Both the position numbers and the translations under genes were made by a program. Positions 1-64,000 of a stretch of DNA of 64,000 nt are shown one piece after another. How positions within the stretch are numbered: the stretch's first letter is position 1; each line of letters begins with the position of its first letter. The notes below the pieces were generated by a model. The model had not been told where the DNA came from. It saw only the letters and a list, made by a program, of their open reading frames with translations, and did no database searches. Source of the stretch: Sulfurihydrogenibium sp. YO3AOP1 (GTDB lineage Bacteria > Aquificota > Aquificia > Aquificales > Hydrogenothermaceae); the NCBI RefSeq assembly GCF_000020325.1, contig NC_010730.1, positions 1 to 64,000 of the forward strand, written 5' to 3'.

Positions 1-89
1 AACTCATATTTTTTTAATTATATATTAATTCTATCATAAAAATTTTAAAAGTCAAATAAAAAAATTTTAAAAATTTACCTAAAAGAAAA

Positions 90-122
90 TATAATGGATA
101 TCCCTAAAATGAAATAAAGGAG
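90..122 (+). promoter_or_regulatory. dnaA promoter -10 and ribosome binding site
   Basis: A consensus TATAAT lies at 90-95. The sequence about 17 bases upstream (near 67-72) is only an A/T-rich, weak -35. AAAGGAG at 116-122 sits 6 bases before the dnaA ATG at 129. I saw no clear TTATCCACA-type DnaA boxes in the 128 bases before the gene, so the origin cannot be placed here. Confidence 0.5.
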
Positions 123-128
123 TGGAGA

Positions 129-1508
129 ATGGATTTAAGTAAAAATAATGCTGGCAATACATCAAACGTCAGTATTAGTGAATCTAAACTTTGGCAGTCT
201 ATTCTCCATGACTTAAGGGAAAAAATTGATAATACATCATATATGATACTAAATTCTCTTGAAGAGGTATACTACAACGAAGGAAATATATATATCTATA
301 CTCCAGACAATATTTACAAAAATTGGATAGAAACAGAAATATTAGAAAATATAGAAACTTCAGCAAATAAGGTTATTGGAAGAAATGTAAAAATACATGT
401 TATTTCTTTAAAGGATAAATCTTCAAAGAAAACAAAAAAAGGCAAGAATTCAAAAAACTTTGAAGAAACAGATTTTTATCAATATTTATCATTAAATCCA
501 AAATACACTTTTGACAATCTTATAGTTGGAAATAATAATAAAGTTGCATTTCAAGCATGTTTGGCTGTTACAGAAAATTTAGGAAAAATTTATAATCCAC
601 TTTTTATTTATGGCGATGTTGGGCTTGGCAAAACTCATTTATTACACGGAACAGCTTATCATGTCCTTGCAAAGAGCTCTTCAGCAAAAATCATTTACAC
701 AACAGCAGACACATTTGCTTCTGAACTTTTTTCATATTTAGAAAAAGGAATGATTTTAGAGTTTAGAAAAAAATACAGAGAAGTAGACCTTCTACTTATT
801 GACGATATACAATTTTTAGTTGGAAAGGAAAGAACACAAATAGAGTTCTATCATATTTTTAACGTTTTATACAGCCTTGGAAAACAGATAATTTTATCCT
901 CAGACCAACCGCCTTCTAAGTTAAATGGCATAGAAAAAAGATTGATAAGTAGATTTAGCAGCGGATTAATTGTCGAAATAACCAAGCCGGATTTAGAAAC
1001 AAAGATTAACATAACATTAAAGAAGATGAAAGAATTGAATGTAGAATTTTCAAGGGATGTAGTTCTATTTATTGCAAAAACCGTAAATACAAGTGTTAGA
1101 GAGCTGGAAGGTTCAATAAAAAGATTAAAAGCCTACAGCGAAATAATGGGAAGACCAATAACTTTAGACGTTGCAAGAACTGTGTTAAAAGATGTATTAG
1201 AAGTAAATGAAGTACAGCCATTAACTGTTGAAAGAATTCAAAAAGAAGTATGTAATTACTTTAATATTGATATAAAAGAATTACTTGGAAACTCAAGAAA
1301 TAAAAAATCTGTAACTGCAAGGCAGATAGCAATGTACTTATCAAAAGAGCTAACTGATGAATCCTTATCCTCAATAGCAAGATATTTTCATAAAAAAGAC
1401 CATACAACAATTTTAAATGCTGCAAATAAAATAAAAGAAATAATGGAAAAAGATAGAAAGTTAAAATATACTGTAGATTTGATTAAAGATAAGTTGATTA
1501 CTTTATGA
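129..1508 (+). CDS. dnaA: Chromosomal replication initiator protein DnaA
   Basis: DnaA is the AAA+ ATPase that binds DnaA boxes at oriC and melts the origin for replication. The protein has 459 residues, a normal length. A divergent N-terminal domain I (about 1-90) and a short lysine-rich linker (about 95-112) lead into the AAA+ domain. Walker A is GDVGLGKT at 162-169 and Walker B is LLLIDDIQ at 221-228. The C-terminal domain IV carries the DnaA-box recognition signature DHTTIL starting at residue 424. The start is supported by AAAGGAG six bases upstream. The gene stands alone; dnaN does not follow. Directly downstream, overlapping the stop codon region, is a decayed transposase. The C-terminus of DnaA itself looks complete. 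Confidence 0.98.
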   Translation: MDLSKNNAGNTSNVSISESKLWQSILHDLREKIDNTSYMILNSLEEVYYNEGNIYIYTPDNIYKNWIETEILENIETSANKVIGRNVKIHVISLKDKSSKKTKKGKNSKNFEETDFYQYLSLNPKYTFDNLIVGNNNKVAFQACLAVTENLGKIYNPLFIYGDVGLGKTHLLHGTAYHVLAKSSSAKIIYTTADTFASELFSYLEKGMILEFRKKYREVDLLLIDDIQFLVGKERTQIEFYHIFNVLYSLGKQIILSSDQPPSKLNGIEKRLISRFSSGLIVEITKPDLETKINITLKKMKELNVEFSRDVVLFIAKTVNTSVRELEGSIKRLKAYSEIMGRPITLDVARTVLKDVLEVNEVQPLTVERIQKEVCNYFNIDIKELLGNSRNKKSVTARQIAMYLSKELTDESLSSIARYFHKKDHTTILNAANKIKEIMEKDRKLKYTVDLIKDKLITL

Positions 1509-1920
1509 CGATCTGATAAAAGCCTTTGGTTTAGAAGGAGACAAACAGCAAAAAGTCTCAGAAAATAAAATACTTATCATTGTTTTCATTGCTAACGAGT
1601 ATTTTTTATTAAATTATCAAAAAACTCTACGATTTCTTAAAGAAAGCGGACAAACTCTTTTTAAATACGTACTATCAAAGTCAAGATTTAATAGAAGGAA
1701 AGTTGCCATAGTTTAGAAGGTTTAGCTAATATGTCTTTCAATTACATGGAGAGAAGATAAGCTGATAGGATATAAAGATTATAAGAACTACGACTTTTGA
1801 AGATCAGCTTAAATTGGTGGAAAATTAGGGCTGAAAGCTATTTTTTCTTATAATATTCCAAAGCTGGTTAAGGCGGCAACTTAAGTTAAAATAAATAAGG
1901 AAGTTTTAAAATTACAAAAT
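1506..1920 (+). pseudogene. Decayed IS982-like transposase remnant
   Basis: The 508 bases between dnaA and rlmB hold no intact gene. Read from about 1506, one frame gives a transposase-like stretch without stops to about 1710. It includes the segments FLKESGQTLFKYVLSKSRF and NRRKVAI, and resembles the N-terminal part of IS982-family transposases. In-frame stops follow, with a later segment REDKLIGYKDYKNYDF and, after further loss, an end-like segment FSYNIPKLVKAAT at about 1842-1881. The middle with the catalytic residues is gone. The family assignment is by resemblance only. The rest of the gap, up to 2016, is plain AT-rich DNA. Confidence 0.6.
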
Positions 1921-2016
1921 TTCATTCAAAAACTAAAGCTGTCTAAAAATTTATTTTTTGTTAAAAAACTAATATTTGCTAAAATATTATCTTATTATTA
2001 AATTAAGGATAAATGA

Positions 2017-2769
2017 ATGACAAAAGAAAATAATAATCACTTGGTAATTTGGGGAAGGAATCCAGTAATAGAAGCACTTAAAGCCGGAAGAAGTCTTGAA
2101 AAAATTCTTATTGCTCATGATTCACATCCGCCAAGAGAGTTGTTGGAGCTTGCAAATGAGAAGAAAGTAAAAGTACAAAAAGTATCAAGACAAAAGATTG
2201 AAGAGCTCGCAAACACTAAGAAAACACAAGGTGTTGTTGCACTCGTAAGTCCAATAAAATATTATGATGAAAATGAAATTATAGATAAAACAATAAAAGA
2301 AAAGGGTATTATGTTAATCTTAGACCATATTACAGACCCTCAAAACGTAGGAAGCATTTTAAGAACAGCAGAAATTTTTGGAGTAAGTGGAGTTATAATC
2401 CCTAAAGAAAGGTCAAGCCCTATAAATGAAGTAGTAGTTAAAGCATCTACAGGGGCAGTTTTTCATCTTCCGATTGCAAAAGTTGGAAGTTTAAGAAATG
2501 TAATTGAAAAATTTAAAAAGAAGGGTGGTTGGGTTGTTGCTATTGAAAAAGGTGGAAGAAATATAGCTGAGATAGACTTTCCATATCCGATTGCGTTAAT
2601 AGTTGGCTCAGAAGGAAAAGGAGTTTCAAAATCTATATTAGAAGAAGCAGATATTATTGCAACTATTCCAATGGTTGGTAAAATAACATCTCTGAATGTT
2701 TCAAACGCAACATCAATAGCATTATGGGAATTATTTAAAAGGAGAATAAAAGATGGAAAAAACAGTTAA
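2017..2769 (+). CDS. rlmB: 23S rRNA (guanosine-2'-O-)-methyltransferase RlmB / TrmH-family (SpoU) methyltransferase
   Basis: A SpoU-class SAM-dependent 2'-O-ribose methyltransferase; RlmB modifies G2251 of 23S rRNA. The 250 residues comprise an N-terminal substrate-binding domain (about 1-80, starting WGRNPVIEAL) and a knotted catalytic domain. The three SpoU motifs are present: DPQNVGSILRTAE (about residues 107-119), the IVGSEGKGVS region, and the C-terminal IPMVGKITSLNVSNATSIAL, which carries the conserved SLNVS. The gene overlaps aroA by 17 bases and probably shares a transcript with it. The exact RNA target is inferred from the family; another TrmH-group target is possible. Confidence 0.9.
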   Translation: MTKENNNHLVIWGRNPVIEALKAGRSLEKILIAHDSHPPRELLELANEKKVKVQKVSRQKIEELANTKKTQGVVALVSPIKYYDENEIIDKTIKEKGIMLILDHITDPQNVGSILRTAEIFGVSGVIIPKERSSPINEVVVKASTGAVFHLPIAKVGSLRNVIEKFKKKGGWVVAIEKGGRNIAEIDFPYPIALIVGSEGKGVSKSILEEADIIATIPMVGKITSLNVSNATSIALWELFKRRIKDGKNS

Positions 2770-4048
2770 AAAAGTAAAAAGAATAGAAGGGTCTTTAAGA
2801 GTTCCATCGGATAAATCTATTTCACACAGAGCAATAATTTTATCTTCATTGGCAGATGGTACATCTATTGTAAAAAACTTTTTAAAGGCTGGTGATACTC
2901 TTACAACTGTAAACGCATACAGAAAACTTGGGGTTGAAATAGTAGAAAAAGAAGGTGTTTATTACGTCCATGGGAAAGGTTTAGATGGGCTGAAAGAACC
3001 TGATGATCTTCTTGATATGGGAAACTCTGGAACAACTACAAGATTAACTCTTGGAGTATTGGCTGGATTTGATTTTTTTGCTGCGTTAACAGGTGATGAT
3101 AGTCTAAGAAAAAGACCTATGAAAAGGGTAGCAGAGCCACTTTCTAAAATGGGTGCAAAAATAGATGGAAGAAAGGATGGTAATTTACTTCCAATCTCTA
3201 TAAGAGGTGGAAAGCTTACAGGAATAGATTTTTTTAATGAAAAAATGTCGGCACAGGTAAAATCAGCTATTCTTTTGGCTGGACTGTTTGCAAAAGGAGA
3301 TACAACAGTTATAGAACCTGTAATTTCAAGAGACCATACAGAAAATATGTTAAACAGTATGGGAGCATATGTAAGTAGAGAATTTACAAAAGACGGATAT
3401 AGAGTAACTGTCAAAAAAGCAGATAAGCTAAATCCTATACATATAAACGTACCTGCCGACCCATCTTCGGCGGCATTTTTTGCAGCTGCAGCATCAATTA
3501 TTTCCGGGTCTCACATAGAATTAAAAGATGTTTTAATAAATCCAACAAGAGATGGATTTTTTAGAAAGTTAAAAGAAATGGGGGCTAAGGTTGAATACAA
3601 AAACAAAAGAGATGAAGCAGGTGAGATAGTAGCAGATATCTATATTAGCTATCATGAATTAAAAGGTGTAAAAGTAGAGCCTCAAGAAGTTCCTTCAATG
3701 ATAGACGAAATTCCACTGCTTGCAATCATTGCAACTCAAGCAGAAGGAGAAACGGTAATAACCGGTGCCCATGAGCTTAGAGTAAAAGAAAGCGACAGAA
3801 TTAAATCAGTAATAGAAAACTTTAAACGCTTAGGGCTTGAAGCAGAAGAACTTCCAGATGGTATGATAATAAGAGGAAAACAGAAAGTAAAAGGTGGAAT
3901 CGTAGATTCTTATAAAGACCATAGAATAGCAATGGGCTTTGCAATTCTTGGATTAGTAAGTGAAGAAGGAATTACAATAAAAGATGCTGATTGTGTTTAT
4001 ATATCTTACCCGGAATTTTTTAACCACTTAGAAAAGGTAAGTAAGTAG
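2753..4048 (+). CDS. aroA: 3-phosphoshikimate 1-carboxyvinyltransferase (EPSP synthase)
   Basis: Joins shikimate 3-phosphate and phosphoenolpyruvate to EPSP in the shikimate pathway for aromatic amino acids. The 431 residues cover the two-domain fold. Visible motifs are PSDKSISHRA at 18-27 (K21 and R26 bind substrate), GNSGTTTRL at about 91-99, SRDHTENML, and KESDRI before the C-terminus, followed by DSYKDHRIAMGFA. The start overlaps the end of rlmB by 17 bases, and AAAGGAG sits just upstream within rlmB, which supports translational coupling. Confidence 0.97.
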   Translation: MEKTVKKVKRIEGSLRVPSDKSISHRAIILSSLADGTSIVKNFLKAGDTLTTVNAYRKLGVEIVEKEGVYYVHGKGLDGLKEPDDLLDMGNSGTTTRLTLGVLAGFDFFAALTGDDSLRKRPMKRVAEPLSKMGAKIDGRKDGNLLPISIRGGKLTGIDFFNEKMSAQVKSAILLAGLFAKGDTTVIEPVISRDHTENMLNSMGAYVSREFTKDGYRVTVKKADKLNPIHINVPADPSSAAFFAAAASIISGSHIELKDVLINPTRDGFFRKLKEMGAKVEYKNKRDEAGEIVADIYISYHELKGVKVEPQEVPSMIDEIPLLAIIATQAEGETVITGAHELRVKESDRIKSVIENFKRLGLEAEELPDGMIIRGKQKVKGGIVDSYKDHRIAMGFAILGLVSEEGITIKDADCVYISYPEFFNHLEKVSK

Positions 4049-4136
4049 TGAGAAAGTAAGAAATATATTACCCTGAGACTGCTTTAAAAATTTTTTTAAG
4101 TTTTAAATGTATATGTAATATATCTTTAACTTTACC

Positions 4137-4512
4137 ACTATTCTAAGGCTTCAGTTTGAGGGATTTTCTCTTTTAAAGAAGGTTAAAAAGTAGAGGCAAT
4201 TCATGAATTGTCCGCACAGCGAACAAATGAGAGGTAAAAAGGGCGAATATTCTTAGTCAGCTGCAGAATGACCCATTGGCGGTTTTTGTAATCTCGAGGA
4301 CGTTAGTCTGAAGATTTTCTCTTTTAAAATCCGGGAAATAAGAAGAAAGTGAGAATGGGGAGAGGAGATTCTTCGCTTATGCTCAGAATGACACGAATGG
4401 TTGTTTAACGTCTTATCCAGTAACAAAGCGAAGGACCTCCTCTTTTAAGGTCTTTTAAAGATAAGATAAACATAAAAGAAGATTCTTTGCTTGGATGTAG
4501 AATGACAGGCAA
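4137..4512. repeat. Intergenic mosaic of short dispersed repeats between aroA and thiE
   Basis: The 544-base gap 4049-4592 has no gene. It holds imperfect copies of the dispersed units seen throughout the window: AGATTCTTCGCT...CTCAGAATGAC (about 4368-4393), a degraded GAGGACGTTAGTCTGAAG unit (about 4296-4313), AAAGCGAAGGACCTCCTC (about 4423-4445), and a palindrome GGCAATTCATGAATTGTC at 4195-4212. GTGAG-rich runs lie between them. Confidence 0.75.
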
Positions 4513-4592
4513 GATGATGTCTTTATCAAAAAATTTTCTTGGAACAGCCTTATTGATTTTTAAACTTAATCAAAATTTTAAAGCACTCTATA

Positions 4593-5213
4593 TTACCTTT
4601 TACCTCTAAACAATTCTGCATATTCTCTTGCCCTCTCTTCTATGTTTTCGGCAGTCCATATATCACTTATTACAGCCACTAAATCAGCACCAAGCTCAAC
4701 AAGTTCTTTAGCTCTTTCAACCGTAATACCACCTATTACACAGACAGGTATTTTTAAAAATCTTTTAGCTTCTGTTATTGCAGATTTATCAACGACTTTA
4801 GATTTAGGCTTTGTTGGAGAAGGGTAAAAACTTCCAAAAGCAGCATAAGTAGCAGATAAACGCTCCATCAATATTGCCCTTTCAACATCTCCATAACAAG
4901 ATACACCAACGATCTTATCTTTTAGAGCTTTTCTAATTTCTGATATGTCAACATCCTCTTCTCCAACATGAATTCCATCAGCATCAGACTTTAAAGTTAA
5001 TTCAAGCCTGTCATTAACTATAAATAAAGCATCATATTTATGGCAAAGATTTTTCAAGTCCTTAGCTATTGGTAATAAAAAGTCATCGGTATTATTTTTA
5101 TCTCTCAGCTGAACTAATTTAGCACCACCTTTTAAAGATTGTTCTACCATGTCAAAAATTTTATCGTATGGAGTTAATTTTTCATCTGTGATTACATATA
5201 AACCTTTTAGCAT
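4593..5213 (-). CDS. thiE: Thiamine-phosphate synthase
   Basis: Couples HMP-pyrophosphate to the thiazole phosphate to make thiamine monophosphate in the cytosol. The 206 residues have the TIM-barrel motifs of ThiE: QLRDKN at 35-40, FIVNDR at 64-69, GIHVGEED at 80-87, the pyrophosphate-binding SFYPSPTKP stretch, and VIGGIT near the C-terminus. The gene is monocistronic on the minus strand, between a repeat-filled gap and the divergent htrA-like gene. A TenI-like regulator is the alternative within this family, but the full substrate-binding set favours ThiE. Confidence 0.93.
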   Translation of the reverse strand: MLKGLYVITDEKLTPYDKIFDMVEQSLKGGAKLVQLRDKNNTDDFLLPIAKDLKNLCHKYDALFIVNDRLELTLKSDADGIHVGEEDVDISEIRKALKDKIVGVSCYGDVERAILMERLSATYAAFGSFYPSPTKPKSKVVDKSAITEAKRFLKIPVCVIGGITVERAKELVELGADLVAVISDIWTAENIEERAREYAELFRGKR

Positions 5214-5312
5214 GTTTCACCTCGTTAACTTTTTTAAAACATATTAAGCTTTTTAAATTTTCGTTTAAATGCTTAAAAATTCATTTTAAAACATTATAAT
5301 ACCGTTTTATGA

Positions 5313-5352
5313 TATAATTAAATCTAACATTTTCAAAGATTACTGAGGTGAT
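5313..5352 (+). promoter_or_regulatory. Promoter and ribosome binding site of the HtrA-like gene
   Basis: TATAAT is at 5313-5318, with a second TATAAT-like ATTATAAT at 5293-5300. GAGGTGAT at 5345-5352 is the only purine-rich candidate ribosome binding site. It lies 13 bases before the ATG at 5366, longer than usual, so the true start could differ slightly. Confidence 0.45.
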
Positions 5353-5365
5353 ATAATAACAAAAA

Positions 5366-6415
5366 ATGGATAATAGCGACCGTTTTAATTTCGAAAAAAT
5401 AAACAAATTACTTTTATTTTACATCCTTTTATATCTAATTATTCAATCTTGTGAATCAAAAAAAGAAAAAGATGCTGTTAAACTAATTCAAGACAGAATT
5501 GAAAATGTAATCTCACAAACCACTCCATCTGTAGTAACTATTTTCACAAAACAAGACAAAGAAACTTCTTTATTACTTAAAGATATTGATGATGAATCAG
5601 TCGGTTCTGGATTTGTTATTAAAAAAACATCTAATTATCTCTATATAGCCACAAATGCACATGTAATTGAGAAAAAGGGAAATATTTTTGTTAGATTCTA
5701 TAATGATAGAGTTTTTAAAGCCGAAGTTGTAGGAGTTGATACTAAAACTGATATAGCCGTTTTGAAAGTAAAACTGAATAATTTTAATAGAGATATAAAA
5801 TCTCTAAAATTTGAATATTTAGAGAATATAAAGCCTGGAATGTTTGTGTTGGTTGCTGGCAGCCCTTATAATTTGGGGCATACTTACACGTTTGGAATCA
5901 TATCAGCTATAAACAGAGAAGTAGGTATTTCATCTATAGAAGGTTTTATTCAGACAGATGCTTCTATTAATCCGGGTGATTCCGGTGGACCACTATTAAA
6001 TCTTGACGGAAAAGTTGTTGGAATGAGTATAGCCACAGTTCAAACTGGACAAGGTATCGGTTTTGCTATCCCTGTAGATATACTACAAGACACTGTAAAT
6101 CAACTAATAAAATATGGTAAGGTTAGAAGAGGTTGGATTGGTATAGTTGTAACAGATGTGTCTGAAGAGATAAAAGAAAGAATGAATATAAACGGTGGTG
6201 CTTTGGTATTAAAAATTGAGAAGAATAGCCCTGCTTCCGGAACTGGTTTAGTTGTCGGCGATATAATAACTAAAATTAATGGTAATCCAATAAAAAATTC
6301 TAAAGAGTTTAGGCTATTTTTAAATAAAGTAAAACCAGGAGATATGATAGAGCTTGAAATTATAAACTCAAAAGGAAAAAGAACCATAACAGTAATTCCG
6401 ATAGAGAAAGATTAG
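5366..6415 (+). CDS. HtrA/DegP-type serine protease, likely lipid-anchored, one PDZ domain
   Basis: A periplasmic protein quality-control protease of the trypsin-like S1C family. The 349 residues begin with a hydrophobic segment (about 14-28) ending at a possible lipobox IQSC with C29, which would anchor it as a lipoprotein. The catalytic triad is H99 (NAHV), D129 (TDIAVLK) and S206 (NPGDSGGPL). A single PDZ domain (about 255-345, beginning RRGWIGIVV) follows, against two in DegP, so the layout is closer to DegS or HhoA. It is a single gene flanked by repeat-rich gaps. Function is well supported; lipid anchoring is inferred. Confidence 0.92.
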   Translation: MDNSDRFNFEKINKLLLFYILLYLIIQSCESKKEKDAVKLIQDRIENVISQTTPSVVTIFTKQDKETSLLLKDIDDESVGSGFVIKKTSNYLYIATNAHVIEKKGNIFVRFYNDRVFKAEVVGVDTKTDIAVLKVKLNNFNRDIKSLKFEYLENIKPGMFVLVAGSPYNLGHTYTFGIISAINREVGISSIEGFIQTDASINPGDSGGPLLNLDGKVVGMSIATVQTGQGIGFAIPVDILQDTVNQLIKYGKVRRGWIGIVVTDVSEEIKERMNINGGALVLKIEKNSPASGTGLVVGDIITKINGNPIKNSKEFRLFLNKVKPGDMIELEIINSKGKRTITVIPIEKD

Positions 6416-6470
6416 TTTATAGTGTATTGTTAAATTAAGAACACTGTTAAAATTTTTATAACTTTACTTT

Positions 6471-6955
6471 TGTCCGTCATCCTCCTGAGGGACTTTTAGT
6501 CCAAAGGATTTTCTTTTTTAAAAAGCGAAAAAATGAGTAGAGGTAATTCATGAATTACCCGTACGGTGAATAAGCGAGAGGCAAAAGAACAGAGATTCTT
6601 TATCGGCTGCAGAATGACACCATTCGGAAGTTCCTCGTCATCCTGAGGACTTTAGTCCGAAGGATCTCCTCTTTTAAAATAGGTGAGTAAGTGAATAAGT
6701 GAGAAGTAAAAAGACAGAGATTCTTCACCGGCTTCAGAATAACAAATAACGCAAAATAGCATTCTTATCACAAATGCAAAATGATAGTATACCAAATCTT
6801 AAGAATTTTTCAAAACATTCTCATCTTAAAGTTTTAAAAATTTGAACTAATAATTTATAAAGAAAAGCTTGTTTTTATATTCTTTGTCATTCTGCAGGTG
6901 AGTTAAAAATCCCAATCTTTTACCTCTCACCTCTTACTTTTTCATCTTAACGCTT
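6471..6955. repeat. Mosaic of dispersed repeats downstream of the HtrA-like gene
   Basis: The gap 6416-6941 contains no gene. It carries a GTCATCCT..GAGGGAC unit (from 6477), the palindrome GGTAATTCATGAATTACC at 6542-6559, AGATTCTTTATCGGCTGCAG with AATGAC (about 6593-6617), a well-preserved GTCATCCTGAGGACTTTAGT with CCGAAGGATCTCC (about 6638-6670), another AGATTCTTCACCGGC unit (about 6718-6745), and GTCATTCTGCAGG near 6887. GTGAG/CTCAC runs are interspersed. Confidence 0.75.
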
Positions 6956-7376
6956 CAATTAACTCCTTAAATCTTTGCATAGAGTTTTTTATCAGCTCAA
7001 GTGTATTGATTATTTTTTCATAGTCTTCTTCATATTCGTGAGTTATAAGATTTCTGATTTCTTTCATTTCAAACCAAAATTTTTTATCCATAGGAAAATT
7101 AAATTTTTCTGCTAAGTTTATAACGTCAATGATTGGTAAGTTTTCTACGTTTTCGCCCTTTAAGGTAAGATATGCCCTCAACAGCTTTCCTGTTGAGTCT
7201 TGAAGCTTAGAAAATCTATAGGCAATTTGGTCTAATATTCTTAGAAGCTCTAGGTCTTCTTTATAATTTTTCATATCATAATGACTTAAACTATCAAAGG
7301 CTTTGTTTAAAACAAGATAATGTTTTTTTACTTCATTATAAAGCTTTTGATATCTAAGATAATTTTTGTCATTCAA
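6942..7376 (-). CDS. HEPN-domain protein, HepT-like toxin candidate
   Basis: A 144-residue alpha-helical HEPN protein. The signature RX4HXY is seen as RNLITHEY with R108, H113 and Y115, the motif of HepT ribonuclease toxins that pair with MntA-type nucleotidyltransferases. It overlaps the upstream nucleotidyltransferase gene by 8 bases, so the two are cotranscribed. In the best-studied pair the antitoxin AMPylates the HEPN tyrosine; the equivalent Y115 is present. Whether this pair is an active toxin-antitoxin system or the older HI0073/HI0074 nucleotidyltransferase and substrate-binding pair cannot be told from sequence. Confidence 0.75.
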   Translation of the reverse strand: MNDKNYLRYQKLYNEVKKHYLVLNKAFDSLSHYDMKNYKEDLELLRILDQIAYRFSKLQDSTGKLLRAYLTLKGENVENLPIIDVINLAEKFNFPMDKKFWFEMKEIRNLITHEYEEDYEKIINTLELIKNSMQRFKELIEALR

Positions 7377-7662
7377 GTAAAACGCCCTCTGATAGTGCTA
7401 CTTTTTCTATATCTCTTTCAAAGTCTTTATGCAGGACAACGTCTATCTTTTGCTCTCCAAGATTTATTTGGAGTAAGGTTTTAAATTTTATTTCTTTTTC
7501 AAAAAGTTTATCCTTATTTTCTGGAATTATGTATAAATCTATATCTCCACCTTTTTTGTCATCATAAACCCTACTTCCAAATAGATAAACCTTTGTGTTG
7601 TTTCCAAAAATATCTTTGGCAGTTTTAACGATTATTTCTTTTTCATAATCTGAGATTCTCAA
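7369..7662 (-). CDS. MntA-like minimal nucleotidyltransferase, antitoxin candidate
   Basis: A 97-residue minimal nucleotidyltransferase of the DNA polymerase beta superfamily. The catalytic signature is LFGSRV..., with G29-S30 followed by nine residues and D40-I-D42. It probably starts at a TTG (7662) inside TTGA, where that codon overlaps the tldD stop; no in-frame ATG exists nearby. That implies translation coupled to tldD. It lies directly upstream of the HEPN gene with an 8-base overlap. In known MntA-HepT systems this enzyme neutralises HepT by AMPylation; the role here is inferred. Confidence 0.75.
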   Translation of the reverse strand: MRISDYEKEIIVKTAKDIFGNNTKVYLFGSRVYDDKKGGDIDLYIIPENKDKLFEKEIKFKTLLQINLGEQKIDVVLHKDFERDIEKVALSEGVLLE

Positions 7663-9047
7663 ATTACCCCGCCGAGAGTAAGTTTTTTGATTCTTACCGT
7701 TGGTTGTGCATCGCTAACCGGTGCTCTTTGCCCATCTTTGCCACATGTGCCAATAGCCCATCCTAAGTCATAGCCCACCGCATCTATATCCATCAATGCC
7801 TGTGGTCCATTGCCTATCAATGTTGCTCCTTTGATTGGATATGTTATCTCACCGTTTTCAATTCTGTATCCTTCCATGATTTCAAAGACAAAATCTCCAT
7901 TGACTGTGTTTACCTGACCACCACCCATTTTTACAACATAAATTCCGTCTTTTGTATCTTTAATAATATCAGATGGATTATCTTTTCCTGCATCTATGTA
8001 AGTATTTGTCATTCTTACAATTGGAATATTTTTATATCCATCCCTTCTACCGTTTCCTGTTGACTGCCTTCCCTCTTTCATTGCTGTAAGTCTATCGTAC
8101 ATATAGCCTTTTAAAATACCATTTTCAATTAATACTTTTCTTTGTGCTGGCACTCCCTCGTCATCAAAATGAAAACTTCCATTTTTTCCTAATAATGTTC
8201 CATCATCTATCACGCTAACCAATTCTGAGGCTACTTTTTCGCCTATCTTACCTCTGTAAACTGACAAGCCTTGATTTACTAAATCCGCTTCAAGTCCATG
8301 TCCCACTGCTTCGTGAATCATAGTTCCGCCTGCTTCCGATGAAATCACAACTGTAAAGCTCCCTGCCGGTGCAGGCTTTGCCTTTAATCCAAGAACTGCT
8401 CTTTCTGCAGCCTTTGTAGCTACATAATCTATAACATTTACAAAATCTTCATTAAATAGCTCGTATCCAATGCTACCGCCGGTAGATTCATATCCTCTGT
8501 ATAAAGATTCTCCATCGGAAGCTATTGCCTCTACAAAAAATACAACTCTTATTTGAGTATCTTCAATAATTTCTCCTTCTGTGTTTATTATTAAAATTTC
8601 TTTTTTTACATCTCTTAAAGTAACAGAAACCTGCTTTATTCTATCATCGTAAGCTCTTGCTATTTCGTTTGCTCTTTCAAGAATATCTTTTTTCTTTTTT
8701 AATTCAAACTCATCCGGGTCTATCAAAACATTTGTGTATGCTTTATAGTGTGCTTTTCCAACGGCTATTCTTCCTTCTCCTTCTGCTTTTGCTAAGGATT
8801 TAGCAATTTCCATCATGTTTTGGAAAGTAATCTCTGATGTATAGCCATAGTAGGTTTTAAGGTTTTTTATCAGTCTTATCCCAACGCCTGCATCTATTCC
8901 TTTTGAAATTCTTTCTATTTTGTTGTCTTCAAGATTTAAGGTTAAGCTTTTTAAATTTTCAAAATAAATCTCTCCAAACTCTCCACCATCTGCCATTAAA
9001 GCCGTTAATATGTACGGTGCTTTTGACATAACCAATTCTTTATACAT
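7659..9047 (-). CDS. tldD: TldD-type metalloprotease
   Basis: TldD and its partner TldE/PmbA are zinc peptidases that degrade or mature unfolded and modified peptides. The 462 residues carry the HEXXXH zinc motif of TldD as HEAVGH (H245, E246, H250). Conserved TldD blocks also appear: GRRDGYKNIPIVRMTNTYI, and a C-terminal GTCGKDGQRAPVSDAQPT, which includes the third ligand region. ATG at 9047 follows a short gap from the upstream hypothetical gene. The TldE partner is not in this window. Translation may begin at the internal ATG at residue 7, since the first residues are not conserved. Confidence 0.93.
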   Translation of the reverse strand: MYKELVMSKAPYILTALMADGGEFGEIYFENLKSLTLNLEDNKIERISKGIDAGVGIRLIKNLKTYYGYTSEITFQNMMEIAKSLAKAEGEGRIAVGKAHYKAYTNVLIDPDEFELKKKKDILERANEIARAYDDRIKQVSVTLRDVKKEILIINTEGEIIEDTQIRVVFFVEAIASDGESLYRGYESTGGSIGYELFNEDFVNVIDYVATKAAERAVLGLKAKPAPAGSFTVVISSEAGGTMIHEAVGHGLEADLVNQGLSVYRGKIGEKVASELVSVIDDGTLLGKNGSFHFDDEGVPAQRKVLIENGILKGYMYDRLTAMKEGRQSTGNGRRDGYKNIPIVRMTNTYIDAGKDNPSDIIKDTKDGIYVVKMGGGQVNTVNGDFVFEIMEGYRIENGEITYPIKGATLIGNGPQALMDIDAVGYDLGWAIGTCGKDGQRAPVSDAQPTVRIKKLTLGGVI

Positions 9048-9059
9048 GCTTCACTCCTT

Positions 9060-9539
9060 TTATAGTCCTAAAATAAATGCCACTTCCTCTGGCGTTTTAC
9101 CTTCTAATAAATATTGTAAAGCATTTAATCCGTTCTCATCTAAAGAAATATATAATGCATCTGTACCATTTTTAAATGGAACAACGAGAACCGGAACTCT
9201 CCATGTTTGGATAAATCTCTGCCAATCTGATGAAAATCCTGTCAAAAGCAGTTTTGCTTCTGTAGTTTTTCCTAAAAGATAATTTACTAAAGCTAACATA
9301 TACTTACCTTCTGGAACTTTACTTGCAGATTTTGCCAACTCTTTTCTCGCATCTTTGAGATTTCCATCAATATAATAATTAAATCCTTGCACAAACGCTT
9401 TTTCTTCTTCCGGCATATCTAAATAAAACTCAAAAGGTATTTCCATGTATGTTTCAATGTTATCAAACTCTATTTTCTGATTTACCTGTGTAGGGAATTT
9501 TGAAGGATGTCCTTTAAAAATTAAGATAGATTTTTCCAT
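9060..9539 (-). CDS. Hypothetical protein with a possible TPR-like segment
   Basis: A 159-residue soluble protein that I do not recognise. Residues about 60-105 (FVQGFNYYIDGNLKDARKEL, then a YMLALVNYLLGKTTEAKLLL stretch) look like one or two helix-turn-helix TPR units. The ends have no signal peptide or membrane segment. It is the first gene of a minus-strand group with tldD, mntA-like and hepT-like; the gap to tldD is 12 bases. GAGGTG lies just before the ATG. Confidence 0.7.
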   Translation of the reverse strand: MEKSILIFKGHPSKFPTQVNQKIEFDNIETYMEIPFEFYLDMPEEEKAFVQGFNYYIDGNLKDARKELAKSASKVPEGKYMLALVNYLLGKTTEAKLLLTGFSSDWQRFIQTWRVPVLVVPFKNGTDALYISLDENGLNALQYLLEGKTPEEVAFILGL

Positions 9540-9668
9540 TTTTCACCTCTTTATGTAAGTTTTTTATTATTTTAGCTTAATTCGGCAGATAAACAAGATG
9601 ATAAAGATTATATGATGATGTAAATTTATTTTTAAATTTTATATGATTTTTTAAATTTTCAATTATGG

Positions 9669-9674
9669 TATAAT
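9669..9674 (+). promoter_or_regulatory. -10 element upstream of the GGDEF-EAL gene
   Basis: TATAAT at 9669-9674 in an AT-rich stretch, about 70 bases before the start at 9746. AAAGGAGAGG (about 9734-9743) is the ribosome binding site for that start. Confidence 0.4.
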
Positions 9675-9745
9675 CTATTTAACGGTCGTATAAATGGTGC
9701 AATATAATGGATATTATATTAAAGGAATTCTAAAAGGAGAGGTTC

Positions 9746-12604
9746 ATGATTACCTTTAGAGTTTGTCCGCATGATACAAAAGAGGGACTGGAAAAATGGC
9801 TTAAAATCTCAGATAAAATAAAGCAAATTTTTAAACAAGAAGTAGATTTTAAACCTTATAAAAACTTCTACGAAGAAGAAGCATTAATATCAGTAGATAA
9901 TTTTAAACCAGATATATATTATGCAAGCTTTGATGCTGCTTTAATTCTTTTACAAAAAAATTACAAACTTATAGGAAGATTTAAAGGTTATTACGATAAA
10001 TTTCTTTTAATTAGTTTAAATAATCAAAAGGATTTCCAAAATATAGCAATAGTTGATAAACTTAGTTCTTATTGTATTTTAAACAAAACAGGTCTTTATA
10101 ATAAAGAAGTTATTTTATATGAATCTTTTGATGAAATCATAAATTCTTTATTAAATGGAAAAGCTGATGCTGGAGCGATATTTAAGGAATATTATGATGA
10201 ATTAGGTCAAGAAATTAAAGATAAGCTAAAAATCGTAGAAGAAATAGATTTGGATATAAGCCATTACTTTTTGGTATCAGAAGAATTTTATGAAAAGAAT
10301 TCCTTTAATATAATTACATTTATCCAAGAATTAGATTTACAAGAGATTTCTCAAGACGAAATCAATAAACTTAAAGAATATCATGAACTTGGAAAAATAG
10401 TTAGGAATTTAATAATACAGAGGATTCTTATAGAAAGCTTAAAAGATATTAATCAGCTAATTATATCTGCAGAAACAGAAGAGGAATTATTTCAAAGAAT
10501 ATGTGAAAGCCTTGTAGAAAAAAATCATTTTAAATTTGTGTGGATTGGAAAGAGAGAAGGAGACTTTATTAAGCCAGTATGTAAGTATGGCAAAGACGAT
10601 GGATATATAGATAATTTAGTTGTAAGTGTCAGAGAAGACCTGCCGGAGGGAAGAGGTCAATCAGGAAGAGCTTACAGAGAAAATAGAATTATTATAAATG
10701 AAAATACATTAACGTCAGAATTTATGACTCCATGGAAAAATCAGCTTCTAAAAAGAGACATATATTCATCGTTAGCTATTCCGGTAGAAAAAAATGGAGA
10801 AGTTTATTTAGTAATTACTATCTATTCAACAAAGCCATTTGTATTTAGAAAAGACTTTCTAACTTTATTTGAAGAACTTAAACAAGATATATCTTTTGCT
10901 TTAAATAAAATAGAAAAAGATAAAGAAAATATACTTTTAAGAAAGGCTGTAGATAATTCAAAAATGTGGCTTTTAATCACTGATTCAAATGGAACAATAG
11001 AGTATGTAAATCAATATGTTATAGATTTGACAGGATACACAAAAGAAGAAATAATTGGCAAAAATCCAAGAATATTTAAATCTGGAATACAGGATATAGA
11101 ATTTTACAAAGAATTATGGAACACTATATTGTCGGGCAAACCATTTTCAGCAGTATTTGTAAATAAAACAAAAGATGGAAGACTAATTTATATAGACCAA
11201 ACCATCTATCCAATTAAATTAAAAAATAAAACACTTAAATTTGTTTCCATTGGAAGAGATATAACACAAGAGAAACTACTTTCAGAGGAAATAGAAAAAT
11301 ATAAATACTATGATAGTTTAACTGAGCTTCCAAATTTTATATCATTTAAAATTCAATTCTCAGAAATAATTAAAAACAAAATATACGAAAAATTTGGATT
11401 AATATTGATAGACATTTATAACATGTCTGTAGTTAATGCTTCTTATGAATTTGAAACAGGCAATGAAATTTTAAAAGAAGTAGCAAAAAATCTAAAAAAA
11501 GAATTTCCAGATGGATATGCAGCCAGAATTGGAAGTGATGAGTTTGCAATACTTATTCCAAATATAGAAAACGAGTCAATACTTATTTATAAGATTAGAG
11601 ATGCTTTAGATAAAGATTTAAATACTTCCAAAGGCAAAATTCATATTTCTTACAACGCTTCAATTGTCTTATACAATGAAGATGGTCAAACATTTGAAGA
11701 GCTTTATAATAACGCTGTTCTCACTTTAAACACAGCTAAAAAAGAAGGAGAAAATGTAATAAAATTCTATGAATCACAGTTAAATAAAAAATTAGAAGAA
11801 TATCTAACAGCTGAAAAGATTGTAGAAAAAGCATTTAAAAAGAAATTATTTAAATTTTACTTCCAGCCATACTTTAAATCAGAAGACTTTTCAGTAGCAG
11901 GATTTGAATCATTAGTCAGGATAGTAGACGAAGATGGAACTGTTTATCCACCTATAAAGTTTATAGATTATCTTGAAAACAGCAAATATATCACAAAATT
12001 TGAAGAATGGGCTTTAGAAGAAGTTTCTCAAAAGATAAAAAAATTTAACTCTTTGAATGATAAAAAAGATAGAACAATATCTCTAAACCTATCACCAAAA
12101 GGACTGCTTGGATACTCATTAAACTTAACATCAGATGAACTATCAGATAAAAACTTTGTTGAAAGGTTAAAATCTTTGCCAATAGAAACTCAAAATAACT
12201 TAGTAATAGAAATCACAGAAAGAAATGTCATAAAAGATATAGAAAAATCTAAGAAGATATTTAAAGACATTAAAGATTTAAATAAAAACATAAAAATAGC
12301 GATAGATGACTTTGGAACAGGATATTCATCTTTAACATATTTAAGAGATTTAACTATTGATATACTAAAAATAGATATGTCTTTTGTAAGGAACATTGCA
12401 AGAAGTAGACAAGACTTATCGTTAGTAAAATTCATAATTGGATTAGCTAAAGATTTTGGATTAAAAACAATAGCTGAAGGTGTAGAAACAGAGGGGCAGG
12501 TAAAATTTTTATCTTTACTTGGAGCTGATTATCTGCAAGGATTTTATTTTGCAAAACCAATGCCAGAAGAAGAAGCTGTCAAGTTAATTATGGAGAGTAT
12601 ATAG
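9746..12604 (+). CDS. Cytoplasmic sensor with PhnD-like, GAF, PAS, degenerate GGDEF and EAL domains
   Basis: A 952-residue cyclic-di-GMP regulator with no signal peptide or membrane segment. Residues about 1-215 resemble a phosphonate/phosphite-type substrate-binding fold (segment KPDIYYASFDAALILL), here kept in the cytoplasm. A GAF domain (about 240-390) and a PAS domain (about 395-510, VDNSKMWLLITDSNGTIEYV) follow. The GGDEF motif is altered to GSDEF (596-600), so cyclase activity is doubtful. The EAL domain keeps E721 in ESLVR, EITERN, DDFGTGYSS (about 853-861) and the C-terminal AEGVETEGQ, consistent with phosphodiesterase activity. It stands alone. Substrate of the N-terminal module is unknown. 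Confidence 0.88.
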   Translation: MITFRVCPHDTKEGLEKWLKISDKIKQIFKQEVDFKPYKNFYEEEALISVDNFKPDIYYASFDAALILLQKNYKLIGRFKGYYDKFLLISLNNQKDFQNIAIVDKLSSYCILNKTGLYNKEVILYESFDEIINSLLNGKADAGAIFKEYYDELGQEIKDKLKIVEEIDLDISHYFLVSEEFYEKNSFNIITFIQELDLQEISQDEINKLKEYHELGKIVRNLIIQRILIESLKDINQLIISAETEEELFQRICESLVEKNHFKFVWIGKREGDFIKPVCKYGKDDGYIDNLVVSVREDLPEGRGQSGRAYRENRIIINENTLTSEFMTPWKNQLLKRDIYSSLAIPVEKNGEVYLVITIYSTKPFVFRKDFLTLFEELKQDISFALNKIEKDKENILLRKAVDNSKMWLLITDSNGTIEYVNQYVIDLTGYTKEEIIGKNPRIFKSGIQDIEFYKELWNTILSGKPFSAVFVNKTKDGRLIYIDQTIYPIKLKNKTLKFVSIGRDITQEKLLSEEIEKYKYYDSLTELPNFISFKIQFSEIIKNKIYEKFGLILIDIYNMSVVNASYEFETGNEILKEVAKNLKKEFPDGYAARIGSDEFAILIPNIENESILIYKIRDALDKDLNTSKGKIHISYNASIVLYNEDGQTFEELYNNAVLTLNTAKKEGENVIKFYESQLNKKLEEYLTAEKIVEKAFKKKLFKFYFQPYFKSEDFSVAGFESLVRIVDEDGTVYPPIKFIDYLENSKYITKFEEWALEEVSQKIKKFNSLNDKKDRTISLNLSPKGLLGYSLNLTSDELSDKNFVERLKSLPIETQNNLVIEITERNVIKDIEKSKKIFKDIKDLNKNIKIAIDDFGTGYSSLTYLRDLTIDILKIDMSFVRNIARSRQDLSLVKFIIGLAKDFGLKTIAEGVETEGQVKFLSLLGADYLQGFYFAKPMPEEEAVKLIMESI

Positions 12605-12652
12605 GTTAATTGGAATAATAGAGTAAGAAATCGACAGAAAGATTAAGCTTAG

Positions 12653-12875
12653 TGGTTATCCTGAAAGCGAAAGACGAATCTCTTGTTTAAATGTTAAAAA
12701 ATCCTATATACGAAACTATTCTAAAATTTTTATAACTTTAACTTTTCCTGTTATCCTGAGGACGAAGTCCGAAGGACCTCTTTTTTGATTTTTCGACTTG
12801 AAAAGAAAAACATGAGATTCTTCGCTTCGCTCAGAATGACAAATAAGGTAATTAACATGCTTTTACTTTCTCTGT
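12653..12875. repeat. Dispersed repeat block, left part, interrupted by the IS110 element
   Basis: The gap 12605-12875 has no gene. It holds GTTATCCTGAGGACGAAG with GTCCGAAGGACCTC (about 12751-12780), then AGATTCTTCGCTTCGCTCAG and AATGAC (about 12813-12839), then CAAATAAGGTAATTAACATG running into TCTCTGTCATC. This last part is nearly identical to the intact block at 15772-15821; the IS110 element separates it from its continuation at 14142. An apparent reading frame through 12785-13048 is only translated repeat. Confidence 0.8.
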
Positions 12876-12956
12876 CATCGTATATTAAATATACTAAAAA
12901 TTTTTTAAACTATAAGAGAATAAGTTTTATAATAATTATAGACATGGGAGAAAAAA

Positions 12957-13102
12957 AGAAGGACAGATCAAGTTTCTGTCATTGGTCTTTTAAGACCGAT
13001 CAGGATGTTTTAGACTGTCCTTCCTCTACTTCCTACAACCTGAATTAGAACATTAGGCTTTTAAGCCTGTATTTAACTACGATGATAGGTTATCAGGAAG
13101 TT
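12957..13102 (+). ncRNA. Predicted bridge RNA of the IS110 element
   Basis: Two consecutive hairpins with internal loops precede the recombinase gene. Hairpin 1: AAGGACAG (12959-12966) pairs with CTGTCCTT (13015-13022), with an inner stem GGTCTT/AAGACC (12984-12997). Its left loop has TCTGTCAT (12975-12982), identical to the left target 12871-12878. Its right loop has TCAGGATG (13000-13007), complementary to the right target CATCCTGA (14142-14149). Hairpin 2: ACTTCCT (13028-13034) pairs with AGGAAGT (13095-13101), AACCT with AGGTT, with an inner stem AGGCTT/AAGCCT (13055-13068). Its loops carry TAGAACAT (13046-13053), equal to the right end 14137-14144, and TACGATG (13078-13084), complementary to the left end CATCGTA. 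This is the target/donor loop layout described for IS621. Confidence 0.88.
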
Positions 13103-13140
13103 TCTTTCATGTCAAGTATTTTATGAAAGGAGGTACTATT

Positions 13141-14127
13141 ATGAACAGCTACAAAATAGTCATAGGAATTGATGTATCTAAAAACTCATTCACTGCTACA
13201 GTTTTGTATGATAACAAGAAAGAAAATTTTGAAGTTAAATCTGACCCGGTAGAGTTTGAAATGAAAGTAAAGCCTTACCTTAAGAAGTTTAAAAAGTCAG
13301 ATATGCTTATCATAATGGAACATACGGGAGTTTACCATTTAAAGCTTGCTAATTATCTGTATGAAAATGGTTATAAAGTAGCAGTAGTAAATCCATTTTC
13401 AATAAAGAAATTTATGGAAGCTAAAATGACAAGAGTTAAAACAGATAAAGCTGATTCATTCTTTATTGCAGAATATGGAAGAACGTTTTTCGATGGAGAG
13501 CTTTATAAACCAAAATCAGATGTAGAAAAAGAAATAGAAGTAAAACTAAAGATATTGGAAGACCTACAACAGCAGCTTACAATGCTAAGAAACAAAAGAG
13601 AATCATTAACCTATGTACCAATGAAAAAATTGAAAGAGAATTTAGAATATTACGATGAGCTAATTAGAAAAATAGAAAAAAACATAAAAGAACTTGAGAA
13701 AGAGATAAAAGAATTGTCTAAGAAGAATTATCAAGAGGAATACAAACTTTTAAAAAGTATACCTGGTATAAGTGATAGGACTATAGGAATGATAATATCA
13801 GTATATGGAAATTTTGAAAGATTTAAGAGTGTAAAAGATATATCGAGTTTTATAGGAATTAATCCAAGCCCATATGAAAGTGCAGCATGTGTAAAGAAAA
13901 GTGTCCGGATAAAAAAGATGGGAAATCCATATGCAAGGAAAATATTATACATGGCAGCATTATCAGCAATAAGGTTTAACAAATACTGCAGAGAATTATA
14001 CGAAAGATTAGTAAGTAAAGGTAAGGCTAAAAAATTAGCATTAGTGGCTGTAGCACATAAGTTATTAAGGCAAGCATATGGTGTATTAAAAAGCAGAAGA
14101 CCATTTGATGAAAATTTTTGTACTTGA
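13141..14127 (+). CDS. IS110-family recombinase (DEDD plus serine transposase)
   Basis: A bridge-RNA-guided recombinase. The 328 residues have an N-terminal RuvC-like DEDD domain: D11 (IGIDVSKN), E60 (MEHTG), D102 and D105 (KTDKADS). A coiled-coil stretch at about 125-200 follows. The C-terminal transposase domain has LLKSIPGIS (203-211), SFIGINPSPYESAA (236-249) with S247 as the likely catalytic serine, and GNPYARKILYMAAL. An upstream in-frame ATG exists at 13123, but AAAGGAGG (13126-13133) sits 7 bases before the ATG at 13141, so I choose the latter. The frame is intact, and the element could be active. Confidence 0.93.
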   Translation: MNSYKIVIGIDVSKNSFTATVLYDNKKENFEVKSDPVEFEMKVKPYLKKFKKSDMLIIMEHTGVYHLKLANYLYENGYKVAVVNPFSIKKFMEAKMTRVKTDKADSFFIAEYGRTFFDGELYKPKSDVEKEIEVKLKILEDLQQQLTMLRNKRESLTYVPMKKLKENLEYYDELIRKIEKNIKELEKEIKELSKKNYQEEYKLLKSIPGISDRTIGMIISVYGNFERFKSVKDISSFIGINPSPYESAACVKKSVRIKKMGNPYARKILYMAALSAIRFNKYCRELYERLVSKGKAKKLALVAVAHKLLRQAYGVLKSRRPFDENFCT

Positions 14128-14141
14128 CATTTAACATAGAA

Positions 14142-14187
14142 CATCCTGAGGCCGTAAGGCCGAAGGATCTCCTTTTTAAATTCTATA
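14142..14187. repeat. Dispersed repeat block, right part beyond the IS110 element
   Basis: CATCCTGAGGCCGTAAGGCC followed by GAAGGATCTCCTTTTTAAA continues the repeat split by the IS110 insertion. The same sequence occurs intact at 15816-15856. Confidence 0.85.
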
Positions 14188-14224
14188 AAAACCACTAATT
14201 TCTCACCCAAGATATCTTAAAATA

Positions 14225-15652
14225 TTACTTGCCTATATTCAAAATCGTTTGCATTAATTCATCCGTAACAGTGATTATTCTTGCAGCAGCTTGGTATGAC
14301 CTTTGAAGCTTGGTTAAGTTAATCAACTCTTCATCCATATTAACACCGGTTAAGCTTTTCATCTTTTCTGTTATGGCATCATATAGAAATTGGTTATTTT
14401 TCATCTGTGTTTTTATTCTTGAACTTTCAGACGAAATAATAGCCACAAGTTGTGAGTTGTAATATTCTGAAAATTTGCTATTTTTAATGATGTCATAATT
14501 GTTTGGGTCGTTAAGACTTGATTTTAAAGCTGTTTCTTCGGTAGGTGTAAGTACGCCGTTGATACTATCTTTTAATGCTAAAAGATTTTTACCGTTTGTA
14601 TTATCTGAATTTAAATATGCATTATTTGTTGCCAAAGCAACTTGTTTAGGATCGTCTATAGCTACAATAATATTAGATGCATCTATTTTAGATAGTGAAG
14701 AATTTGGGTCAATTCCAAAGAAATTTAAACCGGTGCTGCCGTCTAATCCATAACCTTGACTGTGAACTTTATTAAACACATTTGCTAAAACAGTTGCAAA
14801 GTCATTTAATCTATTTAGCTGTCCATTAATTGCATCTATTCCTTTTAAATTGCCACCAAGCTCTCCATTTTGTATCTCTTTTGTTATATCGTTTGTATTA
14901 TTCCATTTTATAATAGCATTTCCATTGGAATCTGTTTCAAACTGAAGCTGTGTATTTGTCATACCGACTACCAAGCCAAAACCTTTAGCAGTAAATACAT
15001 TAACAGTGTTATCTTCATTAAACACAACCTTTGTGTCTATTAAATTGCTTAATTGAGTTATTAATCTGTCTCTTTCATTTAGATATTCGTTGTTAGATTC
15101 AACATCAAGAGTTTTTGTCTTTATAAGATTATTTAACTTTGCTAACTGCTCGGTAATTTGATTGATTTGATTAATTTGGTCCCTTACTTTTAAAACTGTT
15201 TGCTGTTTTAAGTCTTCAAGTGCTTTATTACTGCTTCTTATTTTTCCAACTAAAACCTTAGCATTTGCTATAAATTGAGACCTTGCAGCCAAATCATCAG
15301 GTTTTATAAGCATATCGTTTATGGAGTTAAAAAATGTATTTAGTGTATCAGAAAATCCACCACCAAGTGCATCGTTAAACACATCTTCTATATTATCAAG
15401 TATGCCACTATAACTTTTATCAGAATTTACGCTTTGATTCAAAGAAATAGACCTGTTAAATAATGATTGGTCAAAAGCTCTGATTATTTTATTTAGATAT
15501 ACTCCGCTTTTTGGTAAATCTTGAAAAACCGGCGTTTCTTTATTGTACCCTTCTGTAGTTACGTTGGATATATTTTTATTTGTAGAGTTTATTCCTCTTT
15601 GAAATGTTAATAAGCTTTGTCCTGCTATGGATAAACTTGCCAATAGCGACAT
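14225..15652 (-). CDS. flgK: Flagellar hook-associated protein 1 FlgK
   Basis: FlgK is the first hook-filament junction protein of the flagellum. The 475 residues show the flagellar rod/hook N-terminal signature (SLLASLSIAGQSLLTFQRGI, then NSTNKNISNVTTEGYNKE). A helical region at about 140-200 follows, and the C-terminal helix has EELINLTKLQRSYQAAARII and VTDELMQTIL, typical of hook-associated proteins. The start ATG at 15652 follows GGAGGTT. FlgL and the rest of the flagellar genes are not beside it, so it is either a lone gene or a flagellar cluster has been dispersed, as is common in Aquificota. Confidence 0.93.
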   Translation of the reverse strand: MSLLASLSIAGQSLLTFQRGINSTNKNISNVTTEGYNKETPVFQDLPKSGVYLNKIIRAFDQSLFNRSISLNQSVNSDKSYSGILDNIEDVFNDALGGGFSDTLNTFFNSINDMLIKPDDLAARSQFIANAKVLVGKIRSSNKALEDLKQQTVLKVRDQINQINQITEQLAKLNNLIKTKTLDVESNNEYLNERDRLITQLSNLIDTKVVFNEDNTVNVFTAKGFGLVVGMTNTQLQFETDSNGNAIIKWNNTNDITKEIQNGELGGNLKGIDAINGQLNRLNDFATVLANVFNKVHSQGYGLDGSTGLNFFGIDPNSSLSKIDASNIIVAIDDPKQVALATNNAYLNSDNTNGKNLLALKDSINGVLTPTEETALKSSLNDPNNYDIIKNSKFSEYYNSQLVAIISSESSRIKTQMKNNQFLYDAITEKMKSLTGVNMDEELINLTKLQRSYQAAARIITVTDELMQTILNIGK

Positions 15653-15736
15653 TGTTTAGAACCTCCGGTTTATATTTTTCAAATCCGCTTTTGTAAATAT
15701 TTTATCTAATTCCTTTCAAACACGTCGGGTGAGAAA

Positions 15737-15858
15737 TTTAATAAAAATATGAGATTCTTCGCCGGCTGCAGAATGACAAATAAGGTAATCGTTAACATGC
15801 TTTCATTTTCTCTGTCATCCTGAGGCCGTAAGGCCGAAGGATCTCTTTTTTAAATTTT
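15737..15858. repeat. Intact dispersed repeat block with an unoccupied IS110 target
   Basis: The gap 15653-15960 has no gene apart from upstream signals for flgK and the ROK kinase. The block reads AGATTCTTCGCCGGCTGCAG and AATGAC, then CAAATAAGGTAATCGTTAAC, then TCTCTGTCATCCTGAGGCCG with TAAGGCCGAAGGATCTC. The 13 bases TCTGTCATCCTGA at 15811-15823 match the two target guides of the IS110 bridge RNA in full. Confidence 0.85.
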
Positions 15859-15960
15859 ATAAAAACCAAATATTTCTAACCTGATTTTTTGAATATCCTC
15901 CTTTCAAACTTTTTATAATATAATAATCGTAAAAAGTAAATAAATTTTTAGGAGCTAACT

Positions 15961-16839
15961 TTGATTCTTGGAATTGATATTGGTGGGACTTTTATAAAGG
16001 TTGTTGGTAAAGATGAGAATAATAACATTTTTAAAGAGAAAATTAGCGTTAATTTTCAGGATAAAAAAACTTTTGTAAGTGAAATACTTAAATTAATAGA
16101 AAAACACAAAGCTTTAAAAGTTGGTATAGCCATTGCCGGACTTGTTGATAAAAAATCCGGTCAGCTTACAAACTCACCAAATCTAAAGTTTTTAGAAGGT
16201 TTGAATTTAAAGCAGGAGATAGAAAATCACAGTAATATCAAAGTGTTTATAGAGAATGATGCAAATCTTGCTGCTTATGGTGAGTATGTTTACGGAAATG
16301 GCAAAGATAGCGAAATTCTTGTCTGCTTGACCCTTGGAACCGGTCTTGGTGGTGGTGCTGTAATTGGTGGTAAAATCATCTCCGGCGTCTCGGGTAGTGC
16401 TATGGAGATAGGTCATATTGCTGTTGAAAAAAATGGACTACCATGCCACTGTGGAAGAAATGGTTGTTTAGAAGCTTATGTGTCTTCCTACGGACTTGAA
16501 AGGATATACTGTATGCTTACAGAAAAAAAGACAACATCTTTTGAGATAGTTAATCTTGCTAAGAACAAAGATGAAAAAGCTTTAAAATCTTTTGAGATGT
16601 TTAGTAATTACTTATCAACCGGTATTATGAATATTGCTCATATATTTAATCCTGACAAAATACTGCTGGCGGGCGGCATTATAGAACATTATCCTGATAT
16701 TTTAGAGATTGTTAGAGAAAAAACAAAAAATCTTATTTTTCCATTACCACTTAGAGATTTAAAAATTGATATGGCAAAGCTTGGAAGTTGGAGTGGTGCT
16801 TTTGGTGCATTAGCTTTTGCGGAAGGTCATTCTTCGTAG
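15961..16839 (+). CDS. ROK-family sugar kinase (glucokinase-like)
   Basis: A cytosolic ATP-dependent hexose or amino-sugar kinase of the ROK family. In its 292 residues the ATP phosphate-binding segment is LGIDIGGTFIK (3-13). Further signatures are AGLVDKKSGQLTNSPN, ENDANLAAYGE with the catalytic Asp, and a zinc-binding HIAVEKNGLPCHCGRNGCLE. The start is a TTG at 15961 with TTTAGGAG about 6 bases upstream; no ATG fits the conserved N-terminus. No DNA-binding domain is present, so it is an enzyme rather than a ROK repressor. Its 3' end overlaps the convergent pterin gene by 13 bases. The sugar is not determinable. Confidence 0.88.
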   Translation: MILGIDIGGTFIKVVGKDENNNIFKEKISVNFQDKKTFVSEILKLIEKHKALKVGIAIAGLVDKKSGQLTNSPNLKFLEGLNLKQEIENHSNIKVFIENDANLAAYGEYVYGNGKDSEILVCLTLGTGLGGGAVIGGKIISGVSGSAMEIGHIAVEKNGLPCHCGRNGCLEAYVSSYGLERIYCMLTEKKTTSFEIVNLAKNKDEKALKSFEMFSNYLSTGIMNIAHIFNPDKILLAGGIIEHYPDILEIVREKTKNLIFPLPLRDLKIDMAKLGSWSGAFGALAFAEGHSS

Positions 16840-17174
16840 TATTCAGCTCCGCCCTCTTCAGTTTCCCAAACAACAACTTTTTGAAGTGTTGGGTATCTTT
16901 CTTTTATTTTATCATATAAGTACTTAGCTACATTTTCAGCACTTGGAGAAAAGTCGTATATATCATTCATACATTTATAGTCTGGCAGAATCTCTTTTAG
17001 AAATTCTTTAATCTCTATAAAGTCGTATCCCATACCACCGTTATCAAGTTTATCAGCTCTTATGAAAAGCTCGACCATCCAAGTATGCCCGTGTAATGGC
17101 TCTGGTTGTCCGTGATAATCCGTCAAGAAGTGTGCTGCGTTAAATTTCTGTCTTACTCTTACTATGTATGGCAT
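16827..17174 (-). CDS. 6-pyruvoyl-tetrahydropterin synthase family protein, PTPS-III type (ExxHGH)
   Basis: A 115-residue T-fold enzyme acting on dihydroneopterin triphosphate. Zinc ligands are H15 (AAHF), H28 and H30 (LHGHTW). The catalytic Cys of QueD/PTPS, normally four residues before HGH, is absent. Instead E25 gives the pattern ExxHGH (EPLHGH), which marks the PTPS-III branch reported to replace dihydroneopterin aldolase FolB in folate synthesis. A simple QueD annotation (queuosine pathway) is therefore doubtful. It is the last gene of a long minus-strand run, 3 bases after a membrane protein gene. Confidence 0.82.
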   Translation of the reverse strand: MPYIVRVRQKFNAAHFLTDYHGQPEPLHGHTWMVELFIRADKLDNGGMGYDFIEIKEFLKEILPDYKCMNDIYDFSPSAENVAKYLYDKIKERYPTLQKVVVWETEEGGAEYYEE

Positions 17175-17177
17175 CTT

Positions 17178-17717
17178 TTACTCCACTAAGTTGTCATCTT
17201 CTTTAATCTGCTTTCTTACAAACTCTCTGCTTTTATACTCTATATAGTCCTGCTTTTCCCAAACATACTTAAATGTAATCACATAGCCAACAAACGCTGC
17301 TGTATGAAATGCAAGCTGAACAGGTGATAAAAGACCTTCATCAAAGAAAAAGCTTAAAAGCTCAGATGTTAAAACTGCAAAAAATAAAAAGAGTAAAGTT
17401 ATTCCATAAGCAAGTGTTATTCTTCTGTTTATTATAAAATCTCTTTCTTCATAAAGTTGTTTAGCTTTTAACCTTTCTTCTAACTCTTTTTGCTCTAAAG
17501 CAGGGTCTTTATCTTTTAATTTTAAAGTAAAGATTACACTTGAACTATATAAAGTTACAACTATCACAACCCATACAGCTTTAAAAAAGTCTGCTTTATC
17601 TTGGATAATATCATTTTTATAGATAAAATTTATAACAGACAGTCCAAGAATGATTAGAAACACAAATGCAACGGTTTCAACAAACAAAAAAAGCATTTTT
17701 TTCTTTATCATAGCCAC
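17178..17717 (-). CDS. Hypothetical inner-membrane protein
   Basis: A 179-residue protein with four likely membrane segments (about 8-28, 46-66, 102-124 and 132-152). A charged, helical cytosolic stretch (about 68-95, rich in K and E) lies between the second and third. I recognise no family. It overlaps the corA gene by 10 bases and is cotranscribed with it, so a role next to the transporter is conceivable but unproven. Confidence 0.75.
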   Translation of the reverse strand: MAMIKKKMLFLFVETVAFVFLIILGLSVINFIYKNDIIQDKADFFKAVWVVIVVTLYSSSVIFTLKLKDKDPALEQKELEERLKAKQLYEERDFIINRRITLAYGITLLFLFFAVLTSELLSFFFDEGLLSPVQLAFHTAAFVGYVITFKYVWEKQDYIEYKSREFVRKQIKEDDNLVE

Positions 17718-18661
17718 CCTTTCCTTTTAAATAAGAAAATTGGAACAGATGCTGACAAAAACATGAGAATTAAGGCATAAAAATATCCATACTGCCAATG
17801 TAATTCTGGCATATTTTCAAAGTTCATACCATAAATGCTTGCAATCAATGTAGGTGGAATAAAGATAGTAGCTATAACTGTAAAGATTTTGATTACTTTG
17901 TTCTGCTCTATGTTTAACAAACCTAAGAATGTATTTTGTAAATAGCTTAGTCTTTCAAAATTAAACTTTGTATAATCAATTAGAGAGTTTACGTCTTTGA
18001 TCAAAATTCTTAGCTCTTCTCTAACATCTTCAGGAACTTTATAGCTTTTTAGTAATGAAGATAAAACCCTTTGCTTATCTATAAGGGATTCCCTGATAGT
18101 CATGTTTAAATCTTCGTAGTAAGAGATAGATTCAAAAACTGTTTCTGTAACATCTAAGTTTCCGGAAGATACGATTTTTCCAAGCTTTGAAATCTCTTTT
18201 GATACATTTTCAAGAACGTCGGAATCTGATGCAATCTTGATTTCAAGAATAGAAGAGAAAACATGAAATCCTGTTTTATAGATGCTTGGGTTGGTAAGTA
18301 ATCTTCTTACAAATTCTCTGAATGTCTTTAACTCTCTGTATCTTACAGTGATGATGTAATTGTCTTTTATGATAAAAGAGACAGTATCGTTAAATGCGTT
18401 CTCTTCTTCTCTGATTAAAAAGTATGTGTTAATCGTTATGCTGTCTTCCTCTTCCCAATATCTTGAACTTATCTCTATATCTTCCCTTTCTTGGAATGAT
18501 GGAAATTCAATCTTAAAAGTTTCTACAGACCATTTTATTTCTTCTTCCGTTGGATTGAAGATATCAACCCATAAGATGTTAGACTTATCCTCTATTTTTT
18601 CAAGTTCTTTAAGCTGGATTGACTTTATTATTAAGCCTTCTCTGTAAAATACTCTTATCAT
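17708..18661 (-). CDS. corA: CorA-family magnesium/cobalt transporter
   Basis: An inner-membrane pentameric divalent cation channel. The 317 residues have a long cytosolic N-terminal alpha/beta domain, a long helix (about 180-260), and two C-terminal membrane helices. The YGMN signature of the pore loop is at 277-280 (IYGMNFENMPEL), followed by the second membrane segment and a basic C-terminus. Length and layout match CorA. It is in the same run as scpA (8-base gap). Confidence 0.95.
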   Translation of the reverse strand: MIRVFYREGLIIKSIQLKELEKIEDKSNILWVDIFNPTEEEIKWSVETFKIEFPSFQEREDIEISSRYWEEEDSITINTYFLIREEENAFNDTVSFIIKDNYIITVRYRELKTFREFVRRLLTNPSIYKTGFHVFSSILEIKIASDSDVLENVSKEISKLGKIVSSGNLDVTETVFESISYYEDLNMTIRESLIDKQRVLSSLLKSYKVPEDVREELRILIKDVNSLIDYTKFNFERLSYLQNTFLGLLNIEQNKVIKIFTVIATIFIPPTLIASIYGMNFENMPELHWQYGYFYALILMFLSASVPIFLFKRKGWL

Positions 18662-18669
18662 GAATAAGA

Positions 18670-19278
18670 TTATACCATAATAGGCTCTATATATATTTCT
18701 CCAAAATGTTCTTCCTGGTAAAGATTTATCTTATTGTCGTAATTTAAAAATAGCAGTGCTATAAATGCTTGAGTTTTATCCGGATAGTTAAATTCTGAAA
18801 ATTTTATAACTTGTAGGACTTCTTTAAGATAGTCTTCTATAAATTTTATCGCTTCTTCTAGTGAAGCTTTGTGTAGTTGATAATCAAATTTTTTTATTTT
18901 TTTAGCTGAATTTCTTTCTCTTTTTTGCGAAGGGCTTCTTTTTGATGGTGAGTAATCTACCGGTGGTTGTGTATACTCTTTTAAAATCATTGCAAGTTCT
19001 TCTATTGTATAAAATCTTTTTATTCCAAAAAGACGTTTTCTTGATGTTTTATCTTCATTCTCTTCTTCATCTTCAATTTTTAAGCTTTCTGCTTTCATCT
19101 TCAGAAGTAATGCTGCAACGATTAGGACTTTTGATACAGTTTGAAAATCCGGAATGTACATTTTTTTAACTTCTTCTAAATACTTTTCAGCTAAAACAGT
19201 AATATCTATATTCCAAGGGTCTATCTCTCCTTTTAAAACAAGCTTTAAGATTATATCAATCGGATTTTGCTCTTGCAT
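18670..19278 (-). CDS. scpA: Segregation and condensation protein A
   Basis: ScpA is the kleisin of the SMC-ScpA-ScpB condensin. The 202 residues start with the ScpA N-terminal signature (PIDIILKLVLKGEIDPWNID, then ITVLAEKYLEEV). A charged middle (about 70-125) and a C-terminal winged-helix-like part (about 135-195) follow. It is a little shorter than the typical 230-270 residues. It overlaps the end of lpxK by 23 bases. ScpB is not in this window. Confidence 0.9.
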   Translation of the reverse strand: MQEQNPIDIILKLVLKGEIDPWNIDITVLAEKYLEEVKKMYIPDFQTVSKVLIVAALLLKMKAESLKIEDEEENEDKTSRKRLFGIKRFYTIEELAMILKEYTQPPVDYSPSKRSPSQKRERNSAKKIKKFDYQLHKASLEEAIKFIEDYLKEVLQVIKFSEFNYPDKTQAFIALLFLNYDNKINLYQEEHFGEIYIEPIMV

Positions 19279-20233
19279 GAATTCTCTCCATCATGAACTT
19301 GTAAAACTCCTCAGGTATTAATATTTCATAACTAACAGCATAGACATTTTTTTGGTTTATTTTTACCAAATCTTTTTCGGTTGTTATATAAGTTTTATTT
19401 AGGTCAAACTTAAAGTTTTTATAGTCAAAATGGTCTGGAAGGTTTATAAACTCTTCTACTATAAAATCATACTGTTTTGACAAAGACTTTACTAAATTAA
19501 AAAACTGTAGATTGTTTCCAAGTCCTGATATAACAGACACTTTTTTTCCTTTCAAGAATGAAAAATCTATTTTGTTATTATCCAAGTCTATTAACCCATC
19601 GAATCTTTCTTGTGTAATAAAAAACGGCTTTCCAAATTCTTTAAGTTTATCAATGACATCGGCTTGTCCTTTATATCTTGTAATCAAAAAAACATCAGCA
19701 TACTTGTAAAAGCTCTTTGGTTCTCTAAGATTTCCAACCGGTAGAATTTTATCCTTCCAAAATGGCTTACCTGCGTCTACAACAAGTATATTAAAATCTC
19801 TAAAAAGTTGAAAGTGCTGAAATCCATCGTCAAGGATAAAAAAATCATAATCTTTAATCTTTAAAGCATACATTCCTGATTTATACCTGTCTTTTCCTAC
19901 GAAAACATCCATTCCTTTTTTAACCATTAAAAACGGCTCATCTCCGCAGCTTTTAGCGTTTAGAGTATTATCACATTTAATGATTTCTTCTTTTGATTTT
20001 CTTTTGTACCCTCTTGACAAAACTGCAACTTTAAAGCCTTGATTTTGTAAGTATTTGCTTATGGATATGGCAATCGGAGTCTTTCCTGTGCCACCAACTG
20101 AAAGATTTCCAACAGATATAACAGGCTTTGGCAGTCTTTTTTTCTTTATTATATTTTTTTCATATAAAAACCTTCTTAATGATGCTAACGTCCAATAGAT
20201 GGCTGACAATGGATATAGTAGATTACGAAACAT
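19256..20233 (-). CDS. lpxK: Tetraacyldisaccharide 4'-kinase
   Basis: LpxK phosphorylates the lipid A disaccharide at the inner membrane, which shows the cell makes lipid A. In its 325 residues the N-terminus is hydrophobic and membrane-associated (about 1-22). The unusual P-loop is GNLSVGGTGKTP (about 43-54), followed by LSRGYKRKSKEE, then DDGFQHFQLFRDFNILVVDA with catalytic Asp/His residues. The gene overlaps its neighbours on both sides, in keeping with a single operon. Confidence 0.96.
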   Translation of the reverse strand: MFRNLLYPLSAIYWTLASLRRFLYEKNIIKKKRLPKPVISVGNLSVGGTGKTPIAISISKYLQNQGFKVAVLSRGYKRKSKEEIIKCDNTLNAKSCGDEPFLMVKKGMDVFVGKDRYKSGMYALKIKDYDFFILDDGFQHFQLFRDFNILVVDAGKPFWKDKILPVGNLREPKSFYKYADVFLITRYKGQADVIDKLKEFGKPFFITQERFDGLIDLDNNKIDFSFLKGKKVSVISGLGNNLQFFNLVKSLSKQYDFIVEEFINLPDHFDYKNFKFDLNKTYITTEKDLVKINQKNVYAVSYEILIPEEFYKFMMERIHARAKSD

Positions 20234-21203
20234 TTGGAAAGTATTTTCTGATTTCTTCTAATACTATATCTTTATTTTTTCCGTATCTTCTTGAAAAATG
20301 AAAAACGATTAAGTTTTTAACATTTGCAAGGTTTGCGATTTCTGCCGTTTGCGTTGTCGTTAAATGATAAACTTTGCTTGCCTGTTCTTTATCTCTTTCT
20401 AAAAAGACCGATTCACAGTATAAATAATCTGAATCTTTAACAAGGTTTACTATTTTTTCTTTATTTTCTTGGCTGTAAACTACATCAGTAATGTAGGAAA
20501 TTTTTATGCCTTTTTGAGCATAGCTGTACTCTTCTTTTAAATATTCGTAAGGATATTCTTTATCTAAGATTTTAAAGGTTTTGCCTTGATTTTCTGGATT
20601 TTCAAGCCACTGTTTAAAAAACCCTATCTCTTTTCCTTTTAATGGTAATTCTTGGATTTTTTCTTTTTTTAGAAAAAGTCTGTCTTTATACTCAAAAGCA
20701 TATCCCATGACCTTGATTTTATGGTCTAAAACTGCATACCTAACTCTATAATGGCTATTTTCATAGATTATATCACTATCAGCCTCTTCCTCTTTTATAA
20801 AGTCATTTGCGAATTTTTTCTTTATGTCAAATTCATAATATTGATAAAGGTTATCTTTTAAACATTTAACTTTGAATATTATCTGTGGTTCAAGGTCAAC
20901 AAGATTCCAAGTATAGCCCTGTAATTTACAAAAAACATTGTAAGATAAAGGGTCTATTCCAAACATTTCAACAGTTTGTGGTCTTCCAAGCTTGCTTCGA
21001 AGTAAAAAATCAAATCCAATAAAATGGTCCATATGTGTATGCGTAATAAAGATTTTATTTATCTTTTTGATTAGATCTCTATCAAGCTTATAAATATTTC
21101 CAACATCAAAAAGTATAAAGTCTTGTAATTCAGGAATTTCTATAACTATTCCCGGGTCTTCGTATTTTTCATTTATAAGATAATGTTTTATTCTACTGGA
21201 CAT
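20223..21203 (-). CDS. Ribonuclease Z-like metallo-beta-lactamase fold protein
   Basis: A 326-residue metallo-beta-lactamase fold hydrolase. The zinc motif HTHMDH is at 55-60, and the C-terminal HLTTTQTAEIANLANVKNLI with VFHFSRRY closely resembles tRNase Z, which removes 3' trailers from tRNA precursors. This fits tRNA genes in the window that lack an encoded CCA. The N-terminus lacks the usual LGTG opening and there is an inserted region (about 150-215), so it is a divergent member. Another phosphodiesterase role cannot be excluded. Confidence 0.75.
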   Translation of the reverse strand: MSSRIKHYLINEKYEDPGIVIEIPELQDFILFDVGNIYKLDRDLIKKINKIFITHTHMDHFIGFDFLLRSKLGRPQTVEMFGIDPLSYNVFCKLQGYTWNLVDLEPQIIFKVKCLKDNLYQYYEFDIKKKFANDFIKEEEADSDIIYENSHYRVRYAVLDHKIKVMGYAFEYKDRLFLKKEKIQELPLKGKEIGFFKQWLENPENQGKTFKILDKEYPYEYLKEEYSYAQKGIKISYITDVVYSQENKEKIVNLVKDSDYLYCESVFLERDKEQASKVYHLTTTQTAEIANLANVKNLIVFHFSRRYGKNKDIVLEEIRKYFPNVS

Positions 21204-21206
21204 GGT

Positions 21207-21869
21207 TTAGCTCAATCTTTCTATTTCTTTTTTTATATCTTCAATAACTTCTTTATTCCAAATTTCTTTTTTGCCTGCTTCGTTTTTTACAGAAAAAACT
21301 ATAAAAACATCTCCACCGAATTTTTCTTTAAACTTCTTGTGCGATTTTTCTAACCAATCTTTCCACTTATGAATTTCCGGTGTTTGATTGTACGATATAG
21401 GTTTTATCTGAATTCCGATATACTTATCTTTCACTTGGATATAAAAATCAACATTATATAACCTATCCCAATTATCCGGTGCAGGAATTAACTTTACTCC
21501 AAGTTCTTTTTCTAAAATGCTATAAATTGTATTAATTTCTGTTTGATATCCTTCAAAGGTTCTGTTAATGACTAAATTTTTAATATAAACAATACAATCT
21601 TCCTCAGATACTTCTTCTATTTCTTTTTTTAAGACCTCTGATATTTTTGTATATAATTTTTTTCCTAAATCTTCTAAATACTCATCTGGCTTGATATAAA
21701 TTTTCTTTCTCTCTAAGAATTTTTTTAATTTATCCTTATAGCAAATCTCCCATTCTTCTATTTTCTTTGGGGAGCATTCTCTTATCCATTCAGACACAGG
21801 TCCTACGCTATTTTTTTTATTTAAACCCCATCTGTTTGTCGCTATGTTTAGAATCCATTCTTTACTCAT
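21207..21869 (-). CDS. Type II restriction endonuclease, MjaI-like
   Basis: I read this as a MjaI-type restriction enzyme, expected to cut CTAG. The 220 residues begin MSKEWILNIATNRWGLNKKN and include GPVSEWIRECSPKKIEEWE. A PD-(D/E)XK-like core is visible in NVDFYIQVKDKYIGIQIKP (Asp, then Q-I-K) at about 145-163. The chosen start is the ATG at 21869, in ATGAGTAA overlapping the methyltransferase stop, with AAGGAAC upstream; a TTG six codons earlier is less likely. Placement directly after a DNA methyltransferase gene supports the call. The family assignment is from memory of the sequence, not a search. Confidence 0.75.
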   Translation of the reverse strand: MSKEWILNIATNRWGLNKKNSVGPVSEWIRECSPKKIEEWEICYKDKLKKFLERKKIYIKPDEYLEDLGKKLYTKISEVLKKEIEEVSEEDCIVYIKNLVINRTFEGYQTEINTIYSILEKELGVKLIPAPDNWDRLYNVDFYIQVKDKYIGIQIKPISYNQTPEIHKWKDWLEKSHKKFKEKFGGDVFIVFSVKNEAGKKEIWNKEVIEDIKKEIERLS

Positions 21870-23100
21870 TAATAAGTTCCTTTTCAAGTTTTAAGAATTT
21901 TTCCTTTAAACTAAAATCTATTTCCGTGTCTGTTTTTGCCATACCTGATTTAATCATGTAAGCATTAATAAATATTTTATTTTTTAAATACACGTAAGCA
22001 TAAACCATATTTTCATTCAAGATAGGGTTTTTATCAAATTTTAGTAAAACTTCTTTTTTTAGAACATGACTTTTAAGATATTCTAAGGATTTTTCTTTAT
22101 CTAATATTTTTACACCTAACAGCTTTACATTAAGTCCTGTGTTAAGCTTTATAGTATCTTCACTAAGTATGTCAATAACCTTATAGGTAGAATCTTTTTT
22201 AAAATTTAGTTTTTTCGGGTCTATCTCCGGCTTTGCGTCTTGGATTGAAGGCGTATAATCTATTGGTTTAACTTCTGTTTTTGTTTCTCGTTTTATAACA
22301 TCAATTTTTGTGAATAGAATATCTTTAAACGAGATTTTTTGCTTTATGATATCTAAAAATTTTTCGTTTATTTCATATCCTATTGCATTTCTTTGTAGAA
22401 GATTGGCTACTTTTAAGGTAGTTCCACTTCCTACAAAAGGGTCTAAAACCGTTTCTCCAACAAAAGAAAACATTTTTATAAGTCTCTTTGGTAGCTCTTC
22501 TGGAAACATAGCTTCATGATTTATCTGCTTTTCACCGCCAAATTTCCAATGTCCTGAAAAATATTCTTTCCATTCTTCTTTTGTAAGCTTTGATTTTTCT
22601 TTTATATCTTTTGCTATTTTTTCTTTACCGCCCGGTTTTTTAAAAATTAATATATATTCGTAATCTATTTCTATCAATCCGTTTGGTGGGTATGGATAAG
22701 ACCCCATTACAACGGCTCCGCCTGTTGTGTTCATAGTTGTTTTTTTCTGCCAAATAATACTGCCCATGTAATCAAATCCTATTTTTTCACACTGGCTGAT
22801 GATTTCTGAATGAATGGGGATAACTTTATACCTTCCATAAATTACAGACCTTGCAAATTGGTCTCCTACGTTGATACATAATCTTCTGCCCGGTTTTAGT
22901 ACTCTAAAACACTCTAGCCAAACCCTGTATAAATCTTTAAGATAATCGTGCAATGTTTGACCATAACCTATTTGGTTTTCAACGCCGTAATCTTTTATAT
23001 GCCAATATGGTGGTGAAGTAATTATTAGACTTATACTTTCGTCTTCAACTTCTTCCATGCTTCTGCTATCTGCAACGTATAGCTTTATCCAATTATCCAT
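21862..23100 (-). CDS. DNA N4-cytosine methyltransferase with a C-terminal SNase-like domain
   Basis: A beta-type DNA methyltransferase. Motif IV ITSPPYWHIKDYG (about 29-41, SPPYW favours N4-cytosine) precedes motif I ETVLDPFVGSGTTLKVANLL (about 213-232). It is the probable protective partner of the adjacent MjaI-like endonuclease. Its 412 residues exceed the usual size. Residues about 290-400 add a fold-like stretch (VIDILSEDTIKLN, LGVKIL, VYAYVYLKNKIFINAYMIKS) that looks like a staphylococcal-nuclease/OB domain lacking the catalytic Arg and Glu residues, perhaps a DNA-binding module. It overlaps fbp by 8 bases. Confidence 0.88.
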   Translation of the reverse strand: MDNWIKLYVADSRSMEEVEDESISLIITSPPYWHIKDYGVENQIGYGQTLHDYLKDLYRVWLECFRVLKPGRRLCINVGDQFARSVIYGRYKVIPIHSEIISQCEKIGFDYMGSIIWQKKTTMNTTGGAVVMGSYPYPPNGLIEIDYEYILIFKKPGGKEKIAKDIKEKSKLTKEEWKEYFSGHWKFGGEKQINHEAMFPEELPKRLIKMFSFVGETVLDPFVGSGTTLKVANLLQRNAIGYEINEKFLDIIKQKISFKDILFTKIDVIKRETKTEVKPIDYTPSIQDAKPEIDPKKLNFKKDSTYKVIDILSEDTIKLNTGLNVKLLGVKILDKEKSLEYLKSHVLKKEVLLKFDKNPILNENMVYAYVYLKNKIFINAYMIKSGMAKTDTEIDFSLKEKFLKLEKELINE

Positions 23101-24064
23101 TTTTTAACATACTCTTTAATTTTTCCATCTCATATTTTCCACCTAAGAAAACAGGTACTCTTTGATGTATGTCTGTTGGCTTGATGTTTAATATATCTTC
23201 CTTTCCTGTCGTTGCTATTCCGCCGGCTTGGACTGTTAAAAATGCCATAGGTGATGCTTCGTATAAAAGTCTTAGCTTTCCGTTTTTATTTTTTACATCC
23301 GCCGGATAAGCAAAAATTCCACCTTTTATTAACGTTCTGTGAACGTCTGCAACCATAGACCCGATGTATCTTGATGTGTAGCCTTCATCTTTTAGACTTT
23401 CTATGTACTCTTTTAATCCTGCATCAATCCATTTTTTATCGTTGGATTCATTGATTGAGTAAATCTTTCCTTTTTCTGGTATTTTCATATTTGGATGAGA
23501 AAGTAGATACATACCAACCGCCGGGTCTAATGTAAAGCCATTAACGCCATTTCCTGTTGATAAAACAAGCATTGTAGAAGACCCATAGATTACATATCCG
23601 GCCGCAACCTGCTTGTATCCTTCCTGTAAGAAATCTGAAACATCGGAATTTACTCTTCTATGAATAGAGAAAATTGTTCCTATGCTGATGTTTACATCAA
23701 TGTTAGAGGAGCCATCAAGCGGGTCAAAAGCTATCACGTATTTAGCATCTTTTCCTTCTTCTGGGAAGATTGGCTCGTCAAGTTCTTCAGAAGCTAAGGC
23801 GAAAAATTCACCTGACTGTGAGAGGTATTGAATAAGCAGATTGTTTGAAAGCTCGTCAAGCTTTTGAACTTCTTCGCCTTGAATGTTTTTTTTGCCCGCC
23901 ATTCCAAGAATATCAGCCAATCCTGCCATTCTTACATGAGAAGCAATAACTTTTGTAGCTGATTCTATCGCAACCAATGCACGGGATAAAGACCCTGTTG
24001 CATTCGGATAAAGTCTTTCTTGTTCTAAAATAAAACTATTTAAATCCATACCTATTTTTGCCAT
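23093..24064 (-). CDS. fbp: Class I fructose-1,6-bisphosphatase
   Basis: Removes the 1-phosphate of fructose 1,6-bisphosphate in gluconeogenesis, needed by an autotroph to make sugars. In its 323 residues the metal-binding FDPLDGSSNIDVNISIGTIF (about 112-131) is the class I signature. GSMVADVHRTLIKGGIFAYP and a C-terminal LLYEASPMAFLTVQAGG also match. It lies in the same transcript as the aldolase gene upstream, with one hypothetical gene between, so two consecutive gluconeogenic steps are linked. Confidence 0.97.
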   Translation of the reverse strand: MAKIGMDLNSFILEQERLYPNATGSLSRALVAIESATKVIASHVRMAGLADILGMAGKKNIQGEEVQKLDELSNNLLIQYLSQSGEFFALASEELDEPIFPEEGKDAKYVIAFDPLDGSSNIDVNISIGTIFSIHRRVNSDVSDFLQEGYKQVAAGYVIYGSSTMLVLSTGNGVNGFTLDPAVGMYLLSHPNMKIPEKGKIYSINESNDKKWIDAGLKEYIESLKDEGYTSRYIGSMVADVHRTLIKGGIFAYPADVKNKNGKLRLLYEASPMAFLTVQAGGIATTGKEDILNIKPTDIHQRVPVFLGGKYEMEKLKSMLKNG

Positions 24065-24576
24065 TTTAATTCCTCCGCTTCTTTTTTATACTCTTTAAGC
24101 TTTGGTATAAATCTTCTATCTTTTATGTTTTGATATACATAATGAAAGTCTAAAGCACTGTAATAAGATTTAACAATCATTCTAACAAGTTCACAAACTA
24201 AGTCATCACCTTCTACGCAGAATTTCATCATATCTAAAATCAAGTCTTCAAGAGATAGGACGTTTAAAATCTCTTCTCCGTCAACCTCTATTTGATTTAA
24301 CATTCCGGTTATTAGATGAAAATCTTTACTTACTTCTATAGTAATATCATCTTTTAGCCAAAGGTCGCCAAATTTTTTATATCCAAGATTGGATAAAACT
24401 TTTTCAAGAAAAATTACATCCGGATGAAGAAGTGAAATCATATTGGCAGGATACATTCCCTGGGTATAAACAGATAAAGCAAACTTACCAACTATTACAG
24501 GGCGAGTTTTTTCTCCCGCCCTTTTATACTCTCTGTAAATCTCTTTTATGGCTTGTATCTGTTTGTCTAAACTCAA
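24052..24576 (-). CDS. Hypothetical protein, possibly nucleotidyltransferase-like
   Basis: A 174-residue soluble protein. The layout VIVGKFALSVYTQG, followed by PDVIFLEKVLSNLGYKKFG and DDITIEV, recalls nucleotidyltransferase-fold proteins that bind substrates but lack a clear GSX9DXD site. I would not assign a function. It sits between the aldolase and Fbp genes, directly abutting the first and overlapping the second by 13 bases, so it is translated together with the gluconeogenic enzymes. Confidence 0.7.
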   Translation of the reverse strand: MSLDKQIQAIKEIYREYKRAGEKTRPVIVGKFALSVYTQGMYPANMISLLHPDVIFLEKVLSNLGYKKFGDLWLKDDITIEVSKDFHLITGMLNQIEVDGEEILNVLSLEDLILDMMKFCVEGDDLVCELVRMIVKSYYSALDFHYVYQNIKDRRFIPKLKEYKKEAEELKWQK

Positions 24577-25995
24577 TTAATCTGCTCCGGCTTCAAGCTT
24601 AATCTCTTGTGCTTTTTGTTGAACGTCCTTTGTAGAACCTTTAACGTAGCTTTTTTTAACAAGTTTTATGTATTTGTCTGTGTACTGCTTTGTGTCAAAC
24701 ACTTTTAATTTTTCAAATAAGAATTCAAACTTTTTCTCTATTGCATCAAGAATTTCTTCTTTGTTTTCTAAAGTCCACCATTGATATTTAAACGGTCCAA
24801 ATCCTCTTTTTCTTGATTTGTATAAGAATTGTTCTCTTGTCATTCCTTCTTTCCATTCATCTTTAAAGTTTTCTTCGATGAATTTGTATATCTCTTCTTT
24901 AAACTTTTCTGGTGCAAGGTCAAACATGATGTTTTGAAATCCCGTTGCTAAATGTATTTCAGAGCAGTTGTTTTCTGGGAATTTATCAAACAGCTCCTCC
25001 GGTAATGTAGAAGCTCCGTGTTGAACCGTTCCTGAAAGTCCGTATTTCTTTCTTGCAACTTCTCCAATATCTCTTAATACATTAAAGTCAAGTTTTACTT
25101 TTGCAACCGTACCATCCGGAAGTGGAATACCTCCGTGCTCTGTTCCCGTTTGGACAGAGATTTTAGATATACCCGGCTTTTTATTTAATGTCTCTAAATA
25201 TCCTTCCATAAACGCCTCAAATTCTTCTACAGTAGAGTTTTTACCGCCAATATGTCCAATCTCTGCACCAATGGATACGTTTATTCCTTCCGGCTCTATC
25301 TCTCTAATATAGTCTGTCATTTTCGCAGTGTTTAAGTAGTTATGATATTGCTGTTCTTTTAAAGTTTTTTTTGAGTAGTCAACCAACGTTGATGGGTCTA
25401 TATCTATATTGTAAAATCCTGCATCTATTGCTTCTTTTGTTAATTCTTTGATAGCGTTTAATTCTCTTTCTGGATTTTCAAAGTATTTTTTAGCACTAAA
25501 TTGGAAGTGGTCTCCTTGTATGAATACAGGTCCTTTGTACCCTTCTTTTATAGCTGCAGCTAATACGCATGCTGCATACTCAGAAGGTCTTTGATATGTG
25601 TATTCAATTTCAGATTTAGCAATCTCAAAAATCATCGCACCGATATTATTTTTTATTCCAACTTTAAACATTCTTCTTGCAACGTCGTAAGTCATCCCTC
25701 TAATGTTTACTGCCGGTGTTGTAAAGTTTCTTGTTTCTCCTCTTCCCATTGCCATGTATAAATCATGTATGGAAGATGCAACAGCTCCAAACTCATTTGC
25801 TATTTCTCTGATAATGTATTTAACTTCTTCTTTTAAATTGTAATCTTTTGAAAAAACCGCCGTGTAAATAAGGTCATCAATAACTGTTTCTCTTAATTTT
25901 TTTTCATCTAAAATTTTTATGCCGGAATCTGAAATCTCAACAACTCCATTTAAAACTTCTTTAACTTGGTCTAAATTAGAAAGAATATTTGCCAT
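24577..25995 (-). CDS. Class II fructose-bisphosphate aldolase-like protein
   Basis: A zinc-type aldolase of the class II ketose-bisphosphate group. Visible pieces are IQGDHFQFSA (zinc ligand and catalytic region), NIDIDPSTLVDYS, SIGAEIGHIGGKNST (zinc ligand), a GTEHGG.PLPDG stretch, and TVQHGASTLPEELF. At 472 residues it is longer than standard FbaA (about 310-350), with a C-terminal extension from about 385. It probably makes fructose 1,6-bisphosphate for the Fbp enzyme two genes downstream. AGGAGGGT precedes the ATG. It is the first gene of the long minus-strand run, so the promoter should lie in 25996-26090. Confidence 0.85.
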   Translation of the reverse strand: MANILSNLDQVKEVLNGVVEISDSGIKILDEKKLRETVIDDLIYTAVFSKDYNLKEEVKYIIREIANEFGAVASSIHDLYMAMGRGETRNFTTPAVNIRGMTYDVARRMFKVGIKNNIGAMIFEIAKSEIEYTYQRPSEYAACVLAAAIKEGYKGPVFIQGDHFQFSAKKYFENPERELNAIKELTKEAIDAGFYNIDIDPSTLVDYSKKTLKEQQYHNYLNTAKMTDYIREIEPEGINVSIGAEIGHIGGKNSTVEEFEAFMEGYLETLNKKPGISKISVQTGTEHGGIPLPDGTVAKVKLDFNVLRDIGEVARKKYGLSGTVQHGASTLPEELFDKFPENNCSEIHLATGFQNIMFDLAPEKFKEEIYKFIEENFKDEWKEGMTREQFLYKSRKRGFGPFKYQWWTLENKEEILDAIEKKFEFLFEKLKVFDTKQYTDKYIKLVKKSYVKGSTKDVQQKAQEIKLEAGAD

Positions 25996-26161
25996 AATAC
26001 CCTCCTTTAATGGTTTAATTCAAAAATATTATAACATTGCAGATAAGAAGTGAGTAAATCGGAAAATGAAAAGATTTGTTAGTTTTGATTGATTTTTGGG
26101 AGTTGTCATAAGAAGAGAAAATAGAGATCTTGGTCAAGATGGTAATCTAAGCTATTTGATT

Positions 26162-26190
26162 TTTTATAATTCACACGGTTCAGATGGAAC
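26162..26190 (-). repeat. Isolated degenerate CRISPR repeat beyond the array's trailer end
   Basis: A copy of the array repeat with four substitutions (positions 1, 9, 10 and 26 of the plus-strand repeat). It is separated from the main array by 90 bases (26191-26280), longer than any spacer. That segment contains a GTGAGAAGTGAAACG ... CTCACGTCTCAC inverted run, a sequence type found elsewhere in the window, so the old array end appears to have been invaded by a dispersed repeat. Confidence 0.8.
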
Positions 26191-26280
26191 GCAAAACGTG
26201 AGAAGTGAAACGATACACGTGAAACAATATTTAAATTACTTTAGATCTAACGTCTCACATCTCACCTCTCACGTCTCACT

Positions 26281-27614
26281 TTAAATAACCCACACGGTTC
26301 AGATGTAACAGAATTAAGACTTGGTCTGATGAGAATTTCTATGAACTTTATAACCCACACGGTTCAGATGTAACAGAATTAAGACTTGGTCTGATGAGAA
26401 TTTCTATGAACTTTATAACCCACACGGTTCAGATGTAACAGAATTAAGACTTGGTCTGATGAGAATTTCTATGAACTTTATAACCCACACGGTTCAGATG
26501 TAACTGATATTGATAAATTTGTATCTAATCTTAAGCAAGACTTTATAACCCACACGGTTCAGATGTAACGGTTCCTGTTAAATTCTTTATATAAAAGATT
26601 TTAGCCTTTATAACCCACACGGTTCAGATGTAACTAAAATTGAATATGAAAATTAAAAATTGCATAAAAACTTTATAACCCACACGGTTCAGATGTAACG
26701 GTTCCTGTTAAATTCTTTATATAAAAGATTTTAGCCTTTATAACCCACACGGTTCAGATGTAACTTGGAGTAGTTCTTGTCGTTATAATCTTTTTACAGA
26801 GACTTTATAACCCACACGGTTCAGATGTAACCCCAAAGAGCACAAAAAGTTTTTGCAGTTTTTGCAGCTTTATAACCCACACGGTTCAGATGTAACTCGG
26901 CTATGATTTCTAAAGCAGAGACTAAAAGAGCAACTTTATAACCCACACGGTTCAGATGTAACTTGTTGGAACTGCACCAGTTCATACTACTATTCCTACC
27001 TTTATAACCCACACGGTTCAGATGTAACTGACCCGACTAAAGTCCAAGCATCGGATATAATCGGCTTTATAACCCACACGGTTCAGATGTAACTTATGGC
27101 TTTTTATGATTGTTTTATGATTGCATTACTTTATAACCCACACGGTTCAGATGTAACATATAAAATTTATAATGTAAAAAATTGAATAAGAAAACTTTAT
27201 AACCCACACGGTTCAGATGTAACTTGCTTTCAAAAGATAAAAGAGATTTTGTAGATTTACTTTATAACCCACACGGTTCAGATGTAACCTAATAATAGAC
27301 TAACAGTTGCTAATGCTTATGATGCTTTATAACCCACACGGTTCAGATGTAACCTAATAATAGACTAACAGTTGCTAATGCTTATGATGCTTTATAACCC
27401 ACACGGTTCAGATGTAACCTAATAATAGACTAACAGTTGCTAATGCTTATGATGCTTTATAACCCACACGGTTCAGATGTAACAATAAAATTTATATGGT
27501 AAAATAATTTAAAATAAAACTTTATAACCCACACGGTTCAGATGTAACTTAATTTTTTATGGTTTTTATTATGATTACATTTTTACTTTATAACCCACAC
27601 GGTTCAGATGTAAC
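26281..27614 (-). CRISPR. CRISPR array, 21 repeats of 29 bp, 20 spacers
   Basis: The plus-strand repeat begins CTTTATAACC and ends CAGATGTAAC; the minus-strand form begins GTTACATCTG and ends GGGTTATAAAG. It contains a short AACC-CACAC-GGTT hairpin. Spacers are 35-38 bases, mostly 36. The leftmost repeat (26281-26309) has three changes near its start, so the left side is the trailer. The right side borders a long AT-rich gene-free region with a TATAAT-type promoter pointing into the array. Transcription is therefore most likely on the minus strand. Spacers 1-3 (from the left) are identical, as are 5 and 7, and 16-18. No cas genes are in the window. Confidence 0.97.
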
Positions 27615-28268
27615 CCGTTAAATCTTAACTCAACAATCATATCGCGAAAACCTTATTCAATTGCCAATGTGTAAAACATTATACCAAATTTTTAAGAAAT
27701 CGGCAAGTTGAAGTTTTTTTCCACAAACCTCGATATACAGAAAATATATTATTATATTTTATCCTCCAACTTCCCATCACAAGCCGATTTCCAAAAACCC
27801 CAAACTCAGAAAGGGGCGGAAAATATCACTCCTTAACTTCCCGATCTGAAAAAATTATAAAATAAAAAATTATAAATTCTCAAAAACTTAAAAATTAAAA
27901 AATTCAAAATCAAAAAGTTTAATTCAACAAATACTTACAACTTCTTTTCAAAAAATCCCTTTCAAACCATTACTACACAAGCTTAAATCAAACATCAAAA
28001 AATAAAATCACATTATCAATACCTTAGCTCTACTGACTGTTAAATCATCTCACCAAGCCATCACTCAATCAAACAAAAATTACTAAGATATTGATTAACT
28101 TATCTCTAACTTTTCACGTCTCACGTTTCACGTTCTCACGTAAAATAAGCTTGTGCGGGCTAACCTATTCAATTGCCAAGGTACAGATAAAAAATTAAAA
28201 AACTAACATAAATATACAAAAAAATTTTTAACCTGTCAAGTAGAAAATTTAAAACAGCTTCTTAATAT
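27615..28268 (-). promoter_or_regulatory. CRISPR leader region
   Basis: A 654-base AT-rich stretch with no gene. On the minus strand, TTGCCG (27701-27706) and TATAAT (27678-27683) are 17 bases apart and lie 64 bases before the first repeat, a plausible leader promoter. The 14-mer TATTCAATTGCCAA occurs at 27654-27667 and again at 28166-28179, so the leader core may be duplicated. A CTCACG-type repeat run is at about 28113-28140. I see nothing else in the region. Confidence 0.6.
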
Positions 28269-29567
28269 TTAACTTAAAATTTTTTCCTTCCACTTTTTAG
28301 CTATTGATAGCACTCTTTCTTTTTCAACAGTTAAAACTTCCTTGTTTTTAACTACAACTTTTCCATTTATTAATACAGTATCAACATCACTGCCTCTTGA
28401 TGAATAGACTATCTGTATGTATGGGTCAAAAAGTGGCTGTAAGTGTGGTTGATTTATATCAATTATTACTAAATCTGCATACTTACCAACTTCTATACTT
28501 CCTATTTTTTTGTCTAATCTAACTGCTTTTGCTGCATCTCTTGTTGCCATTGCTAAAACTTGCTTTGCAGGTAAAACTGTTGGATTTAAGTTATATCCTT
28601 TGTGTAATTTTGCAGCAGTAGAAAGCTCACCAATAATATCAAGGTCATCGTTTGAAGCTGTTCCATCAGTTCCAAAAGAAACAATAACTCCTTTTTCTAA
28701 CATTTTTGGAACAGGTGCAATTCCTGATGCTAATTTTAAATTACTCTCTGGGCAGTGGGCAATCTTTACATTTTTTTCTGCCAATAGTTCAATTTCTTCA
28801 TCTGTCGGATGAACCATATGAGCTGCTAAAACTCTATCATTTAAAACCCCGATATTGTTTAGATGTTTTACAGGTGTATCTCCATATCTGTTTTTAATAT
28901 CTTCAACTTCATGTAAAGTTTCTGCAACGTGTATGTGATATACAACGTCATAATCTACTGCAACCTGCATGGATTTTTGTAGCGTTGAAGGGCTGCACGT
29001 GTAAGGTGCATGTGGTCCTATTGCTGGATATATAAACTCATCATTTTTATATTCTCTTATAAAATCTATGGTTTTTTGGATTCCTTCGTCTGGTGTTTTT
29101 GCTCCGGGGGTAGGAAAGTCAAGAATTCCGGTGGTCAATACAGCTCTCATATGTGCGGATTTTACAGCATCAGCAACTGCATTTTCGTAAAAATACATAT
29201 CAACAAAACATGTGATACCATTTCTTAACATCTCATAACATGCTATATCTGTACCATCTTTTACAAACTCATAACTAACAAACTTTCCTTCAACTGGCCA
29301 AATATACTGTTCAAGCCACACTTTTAAAGGATTATCGCTTCCATATCCTCTAAGCAGAGTCATTGCTGCATGGGTATGTGTGTTTATAAATCCGGGTAGT
29401 ACAATATTTCCATTAGCATCAATTACTTCTCTACTTTTTAAATTCTCTTTGTTTTCTCCTACTTCTGCAATTTTTCCATCTTTTATGGCAATGTATCCAT
29501 TTTTATATTCTGTAAAGTTTTCATCCATTGTTAATACCCAAGCATTTTTAATTACTAAATCAAACAT
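28269..29567 (-). CDS. mtaD: 5-methylthioadenosine/S-adenosylhomocysteine deaminase (amidohydrolase)
   Basis: A zinc amidohydrolase that deaminates MTA and SAH, products of SAM metabolism. The protein has 432 residues. Motifs are GFINTHTHAAMTLLRGYG (zinc HxH), HIHVAETLHEVE, LAAHMVHPTDEEI with the third His, and FGTDGTASNDDLD with the metal Asp. The ATG at 29567 is preceded by AGGAGG with an 8-base gap; a TTG one codon earlier is possible. The start overlaps the stop of the AAA/PD-(D/E)XK gene in TGATG, so they are translationally coupled. A chlorohydrolase-family deaminase of another substrate is the alternative. Confidence 0.88.
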   Translation of the reverse strand: MFDLVIKNAWVLTMDENFTEYKNGYIAIKDGKIAEVGENKENLKSREVIDANGNIVLPGFINTHTHAAMTLLRGYGSDNPLKVWLEQYIWPVEGKFVSYEFVKDGTDIACYEMLRNGITCFVDMYFYENAVADAVKSAHMRAVLTTGILDFPTPGAKTPDEGIQKTIDFIREYKNDEFIYPAIGPHAPYTCSPSTLQKSMQVAVDYDVVYHIHVAETLHEVEDIKNRYGDTPVKHLNNIGVLNDRVLAAHMVHPTDEEIELLAEKNVKIAHCPESNLKLASGIAPVPKMLEKGVIVSFGTDGTASNDDLDIIGELSTAAKLHKGYNLNPTVLPAKQVLAMATRDAAKAVRLDKKIGSIEVGKYADLVIIDINQPHLQPLFDPYIQIVYSSRGSDVDTVLINGKVVVKNKEVLTVEKERVLSIAKKWKEKILS

Positions 29568-31117
29568 CAATCTGCCTCCTGTATTTTTTTATAATCAAAA
29601 TCCACTATGTTTCTATCCTTTTTACTAAACTCAATTCCAATTAAATAAACTTCTTCAAACTTACCTAAATACTTTTCATAATATCTTTTCTCTTCAATCT
29701 GTTTTAAAGCTGTCTTTTCTGGCTTGTCTTCTACTACTTTGAACTCTATGATATACACTTTGTTATTGTATATAACTGTTAAATCTATTTTGCCTTTGTT
29801 TGTGGTATCCTCTGCGATTATTTCAAATCCTGCTCCACTAAATAGAGCATAGACGATTGATGCATAAAAGCCTTCGTAGTTTTCTAAATCATTCTTTCTA
29901 TACCAATCATATGGTATGCTTGCAAAGAATCTGTATAAGATGTCTTTTAGTTTATCTATTTGGTTGTCTCTTAAAGCTTTTTCTAACTCATTTTCTGTTT
30001 TATCTTTTAAACTACGGTCAGGAACAAAATGTAGCAAAAAGAAATTATTTAAACTTACTTTTACTTCATAGTTTGGATATGAGAGTGTATAAACTTCTCT
30101 GTATAGTCTTCTTTTTACATCTTTTATAGTCAGATATCCTGCTTGAAATAAAACATTTTCTACATATAAATCATCAATATCAAGATTGGATAAAAGCTCT
30201 TCGCCTACTTCTAAGTTTTCTAATTCTGGTAAATAATAATTGTACTGTTTAAAAAGTTTGATTAAAAATGTAGGTGTTCCTGATTCAAACCAATAAGGTC
30301 TAAATATTTTCTTATCAAAAAGCAGTAAAATATCAAAAGGATTGTAAACCTTCTCTCCAAGCCAGCTGTAGCCGTTATACCATTTTCTTACTTCTTCTTT
30401 ATCAAAATCTACTATCCTATCTGCAAATACTGTTTCTAAATCTGTTTGTGTATATCCGCAGATAGTAGCAAAGTTTGGGTCTAATGTAATATCGTTTAAC
30501 TGGTTTAATCCACTGAAAATAGATACTTTAGAAAATCTTGATACTCCTGTTAAGAATGCAAGCTTGATGTATGGGTCTGATTTTTTCAGTGCTGAATAAA
30601 GGTCTTTTAATATTTCTCTATTTTCTTTTGCATACCCTATGTTTTCTATTGCATCTAAGATTGGCTTGTCATACTCATCTACTAAAACTACCACTTGCTG
30701 GTTATATTTCTTATACAGAGCATAAATAAGCTCACTGAGTTTACCGCTAAATGTCTGAAAAGTAATCTCAACGTCAAACTCTCTCTGTAGACTAATAAAC
30801 ATTTCTGTTAGTTTGATTTTTAAATCTTCCTGTGTCTTAACATTTCCTTCTGTAAAATCAATTTTTATAACCGGATGCTTTTTATTCCAATCCCACTTAT
30901 CATAGATGTACAAGCCTTCAAATAACTCTTTATTTCCCGAGAATGCTTCTTTGACTGTATCTAAAAATAGAGATTTCCCAAATCTTCTTGGTCTGCTAAG
31001 AAAATAATATCCACCTTGTTCTAATTTCTTAATGAAAGGTGTTTTATCTACATAGTAGCAGTTTTCATTTATAATCTTTTCAAAAGTTTGAATGCCTATT
31101 GGTAGTTTTTTCATCAA
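29567..31117 (-). CDS. AAA-ATPase-like protein with C-terminal PD-(D/E)XK nuclease domain
   Basis: A 516-residue member of the AAA-ATPase-like/DUF1703 group. The N-terminal part has the typical opening LPIGIQTFEKIINENCYYVD with KTPFI, then a P-loop-like SRPRRFGKSLFLDT (about 41-54) and VVLVDEYDKPI (about 144-154, Walker B). The C-terminal PD-(D/E)XK_9 domain shows GKIDLTVIYNNKVYIIEFKV (about 460-479: D...E-F-K). Such proteins are common in multiple divergent copies in thermophiles and have no settled function; a mobile or defence role has been suggested by their spread. It sits between purL (1-base gap) and mtaD. Confidence 0.85.
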   Translation of the reverse strand: MMKKLPIGIQTFEKIINENCYYVDKTPFIKKLEQGGYYFLSRPRRFGKSLFLDTVKEAFSGNKELFEGLYIYDKWDWNKKHPVIKIDFTEGNVKTQEDLKIKLTEMFISLQREFDVEITFQTFSGKLSELIYALYKKYNQQVVVLVDEYDKPILDAIENIGYAKENREILKDLYSALKKSDPYIKLAFLTGVSRFSKVSIFSGLNQLNDITLDPNFATICGYTQTDLETVFADRIVDFDKEEVRKWYNGYSWLGEKVYNPFDILLLFDKKIFRPYWFESGTPTFLIKLFKQYNYYLPELENLEVGEELLSNLDIDDLYVENVLFQAGYLTIKDVKRRLYREVYTLSYPNYEVKVSLNNFFLLHFVPDRSLKDKTENELEKALRDNQIDKLKDILYRFFASIPYDWYRKNDLENYEGFYASIVYALFSGAGFEIIAEDTTNKGKIDLTVIYNNKVYIIEFKVVEDKPEKTALKQIEEKRYYEKYLGKFEEVYLIGIEFSKKDRNIVDFDYKKIQEAD

Positions 31118-31118
31118 A

Positions 31119-33377
31119 CTAACCCATTAATTTACTAAGTCCATTTTCATATAAATTTTTCAAATTGCTTAAAGGCTCTTCAAGTATGATTTTATCGTTA
31201 ACTTTTAATAAAATTTTATCTCTTTCTAAAACTTTACCGACAATCTTAAAGCCCAATCCTAATTTTTTAGCCTCTTTTTCTAATATTTTTAAATCATCTT
31301 CTTTTAATGATATAACTACGATAGACCTAAGCTCGTCAAAAAGTTCAAAATCCGGTCTGTATTTTGTTTCTATATTTAGCTCTAAACCAAGTTTTTGACC
31401 TTCTCTAAATGCTGGCTCTAATAAAGCTGTGATTAGTCCACCATCGCTAACATCATGAGCTGATTTGATTTTGTCTTTATTTTTATGGATAAATTCCATT
31501 AACTTTTTTTCTGTTTTAAAGCTAATTTGCCCTATATCTCCCGCTACTGTATTAAAGATTTCTTTTAAATACTCACTTCCTGCTATGTTTGGCCCTTTTT
31601 CTGTTTCTCCAACGATTGCTATCAAGTCTCCTACTGATTGATAGAATGACGGTATCGCTTCTTCTACTTTATCTAATACTCCTACTGCAACCACTATTGG
31701 TGTTGGATATATGTTTATTCTCTCGTCTGATAATACTGTTTCGTTGTATAAAGATACGTTTCCGCTTATAACTGGTGTATTTAGCTCTTTACATGCGTCA
31801 GCCATTCCTTTTGTAGCTTGTTCAAACTGCCACATGATTTCTGGATTTTCTGGATTTCCCCAGTTTAAACAATCTGTTATTGCAAGTGGTTTTGCTCCTG
31901 TTATATAAACATTTCTAACCGCCTCGGCTACAACTCTTTTTCCGCCTTCGTATGGGTCTAAGTAGACGATTCTGCCATTTCCATCAGAAGATATTGCTAT
32001 ACCTTTCTCTGTTTTTACTTCTGGTCTAACAACCCATTTTAATCTTAAAACTGCACTATCATGACCGGGTTTAAAGACTGTATTTGTTCCTACTTCATGG
32101 TCGTATTGAGAGTATACCCATGATTTTTTAGCAACTGTTGGAGATGATAAAACTTTTTTTATAGCTTCCGCTAAATCTACCTCAGGAAGGTTGTTTTGGC
32201 TAAATGATTTGACTTGTTTTAGATACTCAGGCTCTTTTCTTGGTCTGTTGTACACGGGTGCATCATCTACAATAGCTGAGATTGGAAGGTCTGCAACTTT
32301 TTCTCCTTTGTAGAATACTTCCATTCTTTTTGTATCTGTTGTTTCTCCAATCACTGCTGCTTCAAGTCCATGTTTTTTGGCTATTTTTATAACTTCTTCT
32401 ACATTTTCATCATTTACTGCATAAAGCATTCTTTCTTGAGATTCTGATAGTAATATCTCGTAAGGTGTCATTCCTTCTTCTCTAAGTGGAACATTTTCAA
32501 GATATACTTTGACGCCCATTCCAGATTTTGCTCCAAATTCTGAAGTTGAACCTGCAAACCCTGCAGCTCCAAAGTCTTGACATCCTTCTATCAATCCTTT
32601 TTCCATAACTTCTAATGTACATTCAATTAATCTTTTTCCAAAGAACGGGTCTCCGATTTGAACGTTTGGTCTTTTTGATTCACTTTCTTCGCTAAATTCT
32701 GCCGATGCCATCGTTGCACCATGAATGCCATCCCTTCCAGTAGAAGACCCTACCATTACCATTTTTTGACCTACTTTTGTAGCTCTTGCTCTAAACATTT
32801 TGTCTTTTTCTAACACTCCAAGACAGAAAGCATTTACAAGCGGATTTCCTGCATAAACTTCATCAAATACAGCCTCACCACCAACCGTAGGAACCCCTAT
32901 ACAGTTGCCATAAAATCCAATTCCTTCAACAACTCTTTTAACAATAGGCTTAGCATCTTTTATTCCTTTTCTTGTGCCATCTTTTCTTATATCTCCAAAT
33001 CTCAAACTATCCATTAAAGCTATTGGTCTTGCACCCATTGACAAAATATCTCTGATAATTCCACCAACACCTGTTGCTGCCCCATGAAATGGCTCAATAT
33101 ATGATGGGTGGTTATGAGACTCTATCTTAAAAGCAACTGCATATTTATCATCTATTTCAACAACTCCAGCGTTTTCACCAGGTCCTTGAATAACCCAGTC
33201 AGCTTTAGTTGGAAATACTTTTAAAAATGGTTTTGAAGATTTGTATGAACAATGCTCACTCCATAAAGCTCCAAAAATTCCAAGCTCTATTTCATTTGGC
33301 TCTCTACCTATCAGCTCTACAATTCTTTTATATTCCTCAACGTTTAATCCATGGGCTTTTAAAATTTTTTCTTCCAT
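31119..33377 (-). CDS. purL: Phosphoribosylformylglycinamidine synthase subunit PurL
   Basis: The ATP-dependent large subunit of FGAM synthase in purine synthesis; it works with PurQ and PurS, which are not in the window. Its 752 residues are the size of the small (PurQ/S-dependent) type. Motifs include LWSEHCSYKSSKPFLK (about 40-55), GPGENAGVVEID, ESHNHPSYIEPFHGAATGVG (about 93-112), and a second half repeat with DCLNWGNPENPEIMWQF and AHDVSDGGLITALLE. The start is followed downstream by the AAA/PD-(D/E)XK gene and mtaD in one transcript. Confidence 0.97.
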   Translation of the reverse strand: MEEKILKAHGLNVEEYKRIVELIGREPNEIELGIFGALWSEHCSYKSSKPFLKVFPTKADWVIQGPGENAGVVEIDDKYAVAFKIESHNHPSYIEPFHGAATGVGGIIRDILSMGARPIALMDSLRFGDIRKDGTRKGIKDAKPIVKRVVEGIGFYGNCIGVPTVGGEAVFDEVYAGNPLVNAFCLGVLEKDKMFRARATKVGQKMVMVGSSTGRDGIHGATMASAEFSEESESKRPNVQIGDPFFGKRLIECTLEVMEKGLIEGCQDFGAAGFAGSTSEFGAKSGMGVKVYLENVPLREEGMTPYEILLSESQERMLYAVNDENVEEVIKIAKKHGLEAAVIGETTDTKRMEVFYKGEKVADLPISAIVDDAPVYNRPRKEPEYLKQVKSFSQNNLPEVDLAEAIKKVLSSPTVAKKSWVYSQYDHEVGTNTVFKPGHDSAVLRLKWVVRPEVKTEKGIAISSDGNGRIVYLDPYEGGKRVVAEAVRNVYITGAKPLAITDCLNWGNPENPEIMWQFEQATKGMADACKELNTPVISGNVSLYNETVLSDERINIYPTPIVVAVGVLDKVEEAIPSFYQSVGDLIAIVGETEKGPNIAGSEYLKEIFNTVAGDIGQISFKTEKKLMEFIHKNKDKIKSAHDVSDGGLITALLEPAFREGQKLGLELNIETKYRPDFELFDELRSIVVISLKEDDLKILEKEAKKLGLGFKIVGKVLERDKILLKVNDKIILEEPLSNLKNLYENGLSKLMG

Positions 33378-33525
33378 TGATGACTCCTGACTTTAGTAAT
33401 TGAAATTATTATATCATTTGTGGATTTATGGGATGGGTCTGTACAAATTATTAACAAAATCTTGAAATGATTTTAATCATGAATTAACTTAATACAATAA
33501 TCTGTTAAAAAAAGAGGGCTATATT

Positions 33526-33996
33526 ATGTTTGATATAGATAAAGAATTTGAAAATCTTAAAAATAAAAAGAACGGTTTCATACCATTATTACATTCCATC
33601 CAGAATCACTATGGATATATACCCATTGAATTTGTAGAAATTTTAGCTAAAAGGTTAAATTTATCAAAAGCTGAAATTTGGGGAGTAATAACATTTTATT
33701 CTGATTTTAAAACTAAAAAACCGGGAAAAAATATAATAAAAGTTTGCAGGTCTGAGTCTTGTATTGCAAACGGCGGGTTGGAAATACAAAAATATCTCAA
33801 ATCAAAGCTTAACATAAACTTCAAAGAGACAACGGAGGACGGGAAGTTTACCCTTGAAGAGGTATTCTGCTTTGGCAACTGTGGATGTGGTCCTTCTGTA
33901 ATGATAAATAACAAGCTTTATGGAAGAGTTTCTTTAAAAAAATTAGAAGAATTATTAAAAAATCTTTCTGGAGATAAAAATGAACAAGATATTTAA
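33526..33996 (+). CDS. fdsG: NAD-dependent formate dehydrogenase gamma subunit, NuoE-like [2Fe-2S] protein
   Basis: A 156-residue NuoE-type subunit carrying one [2Fe-2S] cluster in a thioredoxin-like fold. The four cysteines lie in CRSESC (about 81-86) and CFGNCGC (about 120-126). The N-terminal helical part (HSIQNHYGYIPIEFVEILAK, then RLNLSKAEIWGVITFY) is typical. It passes electrons with the NuoF-like protein to NAD+. It overlaps the next gene by 17 bases and opens the operon; TACAAT (33493-33498) is a candidate -10. Identity as FdsG rather than a hydrogenase HoxE comes from the following formate dehydrogenase alpha gene. Confidence 0.88.
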   Translation: MFDIDKEFENLKNKKNGFIPLLHSIQNHYGYIPIEFVEILAKRLNLSKAEIWGVITFYSDFKTKKPGKNIIKVCRSESCIANGGLEIQKYLKSKLNINFKETTEDGKFTLEEVFCFGNCGCGPSVMINNKLYGRVSLKKLEELLKNLSGDKNEQDI

Positions 33997-35551
33997 AGTT
34001 TATGTTCCAAAAGATTTTTCTTCAGTCTCTGTTGGTTCTGACGAAGTAGCTGAAGAAATTGTAAATCAGGCTAAAAAGAGAAATTTAGATATAGAAGTTA
34101 TAAGAAATGGCTCGAGAGGTGCATATTGGCTTGAGCCTTTGGTTGAAGTTGAAACAGAAAAAGGAAGAGTCGGTTATAGGAATATTTCTATTGATGATGT
34201 TGAAAGTTTATTTGAAAGCAAATTTTATTTTGGAAGTCAAAATCATGAAAAATATGTTGGATTGGTTGAAGATTTAGATTTTTTTAAAAATCAAACAAGG
34301 ATTACTTTTGAAAGGGTTGGTTTGGTAGACCCTTTATCCATAAAAGATTACCAGTCAAACGGTGGTTTTTTAGGTTTAAAAAAAGCAATTTCTATGAAAT
34401 CAGAAGAAATCATTGAAGAGATAAAAAAATCTGGTTTAAGAGGTAGAGGAGGAGCTGGATTTCCAACTGGAATAAAATGGGAAACCGTTTTTAAAACAGG
34501 CTCTGATAAAAAATATGTAGTATGCAATGCTGACGAGGGAGATTCTGGGACTTTTTCTGACAGGATGATAATGGAGTCAGACCCATTTTTACTAATAGAG
34601 GGGATGGTTATCGCAGGTTTGGCGGTAGGAGCAGATGAAGGTTATATTTACCTACGTTCAGAGTATCCTTTGGCTAAAGAAGTTTTAACAAAGGCAATAG
34701 ATTTGGCATACAAAAACAGGTATCTTGGTAAAAATATCCTTGGCTCAGGGAAAGACTTTGATTTAGAAGTATATGTTGGTGCAGGTTCTTATGTTTGTGG
34801 AGAAGAAACTGCACTTTTAGAAAGCTTGGAAGGAAAAAGAGGCGTTGTCAGACCAAAACCTCCTTATCCTGCAATCAATGGTCTATGGAACAAGCCAACG
34901 CTTATAAATAATGTAAATACATTGGCAACAGTTCCTTGGATAATCAGAGAAGGTGGAGATAAATATTTTAACTATGGTGTAGGAAAATCAAGAGGAACAA
35001 TCGCTATTCAGCTTTCGGGGAATGTTAAACATCCCGGATTAGTAGAAGTTCCTTTTGGTATTTCTATTAAAGATATTGTTTATGGTTTTGGTGGTGGAAC
35101 AAAAACAGGAAAAAAAGTTAAAGCTGCATTGATTGGTGGTCCATTTGGTATTTATATTCCGGAAAGTATGTTTGATATTTCAATAGATTATGAATCACTA
35201 TCTAAAATTGGAGGTACGATTGGTCATGGAAGTATTGTAGTTTTTGATGAAGAAGCTGATTTGAAATATTTAGCGAGATTTGCAATGGAATTTTGTTTTA
35301 TAGAATCTTGTGGAAAGTGTGCTCCTTGCAGAATAGGTTCTATCAGAGGTTTAGAAATTTTAGATAAATTGTTAAATCAAGGAAGAGATGAAAGGTTAAT
35401 AAGCATGTTTGTAGATTTATCAGAGGTAATGATAAATACATCTTTATGTGGTTTGGGTGGAATGGCACCAAAGCCAATATTAAGTTTGTTTAAACATTTC
35501 CCAGAAGAGTTTGGATTGTTTAAAGAAGACCTTGAAAAATTTAGTTTTTAG
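33980..35551 (+). CDS. fdsB: NAD-dependent formate dehydrogenase beta subunit, NuoF-like flavoprotein
   Basis: A 523-residue protein with an N-terminal thioredoxin-like domain (about 1-110) and a NuoF module. The FMN/NADH-binding glycines are in RGRGGAGFPTGIKWE (about 154-168). YVCGEETALLESLEG is conserved, and the 4Fe-4S motif is ESCGKCAPCRIG with a later C in TSLCGLGG. It oxidises or reduces NAD(H) and exchanges electrons with the alpha subunit. The operon gap to the alpha gene is 9 bases, with AGGAG just before that start. Confidence 0.92.
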   Translation: MNKIFKVYVPKDFSSVSVGSDEVAEEIVNQAKKRNLDIEVIRNGSRGAYWLEPLVEVETEKGRVGYRNISIDDVESLFESKFYFGSQNHEKYVGLVEDLDFFKNQTRITFERVGLVDPLSIKDYQSNGGFLGLKKAISMKSEEIIEEIKKSGLRGRGGAGFPTGIKWETVFKTGSDKKYVVCNADEGDSGTFSDRMIMESDPFLLIEGMVIAGLAVGADEGYIYLRSEYPLAKEVLTKAIDLAYKNRYLGKNILGSGKDFDLEVYVGAGSYVCGEETALLESLEGKRGVVRPKPPYPAINGLWNKPTLINNVNTLATVPWIIREGGDKYFNYGVGKSRGTIAIQLSGNVKHPGLVEVPFGISIKDIVYGFGGGTKTGKKVKAALIGGPFGIYIPESMFDISIDYESLSKIGGTIGHGSIVVFDEEADLKYLARFAMEFCFIESCGKCAPCRIGSIRGLEILDKLLNQGRDERLISMFVDLSEVMINTSLCGLGGMAPKPILSLFKHFPEEFGLFKEDLEKFSF

Positions 35552-35560
35552 GAGTTTGAC

Positions 35561-38500
35561 ATGATTTGTAGAATTTTTGATGATTTTGGAACTCCACCAA
35601 GCAATAGTGAAAAATTGATTACAGTTGAAATAGATGGCAAAGAAGTATCAGTTCCAGAAAAAACATCTGTTTTAAGAGCTGCAAAAATGGCTGGTATAGA
35701 TATTCCAAAATTATGCTCCACAGACACACTTAAACCAGTTGGTTCATGTAGACTATGCATTGTAGAGATTGAAGGTAAAAAAGGATATCCGACAGCATGT
35801 ACAACCCCCGTTGAAGAAGGAATGAAAGTTAAAACGAATTCGGAAAAGATACAAAAATTAAGAAGAGGAATATTAGAACTATATATTTCAGACCATGCTT
35901 TAAGATGTGGAATATGTCCGGCAAATGGCTCGTGTGAACTTCAAAGGGCCTTAAGCTTGGTTGGTGTTAGAGAATTTAAATATAAAAAAGGATTAAATCA
36001 TTGTGATTTACCAGTGGACAATAGCAATCCATACTTTGTTTTTGACCCATCAAAATGTATTATGTGTTATAGATGTGTGGAGGCATGCAATGAAATTCAA
36101 GGAACATATGCTTTAGCAGTTGAAGGAAGAGGATTTAACTCTAAGATAAAACCCGGAATTGATGGGCTTTTTATAAATTCTGAATGCGTTTCCTGTGGAG
36201 CGTGTGTAATTAACTGTCCTACAGGAGCTCTTGTAGAGAAAAAAGTAGTTGAACATGGTAGAGGGAATAGATTTGTTAAAACTGTGTGTCCATACTGTGG
36301 CGTTGGATGTTCATTTTATGCCGAAGTCAGTGGAAATAACGTAATCAGAATGATTCCAGACAAAAAGGGTAAGGCCAATCAAGGCCATGCATGCATAAAA
36401 GGAAGATTTGCTTGGTATTATATATATTCAAAAGGCAGGATAACAAAGCCAATGATCCGTAAAGGCATTAATGAACCTTGGAGAGAATGCACATGGGAAG
36501 AGGTAATAAACTTTGTTGCTAACAAATTTAAGTCAATTCAGGAAAAATATGGTAGATATTCTATTGGGGCAGTTACTTCTTCAAGGTGTACAAACGAAGA
36601 AACATATTTATTGCAGAAACTTGTAAGAACTGCTTTTAGAAATAATAATGTTGATAACTGTGCCAGGGTATGCCACGCACCAACAGGATATGGCTTAAAA
36701 ACAGCATTTGGTACATCTGCCGGGACAAATGAGTTTAATTCAGTTTTAAAATCTGATGTAATAATGATAATTGGAGCAAATATTACAGAAGGTCATCCTG
36801 TTTTTGGTTCCTTAGTAAAAAGAAGAGTTAGAGATGGGGCTAAACTAATTGTAATAGACCCAAGAAAAATAGAGATTTCAGACTCTCCTCACGTTAAAGC
36901 TGACATCCATCTTCAGTTGAGACCGGGTTCAAATGTTCCGCTTTTAAATGCTATGGCTCATGTAATCATATCTGAGAATTTAGAAGATGAAGAATTTATA
37001 AAATCAAGATGTGATTTAGAAACATATGAAAGATGGAAAGAATTTATTTTAAAAGAAGAAAATTCGCCAGAATATGTAGAAAAAATAACAGGAGTACTTG
37101 CAAGTCAGATAAAAGAAGCTGCAAGATTGTACGCAAAAGCAGAAAAAGGGTCAATATACTATGGTCTTGGAATAACCGAACATACACAGGGAACAACAGC
37201 AGTTTATGCTTTAGCCAACCTTGCTATGATTACAGGTAACGTTGGAAGAGAGGGAACAGGTGTTAATCCTCTAAGAGGTCAAAACAACGTTCAAGGTTCT
37301 AATGATATGGGGTCATTTCCCCATGACCTAAGTGGATACAGACATGTTTCAGACCAGGCAACAAGAAAATTATTTGAAGAGGCATGGAATGTAGATATAG
37401 ACCCAGAACCCGGGTTAAGAATCCAAGATATGCTTCAGCTTGCAATAGATGGAAAATTTAAAGGTATTTATCTTCATGGTTTTGACCTAGTTCAATCGCT
37501 AACAGATACAAACTATGTTATTGAAGCATTAAAGTCAATGGAGTTAGTGGTTGTCCATGATTTATTTTTGAACGAGACAGCAAAGTATGCTCATGTATTC
37601 ATTCCTGGATGCTCTTTCTTAGAAAAAGAAGGGACGTTTACAAACGCTGAAAGAAGAGTTCAACTTCTTAAAAAAGTCATTAAACCTATGTGTGATAAAC
37701 AAGAGTGGGAGGTCTTTTGTGAAATAGCAAGAGTGATGGGATATGATATTAGCTATCAGAATTCTCAGGAGATCATGGAAGAAATATCGAAGCTAACCCT
37801 AACATACAACGGAATTACATATGAAAAATTGGAAAAGTTTGGAGGTATTCAATGGCCTTGCAATGAAAATGCTCCGTACGGCACTCCTACATTGCATAAA
37901 GATGGTTTTCTAATTGGAAAAGGAAAATTCTTTATTACTGGATACATTCCTTCAAAAGAAAAAATATCATCAAATTATCCATTGATTTTAACAACGGGAA
38001 GAAATCTATTTCAGTATAACGTTGGTACTAACACAAGAAGAACTTTTAATATCAATTTTTACAAAGAAGATATTTTAGAAATAAATCCAATGGACGCAAA
38101 AGCAAAAAATATAAAAGATGGAGATTATGTTAGATTAAAAGGTGAAAATGGTTCTATAGTAATAAAAGCAAAAATAACGGAAAGGGTTAGTCCCGGAGTG
38201 GTGTTTTCAACTTTCCATTTTCCTGAGACAAAAACAAATGTTCTAACAAAAAATAATTTTGATTGGGCAACACTATGTCCAGAGTATAAATTTACAGCTG
38301 TTGATGTTGAACCTATTGAAAAACCGATTTCAGAATCTGAGCCAGAATTAAAAGAATCGGGAGAAAATATAATCATTGATATGGCAAATAGAATTGGGTT
38401 ATTTTTTGAATTTTATGAAAAAGAAGACAGTATTAAAGCAATAGTTGATCACTTTAAAAAATTCTGGCATCCTTTGTTGAGAGAAAAATTAAAACAATTC

Positions 38501-38563
38501 AAAGATGATAAGGCTTTATTACAAATTGTTAAAGAAGCAATTGAAATTTTAGACAGCAATTAG
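35561..38563 (+). CDS. fdsA: NAD-dependent formate dehydrogenase alpha subunit fused to an FdsD-like tail
   Basis: The molybdenum or tungsten catalytic subunit, 1000 residues. An N-terminal [2Fe-2S] domain (C52, C63, C66, C80) is followed by cysteine-rich cluster motifs (C116-C125 and about 166-176, 209-219) and CPYCGVGC at 243-250. The bis-MGD domain has CARVCHAPTGYG with C371 as the metal ligand; it is Cys, not selenocysteine. Residues about 935-995 (DMANRIGLFFEFYEKEDSIK, IVDHFKKFWHPLLREKLKQ) look like FdsD, normally a separate delta subunit. The complex is probably cytosolic and reversible, CO2 reduction being possible in an autotroph. Confidence 0.92.
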   Translation: MICRIFDDFGTPPSNSEKLITVEIDGKEVSVPEKTSVLRAAKMAGIDIPKLCSTDTLKPVGSCRLCIVEIEGKKGYPTACTTPVEEGMKVKTNSEKIQKLRRGILELYISDHALRCGICPANGSCELQRALSLVGVREFKYKKGLNHCDLPVDNSNPYFVFDPSKCIMCYRCVEACNEIQGTYALAVEGRGFNSKIKPGIDGLFINSECVSCGACVINCPTGALVEKKVVEHGRGNRFVKTVCPYCGVGCSFYAEVSGNNVIRMIPDKKGKANQGHACIKGRFAWYYIYSKGRITKPMIRKGINEPWRECTWEEVINFVANKFKSIQEKYGRYSIGAVTSSRCTNEETYLLQKLVRTAFRNNNVDNCARVCHAPTGYGLKTAFGTSAGTNEFNSVLKSDVIMIIGANITEGHPVFGSLVKRRVRDGAKLIVIDPRKIEISDSPHVKADIHLQLRPGSNVPLLNAMAHVIISENLEDEEFIKSRCDLETYERWKEFILKEENSPEYVEKITGVLASQIKEAARLYAKAEKGSIYYGLGITEHTQGTTAVYALANLAMITGNVGREGTGVNPLRGQNNVQGSNDMGSFPHDLSGYRHVSDQATRKLFEEAWNVDIDPEPGLRIQDMLQLAIDGKFKGIYLHGFDLVQSLTDTNYVIEALKSMELVVVHDLFLNETAKYAHVFIPGCSFLEKEGTFTNAERRVQLLKKVIKPMCDKQEWEVFCEIARVMGYDISYQNSQEIMEEISKLTLTYNGITYEKLEKFGGIQWPCNENAPYGTPTLHKDGFLIGKGKFFITGYIPSKEKISSNYPLILTTGRNLFQYNVGTNTRRTFNINFYKEDILEINPMDAKAKNIKDGDYVRLKGENGSIVIKAKITERVSPGVVFSTFHFPETKTNVLTKNNFDWATLCPEYKFTAVDVEPIEKPISESEPELKESGENIIIDMANRIGLFFEFYEKEDSIKAIVDHFKKFWHPLLREKLKQFKDDKALLQIVKEAIEILDSN

Positions 38564-38607
38564 AAATTCATGAGAAATTATAACAAATATATGTATAGGT
38601 TATATAC

Positions 38608-39080
38608 AGCGGGATGAGAGATTTAAAAAAATCTAAGATTTTTCGCTGGCTGCAGAATGATAAACAAACTGACGGGCGATGTATACGGGCGATTCACGAA
38701 TCGTCTCTACTCACTTTTTATTTATTTAAATTTTATAAAAATTCCCAATTTCTCACCCCAATATTAGAAAAAAATTTTTGGTAAATTTCTGAGAGTGCTT
38801 TAAAATTTTAACTAATTCTAAAAATTAATTAATCTTTTGATCGTCATTCTGAGCGTAAGCGAAGAATCTCCTTTTTCCTCAATTTTTAAAAGAGGAGATC
38901 CTTCGGACAAAGTCCTCAGGATGACAGGAAAAGTTTGAATGATAAACATTAAAGGAAGATAACCTTATTCGTCATCATGAGTAAAGCGAAGAATCTCCTG
39001 TTTTTCTTACCTCTCACTTACTCACTTTCTCACCTTCTTTAGAAGAGTGGATCCTTCAGACTAAAGTCCTCAGGATGAAA
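38608..39080. repeat. Mosaic of dispersed repeats between fdsA and dapA
   Basis: The gap 38564-39140 has no gene. It contains AAGATTTTTCGCTGGCTGCA with GAATGA (about 38632-38660), a degenerate palindrome GCGATTCACGAATCGT at 38689-38704, GTCATTCTGAGCGTAAGCGA with AGAATCTCC (about 38844-38872), GAGGAGATCCTTCGG...GTCCTCAGGATGACAGG (about 38892-38928), and a further pair at about 38970-39076. The stretch GTTTGAATGATAAACATTAA at about 38933-38952 recurs beside the IS481-type element at about 53678. Confidence 0.75.
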
Positions 39081-39140
39081 AGCAAAGGTAAAGATACTTT
39101 ACACATACGTTATATAACTTGCAGGAATTTTATAACATCC

Positions 39141-40022
39141 TCACTTTATTAACGAATGTTTTCTGAGAACTTCCTTTAATTTCTCTTCATTAGATTTAGA
39201 CATTGTATAAAGTGGAAGTCTTAATTCTAAGCTTTCAATTAAGCCCATGAGATATGCAGCTGTTTTTATAGGAATTGGGTTTGTCTCAATGAATAAAACT
39301 TTAAATAAATCCCAATACTGATTGTGAATTTTTTTAGCCTCTTCAAACTTTCCTTCCAATGCAAGCTTGCACATCTGAGATATTTCTTTTGGAATTATGT
39401 TGTTAGCTACAGATATAACACCTTTTGCACCTACTGCCATCATCGGTAGTGTTAATGCATCATCTCCGGATAATATTAAAACATCTTCATTTGTCAAGGA
39501 TATAGTTTCTGAAACTCTCGCTACATTACCTGTTGCTTCTTTTATTCCAATAACGTTTGGAAAGTCACCATACAATCTTGCAAATGTTTCAGGTAGCATA
39601 TCGACGCCGGTTCTTGATGGTATGTTGTATAAAATTAGTGGTATGTTTGTTTCTTCTGCAATTGCTTTGAAATGTTGATATATACCTTCTTGTGTTGGTT
39701 TGTTGTAGTACGGGACAACTTGCAGTGAAGCATCAGCCCCTACTTTTTCTGCAAACTTTGTCAGAGTAATGGCTTCATGAGTTGAGTTTGCACCGGTACC
39801 GGCAATTATTGGAATTCTTTTGTTTGAATACCCAACCGCAAGTTCTATTAGTAATTCATGTTCTTCGTATGTTAAAGTAGGAGATTCTCCTGTTGTTCCT
39901 GCTACAACTATAGCATCTGTTCCATTTTCTATATGAAATTCTATTAATCTTTTTAATCCTTGTCTATCAAGCGTACCATCTTTAAATGGAGTAATTAAAG
40001 CAACAACAGAGCCATAAAACAT
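39141..40022 (-). CDS. dapA: 4-hydroxy-tetrahydrodipicolinate synthase
   Basis: Condenses pyruvate and aspartate semialdehyde in the lysine and meso-diaminopimelate pathway. In its 293 residues the N-terminal GSVVALITPFKDG, GTTGESPTLTYEEH (about 43-56), YYNKPTQEGIYQHF, and YNIPSRTG are DapA signatures. The Schiff-base lysine is in VIGIKEATGN. It is monocistronic on the minus strand, divergent from tsaE. Confidence 0.97.
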   Translation of the reverse strand: MFYGSVVALITPFKDGTLDRQGLKRLIEFHIENGTDAIVVAGTTGESPTLTYEEHELLIELAVGYSNKRIPIIAGTGANSTHEAITLTKFAEKVGADASLQVVPYYNKPTQEGIYQHFKAIAEETNIPLILYNIPSRTGVDMLPETFARLYGDFPNVIGIKEATGNVARVSETISLTNEDVLILSGDDALTLPMMAVGAKGVISVANNIIPKEISQMCKLALEGKFEEAKKIHNQYWDLFKVLFIETNPIPIKTAAYLMGLIESLELRLPLYTMSKSNEEKLKEVLRKHSLIK

Positions 40023-40094
40023 AATAAAAAGCCTCCCGATTTGAAATGTTAAAATAATTATAACTTATTCTATAAACATTTTTTAAGGTTTTTA

Positions 40095-40490
40095 ATGGAA
40101 AGAATCATAGTAAAGAATTTAGAAGAATTAGATAAGCTAACAAAAGAGATTGCCAAAAATCTAAAAGGAAATGAGATAATACTCCTTGAAGGAGACCTTG
40201 GAGCTGGCAAAACTACTTTTACAAAGTATTTACTAAAAAATCTTGGAGTTGATGAGCATATAACCTCTCCAACCTTTACAGTCATGAATCAATACGAAAG
40301 TCCAAATTTTGATATCTATCACATTGATATGTATAGAGTTAATGATATTGATATTTCTGATTTAATTGGCAATGGTTTAATCGTTATTGAATGGCCAAAA
40401 ATCGAGATAAGATGCGATGATTGTAAAGTTATAAAAATAAAGATTGAGCCATTAGAAGATGATTCTCGTATTTTTGAGATTAATCAATAG
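40095..40490 (+). CDS. tsaE: tRNA threonylcarbamoyladenosine biosynthesis ATPase TsaE
   Basis: The ATPase that supports t6A synthesis on tRNAs reading ANN codons, with TsaB, TsaC and TsaD. The 131 residues have the P-loop LEGDLGAGKTTFTKYLL (about 33-49) and the conserved SPTFTVMNQYE and IYHIDMYR segments. It is slightly short for the family (about 140-160) but has all key motifs. Partner genes are not in the window. Confidence 0.93.
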   Translation: MERIIVKNLEELDKLTKEIAKNLKGNEIILLEGDLGAGKTTFTKYLLKNLGVDEHITSPTFTVMNQYESPNFDIYHIDMYRVNDIDISDLIGNGLIVIEWPKIEIRCDDCKVIKIKIEPLEDDSRIFEINQ

Positions 40491-40607
40491 AGCTTGGTAA
40501 TGAGAAGGTAAGAAGCGAGAGGTGAAAATTATTTTAAAATTTTTTACACATAACGGATCACACATCGCTTTGTATTTCACTTTTCAAACATAACCTGTTA
40601 TTTCTTT

Positions 40608-40640
40608 GTCATCTTGAACAGAGTGAAGGATCTCTTTTTT
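40608..40640. repeat. Single dispersed repeat unit
   Basis: GTCATCTTGAACAGAGTGAA followed by GGATCTCTTTTTTT, in the 599-base gene-free gap 40491-41089. The gap also holds a GTGAG-type run near 40500-40525 and a transposase remnant at 40892-41005; I see nothing else in it. Confidence 0.7.
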
Positions 40641-40891
40641 TACAATAAATGCTTTGTCCAATAATAAAGGATCATAAGTTTATTTTTTCTATATACATTT
40701 TATTGCTTTCCTTTAACTATTATACACTATCTAACAACTACTCATTATTAAAGACCTATTAATAAGCATAGTTTTTAAAAATATCTCGGTTTTTAATATT
40801 CTCTAATTTCCTACTTACAACAAAAAAATGGTTTTGAAAGAGATTGTAAGGATAAATACTTACGAAATAACAAAAGAGGTTGCTAAAATTG

Positions 40892-41005
40892 CATGGTGTA
40901 AGTAAGGGTATCTATATCTGCTATCTAAAAGAGCTTGAATTTAGGTATAACTTTAGAGATAATATTGATGATAGTTTATATAAATGTTTAGGTAGAATAA
41001 ATTGA
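40892..41005 (+). pseudogene. 3' remnant of an IS1595/ISXO2-like transposase
   Basis: One frame reads HGVSKGIYICYLKELEF then RYNFRDNIDDSLYKCLGRI and a stop. YLxEFxFRYNxR is the typical C-terminal end of IS1595/ISXO2-type transposases. Only this last 37-codon piece is left and no start precedes it, so it is a relic. Confidence 0.6.
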
Positions 41006-41089
41006 GGAGTTATCTATACTTATGTCAGAAAATGAGGGAGGAAGGTAATTTTTAAATAAAGCAAAAATTTCATAGAGGGCATAAAAACC

Positions 41090-41947
41090 ATGGAACAAAA
41101 AATAACATTAATTGATGCATGTATAGCTTTCCTTAATGCTGGAGATTATGAAAAAGCTATAGAGGTCGGCAAATTAGCCGTTGAAAAATACCCTGATAAT
41201 CTAGTGGCCTATCTTTGCTTAGGAGAAGCTTATTACCGTACTTTAAAACTTGATGCCGCTTATGAAATTTTTAAAAAAGCAGAAAGTTTAACAAACAAAA
41301 AAGAAAATCTAATGCAAATTTACAGTAGAATTGGTCAGATTTTAGAGAATATGAATAACTTAGATGATGCGCTTACATACTACAATAAAAGTTTAAGTTT
41401 AGCAAAAGAATTAGGTGATACAGATATACAGGCTATTGCACTAAAAGGCATTGCTAGTATATATCATCAAAAAGGAGAACTAGATAAAGCTTTAGGTCAT
41501 TGCCAAGAGTATTTAAGTTTAGAAAAAAACGAAAAAGGAAAACCGATTGTCTATAACAATATTGGCAGTATATATTACGAAAAAGGTAATTACCAAAAGG
41601 CTATCGAGAACTATTAAAAGGCTATTGAAGTAGCTGAGAGATATAAAGATTATTTTAATGTTTCTTTTTCTAAGTTGAACCTTGGGGAAGTCTATAGAGA
41701 TATGAAAGATTATAAAAATGCAGAAAAGTATCTTTCTGAAGGGCTTGAAGGTGTAAAAAGAGCAGGAGATGAATATTTCGAAGCAAAAGGTTATAGTTAT
41801 TTTGGAGATCTTTACAGAGACAAAGGAGACAAAGAAACGGCACGAGATTACTATACTCGTGCATATAATCTTTTTAAATCTATCGGGGCAGAAAAAAATG
41901 CTAAAGATGTTTTAAATGAAGCGAAAAAATTAGATAAATCAATCTAA
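41090..41947 (+). pseudogene. TPR-repeat protein gene with an internal in-frame stop
   Basis: The reading frame from 41090 runs to a TAA at 41615-41617 (175 codons, ending KAIENY). The same frame resumes at once with KAIEVAERYKDYFNVSFSK and continues to the stop at 41947. The two parts together make one TPR protein of about 285 residues, with helix pairs such as DYEKAIEVGKLAVEKYPDN, YYEKGNYQKAIENY and YFGDLYRDKGDKETARDYYT. The stop lies inside a TPR helix, so a single nonsense change in a once-intact gene is the simplest reading. A separate short product from an ATG at 41675 is possible. Function unknown beyond protein-protein interaction. Confidence 0.8.
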
Positions 41948-42075
41948 TTATCTTATCCCTGCCAGTTGGTAAGAGGTTTTCTCAATCATAATCAAAACTT
42001 TTTTAAAGTGTTTGTAGGACTCTTACAATTACTTTCAAAATCTGAGAGTGTTCCAAAATTCTCGTAAGCTTACCT

Positions 42076-42275
42076 TTTCCTGTCATCCTGAGGCTGTAAG
42101 CCGAAGGATCTCCTCTTTTAAAATAAGGAAAAATGAGATTCTTCGCTAACGCTCAGAATGACACCATTGGGTCGTTCTTTGTCATCCTGAACGAAGTGAA
42201 GGATCTCATGTTTTAATGTGTTTTAAAAGGAAGGAAACAATAACAGGAGATTCTTCGCTGGCTGCAGAATGACGA
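42076..42275. repeat. Dispersed repeat block upstream of recN
   Basis: The gap 41948-42391 has no gene. It contains TGTCATCCTGAGGCTGTAAG with CCGAAGGATCTCC (about 42081-42114), AGATTCTTCGCTAACGCTCA and GAATGAC (about 42133-42160), GTCATCCTGAACGAAGTGAA with GGATCTC (about 42181-42207), and AGATTCTTCGCTGGCTGCAG and AATGAC (about 42249-42275). TATAAT at 42350-42355 is a likely recN -10. Confidence 0.8.
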
Positions 42276-42391
42276 TGTGGATTTTTGGAACACTCTTTTT
42301 AAAATCTTGAAAAACTATCAGACAAGAATAATTTAAAAATTCACTATGTTATAATTTAAAATTGAGACTTTAAAATCAAACGGGGTATTAC

Positions 42392-43990
42392 TTGCTTTCA
42401 GAGATTAGAATTAAAAAATTCCTTTATTTAAAAGATATTGAGATTTCCCTTTCTGATAGACTAAATGTTTTTACCGGTGAGACTGGCGTTGGTAAATCTC
42501 TAATCATTGATGCTATATCGTTTGTTCTTGGAGAGAGAGGAAGCTTTGAAGAGAATGATTATGTTGAGCTGATGTTTGAAGCTGACAATCAGTATGCAGA
42601 AGATGGAATTTTGATTCTTGCACGGCAGGTAAAAAATGGGAGAAATATATATTATCTAAACGGAAGAAAGGTTGTTAAATCTATCATTGATGAGATTTCT
42701 CAAAACCTTATAGAGATTCACGGACAGCATGCAAGCCAAAAGCTTTTTGATGCAGACTATCAAAGAGAAATATTTGATAAATTTGCAAAAGCAGAAGATA
42801 AACTTGAAGAGTTTCAAAAGTTATATTCAGAGTATATAAAAGTCAAAAAAGAGTATGAAGATATTTTATCAAAGCAGGCAGAAAATCAAAGAAAGATTGA
42901 TTTTTTAACATTTCAGATAAACGAGCTTTCATCTGCAAACATAAAGCCCGGAGAAAAACACAAGCTTGAAGAGGAATATAGATATTTATCAAATATAGCA
43001 CTTATAAAAGAGGTTGTAGAGCTTTCTAAAAGTGTTTTATCGATTCAAGACAACAGCGTTTTATCAAATTTAAGCTTGGTGATAAAAAATATCTCAAAAA
43101 TTTCTGATTTGAGTGAGAGTTTAAATAAAGTTTTACAAAATCTTGAAGAAGCTAAAGCCTTGATTGAAGATGCTTTTTATAAGCTTGAAGATACAGATTT
43201 TTATGCAGATGATTATAAGCTTAGAGAGATTGAAGAAAGACTAAATCTTATAAATGACTTAGAGAGAAAGTATCATGTTGAAGCTGATGAGATGCCAAAC
43301 TTTTTGGAGAGTTTAAATGGTGAGCTTTCTACACTTATGAGCTTGGAAGACAAACTGCCTGAGCTTGAAGAGAGGTTAAAAACATTAGAAAATAAGATTA
43401 ATCAGTTAGCGGATGAAATTTCAAGCATTAGAAAAAGCAAAGTAAGTGAGTTTGAAGACTTAGTGGTTGAAGGTTTAAAGGATTTGGCGTTTAAAACACC
43501 TATTTTTAAGGTTAAGATAGAAGAAAAGCCAATAGACAAATACGGAAAAGATAAGATAACTTTTTATTTTTCTGCAAACTTAGGATTTGAACCAAGACCG
43601 CTTTCAGAGGTTGCATCCGGCGGTGAAATTTCAAGAATCTCTTTAATATTAAAACTAATATCAAAAAAATCTGTTAAAACCTTAATCTTTGATGAGATAG
43701 ACACAGGAATTGGCGGAAAAACAGCTATAGAGATGGCTAAAAAATTAAAAGAGCTGTCAAAAGATTTTCAGGTTATTTTAATCACTCACCTTCCACAGAT
43801 TGCAGTAGTTGGAGATAGACATTTTTACATCAGCAAAGAGATTGAAGACGGTAAAACGGTTGCAAAGGTAAGTCTTCTTGAAGAAGACAGAAGTCATGAA
43901 ATAGCAAGAATGCTTACAGGAATGATTGATGAAAATTCTTTAAGTTTAGCAAAACAGCTTTTGAAAGAAGAAGAGAAATGGACAAGATAG
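42392..43990 (+). CDS. recN: DNA repair protein RecN
   Basis: An SMC-like ATPase in double-strand break repair. In its 532 residues the N-terminal Walker A is [16 protein letters not shown] (about 28-43), followed by a central coiled coil (about 150-370). The C-terminal signature [19 protein letters not shown] and Walker [15 protein letters not shown] complete the ATPase, with [15 protein letters not shown] typical of RecN. The start is a TTG at 42392, as no ATG precedes the conserved N-terminus. It overlaps uvrA by 13 bases, coupling two repair genes. Confidence 0.96.
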
Positions 43991-46740
43991 TAATTCATGG
44001 TGCAAGACAACATAACTTAAAAAATATAGATTTAGAACTGCCAAAGAATAAATTAATAGTTATCACCGGACCATCTGGCTCCGGGAAATCTTCATTGGCT
44101 TTTGATACGATTTATGCAGAAGGTCAAAGAAGATATGTAGAAAGCCTGTCAGCTTATGCAAGACAGTTTCTTGGAGTAATGGAAAAACCTGATGTAGATA
44201 GTATAGAAGGACTATCTCCCGCAATAGCAATAGACCAAAAAACCACATCTAAAAATCCACGTTCAACAGTTGGAACAATAACAGAAATTTATGATTATTT
44301 AAGACTCTTATTTGCAAGGGCAGGAAAACCACACTGTCCGGAATGTGGGGTTGAAATCTCATCCCAATCTGCACAAGAAATATCAGAAAGTATAATGTCT
44401 TTGCCGGAGGGAACAAAAATACAGATAATCGCACCAATCATTAGGGGACAAAAAGGAGAGCATAAAGACACCTTAGAAAAGTTAAAAAGGCTTGGATATC
44501 CAAGATTAAGAATAGATGGAGAAGTGTATCTTACAGAAGAAGTTCCAAAGCTTGATAAAAACAAAAAACATACGATTGAAGTTGTAATAGATAGAATTGT
44601 TATAAAAGAAGGTTCAAGAACAAGAGTTAATGACTCTGTGGAGCAGGCTTTAAAGCTTTCCGATGGACTTGTGGTTGTAAATCTTGTAGATGAAGGTAAA
44701 GATATTATTTACAGTGAAAAGTTTGCATGTCCTATTCATAACTTCTCCATTCCTGAGCTTTCGCCAAGACTTTTTTCTTTTAACAGTCCTTATGGAGCGT
44801 GTCCAACCTGTAAAGGTCTTGGAGTTATTCATAAAATTGATGAAAATCTTTTAATAGATGAAGAAAGAGTAGCCACAGAAGCTTTTAGAATAGCCGAGAA
44901 TATCTCTTTTAAATACATAAAAGCAATGGTTAGCGATTATTTAACTTTTAATAGAATTCCAAGGCTTAAAAAATTCAAAGAACTGCCACAGCATGTAAAG
45001 GAAGAGATTCTTTATGGTAATGGATATTTTGAAGGTGTAATTCCACACCTTGAAAGAAAATTCTTAGAAACAGATAACGAAAAATACAGAGAAGAAATAG
45101 GGAAATACATTAAAGAAATTCAATGTCCGGAGTGTAAAGGTGCAAGGTTAAGAAAAGAAGCATTAACTGTACTTGTCAACGGCAAGAATATTTACGATGT
45201 TGTAAAAATGGATATAGCCAAAGCTTTTGAGTTTTTCCAAGAGTATGAGAGCGTACCGAAAACAGAAAAAGAAAAATTAATCTCAGAAAAGATTGTAAAA
45301 GAGATAAAAGAAAGATTAAAGTTTTTATTAGATGTTGGACTTGATTATCTAACCCTTGACAGGACGGCTACAACTTTAAGCGGTGGAGAATCTCAAAGAA
45401 TTAGACTTGCTACTCAAATAGGCTCTAAATTGTCGGGTGTTTTATACGTTCTTGATGAGCCATCCATAGGACTTCATCCAAGAGATACAGAAAAGCTAAT
45501 CAATACATTAAAAGAGCTTAGAGACCTTGGAAACACTGTTATAGTAGTAGAACATGACCCGGAGACTATTGAAGAGGCAGATTATATTGTTGATATTGGA
45601 CCGGGTAGTGGTGTATACGGTGGCTATATTACAGCAGTTGGAACTGTTGAAGAGATAAAAAATAACCCAAATTCATTAACAGGTAAATATTTAAGCGGAA
45701 AGCTAAAAATTCCACTGCCGGCAAAAAGAAGACCCCCAAATGATAATAAATACTTAATCATTCATGGTGCAAAAGAGCATAATCTAAAAAATATAGATGT
45801 AAAAATTCCACTTGGATTGTTTGTGGCTATTACAGGAGTATCAGGAAGCGGAAAATCAACGCTGATATACGATATCTTATGGCAAGCAGCTAAAAACAGA
45901 TTCCATGGGTCAAACGAATACGTAGGCAAGCATGAAAAAATAGAAGGATGGGAGCATATAGACAAAGTTATAAACGTAGACCAATCACCCATAGGAAGAA
46001 CGCCAAGGTCAAACCCGGCAACCTACACAAAAGTTTTTGACTTAATAAGAGAGCTTTACGCATCTACTCCTGAGGCAAAAATAAGAGGATACGACCCAGG
46101 AAGGTTTTCTTTTAACGTAAAAGGAGGAAGATGTGAAGCATGCCAAGGTGAAGGCGTAGTTAAAATTGAGATGCACTTTCTGCCGGATATATACGTAACC
46201 TGTGAAGTTTGCGGTGGAAAAAGATACAACAAAGAAACTTTATCGGTTTTATACAAAGGAAAAAGTATTGCAGATGTTCTTGATATGACAGTTGCAGAAG
46301 CTTTGGAATTTTTTGAAAATATTCCATCTATTAGAAACAAATTAAAACTTTTGCACGATGTGGGTCTTGATTATATAAAACTTGGACAACCAGCAACCAC
46401 GTTGAGCGGAGGAGAAGCTCAAAGAATAAAACTTTCAAGAGAACTGTCAAAGAGAGATACAGGGAAAACTCTTTACCTGTTAGATGAACCAACAACAGGT
46501 TTGCATTCTCATGATGTAGCAAAGCTAATACAGGTTTTAAATAAGCTTGTAGAAAAGGGTAACACTGTTGTTGTGATAGAACATAATCTTGATGTTATAA
46601 AGTGTGCAGATTGGATTATAGACCTTGGGCCAGAAGGCGGTGATAGAGGTGGTTATATTGTTGCAGAAGGAACGCCAGACATGGTTGCAAACAATGAAAA
46701 ATCTTATACAGGAAAGTTTTTGAAAAAGTATTTAAAGTAG
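43978..46740 (+). CDS. uvrA: Excinuclease ABC subunit A
   Basis: The damage-recognition ATPase of nucleotide excision repair. The 920 residues are within the family range. Two ABC ATPase halves are seen: Walker [21 protein letters not shown] (about 32-51) and [16 protein letters not shown] (about 621-636). Signatures [17 protein letters not shown] and [16 protein letters not shown] are present. Zinc-finger cysteines are CPECG (about 118), CPTCKG, CPECKG and the C-terminal [14 protein letters not shown]. UvrB and UvrC are not here. Confidence 0.98.
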
Positions 46741-46808
46741 AAATAAGAAATAATAGGTGGGGGTGCTTTAAAATTTTAACCAAGTCTAAAAATTAATTTA
46801 ACCTTTTG

Positions 46809-46890
46809 ATCGTCATTCTGATCGAAGCGAAGAATCTCCTTTTTCCTCATTTTTAAAAGAGGAGATCCTTCGGACTAAAGTCCTCAGGAT
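46809..46890. repeat. Dispersed repeat pair between uvrA and pepA
   Basis: GATCGTCATTCTGATCGAAG with CGAAGAATCTCC, then GAGGAGATCCTTCGGACTAA with AGTCCTCAGGAT. The two units lie head to head, and almost the same arrangement is found at 38840-38928. Confidence 0.8.
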
Positions 46891-46912
46891 AAGGCAGGGT
46901 TAACCCTGCCTT
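46891..46912. terminator. Hairpin between convergent uvrA and pepA
   Basis: AAGGCAGGG-TTAA-CCCTGCCTT is a perfect 9-bp stem with a 4-base loop between the two convergent genes. Neither side has a strong T-run, so the strength as an intrinsic terminator is uncertain. Confidence 0.6.
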
Positions 46913-46926
46913 GTTGATTTATACGA

Positions 46927-48441
46927 TTACTTACCGATTTTATCAAAGAACTTTGATCTTTTAAGTAAATACCAAGTTATTGTTCTAACAGGTATTCCTG
47001 TTGCGCCTTTTGGGTGATAATACCAACCACTCGTATGATGAGAAGGTCCGGCAATATCTATATGAACCCATGGAATTTTTGGGTCAACGAATTTCTCTAA
47101 GAATAATCCAGCTGTGATAGCACCACCGTATCTTGTCGTTCCAACGTTATAAACATCAGCATGAGGAGCTTTTATCTGCTCTCTTAGTTTATCGTTAAAT
47201 GGAAGTTGCCACATCCATTCTCCTGTTTCTTCAGAAGTTTTTAATATCTCATTTATAAATTTTTGATTATTTCCCATTACTCCGGCTGTAAACTCTCCAA
47301 GAGCAACAACGCAAGCACCGGTCAATGTTGCCATATCTATAATTGCATCTGGTTTTAACTCAGAAGCGTAGGATAAAGCATCAGCAAGGGTCAATCTTCC
47401 TTCTGCATCTGTGTTGCCAACTTCTATTGTTACACCATTTTTAGCTTTTAATATATCATCCGGTCTGTAAGCTTTTCCACTTGGCATATTTTCTGCCGCT
47501 GCCACAATTCCATGAACAGTAATATCAGGCTTTAATTCTCCAATTGCTTTAAAAATTCCAAAAACAGCACAAGCACCTGATTTATCTGACTTCATCCATC
47601 TCATAAAATCGCCAGTTTTTATATTTAAACCACCGCTGTCAAACATTAATCCTTTTCCAACTATAGCAACTTCGCCTTGTGAATTTTTAGGTCTGTATGT
47701 TAAATGTATAAATCTTGGTGGATTATCGCTACCTTTTGCAACTGCCAAGTAAGCACCCATTCCCATTTTTTCAATCTCTTCTTCATCGTAGATTTTGATT
47801 TCAAAACCATACTCTTTTGCAAGCTTTTCTGCAATTTCTGCAAATTGGATTGTGTTGATTACGTTAGCCGGCTCATTTACAAGGTCTCTTGTAAAGTTTT
47901 GTGCTTCTGCAAGAATTTCCCCAATTCTAACAAATTCATTCAATCTGTCTTTATCTTGATTTTTTGGAATATTTACCTGAACTTCTTTTACTTTATGCTC
48001 ATCTTTTTTAGAGAAATATTTATCAAACGAGTAATCTCCAAGTATTAACCCTTCTGTGATGGCTTGAACTACTTCATCATAATTTTCAAACTGTTGTAAG
48101 TTTGTATCAATGATAATATCAGATAGCTTAAGCTCTTTTGCTTTTCTTATTATGTAGCTTGCAACTCTTCTTAAAATATCATTTTCAAATTTTTTCTCCT
48201 TACCAAGCCCGACAATAGCCACATAGTTAGCCTTAATCTTTCCAAGAGTTGGAACTATTAAAAACTTACCTTCTTCAGCTTTATATTTTTGTAGTTTGAT
48301 TAAATCAGAAACTCCACCATTTAAAGCTTTATCTATCTTTTCTAACTCTCCTTCAAGCTTTTTATTATCTTCAAACATTAAGAAAAATACTGCATCTGTC
48401 TTAACGTTATCCAACTTTTTTGTTGTTAAATTTATCTCCAT
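46927..48441 (-). CDS. pepA: Leucyl aminopeptidase (M17)
   Basis: A hexameric cytosolic aminopeptidase with two metal ions. In its 504 residues the catalytic C-terminal domain shows VGKGLMFDSGGLNIK (about 262-276), the M17 signature NTDAEGRLTLADAL (about 343-356), and MATLTGACVVALG. An N-terminal macro-like domain (about 1-160) precedes it. It is a lone minus-strand gene. In some bacteria PepA also binds DNA in site-specific recombination, but nothing here suggests that. Confidence 0.96.
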   Translation of the reverse strand: MEINLTTKKLDNVKTDAVFFLMFEDNKKLEGELEKIDKALNGGVSDLIKLQKYKAEEGKFLIVPTLGKIKANYVAIVGLGKEKKFENDILRRVASYIIRKAKELKLSDIIIDTNLQQFENYDEVVQAITEGLILGDYSFDKYFSKKDEHKVKEVQVNIPKNQDKDRLNEFVRIGEILAEAQNFTRDLVNEPANVINTIQFAEIAEKLAKEYGFEIKIYDEEEIEKMGMGAYLAVAKGSDNPPRFIHLTYRPKNSQGEVAIVGKGLMFDSGGLNIKTGDFMRWMKSDKSGACAVFGIFKAIGELKPDITVHGIVAAAENMPSGKAYRPDDILKAKNGVTIEVGNTDAEGRLTLADALSYASELKPDAIIDMATLTGACVVALGEFTAGVMGNNQKFINEILKTSEETGEWMWQLPFNDKLREQIKAPHADVYNVGTTRYGGAITAGLFLEKFVDPKIPWVHIDIAGPSHHTSGWYYHPKGATGIPVRTITWYLLKRSKFFDKIGK

Positions 48442-48850
48442 CTATCTACTCCTTTGATTTTAGATTTCTTAAATATAATTATAATATACCTTGGAGTAAT
48501 AAATTCAAAAAAGTATTAGATTCTTCACCGCCTACAGAATAACCAGAAAGAATATTCTTTCTCCGATGTTTGATCTCAGGATTTTTAATTCTAAGGTCAT
48601 TAGTCAGGACGACTTCTTCTTTAAATTTTGGTAATCGCTTAAAATAATCCACCTATGCTATTAGCATCATCAGAAGAAAAAGCAGAGGAAATTTTAAGAG
48701 AAAAGGTATACTTAAAACATTTGATGGCTGTCCTTTCTGTCATTTTTGATTTTTTAGATTTTCCAAAACTATTATGACCTATACGGAAATTTGATTTTTT
48801 AATTTCATGTGTTATAATTTACTGTAAATATAAAATATAGGAGTTAAATT
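48442..48850. other. Gene-poor gap with weak repeats and a possible small reading frame
   Basis: About 410 bases. Near 48520-48560 is a degraded AGATTCTTCACCGCCTACAG repeat unit. A 40-codon frame at 48655-48777 (MLLASSEEKAEEILREK..., ending FDFLDFPKLL) has no clear ribosome binding site and looks like a relic of an older gene; I cannot name it. The end of the gap holds the peroxiredoxin promoter. Confidence 0.4.
48791..48818 (+). promoter_or_regulatory. Promoter of the peroxiredoxin-tatA group
   Basis: TTGATT (48791-48796) and TATAAT (48813-48818) are 16 bases apart, 33 bases before the start codon at 48851. ATAGGAGT is the ribosome binding site. Confidence 0.65.
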
Positions 48851-49318
48851 ATGGCTAAAGCTATTCAAAATTTTGAATTATTAAATACAGAAGATAAGCT
48901 TGTATCTTTAAATGATTCACTTGGTCAAGGAAAACCAATTTTTATTTACATCTATCCAACGGATGAAAAATTTAAATGCAATAGATCTGAATGCCCATTT
49001 AAAGAAAACTTAGAAAAAATTCAAAAAGAAGGTGTGATTGTAATAGGAATTAGCCAAGACACGGTTGAAGAACATAGAGAGTTTAAACATAAATACAACA
49101 TAAATTTTGAACTTTTATCTGACCCTACGTTGGGAACAGTAAAAGGATTAGGAGCTTATGAAAAAGTATTTGTAAATGGGATAGAAAAAGAAAAGGTCAT
49201 AAGAAAAGGAATCCTTGTAGATGACAAAGGACATATTATAAAAGAATGGGAACCTCTTAAAATAGAAGAGGAAACCGAAGATGTTATAAAAGTAATTAGG
49301 TCATTAAAATCTCACTAA
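48851..49318 (+). CDS. Peroxiredoxin of the Bcp/AhpC-TSA type
   Basis: A thiol peroxidase that reduces hydrogen peroxide and organic peroxides in the cytosol. The 155 residues carry the Bcp pattern C-x4-C in YPTDEKFKCNRSECPFKENL: the peroxidatic Cys is near residue 43 and the resolving Cys five residues later. The canonical TPGCT is altered to KFKCN, so it is a divergent member. GISQDTVEEHREFKHKYNIN and LLSDPTLGTVKGLGAY are family features. It is the first gene of a plus-strand group with tatA. Confidence 0.88.
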   Translation: MAKAIQNFELLNTEDKLVSLNDSLGQGKPIFIYIYPTDEKFKCNRSECPFKENLEKIQKEGVIVIGISQDTVEEHREFKHKYNINFELLSDPTLGTVKGLGAYEKVFVNGIEKEKVIRKGILVDDKGHIIKEWEPLKIEEETEDVIKVIRSLKSH

Positions 49319-49333
49319 CAGGAGGATGATATA

Positions 49334-49558
49334 ATGGGTTCTATTGGAATGACAGAGCTTTTACTAATATTTGGAATTATAGTTTTACTATTTGGTGCAA
49401 AAAAGTTGCCTGAGATAGGAAGAGGATTAGGCGAAGGAATCAGAAGCTTTAAGTCGGCTATATCTGGCGAAGAGAAGAAAGAAGATGAAAAAGTTGTCAC
49501 ACCTAAGGAAATAGAAGCAGAAGTAATAAAAAAAGAAAAAGTTAAAGAAAATGCTTAA
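49334..49558 (+). CDS. tatA: Twin-arginine translocase subunit TatA/E
   Basis: The pore-forming component of the Tat pathway, which exports folded proteins. In its 74 residues one N-terminal membrane helix (about 6-20), the conserved FGAKKLPEIGRGLGEGIRSF amphipathic helix (about 20-39), and a charged tail are textbook TatA. GGAGGATGATATA lies before the ATG. The gene two places downstream encodes a protein with a Tat signal. TatC is not in the window. Confidence 0.95.
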   Translation: MGSIGMTELLLIFGIIVLLFGAKKLPEIGRGLGEGIRSFKSAISGEEKKEDEKVVTPKEIEAEVIKKEKVKENA

Positions 49559-49564
49559 TGAATT

Positions 49565-51085
49565 TTGCTCATAAAAAGATTACTATTAATTAAAACTTTA
49601 CTACTGCTTATATTTAATACCAGCAAAGCCTATCCTGTCGAGCTGGTTGATTTAAAAACATACTTAAAGAATGATAAAAGTTTAAAAAGTTTATATCAAT
49701 TTACTAATTTTTCACCGATTTGGATAAACGATAGTTTTGAAGAAAAAACTGAAAAACTTAGAAATCTAATAGAAGTGTTGGATAAAGAAGGTTTAAATCC
49801 ATCAAACTACAACTTCTTCTTAAGCAGAAATCCTGTAAAAGATGAGATTGAACTATCAAAACTCACTTTAAAAATTTGCTTAGACCTTTATAATGGAACT
49901 ATAAATCCTAAAGAAATTTTTAGAACTTGGAACTTACCAAAGAAAAAATTTAACAAATATAAAGAACTTGCCAATATTATCAAAGAAAATCAATTAGAAA
50001 ACTTGCCTGAACTCTGTCAACCAAATTACGATGGTTATTTAGCATTAAAAAAATATTTATCAAAATACCATGAAATCATAGCATCAAATCCATATTTACC
50101 AAAGATAAATAAAAAATTAAAACCGAAAACAAAAGATAAAGAAGTCAAAAAATTAAGACAGCTTTTGTATATCTATGGTTTTTATAACGGAAACACAAAT
50201 TCTGATGTATATGACGATGAACTTTTGGAATCGGTAAAGAGATTTCAAGAAAGTAGAAACTTAGAAGCAGACGGAATAATAGGCGTCAAAACATTAAGCG
50301 AATTAAACAGACCTCTTAATGAATTAATTGATATTATTAAAATCAACATGGAAAAATACAGATGGTTGCCTGAAAATTTAGCTGAAAATAGGATAGAAAT
50401 TAATATTCCTTCATTTGAACTAAAATATTACGAAAATGATATAGAAGTATTAAGTACAGAGGTTATTGTTGGAAAAAATTATGAAGAAGATTTTAGACCA
50501 ACACCTATATACTACGGTAAAATTGAGAAAATTACGTTAAATCCATACTGGTATGTACCTAAGAAAATTGCAGCAAAAGATATTCTTAAAAAGATAAAGT
50601 CTAATCCAAGATTTTTAGAAGATTTTGGTTTTAAAGTTTTTTATAACGGTCAAGAAGTTGATTATAAAAAGATAAATTGGCGTAAATATAATGAAAGTAA
50701 TTTTAACTTTACTTTGATACAAAGTCCCGGTGATAAAAACTTTTTAGGAAGAATAAGAATAACATTTTCAAACCCATTTCAAGTTTATTTACATGATACT
50801 CCATTCAAAGAATTGTTCAAACAGAAAAGAAGAGCATTTAGTTCTGGTTGTATAAGAATCAATGATGCTTTGTCTTTAACTTCGTATATCTTAAACAAAG
50901 ATAAAAATGAAATAGTAAATTTTATAAATAGTAATAAAACACTTGATTTAGTTCCTTCAAAAAATATTTATGTTTATATTTTTTATTTCACAGCATTAGT
51001 AAAAAATGATACAATATATTTTTATGAAGATTTGTATAATTTTGATAAAAAGATTTTAAATTTAATGTTGGATATTGATGAATAG
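49565..51085 (+). CDS. L,D-transpeptidase (YkuD domain) with peptidoglycan-binding domain
   Basis: A YcbB-like enzyme that makes 3-3 cross-links in peptidoglycan. The 506 residues start with a signal peptide (about 1-22, cleaved near NTSKA). A peptidoglycan-binding helical domain (about 190-240, RLLYIYGFYNG-like opening, then SVKRFQESRNLEADGIIGVK) and the YkuD domain follow. The active site is YLHDTPFKELF ... RAFSSGCIRI, with His and Cys. The start is a TTG at 49565, 6 bases after tatA, which fits the signal peptide exactly. It overlaps the next gene by 8 bases. Confidence 0.9.
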   Translation: MLIKRLLLIKTLLLLIFNTSKAYPVELVDLKTYLKNDKSLKSLYQFTNFSPIWINDSFEEKTEKLRNLIEVLDKEGLNPSNYNFFLSRNPVKDEIELSKLTLKICLDLYNGTINPKEIFRTWNLPKKKFNKYKELANIIKENQLENLPELCQPNYDGYLALKKYLSKYHEIIASNPYLPKINKKLKPKTKDKEVKKLRQLLYIYGFYNGNTNSDVYDDELLESVKRFQESRNLEADGIIGVKTLSELNRPLNELIDIIKINMEKYRWLPENLAENRIEINIPSFELKYYENDIEVLSTEVIVGKNYEEDFRPTPIYYGKIEKITLNPYWYVPKKIAAKDILKKIKSNPRFLEDFGFKVFYNGQEVDYKKINWRKYNESNFNFTLIQSPGDKNFLGRIRITFSNPFQVYLHDTPFKELFKQKRRAFSSGCIRINDALSLTSYILNKDKNEIVNFINSNKTLDLVPSKNIYVYIFYFTALVKNDTIYFYEDLYNFDKKILNLMLDIDE

Positions 51086-51617
51086 AAGAGATTTTTTAAA
51101 ATTCGGCTTAATTACAGGTTTTTGTGTACTGGTTCCAAAATCCTTTGGTAGTATTGTTAATAGTTACTTCCAAGCAAGAATTCTTTATTTTTATAATACA
51201 CATACAGGAGAATTTTTAAAAGAGATATTTTACGAAAATGGAAGGTACAATGAAGAAGGTTTAAAGAATATTTTTTATATTTTAAGGGATTTTAGAACTA
51301 ATGAAATTGCTGAAATTGATATAAAATTAATAGATACACTTTACATATTAACAAAAACTTTAGAAGTAAACAATAGACCCATAAATATCATTTCTGGGTA
51401 TAGATCTCCAAAAACAAACAATCTTTTGAGAGAATTAAGTTCAGGGGTTGCAAAAAATAGCTTGCACATGCAAGGGAAAGCAATTGATATAAACATTTCT
51501 GGAGTTCCATTACATATTTTAAGAGATGCGGCAATATCCCTCAAAGCTGGTGGTGTAGGATATTACCTATCTTCTAATTTTGTGCATATAGACACTGGAA
51601 GAATAAGATATTGGTAA
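51078..51617 (+). CDS. Tat-exported DUF882/YcbK-type M15 peptidase-like protein
   Basis: A 179-residue protein with a twin-arginine signal: MNRRDFLKFGLITGFCVLVP contains RRDFLK. The domain has SGYRSPKTNNLLRE, SLHMQGKAIDINISG (H and D zinc ligands) and NFVHIDTGRIRYW (second His), as in YcbK and D,D-carboxypeptidase relatives. It probably trims cell wall in the periplasm and is exported folded. The start is the ATG at 51078; a TTG one codon earlier is less likely. It follows the L,D-transpeptidase and tatA, so substrate, exporter and partner enzyme sit together. Confidence 0.9.
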   Translation: MNRRDFLKFGLITGFCVLVPKSFGSIVNSYFQARILYFYNTHTGEFLKEIFYENGRYNEEGLKNIFYILRDFRTNEIAEIDIKLIDTLYILTKTLEVNNRPINIISGYRSPKTNNLLRELSSGVAKNSLHMQGKAIDINISGVPLHILRDAAISLKAGGVGYYLSSNFVHIDTGRIRYW

Positions 51618-52001
51618 TTATTCTCCTTCAGCCATCTCTTCAATAATTGGGTTACAAGCTTCTACAAATCCACACTTTGGACAAACATAACATTCTCTTG
51701 TATTTTTATTTTCATCCAAGATTTCATTCCATATTGTTATCCATCCACAATTAAAACATCTTTTTGTATCTACCAACAAGTCTCCGTTTGCATATTCAAA
51801 ATCCTTACCATTGAAATAGATAAATCCATTTTCATCTCTTATAAATTCACCATTATAAGCTTGATCTGGAATTTGTAAATTATTTTCGATAGAGTATTCT
51901 ATGGCTTCAAAAACTGTACTAAACTCTTTTAAAACATTTTCATTCAATGCATCTTTCACAAATACTTTTCCATTGTTTCCAACAATTACAACTTTTTTCA
52001 T
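51618..52001 (-). CDS. Small zinc-ribbon protein of unknown function
   Basis: A 127-residue cytosolic protein. Residues about 1-75 show a beta-rich part with short repeats of the form NGKVFVKDAL and NGEFIRDENG. The C-terminal half has CFNCGW and CYVCPKCGFVEAC, a likely zinc ribbon with C-x2-C pairs. I do not recognise the family. It converges with the M15-like gene without a gap; AAGGAGGGT lies before its ATG. Confidence 0.75.
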   Translation of the reverse strand: MKKVVIVGNNGKVFVKDALNENVLKEFSTVFEAIEYSIENNLQIPDQAYNGEFIRDENGFIYFNGKDFEYANGDLLVDTKRCFNCGWITIWNEILDENKNTRECYVCPKCGFVEACNPIIEEMAEGE

Positions 52002-52168
52002 GATTTACCCTCCTTTTTAAATTAAAGTTACTCTTTTTCTGATTTAAATTTAAACCAAAAAAATTAATTAGCAAGCAATTTTTAGACTTTCGTAAAATTT
52101 TAGTACGGCTAATAAAAAGTGAGTAAGTGAGAGAGTGAAAGGTAGGCAATAGTAAAAAAGAAGAGAAG

Positions 52169-52241
52169 TGGTCGGTATAGGACTTGAACCTATGACCCCC
52201 TGCGTGTCGAGCAGGTGCTCTGCCAACTGAGCTAACCGACC
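52169..52241 (-). tRNA. tRNA-Val (GAC)
   Basis: On the minus strand the 7-bp acceptor stem GGTCGGT/ACCGACC, the D arm (TAGCTCAGTTGGCAGAGC), the anticodon stem CCTGC/GCAGG and the T arm GGTTCAAGTCC are all present. The loop is TCGACAC with GAC at the anticodon position. Position 33 reads C where U is nearly invariant. CCA is not encoded. Confidence 0.9.
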
Positions 52242-52265
52242 ATGTTATTATGAGTTTTAAAGAAA

Positions 52266-52340
<75 letters not shown>

Positions 52341-52351
52341 ATATTTAGAAG

Positions 52352-52424
52352 TGAGTCGCCTGGGAATCGAACCCAGGACCACCGGTTTAAAAGACCGGTG
52401 CTCTACCGACTGAGCTAGCGACTC
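52352..52424 (-). tRNA. tRNA-Lys (TTT)
   Basis: Minus strand: the acceptor stem GAGTCGC/GCGACTC, the anticodon stem CCGGT/ACCGG with loop CTTTTAA (anticodon TTT), and the T arm GGTTCGATTCC. No encoded CCA. It is the first gene of the Lys-Glu-Val cluster. Confidence 0.95.
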
Positions 52425-52464
52425 ACAAAAGAGATATATATTATACATCATTTAAGACTTTTGT

Positions 52465-53592
52465 TCAAGTATCTGTATAGGTCATACCAGTTTGGGAAAA
52501 TTCCGATTTTCTTGAATTTATAATATCACAAAAGTATGCAATAGGTGATTTTTTGTTTAAACTATGATGAGGTCTTTCTATGTTATACCATAGCATATAC
52601 TCCATCATTTTTTTATTAAACTCATAAACATCTTTTAATTCATAATCTTCGTAGTACATGATAAATTCATCCTGTAATGTCCTATTCATTCTCTCTACAT
52701 ATGCTTGTCCTTTTGGATATCTTGGATAGTTAAAATAATGTTTTATATCTTTTTTCTTTAATGCCTTGCTAAACTCACCCAAGAATTCACTGCCATTATC
52801 TGTTTGTATACCTTTTATCTCAAATGGTATTGCTTTTATTAATTTCTCTAAAAAGTCCTTTGCGTTTTTACTGTTTAGCCTGTCATATGCAAAAGTAAAA
52901 GAGATTCTTGTTTTTACATCCTTGGCTACAAATATATAAACTTTTCTACCATTTACATATTCATGCTTTGTATCTATTTGTACCAATTCTCCTGGTTTTG
53001 TTGGTTTTTTGTCTTTATATCTATCTTTCTTTGTTTTCTTTTTATCTTCTTTCACTATTAGCTTTCCAGTTCTTCCGTTGATTGTGATTCTTTGCCTGGC
53101 GTACTCATGATTTAACTTCCTTTCCTCTTTAAGCATTTTTATTATATTTCCAATTGAACTTGCAGATATCGTAGGAATATTGTGCTGCTTGCAGAGTTTA
53201 TCAAGTAAAACCTTTATTTTTTCTTTCCCAAGCTTAGGATGTTTCTTTCTTATTTCTAAAACTAATTGTTTATGTTTTTCTGTTATTTTTTGTAATTTTT
53301 CTAATTTCATTCCTTTTTTTGATATATAACGATTTTTAAGAGATACGAGATTGTTATTACTGCTTTTATACTCTTTAATCCATCTGTATATGGTAGATTT
53401 TGATACACCAAAAGCTTCAACTGCAACCTTCACTGAATGTTTTAAAGCAAACTCTACAACTTGCAATCTAAAGATTATTTCTGGATGTTTTTCCATAACA
53501 TCATCTAATTCTTTTACTTGTTTTAAAAGCTTTCTTTCAAGTGTATTAATTCTCTGAAGAATGTAGGTAGATGCTCCTACTTTCTTTCTCAT
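52465..53592 (-). CDS. IS481-type transposase with DDE integrase core
   Basis: A single-frame transposase of 375 residues. An N-terminal helix-turn-helix (AVEAFGVSKSTIYRWIKEY, about 57-75) precedes the rve domain with D207 (QIDTKHEY), D265 (TDNGSEF) and E300 (VERMNRTLQDEF). The basic linker (about 180-200, KKKTKKDRYKDKKP) is typical. The frame is intact, so it could be active. Its C-terminus extends past the left terminal repeat into flanking DNA by 3 codons. Confidence 0.92.
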   Translation of the reverse strand: MRKKVGASTYILQRINTLERKLLKQVKELDDVMEKHPEIIFRLQVVEFALKHSVKVAVEAFGVSKSTIYRWIKEYKSSNNNLVSLKNRYISKKGMKLEKLQKITEKHKQLVLEIRKKHPKLGKEKIKVLLDKLCKQHNIPTISASSIGNIIKMLKEERKLNHEYARQRITINGRTGKLIVKEDKKKTKKDRYKDKKPTKPGELVQIDTKHEYVNGRKVYIFVAKDVKTRISFTFAYDRLNSKNAKDFLEKLIKAIPFEIKGIQTDNGSEFLGEFSKALKKKDIKHYFNYPRYPKGQAYVERMNRTLQDEFIMYYEDYELKDVYEFNKKMMEYMLWYNIERPHHSLNKKSPIAYFCDIINSRKSEFSQTGMTYTDT

Positions 53593-53662
53593 CTTTATCC
53601 CCCGATTTTCATAATTTTAAATTCTTATATTATATTTTCCCATATTTCTTTTAGCTTATACA
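52474..53662 (-). mobile_element. IS481-like insertion sequence
   Basis: The ends are imperfect inverted repeats: TGTATAGGTCAT...TGGGAAAAT from 52474, and on the other strand from 53662 TGTATAAGCTAA...TGGGAAAAT. The length is about 1189 bases. I see no target duplication. The right flank (GATGACAG, then GAATGATAAACATTAAAGGA) is the dispersed repeat also found at about 38922-38958, but the left flank is unrelated DNA next to tRNA-Lys, so part of the target side may have been lost. Confidence 0.75.
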
Positions 53663-53665
53663 ACG

Positions 53666-53840
53666 ATGACAGTCAAAGGTTGAATGATAAACATTAAAGG
53701 AAGGATAACCTTAGATGTCATTCTACAGCCGTGCGAAGAATCTCCTTCATTTTACTTCTCACTTATTCACTGTATGGGCAATTCATGAATTGCCTTTACT
53801 CACTTTCTCACCTTTTAAAGAGGAAACATTTTAGCCCTCG
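53666..53840. repeat. Dispersed repeat block beside the IS481-like element
   Basis: Contains GATGACAG with TGAATGATAAACATTAAAGG, GTCATTCTACAGCCGTGCGA with AGAATCTCC (about 53719-53747), CTCAC runs, and the perfect 18-bp palindrome GGCAATTCATGAATTGCC at 53777-53794. Confidence 0.75.
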
Positions 53841-53942
53841 GCTTTAGGATAACCAACAAAGACAAGCCAAATTTACATATACATCATGCAACTTACATGA
53901 ATTTTAAAACACTCTCTACAATTACTTAATATAAAATCTAAA

Positions 53943-53970
53943 AATCCCCCCAAGGCTTTAGACCTTGGAG
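53943..53970 (-). terminator. Intrinsic terminator of the glnB-amtB-porin operon
   Basis: Minus strand: CTCCAAGGTC-TAAA-GCCTTGGGG forms a strong GC-rich hairpin followed by GGATTTTT. It lies 34 bases after the porin stop codon. Confidence 0.8.
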
Positions 53971-54003
53971 GCAAGGTGTTGGAGGTTAACCTGAAAAAGC
54001 TTA

Positions 54004-55074
54004 TTAGAACAAAAATCCAAACTCAGCAGCAGCAGATACTTTCGTATCTTTTGGATTTCCAGAACTATCTGCAAATATTTTGTTATCTGAGTTTACATAA
54101 GAAACTTCAGCTCTAACGTATGTGTTTTTTGTTGGTCTAAATGTTGGGGTTGCTGTAATAGTCCAGGCTTTAGATGCACCATTATAAATACCGCTTTCTT
54201 TTCCTTTAGAACCGCCATTCACATACTCAATTCTCACAGGTAAAGAGAAATTGCCAAATTTTGGAATAATATAACCAGCTACACCATAGCCTTTACTATC
54301 ATATCCAGAATCTTTTGCTGTACTATCTAACCATTGATAGTCAAAGTTAATTCCTACGTCTAAATTATCATTAATAGATTTTGAAAGGACAATATCTACT
54401 AAGTTTTTATATGCTGTGTAATCATAATAAGATATTGCATAATTAATACCGTAAAGCATACCAAGAGAACCTACTGCATAAGCTCCGGATAATGATAAAT
54501 CTCTCCCAGAAGGACTCTTAATCTTTGCAAAATCTCCATCAGAGTATATTTTATCTTTGCTTGCTTCTGCATAGAATTTAATATCTCCTACTGCATAAGT
54601 GATTCTTGCACCGGGATAAATAAACGGCTGTGCAAACCATACAGCTCCGTATGTGATGTTTGGATTTGTAAATGATGTTGCAAGTTCGTATCCAATATTT
54701 GTTGTAAGTAGTCCTGCATCAAATGTTAGACTGCTAATTGGTTTATAGCTTAATACTGCATAGATAGGTCCAAAGCTTTTGTTAATGATTGCTTTGTTAT
54801 CAACCAATCCACCATCATAAACAGTTGGAAGTAATACTGTTCCAAATCCTACATTAAAGCCAATTCCTCCATCTTTTGCATCAGAGCTAAGCCCAAGAAT
54901 AAAGTTAGACACTTTAAAGCTGTCATGATTGCTTGAACCAGTATTGTTTGATGCAAAATAACCTGTTGTCAATGCTCCATCAATTTTAATATCACTGTTT
55001 GCTACAGTGATCTGTCCAGCATTTGCAACCGCAACGCTGAAGATTGCTCCTGATAGTACTGCTAATTTTTTCAT
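54004..55074 (-). CDS. Outer-membrane porin-like protein, part of the ammonium operon
   Basis: A 356-residue beta-barrel protein with a signal peptide (MKKLAVLSGAIFSVAVANAG, cleaved near ANA). Many alternating hydrophobic beta strands and a terminal aromatic (AAAEFGFLF) mark an outer-membrane porin; I cannot name the family. A longer frame begins inside amtB, but AAAGGAGG before the ATG at 55074 and the signal peptide fix the start. It follows amtB by 31 bases and precedes the terminator, so it is probably induced with ammonium uptake and may admit nitrogen sources. Confidence 0.85.
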   Translation of the reverse strand: MKKLAVLSGAIFSVAVANAGQITVANSDIKIDGALTTGYFASNNTGSSNHDSFKVSNFILGLSSDAKDGGIGFNVGFGTVLLPTVYDGGLVDNKAIINKSFGPIYAVLSYKPISSLTFDAGLLTTNIGYELATSFTNPNITYGAVWFAQPFIYPGARITYAVGDIKFYAEASKDKIYSDGDFAKIKSPSGRDLSLSGAYAVGSLGMLYGINYAISYYDYTAYKNLVDIVLSKSINDNLDVGINFDYQWLDSTAKDSGYDSKGYGVAGYIIPKFGNFSLPVRIEYVNGGSKGKESGIYNGASKAWTITATPTFRPTKNTYVRAEVSYVNSDNKIFADSSGNPKDTKVSAAAEFGFLF

Positions 55075-55105
55075 GACAAATGCCTCCTTTAAATTAAAAT
55101 TTTTA

Positions 55106-56395
55106 TTAGATTTCAAAGCCTCTTTCTCCATGAACCGATTCATCAAGCCCGATAGTTTCAGTTTCTTCGTCAACCCTTCCACCACCTGTTAAAACAGATG
55201 TGATGAAGTATAAAATAGCTGTCATGATAGCTGTATATACTATTGTAGCTAAAACTGCTTCAACTTGGACTATTACTTGTCCCGGATTGCCATACAATAG
55301 ACCTTTTCCAGCAGAGTTTACGCTTGGATTTGCAAAAATACCCGTTGCAATCGCACCCCATATACCATTTAATCCATGCACTCCAAAAGCATCTAAGGAA
55401 TCATCGTATTTTAACTTAGATTTTAACCAGTAAACACCAATAAAACCGATTACACCAGATACTAAACCTATCACTATGCTACCAATTAAATCTACAAAAC
55501 CTGCTGCAGGTGTAATTGCTACAAGACCCGACACTACTCCAGAAGCTGCACCAAGTAAAGTTGGTTTTTTAGTTACCATCCACTCAACTAACATCCATGC
55601 AATTGCTCCAAGAGCTGCTGCAGTGTTTGTTACTAAAAGAGCCGAAGCTGCAATTCCATCCGCTCCAAGTTCACTACCTGCATTAAATCCAAACCATCCA
55701 AACCATAATAAAGCTGCACCGGCAACTGTTAGCACGATTGAAGATGGCAAGATAGCTTTTTTGCCATAATCATTTCTTTTACCCAGTAGTATTGCAAGGA
55801 CAAGCCCAGCAACCCCTGCGTTTATATGAACAACAGTTCCACCGGCAAAATCTAAAGCTCCTAATTTTGATAAAAATCCTCCGCCCCATACCCAGTGAGC
55901 AATAGGAGAGTATACAAAAGTTGCCCATAAAATAGCAAATATTAACCAAGCTTGAAACTTCATTCTTTCAATAACAGCACCGCTTATTAATGCCACAGTA
56001 ATTGCAGCAAACGTTAACTGAAATCCAACAAACAACAACGTTGGGATATTTCCAGTTGCCCAAATATCATTTACAGATATTCCGGAGAGAAATACATTCT
56101 CTAAGCCTCCAATTACTCCTCCAACATCAGTTCCAAAAGCCAGTGAGTATCCCCATAATATCCAAACCACAGAAACAACACAGTAAGCTAAAAAGCTCAT
56201 TCCAATTGTATTTAAGATATTTTTAGACCTTGTCATGCCACCATAAAATAAAGCAAGGCCTGCCGGTGTCATTAACATAACCAATGCAGTTGCAACCAAA
56301 ACCCAAGCAGTATTTCCTACGTCTAATTTCTTAGCCTCTTCCGCATAAGATAACAACGGAACCAAACTTGCCGTTAAAAACAACAGCTTTTTCAT
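55106..56395 (-). CDS. amtB: Ammonium transporter AmtB
   Basis: An inner-membrane trimeric ammonia channel of 429 residues. A signal peptide (about 1-18) is followed by 11 membrane helices. Characteristic pieces are LMTPAGLALFYGGMTRSKNI (about 40-59), DFAGGTVVHINAGVAGLV with the pore His, and DAFGVHGLNGIWGAIATGIF with the second pore His. It lies 24 bases after glnB, the usual pair in which PII blocks the channel under nitrogen excess. GGAGGT precedes the ATG. Confidence 0.97.
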   Translation of the reverse strand: MKKLLFLTASLVPLLSYAEEAKKLDVGNTAWVLVATALVMLMTPAGLALFYGGMTRSKNILNTIGMSFLAYCVVSVVWILWGYSLAFGTDVGGVIGGLENVFLSGISVNDIWATGNIPTLLFVGFQLTFAAITVALISGAVIERMKFQAWLIFAILWATFVYSPIAHWVWGGGFLSKLGALDFAGGTVVHINAGVAGLVLAILLGKRNDYGKKAILPSSIVLTVAGAALLWFGWFGFNAGSELGADGIAASALLVTNTAAALGAIAWMLVEWMVTKKPTLLGAASGVVSGLVAITPAAGFVDLIGSIVIGLVSGVIGFIGVYWLKSKLKYDDSLDAFGVHGLNGIWGAIATGIFANPSVNSAGKGLLYGNPGQVIVQVEAVLATIVYTAIMTAILYFITSVLTGGGRVDEETETIGLDESVHGERGFEI

Positions 56396-56419
56396 AACTA
56401 TACCTCCTTTAAAATTTTT

Positions 56420-56773
<354 letters not shown>

Positions 56774-56797
56774 TTAAATGTTGTTAATGTTATTTAA

Positions 56798-56813
56798 AGC
56801 AAATACTATGCCA
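56798..56813 (-). promoter_or_regulatory. Sigma-54-type promoter of glnB-amtB-porin
   Basis: On the minus strand TGGCAT-AGTAT-TTGCT fits the -24/-12 consensus TGGCAY-N5-TTGCW. It lies 40 bases before the glnB start. This is sequence-only evidence but the match is complete. Confidence 0.8.
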
Positions 56814-56842
56814 ATTTGAAAAAATATTTATAAATCAATTAC

Positions 56843-56856
56843 TTGAAAATTTTCAA
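56843..56856. promoter_or_regulatory. Palindrome, possible regulator site between glnB and nirA
   Basis: TTGAAAATTTTCAA is a perfect 14-base palindrome. It lies 30 bases upstream of the glnB -24 element and could bind a dimeric regulator; its identity is unknown. Confidence 0.4.
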
Positions 56857-56908
56857 ATATTTAAACTGAGAATTTTTGAACAAAAAACAGACAGAGTATA
56901 GTTATTGA

Positions 56909-56927
56909 TTGCATATTTTTTATGCAA
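56909..56927. promoter_or_regulatory. Inverted repeat, candidate enhancer-binding site
   Basis: TTGCATA-TTTTT-TATGCAA, a perfect 7-bp inverted repeat, 53 bases upstream of the nirA -24 element and 96 from the glnB one. The position suits an NtrC-like activator of both sigma-54 promoters. No ntrC gene is in the window. Confidence 0.5.
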
Positions 56928-56979
56928 AAGAAAAATTAATTCTTGCTAAAATTAACAATTATCAGATACTTAACAAAAT

Positions 56980-56995
56980 GGCATAAGTATTGCAA
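56980..56995 (+). promoter_or_regulatory. Sigma-54-type promoter of nirA
   Basis: TGGCAT-AAGTA-TTGCA matches the -24/-12 consensus in full, 33 bases before the nirA start at 57029. Confidence 0.82.
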
Positions 56996-57028
56996 GTAAA
57001 TATAAAAATACATTTTTAGGAGTTAATC

Positions 57029-58472
57029 ATGTCAAATAATAAAGTGGAAGTATACAAAAAAGAAAAACATCCATTTGATGTTGACCTTATAAATAAATTG
57101 AAAGTGTATAGTAATCATGAGGAAATACCTTTAGATGATAGAGATATCGGATTAAAATGGTACGGAATTTTTTTACAGAAAAGCTACACCGGGTTATTTT
57201 ATGGTTAGAATCAGAATTACCCATGGAAAACTTAGTTCAGATCAAGCTAGAGTAATTGCATATCTTTCAAAAGAATTTGGTAGAAATGAAGTAGATATTA
57301 CATCAAGACAGCAAATACAACTTCGTTGGGTAGAGCTAAAAAATATTTTTACAATATTAGAATCTATTCAAAAAATAGGTTTAACTACTTTACAAACAGG
57401 AATGGACAATGTGCGTAATATTACAGGATATCCTCTTTCCGGACTTACCGAGGAAAGTATTATAGATACTATTCCTATTGCTAAAAAAATAGAAGATATA
57501 TTTATTGGTAAAAAGGAGTTTGCTAACCTTCCAAGAAAGTTTAATCCTTCTTTACTTGGTGCAAAAGTTGACTCTATAAATTGTAAGTATAACGACCTTT
57601 GTTTTTACCTTGCAATCAAAGAAGGTGCCTATGGTTTTAATGTTTATGCCGGTGGCAAGATAGGTTCCGGGGGACCAGCCTTGGCATCAAATCTAAATAT
57701 GTTTGTTCAGCCTCACGAAGTAGTTGATATAAGCAAAACCATTTTGCAGATTTATTCCGAATTAGGAAATAGAGAAGATAGGAATAAGAATCGTCTTTAT
57801 TTTTTAATAAATGAGCTTGGTATAAATGGATTTAGGAATGAAATAGTAAAAAGGTTGAATAAGGACCTTCCAGAAGCCGGAGATGAATTAGTTGAAAGTT
57901 TTGAAGAGCAAACAGGAATAATAAGGCAGAAAAATGGTCTTTATGCTGTTAGCATCATAGTACCTGCTGGAATATTTTACGGTGATGATTTAGAGAGAGT
58001 TGCTTACTTAGCTGAAACTTATGGAAATGGAGAGATTAGATTCTCTGTATATCAAAACATATATATTGTAAACGTTCCGGAGGAAAAGCTTGATAAACTC
58101 CTATCTGATGAAATTTTCAAGAAATATAAAGTATCAGATTCTCATTACTTAAACAATCTTATGGCTTGTCAGGGAAGTAAAACATGTTCTTTTGGAGTTA
58201 TAGAAAATAAGCCTGATACTATAAAACTTGCAACCTTTTTATCAAAGAATTTACCAATTAATAAGCCTTTAAAGATGCACTGGTCAGGATGTGTTAAAGG
58301 CTGTGGTCAACATGGGGCTGGAGATTTAGGGTTTGTAGGAACGAAAGTCAAAATAAATGGAGTTGTAAAATTGGCTGTGGATGTTTTCTTAAAAGAAGAA
58401 AAGATTGGAACCGTTCCTTTGGATGAACTGGAAGGTTTTGTTGAAAAACTAATCTTAGATAAGAGATTATAA
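57029..58472 (+). pseudogene. nirA: Ferredoxin-nitrite reductase with a +1 frameshift near its 5' end
   Basis: Siroheme and 4Fe-4S nitrite reductase, making ammonium from nitrite. From the ATG at 57029 (TTAGGAG upstream) the frame reads MSNNKVEVYKKEKHPFDVD and LKWYGIFLQK, the expected N-terminus, then stops at 57206. The frame one base on continues TPGYFMVRIRITHGKLSSDQ to 58472. The shift lies between 57179 and 57186, around AAAAGCTACA. The rest is intact: cluster and siroheme ligands CQGSKTC and CVKGC, and QIQLRW. A truncated start at 57201 would lose the first 57 residues. It may be a sequencing error, a real inactivation or recoding. A sulfite reductase is less likely given the nitrate genes around it. 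Confidence 0.88.
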
Positions 58473-58481
58473 AAAATAATC

Positions 58482-59063
58482 ATGGATTACTTGCCAATAG
58501 TCCTAAATATAAAAGACAGAAAGTTTCTTGTGGTGTGGGGAGGTAATATTGCATTTGAAAAAATAAATAGACTTATCAAGTTTACACATAACATAACGAT
58601 AGTCTCACCGGATATAAAAAATGAACTTTATGACTTAATTCAAAAATACAATCTTGAATACATAAAATCAGAATATGTTTATGGGATGCTTGATAATTTT
58701 GATATTGTTATTGTAACTGCCGATAACTTAGAATTACAAAAATCCATTTATCATGAAGCTAAATCTAAAGGCAAATTTTGTAATTCTGTTGATATGGCTG
58801 AATATTCTGATTTCATTTTTCCATCCATCATAAAAAAAGGGAATTTTTTATTGTCATTCTCAACATCCGGAGCATCACCTGCTTTAGCAAAATATTTAAG
58901 AAAATTTTTTGAGGGAATAATTCCAGATGAAATAGAGAAATTTCTTGAAGAGATGGAAACATTAAGAAATCAACTTCCAAAAGGCAAAGAAAGACAAGAA
59001 TTGATGGATAAACTTGCAAAAGAGTTTGTAGAGAAATATTTTGAAATTGTTTTTAAAAAATGA
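58482..59063 (+). CDS. sirC: Precorrin-2 dehydrogenase / sirohydrochlorin ferrochelatase-like (SirC/CysG N-terminal type)
   Basis: Oxidises precorrin-2 and inserts iron to give siroheme, the cofactor of NirA encoded just upstream (9-base gap). In its 193 residues the NAD-binding N-terminus reads LVVWGGNIAFEKI in place of the usual GGG-x-VAxxK loop, so the first glycine is replaced. SFSTSGASPALAKYLRKFFE (about 126-145) is the family signature, with a C-terminal helical dimerisation part. The methyltransferase half is encoded separately as cobA. Confidence 0.88.
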   Translation: MDYLPIVLNIKDRKFLVVWGGNIAFEKINRLIKFTHNITIVSPDIKNELYDLIQKYNLEYIKSEYVYGMLDNFDIVIVTADNLELQKSIYHEAKSKGKFCNSVDMAEYSDFIFPSIIKKGNFLLSFSTSGASPALAKYLRKFFEGIIPDEIEKFLEEMETLRNQLPKGKERQELMDKLAKEFVEKYFEIVFKK

Positions 59064-59084
59064 GGAGGGCTATTCTTCCCTCCT
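59063..59084. terminator. Hairpin between convergent sirC and porin genes
   Basis: AGGAGGG-CTATTCTT-CCCTCCT, a perfect 7-bp stem starting at the last base of the sirC stop codon and ending 7 bases before the end of the convergent porin gene. It may serve both strands; no long T-run follows. Confidence 0.6.
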
Positions 59085-59091
59085 ATGGAGA

Positions 59092-60438
59092 TTAATATTT
59101 ATATGTAAGCTGTATCCAGTATTTTGTTAAATCGTTTTTAATAGATGCTGGCATACTATCTTTACCGTTATACCATGCACCTTTTGCAAGGAAGTTTAGT
59201 CTTTTTGTTAAATTTACAGTGTAGAGAACATCCATTTCATCGCCAAAGTTTTTACTTGGTAATGTAAGCAACTGACCTTTATCATAATCATATCCTTGAT
59301 TTTTATCTGCATCAAATTTGTGATATGTTAAAGATAATGTTCCATAATCTTTATGTGTATATCCTATGGTAGCGTATGCGTCTTTTAATCCATATTTCAT
59401 ATCGGTTGCTACATATGTTAAAAATCTATCTGCCCAGCCTTCGTACGCATGAAGTGTTGCAAATGGGGTTGTAAATCCAGCATTTTCTCCTTTGTCAGCT
59501 CCTTGGAATCTTTCATAACCAAGTGTAGCAAAAAATCCATATCCTGAAAGCTTTCCTTCCACTCTATAGAAATCTGCATCTATTTTAGGTTTTGTGGCTA
59601 ATCCATCTTTTGCGTATGGGTCTTTTTGAATTGCATACTCTCCAAGATATGAGAATTTAACATCTTTTGAAAGCTGGATATCTCCTGTTGCATTTATACC
59701 GTATGTATTTCCTCCGTTGAATTTATTGCTATCTTGTTGTATTCCAGCAGATAATAAGTATGCATAACCGGTTAGTTTTAACTGTGGAATAAATTTATAT
59801 GAAATGTTAAAGATTATTGGCATTTTATCTAATTTCCAGTCTATATTACCACTATCAGTGACGGCAAGTCTTTCATATATACCAGCAAGTAAGATGTTTA
59901 GATTATTTATGGTGTTGTCTTGAATGCCTATAATTCCAAAGGTTTGTGGCATTTGTCTCCAGTCTACAGAACCTATAAATCTTTGATCATCAAGATTTAA
60001 TCTTGTTCTTCCAAATATAAATGATGTTTTGTTAAATTTATACTTGATGTATGCTTCAGTTATTCTTGTAATATCTGGGTCGGCAACGGTAGCATAATTT
60101 TCACTTATATTAGCAATTTTTCCTTTTTGTGGGTAATAATCATCTATTAAAGCACCCACATAAGTTGCTTCTAAATATGCAGATAAATTTGGAACTTGGA
60201 AGATTTTGTCAATTTGAGCACCTATAGCTACTCTTGTTGTTAGTGCATTGGCATTCTTTTTGTTATTATGTTCGTCTACATACTCATATCTTGGTCTAAA
60301 TAATAAAGTTGGCTTTACTTCTCCGATAAATGTCGGCGATTGGATTTCAAGAGCATTTGCCTTTTGGTCTGTTAAAAATGGCACTGAGACTGCTAAAATT
60401 GCAGTTGATAAGACTGTTTTTTTGAGTTTTGATTTCAT
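59092..60438 (-). CDS. Outer-membrane porin of the nitrate assimilation operon
   Basis: A 448-residue beta-barrel protein with a signal peptide cleaved near KANA (about residue 29). The N-terminal FRPRYEYVDEHNNKKNANAL and the strand pattern resemble alginate-export/OprD-type porins, and the last residues IQLTYKY give the terminal aromatic strand. It is the last gene of the nasA-hemD-cobA group (24-base gap from cobA), which suggests it lets nitrate or nitrite through the outer membrane. The substrate is an inference from position only. Confidence 0.85.
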   Translation of the reverse strand: MKSKLKKTVLSTAILAVSVPFLTDQKANALEIQSPTFIGEVKPTLLFRPRYEYVDEHNNKKNANALTTRVAIGAQIDKIFQVPNLSAYLEATYVGALIDDYYPQKGKIANISENYATVADPDITRITEAYIKYKFNKTSFIFGRTRLNLDDQRFIGSVDWRQMPQTFGIIGIQDNTINNLNILLAGIYERLAVTDSGNIDWKLDKMPIIFNISYKFIPQLKLTGYAYLLSAGIQQDSNKFNGGNTYGINATGDIQLSKDVKFSYLGEYAIQKDPYAKDGLATKPKIDADFYRVEGKLSGYGFFATLGYERFQGADKGENAGFTTPFATLHAYEGWADRFLTYVATDMKYGLKDAYATIGYTHKDYGTLSLTYHKFDADKNQGYDYDKGQLLTLPSKNFGDEMDVLYTVNLTKRLNFLAKGAWYNGKDSMPASIKNDLTKYWIQLTYKY

Positions 60439-60462
60439 GACTACTCCTCCATAAAGAATTTG

Positions 60463-61203
60463 TTAATAATTGTTTAATTCTTTAATTTTTTTAGCTATTT
60501 TTAACACATTTCCAACAAGCATTAATGCAGGTGGCTTAACATCAATCGGATTTTCTGATAGTTCTTTTAAAGTAGAAAATAAAACTTTTTCTTCTGAGGT
60601 TGTTCCTCTTTCAATAAAGGCGATAGGTTCATCCGGATTTCTTCCAATCTCTAATAGTTTTTGTGCAATCTCCCGTCTTCTTGATACTCCCATTAAAAAA
60701 ACTAACGTATCTATACCTTTTAAACAGTCCCAGTTTATGCTTGATTCTTTTTTATTTGGATCTTCATGTCCTGTTATAACTGCAAAAGAAGATGAAGCTC
60801 CCCTAAATGTTAGAGGAACCCCTACAGAAGTTGGCACTCCTATTGCCGAGCTAACACCCGGAACAACTTCAACCTCAATACCATGCTCAATCAAAAAGAG
60901 CATTTCCTCTCCGCCCCTTCCAAATACGAACGGATCTCCACCTTTTAGTCTCACAACTACATCATTTTTGTAAGCATACTCATGTAAAAGCTCGTTTATT
61001 TTTTCCTGCTCTAAGGTATGATAACCTTCCTTTTTTCCAACATATACAAATTCGCATTCTAATTTTGCAAATGTAAGAATTTCTGGATTTATAAGTCTAT
61101 CGTAAATTATTACATCAGCAGACTTTATGAGTTTAAGAGCCTTTAAAGTTAGCAGCTCTAAATCGCCAGGTCCTGCTCCTACTAAATAAACCTTACCCAT
61201 CAT
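60463..61203 (-). CDS. cobA: Uroporphyrinogen-III C-methyltransferase
   Basis: Makes precorrin-2 from uroporphyrinogen III with two SAM molecules, the entry to siroheme. The 246 residues show VYLVGAGPGDLELLTLKALK (about 5-24), DVIIYDRLINPEIL, VRLKGGDPFVFGRGGEE (about 84-100) and PGVSSAIGVPTSVGVPLTFR, all typical of SUMT. It overlaps hemD by 11 bases and so is coupled to the gene for the preceding enzymatic step. Two adjacent ATGs (61203 and 61200) are both possible starts. Confidence 0.95.
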   Translation of the reverse strand: MMGKVYLVGAGPGDLELLTLKALKLIKSADVIIYDRLINPEILTFAKLECEFVYVGKKEGYHTLEQEKINELLHEYAYKNDVVVRLKGGDPFVFGRGGEEMLFLIEHGIEVEVVPGVSSAIGVPTSVGVPLTFRGASSSFAVITGHEDPNKKESSINWDCLKGIDTLVFLMGVSRRREIAQKLLEIGRNPDEPIAFIERGTTSEEKVLFSTLKELSENPIDVKPPALMLVGNVLKIAKKIKELNNY

Positions 61204-61978
61204 TAAAAACCTTTTCTAAAATTTTTAGTGCAAAAGTTAATCTTTCTCTCTCAGGATAAAAAACTTTATAAACACCGTATTTGGTTAATTTTTTAGCTGT
61301 TATATGTCCCACAGTAATTACTACAATTTGATTCAAAGCTTCAACAAGTTTTGCTTTTTTAAAAATTTCTTCTGCTCTTTTAAATAGATAGTCAACTTGA
61401 TACGCAGAAGTAAAGAGAACAGCTCCATAAAAACCTTCTATTAGCTTTTCAATAAAAGCATCCATTTTATTTGTATCTATTTGGTATTTATAAACCGAAA
61501 CTTCAATCATAGAGGCACCTTTACTTAATAAAAAAGCATTCAAATCAGGCAATTTTTCACCATACATTTGAACGAAGAAATTTAGGTTTGTCAGGTCAGC
61601 ATTTTTAAGCTTTTCTATGAACTCATCAGTGCTTTCAAGATTAATAAAATCTTTAAAACCTTCTTTCAAAAGCACCATTCTTGCCTTATAACCTCTAACA
61701 AATACTTTTCCTGATTCCATAAAGTCTTTCAGTTTTTCATATAAATTGGATTCCTTTGCTTTCTGAAAGGTTATATTAACCCCCTCCCCTGTTGTAAAAT
61801 AAAAAACTTCTGGTTTTTTATCTAAAGCCATTTTTATATTTTCAACGATGATATCTTCTGGTAATTTTTGGATTTTAATTACATCTTCTATAAAAGGCTC
61901 AAAACCAAGTTCGAAAACCTTATTAGCTATCTCATCTGCCTTTCTTGTAGCATATATAGCTACTTTTTTATTTTCCAT
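61193..61978 (-). CDS. hemD: Uroporphyrinogen-III synthase
   Basis: Cyclises hydroxymethylbilane to uroporphyrinogen III. HemD is poorly conserved, but the 261-residue two-domain layout (about 1-120 and 120-250), YFTTGEGVNITFQKA, YKYQIDTNKMDAFIEKL, LFTSAYQVDYLF and VVITVGHITAKKLTKYGVYK fit the family. Its position between nasA and cobA, with overlaps on both sides (11 bases each), supports the call: uroporphyrinogen III is made and then routed to siroheme. Confidence 0.88.
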   Translation of the reverse strand: MENKKVAIYATRKADEIANKVFELGFEPFIEDVIKIQKLPEDIIVENIKMALDKKPEVFYFTTGEGVNITFQKAKESNLYEKLKDFMESGKVFVRGYKARMVLLKEGFKDFINLESTDEFIEKLKNADLTNLNFFVQMYGEKLPDLNAFLLSKGASMIEVSVYKYQIDTNKMDAFIEKLIEGFYGAVLFTSAYQVDYLFKRAEEIFKKAKLVEALNQIVVITVGHITAKKLTKYGVYKVFYPERERLTFALKILEKVFNDG

Positions 61979-63944
61979 GGCTTTTTAATTCTACCTCCAT
62001 GAACTTTAACTCCGGTTCTTTGGAAAGCGGGTCTTTATCATCGCCTAATAACTCGTTTACCTTTCCGTATCCAAAAGGTGCAAACAGATGTTTTCTCTTT
62101 ATATCTCCAAATCTTACTTTTAGCTGAATTTTTCCATTTTCAGATATAACTTCAACTGTTTCATTTTCTAAAATTCCAAGCTCCAAGGCATCCTCTTGGT
62201 TCATAAGTAGAAAAGGCTCTTCTTCATTTTTTAGAAGTTCTGGGCTTTTTCCGGTTCTTGTCATAGTATGCCATTGGTTTTTTGTTCTACCTGTCGTAAG
62301 TATAAACTTTGATTCTTTATGTTTATAAGAAGCTGGGTGCATCTTTGCTTTTCCGCTATCTATAGGAAAGCTAAGGTTTTCATAGAGCCATCTTTTACCC
62401 CATCTCATCGGCATGTTTTCGTATGATAAACTTGATATATCACATAATCTTCCTTTTGTTATTTCCTTAAGCTCTTCAAAAACATCCTTAGAGTTCTCAT
62501 AAGAGAAATATTTTTCAAAACCAAGACGGTGAGCAAATTCTTTAAATATCTGCCAGTCAGGCTTTGATTCTCCCGGAGGTTCAGAGAATTTTTGGCAAAA
62601 TGTGATCGTCCTGTCTGAACCAGTCATTATCCCTTCTTTTTCACCCATCTGAGCAGCTGGGAGAATCAAATTAGCATAAGAACAAGATTCATTCCAATAA
62701 GCATCCTGAACTACAAGAAAAACATTTTCTAATGCTTTGCGCACTTTATTAAGATTTGGCAGCGTGATTGCTGGATTTGTACATACAACCCATAAGAATT
62801 TAATCTTTCCATCCAAGATATAATCAACAGCTTCAGTTATAGTTGGACCGGGCTGAGATTTAATACTGCCTTTTTCTAAACCCCAGAAATTTTCCACAAA
62901 AGCCCTATCTTCGTCTTTTCTTACATCCCTGTATCCTGGTAATCCATTAGAAAGGTATCCCATCTCCCTCCCGCCCATTGCGTTTGGTTGTCCTGTTAAA
63001 GAAAACGGACAACCTTTGTTATTCAATCTTCCGGTGGCGAGATGTAAATTTATTAATGCAAGGTTTTTGTTAGTTCCCTGGGAAGATTGATTTAAACCTT
63101 GACACCAGAGAGAAATAACTTTTTTGCCAAAAGCGTAAAATTCTGCAAGCCTATAAATATCCTTTGCCTCAATTTCACATATTTTTGATGCTACATCGGG
63201 TGGAAAATTCATACATTCTGCTATAGCTTCTTCAAAACCTTCTACATAATTCTCTATGAACTTTTTATCAATCCATCCTTCTTTGTATAGAACATAAAGA
63301 ACTGAATTAAATAGCACTATATCAGTTCCAGCTCTAATTTGTATATGAATATCTGATCTTTTAGCTGTTTCTGTTTTTACGGGATCAATAACAACTATCT
63401 TTGCACCTTCATTTTTTCTTTTCAATACACGTTTAAAAAGCACCGGATGAGTCCATGCGGCATTTGAGCCAGCAAATATAAATGTGTCTGCATCGTCTAT
63501 ATCTTCATAATTACAAGGTGGTCCATCGGAACCAAAGGCTAATTTGTATGCAACTACTGCGGTTGCCATACATAATCTTGAATTACTATCTATATTATTT
63601 GTTCTTAAAAATCCTTTAACAAATTTGTTAATTACATAAATATCCTCTGTCATTAATTGTCCGGAGATGTAGAAATAAAGCTCCTCATGTGATAGATTTT
63701 TTATCTTTTGCTTTAAGATATCGTAGGCAGTACCCCAATCTATTTCTATAAATGATTCTTTTTTGCTTTCCCTATACATGGGCTTTTCAAGTCTTTCTTT
63801 ATTCATAACCTTTGGATAATAAAGTGGTTTTTTACATATATCACCAAGGTTAGCCGGGTGTTGTTTATTCCCCTTAATCTTCCCTTCCATAAAAATAAGT
63901 CCACATCCTACACCACAATAAGGACACTGGAATTTTGCATTCAT
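61968..63944 (-). CDS. nasA: Assimilatory nitrate reductase catalytic subunit (NarB/NasA)
   Basis: A molybdenum enzyme that reduces nitrate to nitrite in the cytosol. The 658 residues include an N-terminal 4Fe-4S cluster (C7, C10, C14, C37 in CPYCGVGCGL and DICKKP) and the bis-MGD domain with ligand C126 (SRLCMATAVVAYKLAFGSDG). ANLILPAAQMGEKEGIMTGS and GRTKNQWHTMTRTGKSPELL are family blocks. It lacks signal peptide and extra C-terminal redox domains, like cyanobacterial NarB, so ferredoxin is the probable electron donor. AAGGAAG lies before the ATG at 63944. The operon probably begins at or before this gene; upstream 63945-64000 shows no clear promoter. Confidence 0.93.
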   Translation of the reverse strand: MNAKFQCPYCGVGCGLIFMEGKIKGNKQHPANLGDICKKPLYYPKVMNKERLEKPMYRESKKESFIEIDWGTAYDILKQKIKNLSHEELYFYISGQLMTEDIYVINKFVKGFLRTNNIDSNSRLCMATAVVAYKLAFGSDGPPCNYEDIDDADTFIFAGSNAAWTHPVLFKRVLKRKNEGAKIVVIDPVKTETAKRSDIHIQIRAGTDIVLFNSVLYVLYKEGWIDKKFIENYVEGFEEAIAECMNFPPDVASKICEIEAKDIYRLAEFYAFGKKVISLWCQGLNQSSQGTNKNLALINLHLATGRLNNKGCPFSLTGQPNAMGGREMGYLSNGLPGYRDVRKDEDRAFVENFWGLEKGSIKSQPGPTITEAVDYILDGKIKFLWVVCTNPAITLPNLNKVRKALENVFLVVQDAYWNESCSYANLILPAAQMGEKEGIMTGSDRTITFCQKFSEPPGESKPDWQIFKEFAHRLGFEKYFSYENSKDVFEELKEITKGRLCDISSLSYENMPMRWGKRWLYENLSFPIDSGKAKMHPASYKHKESKFILTTGRTKNQWHTMTRTGKSPELLKNEEEPFLLMNQEDALELGILENETVEVISENGKIQLKVRFGDIKRKHLFAPFGYGKVNELLGDDKDPLSKEPELKFMEVELKSHGK

Positions 63945-64000
63945 GCTGTCTTCCTTAAAACAGAAGTTAGGTAGTAAATTAGCTTTTCTTTTGTTTCTAT

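What the first reader, a model, noticed from the sequence alone, without database searches (positions are those of the whole stretch)
12957..13102. A bridge RNA whose four guides can be read against its own insertion site
Seen in sequence: two stem-loops before the IS110 recombinase each have an internal loop with two short segments. In loop 1, TCTGTCAT (12975-12982) equals the left target at 12871-12878 and TCAGGATG (13000-13007) is the reverse complement of the right target CATCCTGA at 14142-14149. In loop 2, TAGAACAT (13046-13053) equals the element's right end at 14137-14144 and TACGATG (13078-13084) is the reverse complement of CATCGTA at the left end (12876-12882). Known: IS621 bridge RNAs use exactly such target and donor loops, with both guides covering the core. 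The core here would be inside CAT, not the CT of IS621. This is a second-lineage, thermophile example whose programme is decoded by eye.
Basis: partly seen in the sequence, partly recalled or inferred. Interest (0 to 1): 0.93.

Follow-up and report, generated by a model that had tools for sequence, protein, structure and literature searches.

The report
Thermophile jumping gene with guide RNA
A jumping gene in a hot-spring bacterium carries an RNA whose two loops read both the element's own ends and a repeat scattered some 270 times through the chromosome, and every one of about 30 copies in that genome sits in this repeat, which makes it a very clear natural example of the recently discovered bridge-RNA recombinases rather than a new kind of system.

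Summary
A 1,266-bp IS110-group element (12877-14142; recombinase 13141-14127, all IS621 catalytic residues conserved) has upstream of its gene an RNA with two loops. Their four short segments match the target and donor junctions in the order and strands known for IS621 bridge RNAs (29 matched positions; at most 23 in 20,000 RNA shuffles and 22 in 20,000 random junction pairs). This is one end of an intergenic, BIME-like repeat with about 270 free copies. Element and repeat occur together in three of seven genomes of the genus and are missing together from four. An orthologous empty site shows the junction. Aligning the ends with IS621 sets the core as AT and reveals the same promoter rebuilt across the circle junction (TTGACA-17-TATATT); both handshake guides are complementary to the opposite DNA. 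Not shown: transcription, compensatory base changes, or activity. Outermost guide bases vary between copies without tracking their flanks, so '8-base' matches are really 6-7. A strong new member of a known kind.

The parts
12877..14142 (+). IS110-group element, 1,266 bp counting one AT core; the other AT core is 14143-14144
   Evidence: about 30 full or partial copies in the genome end at the same points; empty orthologous site
12871..12876 (+). left target (LT) TCTGTC of the host repeat
   Evidence: (T/C/G)GTC precedes AT at all 26 left ends in this genome
12877..12878 (+). left copy of the core dinucleotide AT
   Evidence: position-for-position alignment with the IS621 CT core
12879..12886 (+). 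right donor (RD) CGTATATT; contains the -10 hexamer TATATT (12881-12886) of the junction promoter
12904..12933 (+). possible internal promoter TTTAAA-18-TATAAT, which would start the RNA near 12940 (weak: 9 promoter-like hits against 7.1 expected in the region)
12941..13111 (+). predicted bridge RNA; closing helix GACAUGGGAGAAA / UUUCUUUCAUGUC encloses both loops
   Evidence: fold z = -5.15; consensus fold of 11 copies, only one-sided pair changes
12957..13025 (+). target-binding loop (TBL) stem-loop
12975..12982 (+). left target guide; invariant part TGTCAT 12977-12982
13000..13006 (+). right target guide UCAGGAU (AGGAU or AGAAU among copies)
13007..13008 (+). TBL handshake guide GU, complementary to donor positions 7-6 (C, A) and mismatched to the target at position 6
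   Evidence: direct reading of the sequence against PMC11208158; invariant in 11 aligned copies
13029..13101 (+). donor-binding loop (DBL) stem-loop
13046..13053 (+). left donor guide; robust part AGAACAT 13047-13053
13078..13083 (+). right donor guide UACGAU
13084..13085 (+). DBL handshake guide GA, complementary to target positions 7-6 (C, T) and mismatched to the donor at position 6
   Evidence: direct reading; invariant in 11 aligned copies
13141..14127 (+). IS110 recombinase, 328 aa; D11 E60 D102 D105 S247 match IS621 D11 E60 D102 D105 S241
14124..14129 (+). -35 hexamer TTGACA of the promoter rebuilt in the circle (17-nt spacer to TATATT at the left end)
14137..14142 (+). left donor (LD) TAGAAC
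14143..14149 (+). core AT plus right target (RT) CCTGA of the host repeat
   Evidence: YCT(G/T)A follows AT at all 26 right ends in this genome

Best explanation
This is an IS110-group insertion sequence (IS621-like) that moves as a circle by bridge-RNA-guided recombination. Joining the ends in the circle rebuilds a sigma-70-type promoter that transcribes the left end. The RNA binds the recombinase: its first loop pairs with both strands of a host repeat (TGTC-AT-YCTGA) and its second with the element's own joined ends (AGAAC-AT-CGTA). The recombinase cuts after the AT core of both DNAs, and the strands are exchanged with the help of handshake guides. The programme restricts the element to one end of an intergenic palindromic repeat, a safe site outside genes. 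Shown by sequence: the guides, their fit to many independent insertions, the empty site, the junction promoter motif and the catalytic residues. Inferred from IS621: transcription, binding, cleavage and exchange.
For: IS110 family by Pfam and NCBIfam and 1.9e-37 to IS621 8wt6, with all catalytic residues and the core-reading G63 and N84 conserved. Four guides in IS621 order, far above chance. 26/26 left and 26/26 right ends in the repeat, with unrelated outer left flanks, so they are independent insertions. 221 free exact sites of the 12-mer against 0 for the reversed control. Element and repeat occur together in 3 of 7 genomes of the genus: 269, 175 and 206 free 11-mer sites against 0-2 in the four without it. 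Empty orthologous site in S. yellowstonense. Same spacing of -35, core and -10 as in IS621. Stable fold and consistent one-sided pair changes.
Against: No transcript data. No two-sided compensatory changes, because the copies are too alike. Guide variants at the C/T position of the repeat do not significantly predict the subtype occupied (Fisher p = 0.11), and outer LTG bases do not predict flanks (p = 0.17). No relative of intermediate distance was found that keeps the scaffold with a different programme.
Confidence: 0.93

Rival explanations
1. The recombinase itself recognises the palindromic repeat, as proposed earlier for REP-targeting elements, and the upstream RNA structure serves another purpose such as regulating the gene.
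For: REP-targeting elements of several families exist, and protein recognition was proposed for some (PMC1525189).
Against: It does not explain four in-register guides to both target and donor on the prescribed strands, nor the handshake bases; experiments on IS621 and on IS1111/IS110 elements show RNA guidance (PMC11208160, PMC11187229).
Confidence: 0.04
2. The copies spread by homologous recombination or duplication of repeat-flanked segments rather than by targeted insertion, so their shared site says nothing about guides.
For: The targets are repeats, some similar over 70 bp or more, present in about 270 free copies.
Against: Left flanks beyond TGTC differ completely and right flanks carry different repeat variants; the exchange points fall within CAT at the ends read; the orthologous site is empty in a congener.
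Confidence: 0.02
3. The bridge RNA is real but the register is CA or the whole CAT rather than AT.
For: CA and AT tie at 29 matched positions, since C7 is shared by target and donor.
Against: Alignment of both ends with IS621 puts AT at the place of CT, with identical distances to the -35 and -10 hexamers; the T of the core is nearly invariant and AT works in IS621 (PMC11208158, PMC11208160).
Confidence: 0.06

Closest known systems
IS621 (Escherichia coli, IS110 group; Durrant 2024 PMC11208160, Hiraizumi 2024 PMC11208158)
   Same: Recombinase domains and catalytic residues; RNA upstream of the gene; loop order target then donor; guides overlapping the core; promoter rebuilt at the right-left junction with identical spacing; insertion into extragenic palindromic repeats.
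   Different: Core AT instead of CT; longer left end (262 against 191 bp from core to ATG); contiguous RDG rather than bulged; longer right target guide (7 against 4 pairs); catalytic motif SA instead of SG in this copy; host a thermophile of another phylum.
ISCro4 recombinase (9t56)
   Same: Same size class and near full-length match, E = 4.9e-37.
   Different: A distant sequence match only; its guides and target were not compared here.
REP-targeting IS110 elements ISPpu9, ISPpu10, ISPa11, ISRm19 (PMC1525189)
   Same: All listed copies sit in an extragenic palindrome (7/7, 7/7, 6/6, 4/4 in that paper).
   Different: Other repeats and hosts; some of these are, from memory, of the IS1111 type with the RNA downstream of the gene.

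Membership tests
IS110 group (IS621 type) bridge-RNA recombinase | DEDD RuvC-like plus Transposase_20 recombinase with catalytic serine | tested here: met
   PF01548 and PF02371 above cut-off; D11, E60, D102, D105, S247
IS110 group (IS621 type) bridge-RNA recombinase | longer non-coding end upstream of the gene, short right end, no long subterminal inverted repeats | tested here: met
   262 bp from core to ATG on the left; about 15 bp from the stop codon (14127) to the right core (14143); ends seen
IS110 group (IS621 type) bridge-RNA recombinase | RNA with a target loop then a donor loop whose 5' sides match the top strand and 3' sides the bottom strand, all covering the core | tested here: met
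IS110 group (IS621 type) bridge-RNA recombinase | copies lie in sites that match the target loop | tested here: met
   26/26 left and 26/26 right ends
IS110 group (IS621 type) bridge-RNA recombinase | conserved RNA secondary structure supported by covariation | tested here: inconclusive
   stable fold z -5.15; one-sided changes only, none two-sided
[quoted passage not shown]
   TTGACA-17-TATATT with the core 13 nt after the -35 hexamer, as in IS621; activity not tested
IS110 group (IS621 type) bridge-RNA recombinase | RNA is made, binds the recombinase and directs recombination | not testable with these tools
   no RNA-seq or biochemistry available
IS1111 group (seekRNA) | RNA downstream of the gene and subterminal inverted repeats of 7-17 bp | tested here: not met
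   RNA is upstream; only about 15 bp lie between the stop codon and the right core

The most novel reading that the evidence does not exclude
The target guides are a fast-evolving part of this element: about five LTG and four to five RTG alleles occur in different combinations within three species, while the core-proximal guide bases and the donor guides stay nearly fixed. This could be natural retuning of guides, by mutation and recombination between copies, to the C-type and T-type subfamilies of one host repeat.
Probability: 0.2. Interest if true: 0.6.

Novelty: new member of a known kind. Interest (0 to 1): 0.42.

Why it matters
It is an unusually complete natural data set for one bridge-RNA programme: about 30 independent insertions in a single genome, an empty orthologous site, a natural AT core, both handshake guides readable, and a host that grows hot, so the recombinase may be heat-stable and useful as a tool. 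It also repeats, in another phylum, the IS621 strategy of aiming at extragenic palindromic repeats. It does not change the known mechanism.

Tried and rejected
Protein-only recognition and spread by homologous recombination were considered and rejected (see rivals). A test of whether the RTG allele (AGGAT or AGAAT) predicts the repeat subtype occupied gave 11:3 against 4:5, p = 0.11, and the outer LTG test gave p = 0.17, so neither is claimed. Searches for relatives of intermediate distance to test guide-end covariation failed: none outside the genus in 136 genomes of the phylum at E <= 1e-30, only S. yellowstonense in genome contigs, no viral contigs, and only about 36% identical hits in plasmids and 25-39% in phages. 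More distant IS110-like genes in the family (L063-L066) were not analysed for guides. The strict contiguous-run score does not rank IS621's own junction first; IS621 is known to have a non-canonical pair and a bulged RDG, so the score is a conservative test rather than a general detector. A RAYT-type transposase as source of the repeat was not supported: one Y1 transposase in this genome, none in the two congeners that also carry the repeat.

Full report
What is there. The window lies in a 1,838,442-base single-contig genome. Its close relatives are Sulfurihydrogenibium: genome G039 carries the same contigs as S. yellowstonense SS-5. From memory the size is that of Sulfurihydrogenibium sp. YO3AOP1. 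At 13141-14127 lies a 328-aa recombinase of the IS110 family (Pfam PF01548 and PF02371; NCBIfam 'IS110 family RNA-guided transposase'). Its solved relatives are IS621 and ISCro4 (E about 1e-37), and D11, E60, D102, D105, the catalytic serine, and the core-reading G63 and N84 of IS621 are all kept.

The observation. All four guide matches are present at the given coordinates. With a common core and fixed order they total 29 matched positions; the best of 20,000 shuffled RNAs reached 23 and the best of 20,000 random junction pairs 22. A blind search of all junction pairs near the two ends puts the true one first, with registers AT and CA tied. The RNA folds far better than shuffles (z -5.15): a closing helix around two stem-loops, each with an internal loop that holds a guide pair. 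Eleven copies share this fold with several one-sided but no two-sided pair changes, so covariation is not proof here.

The genome holds about 30 full or partial copies. All 26 readable left ends read (T/C/G)GTC before the AT and all 26 right ends YCT(G/T)A after it; 19 further ends in two congeners agree but for three irregular right ends (two one base short, one in tandem with its own end) and one TGCC left end. Outer left flanks are unrelated and right flanks carry different versions of the repeat, so the insertions are independent. The orthologous place in S. yellowstonense is an uninterrupted repeat...TATCATCCTGAGGCCG..., matching the right flank of the window element.

The target. It is one end of an intergenic, BIME-like repeat: a C-type hairpin (TGTCATCCTGAGG...CCGAAGGATCTC) often faces an inverted T-type hairpin (TGTCATTCTGAGC...GAAGAATCTC). 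The genome has 269 exact free 11-mer sites (138 C-type, 131 T-type); congeners G037 and G039, which have the element, have 175 and 206, and the four congeners without it have 0 to 2. The three carriers may be one clade, so this co-distribution is suggestive rather than independent evidence. Insertion is always in the same orientation relative to the arm, as expected since only one arm has TGTC.

Core and handshake. The exchange point lies between position 6 (T in the target, A in the donor) and position 10 (variable in the target), so inside CAT. Aligning both termini with an E. coli IS621 copy places AT where IS621 has CT, 13 nt after the -35 hexamer and 2 nt before the -10: TTGACA-17-TATATT here, TTGCAG-17-TATTAT there. 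IS621 accepts AT cores and its T is nearly invariant (PMC11208160, PMC11208158). With core AT, the two bases after the RTG (GU, 13007-13008) are complementary to the donor's CA and the two after the RDG (GA, 13084-13085) to the target's TC; each mismatches its own DNA at position 6. Four bases are few, so it is consistent rather than proof.

Variation of guides. Among copies the outer LTG (three of four columns) and the RTG (four of eight) vary most in the target half of the RNA, while TGTCAT, the core and the handshake bases do not vary. The 3' stem of the donor loop also varies, seven of fifteen columns, mainly through one or two diverged copies. The varying guide bases do not significantly predict the copy's own site.

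What is inferred. That the RNA is made, binds the protein and directs recombination rests on the shown behaviour of IS621 and relatives (PMC11208160, PMC11208158, PMC11187229). Durrant et al. surveyed thousands of IS110 elements and may well have included this one. I file it as a new member of a known kind, with high confidence in the mechanism and moderate interest.

Noticed in passing
window 12752-12841: A composite repeat (C-type hairpin and inverted T-type hairpin) lies just left of the element; such BIME-like repeats recur some 270 times in this genome and are nearly absent from four of six congeners. What spreads them is unknown.
   Followed up: partly
recombinase residues 239-259 (window about 13855-13917): The stretch around the catalytic serine is unusually polymorphic among copies: GINPSPYESAACVKKSVR, GISPGIHESGTSVKKSGW, GLNPSPYESGSSVKKSGK and mosaics. 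The window copy has SA instead of the conserved SG motif, and so do other nearly identical, recent copies.
   Followed up: partly
L093, L095, L096 (own genome about 652,400, 1,398,600 and 395,000): At least three copies (probably more, judging by other split copies) are interrupted by a Transposase_mut (IS256-type) element of about 1.3 kb, with an end reading GGGAGTTAAAATAATGTTGTGTCTAAAT.
   Followed up: partly
G037:C42 (L080): A right end in tandem with a second copy of its own last bases (...CATATAACATAGAACATCCTGAGG), suggesting an aberrant event at an earlier end.
   Followed up: no
G000:C1:1433445-1433807: A single Y1 (IS200/REP-type) transposase in this genome, absent from the congeners that share the repeat.
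   Followed up: no
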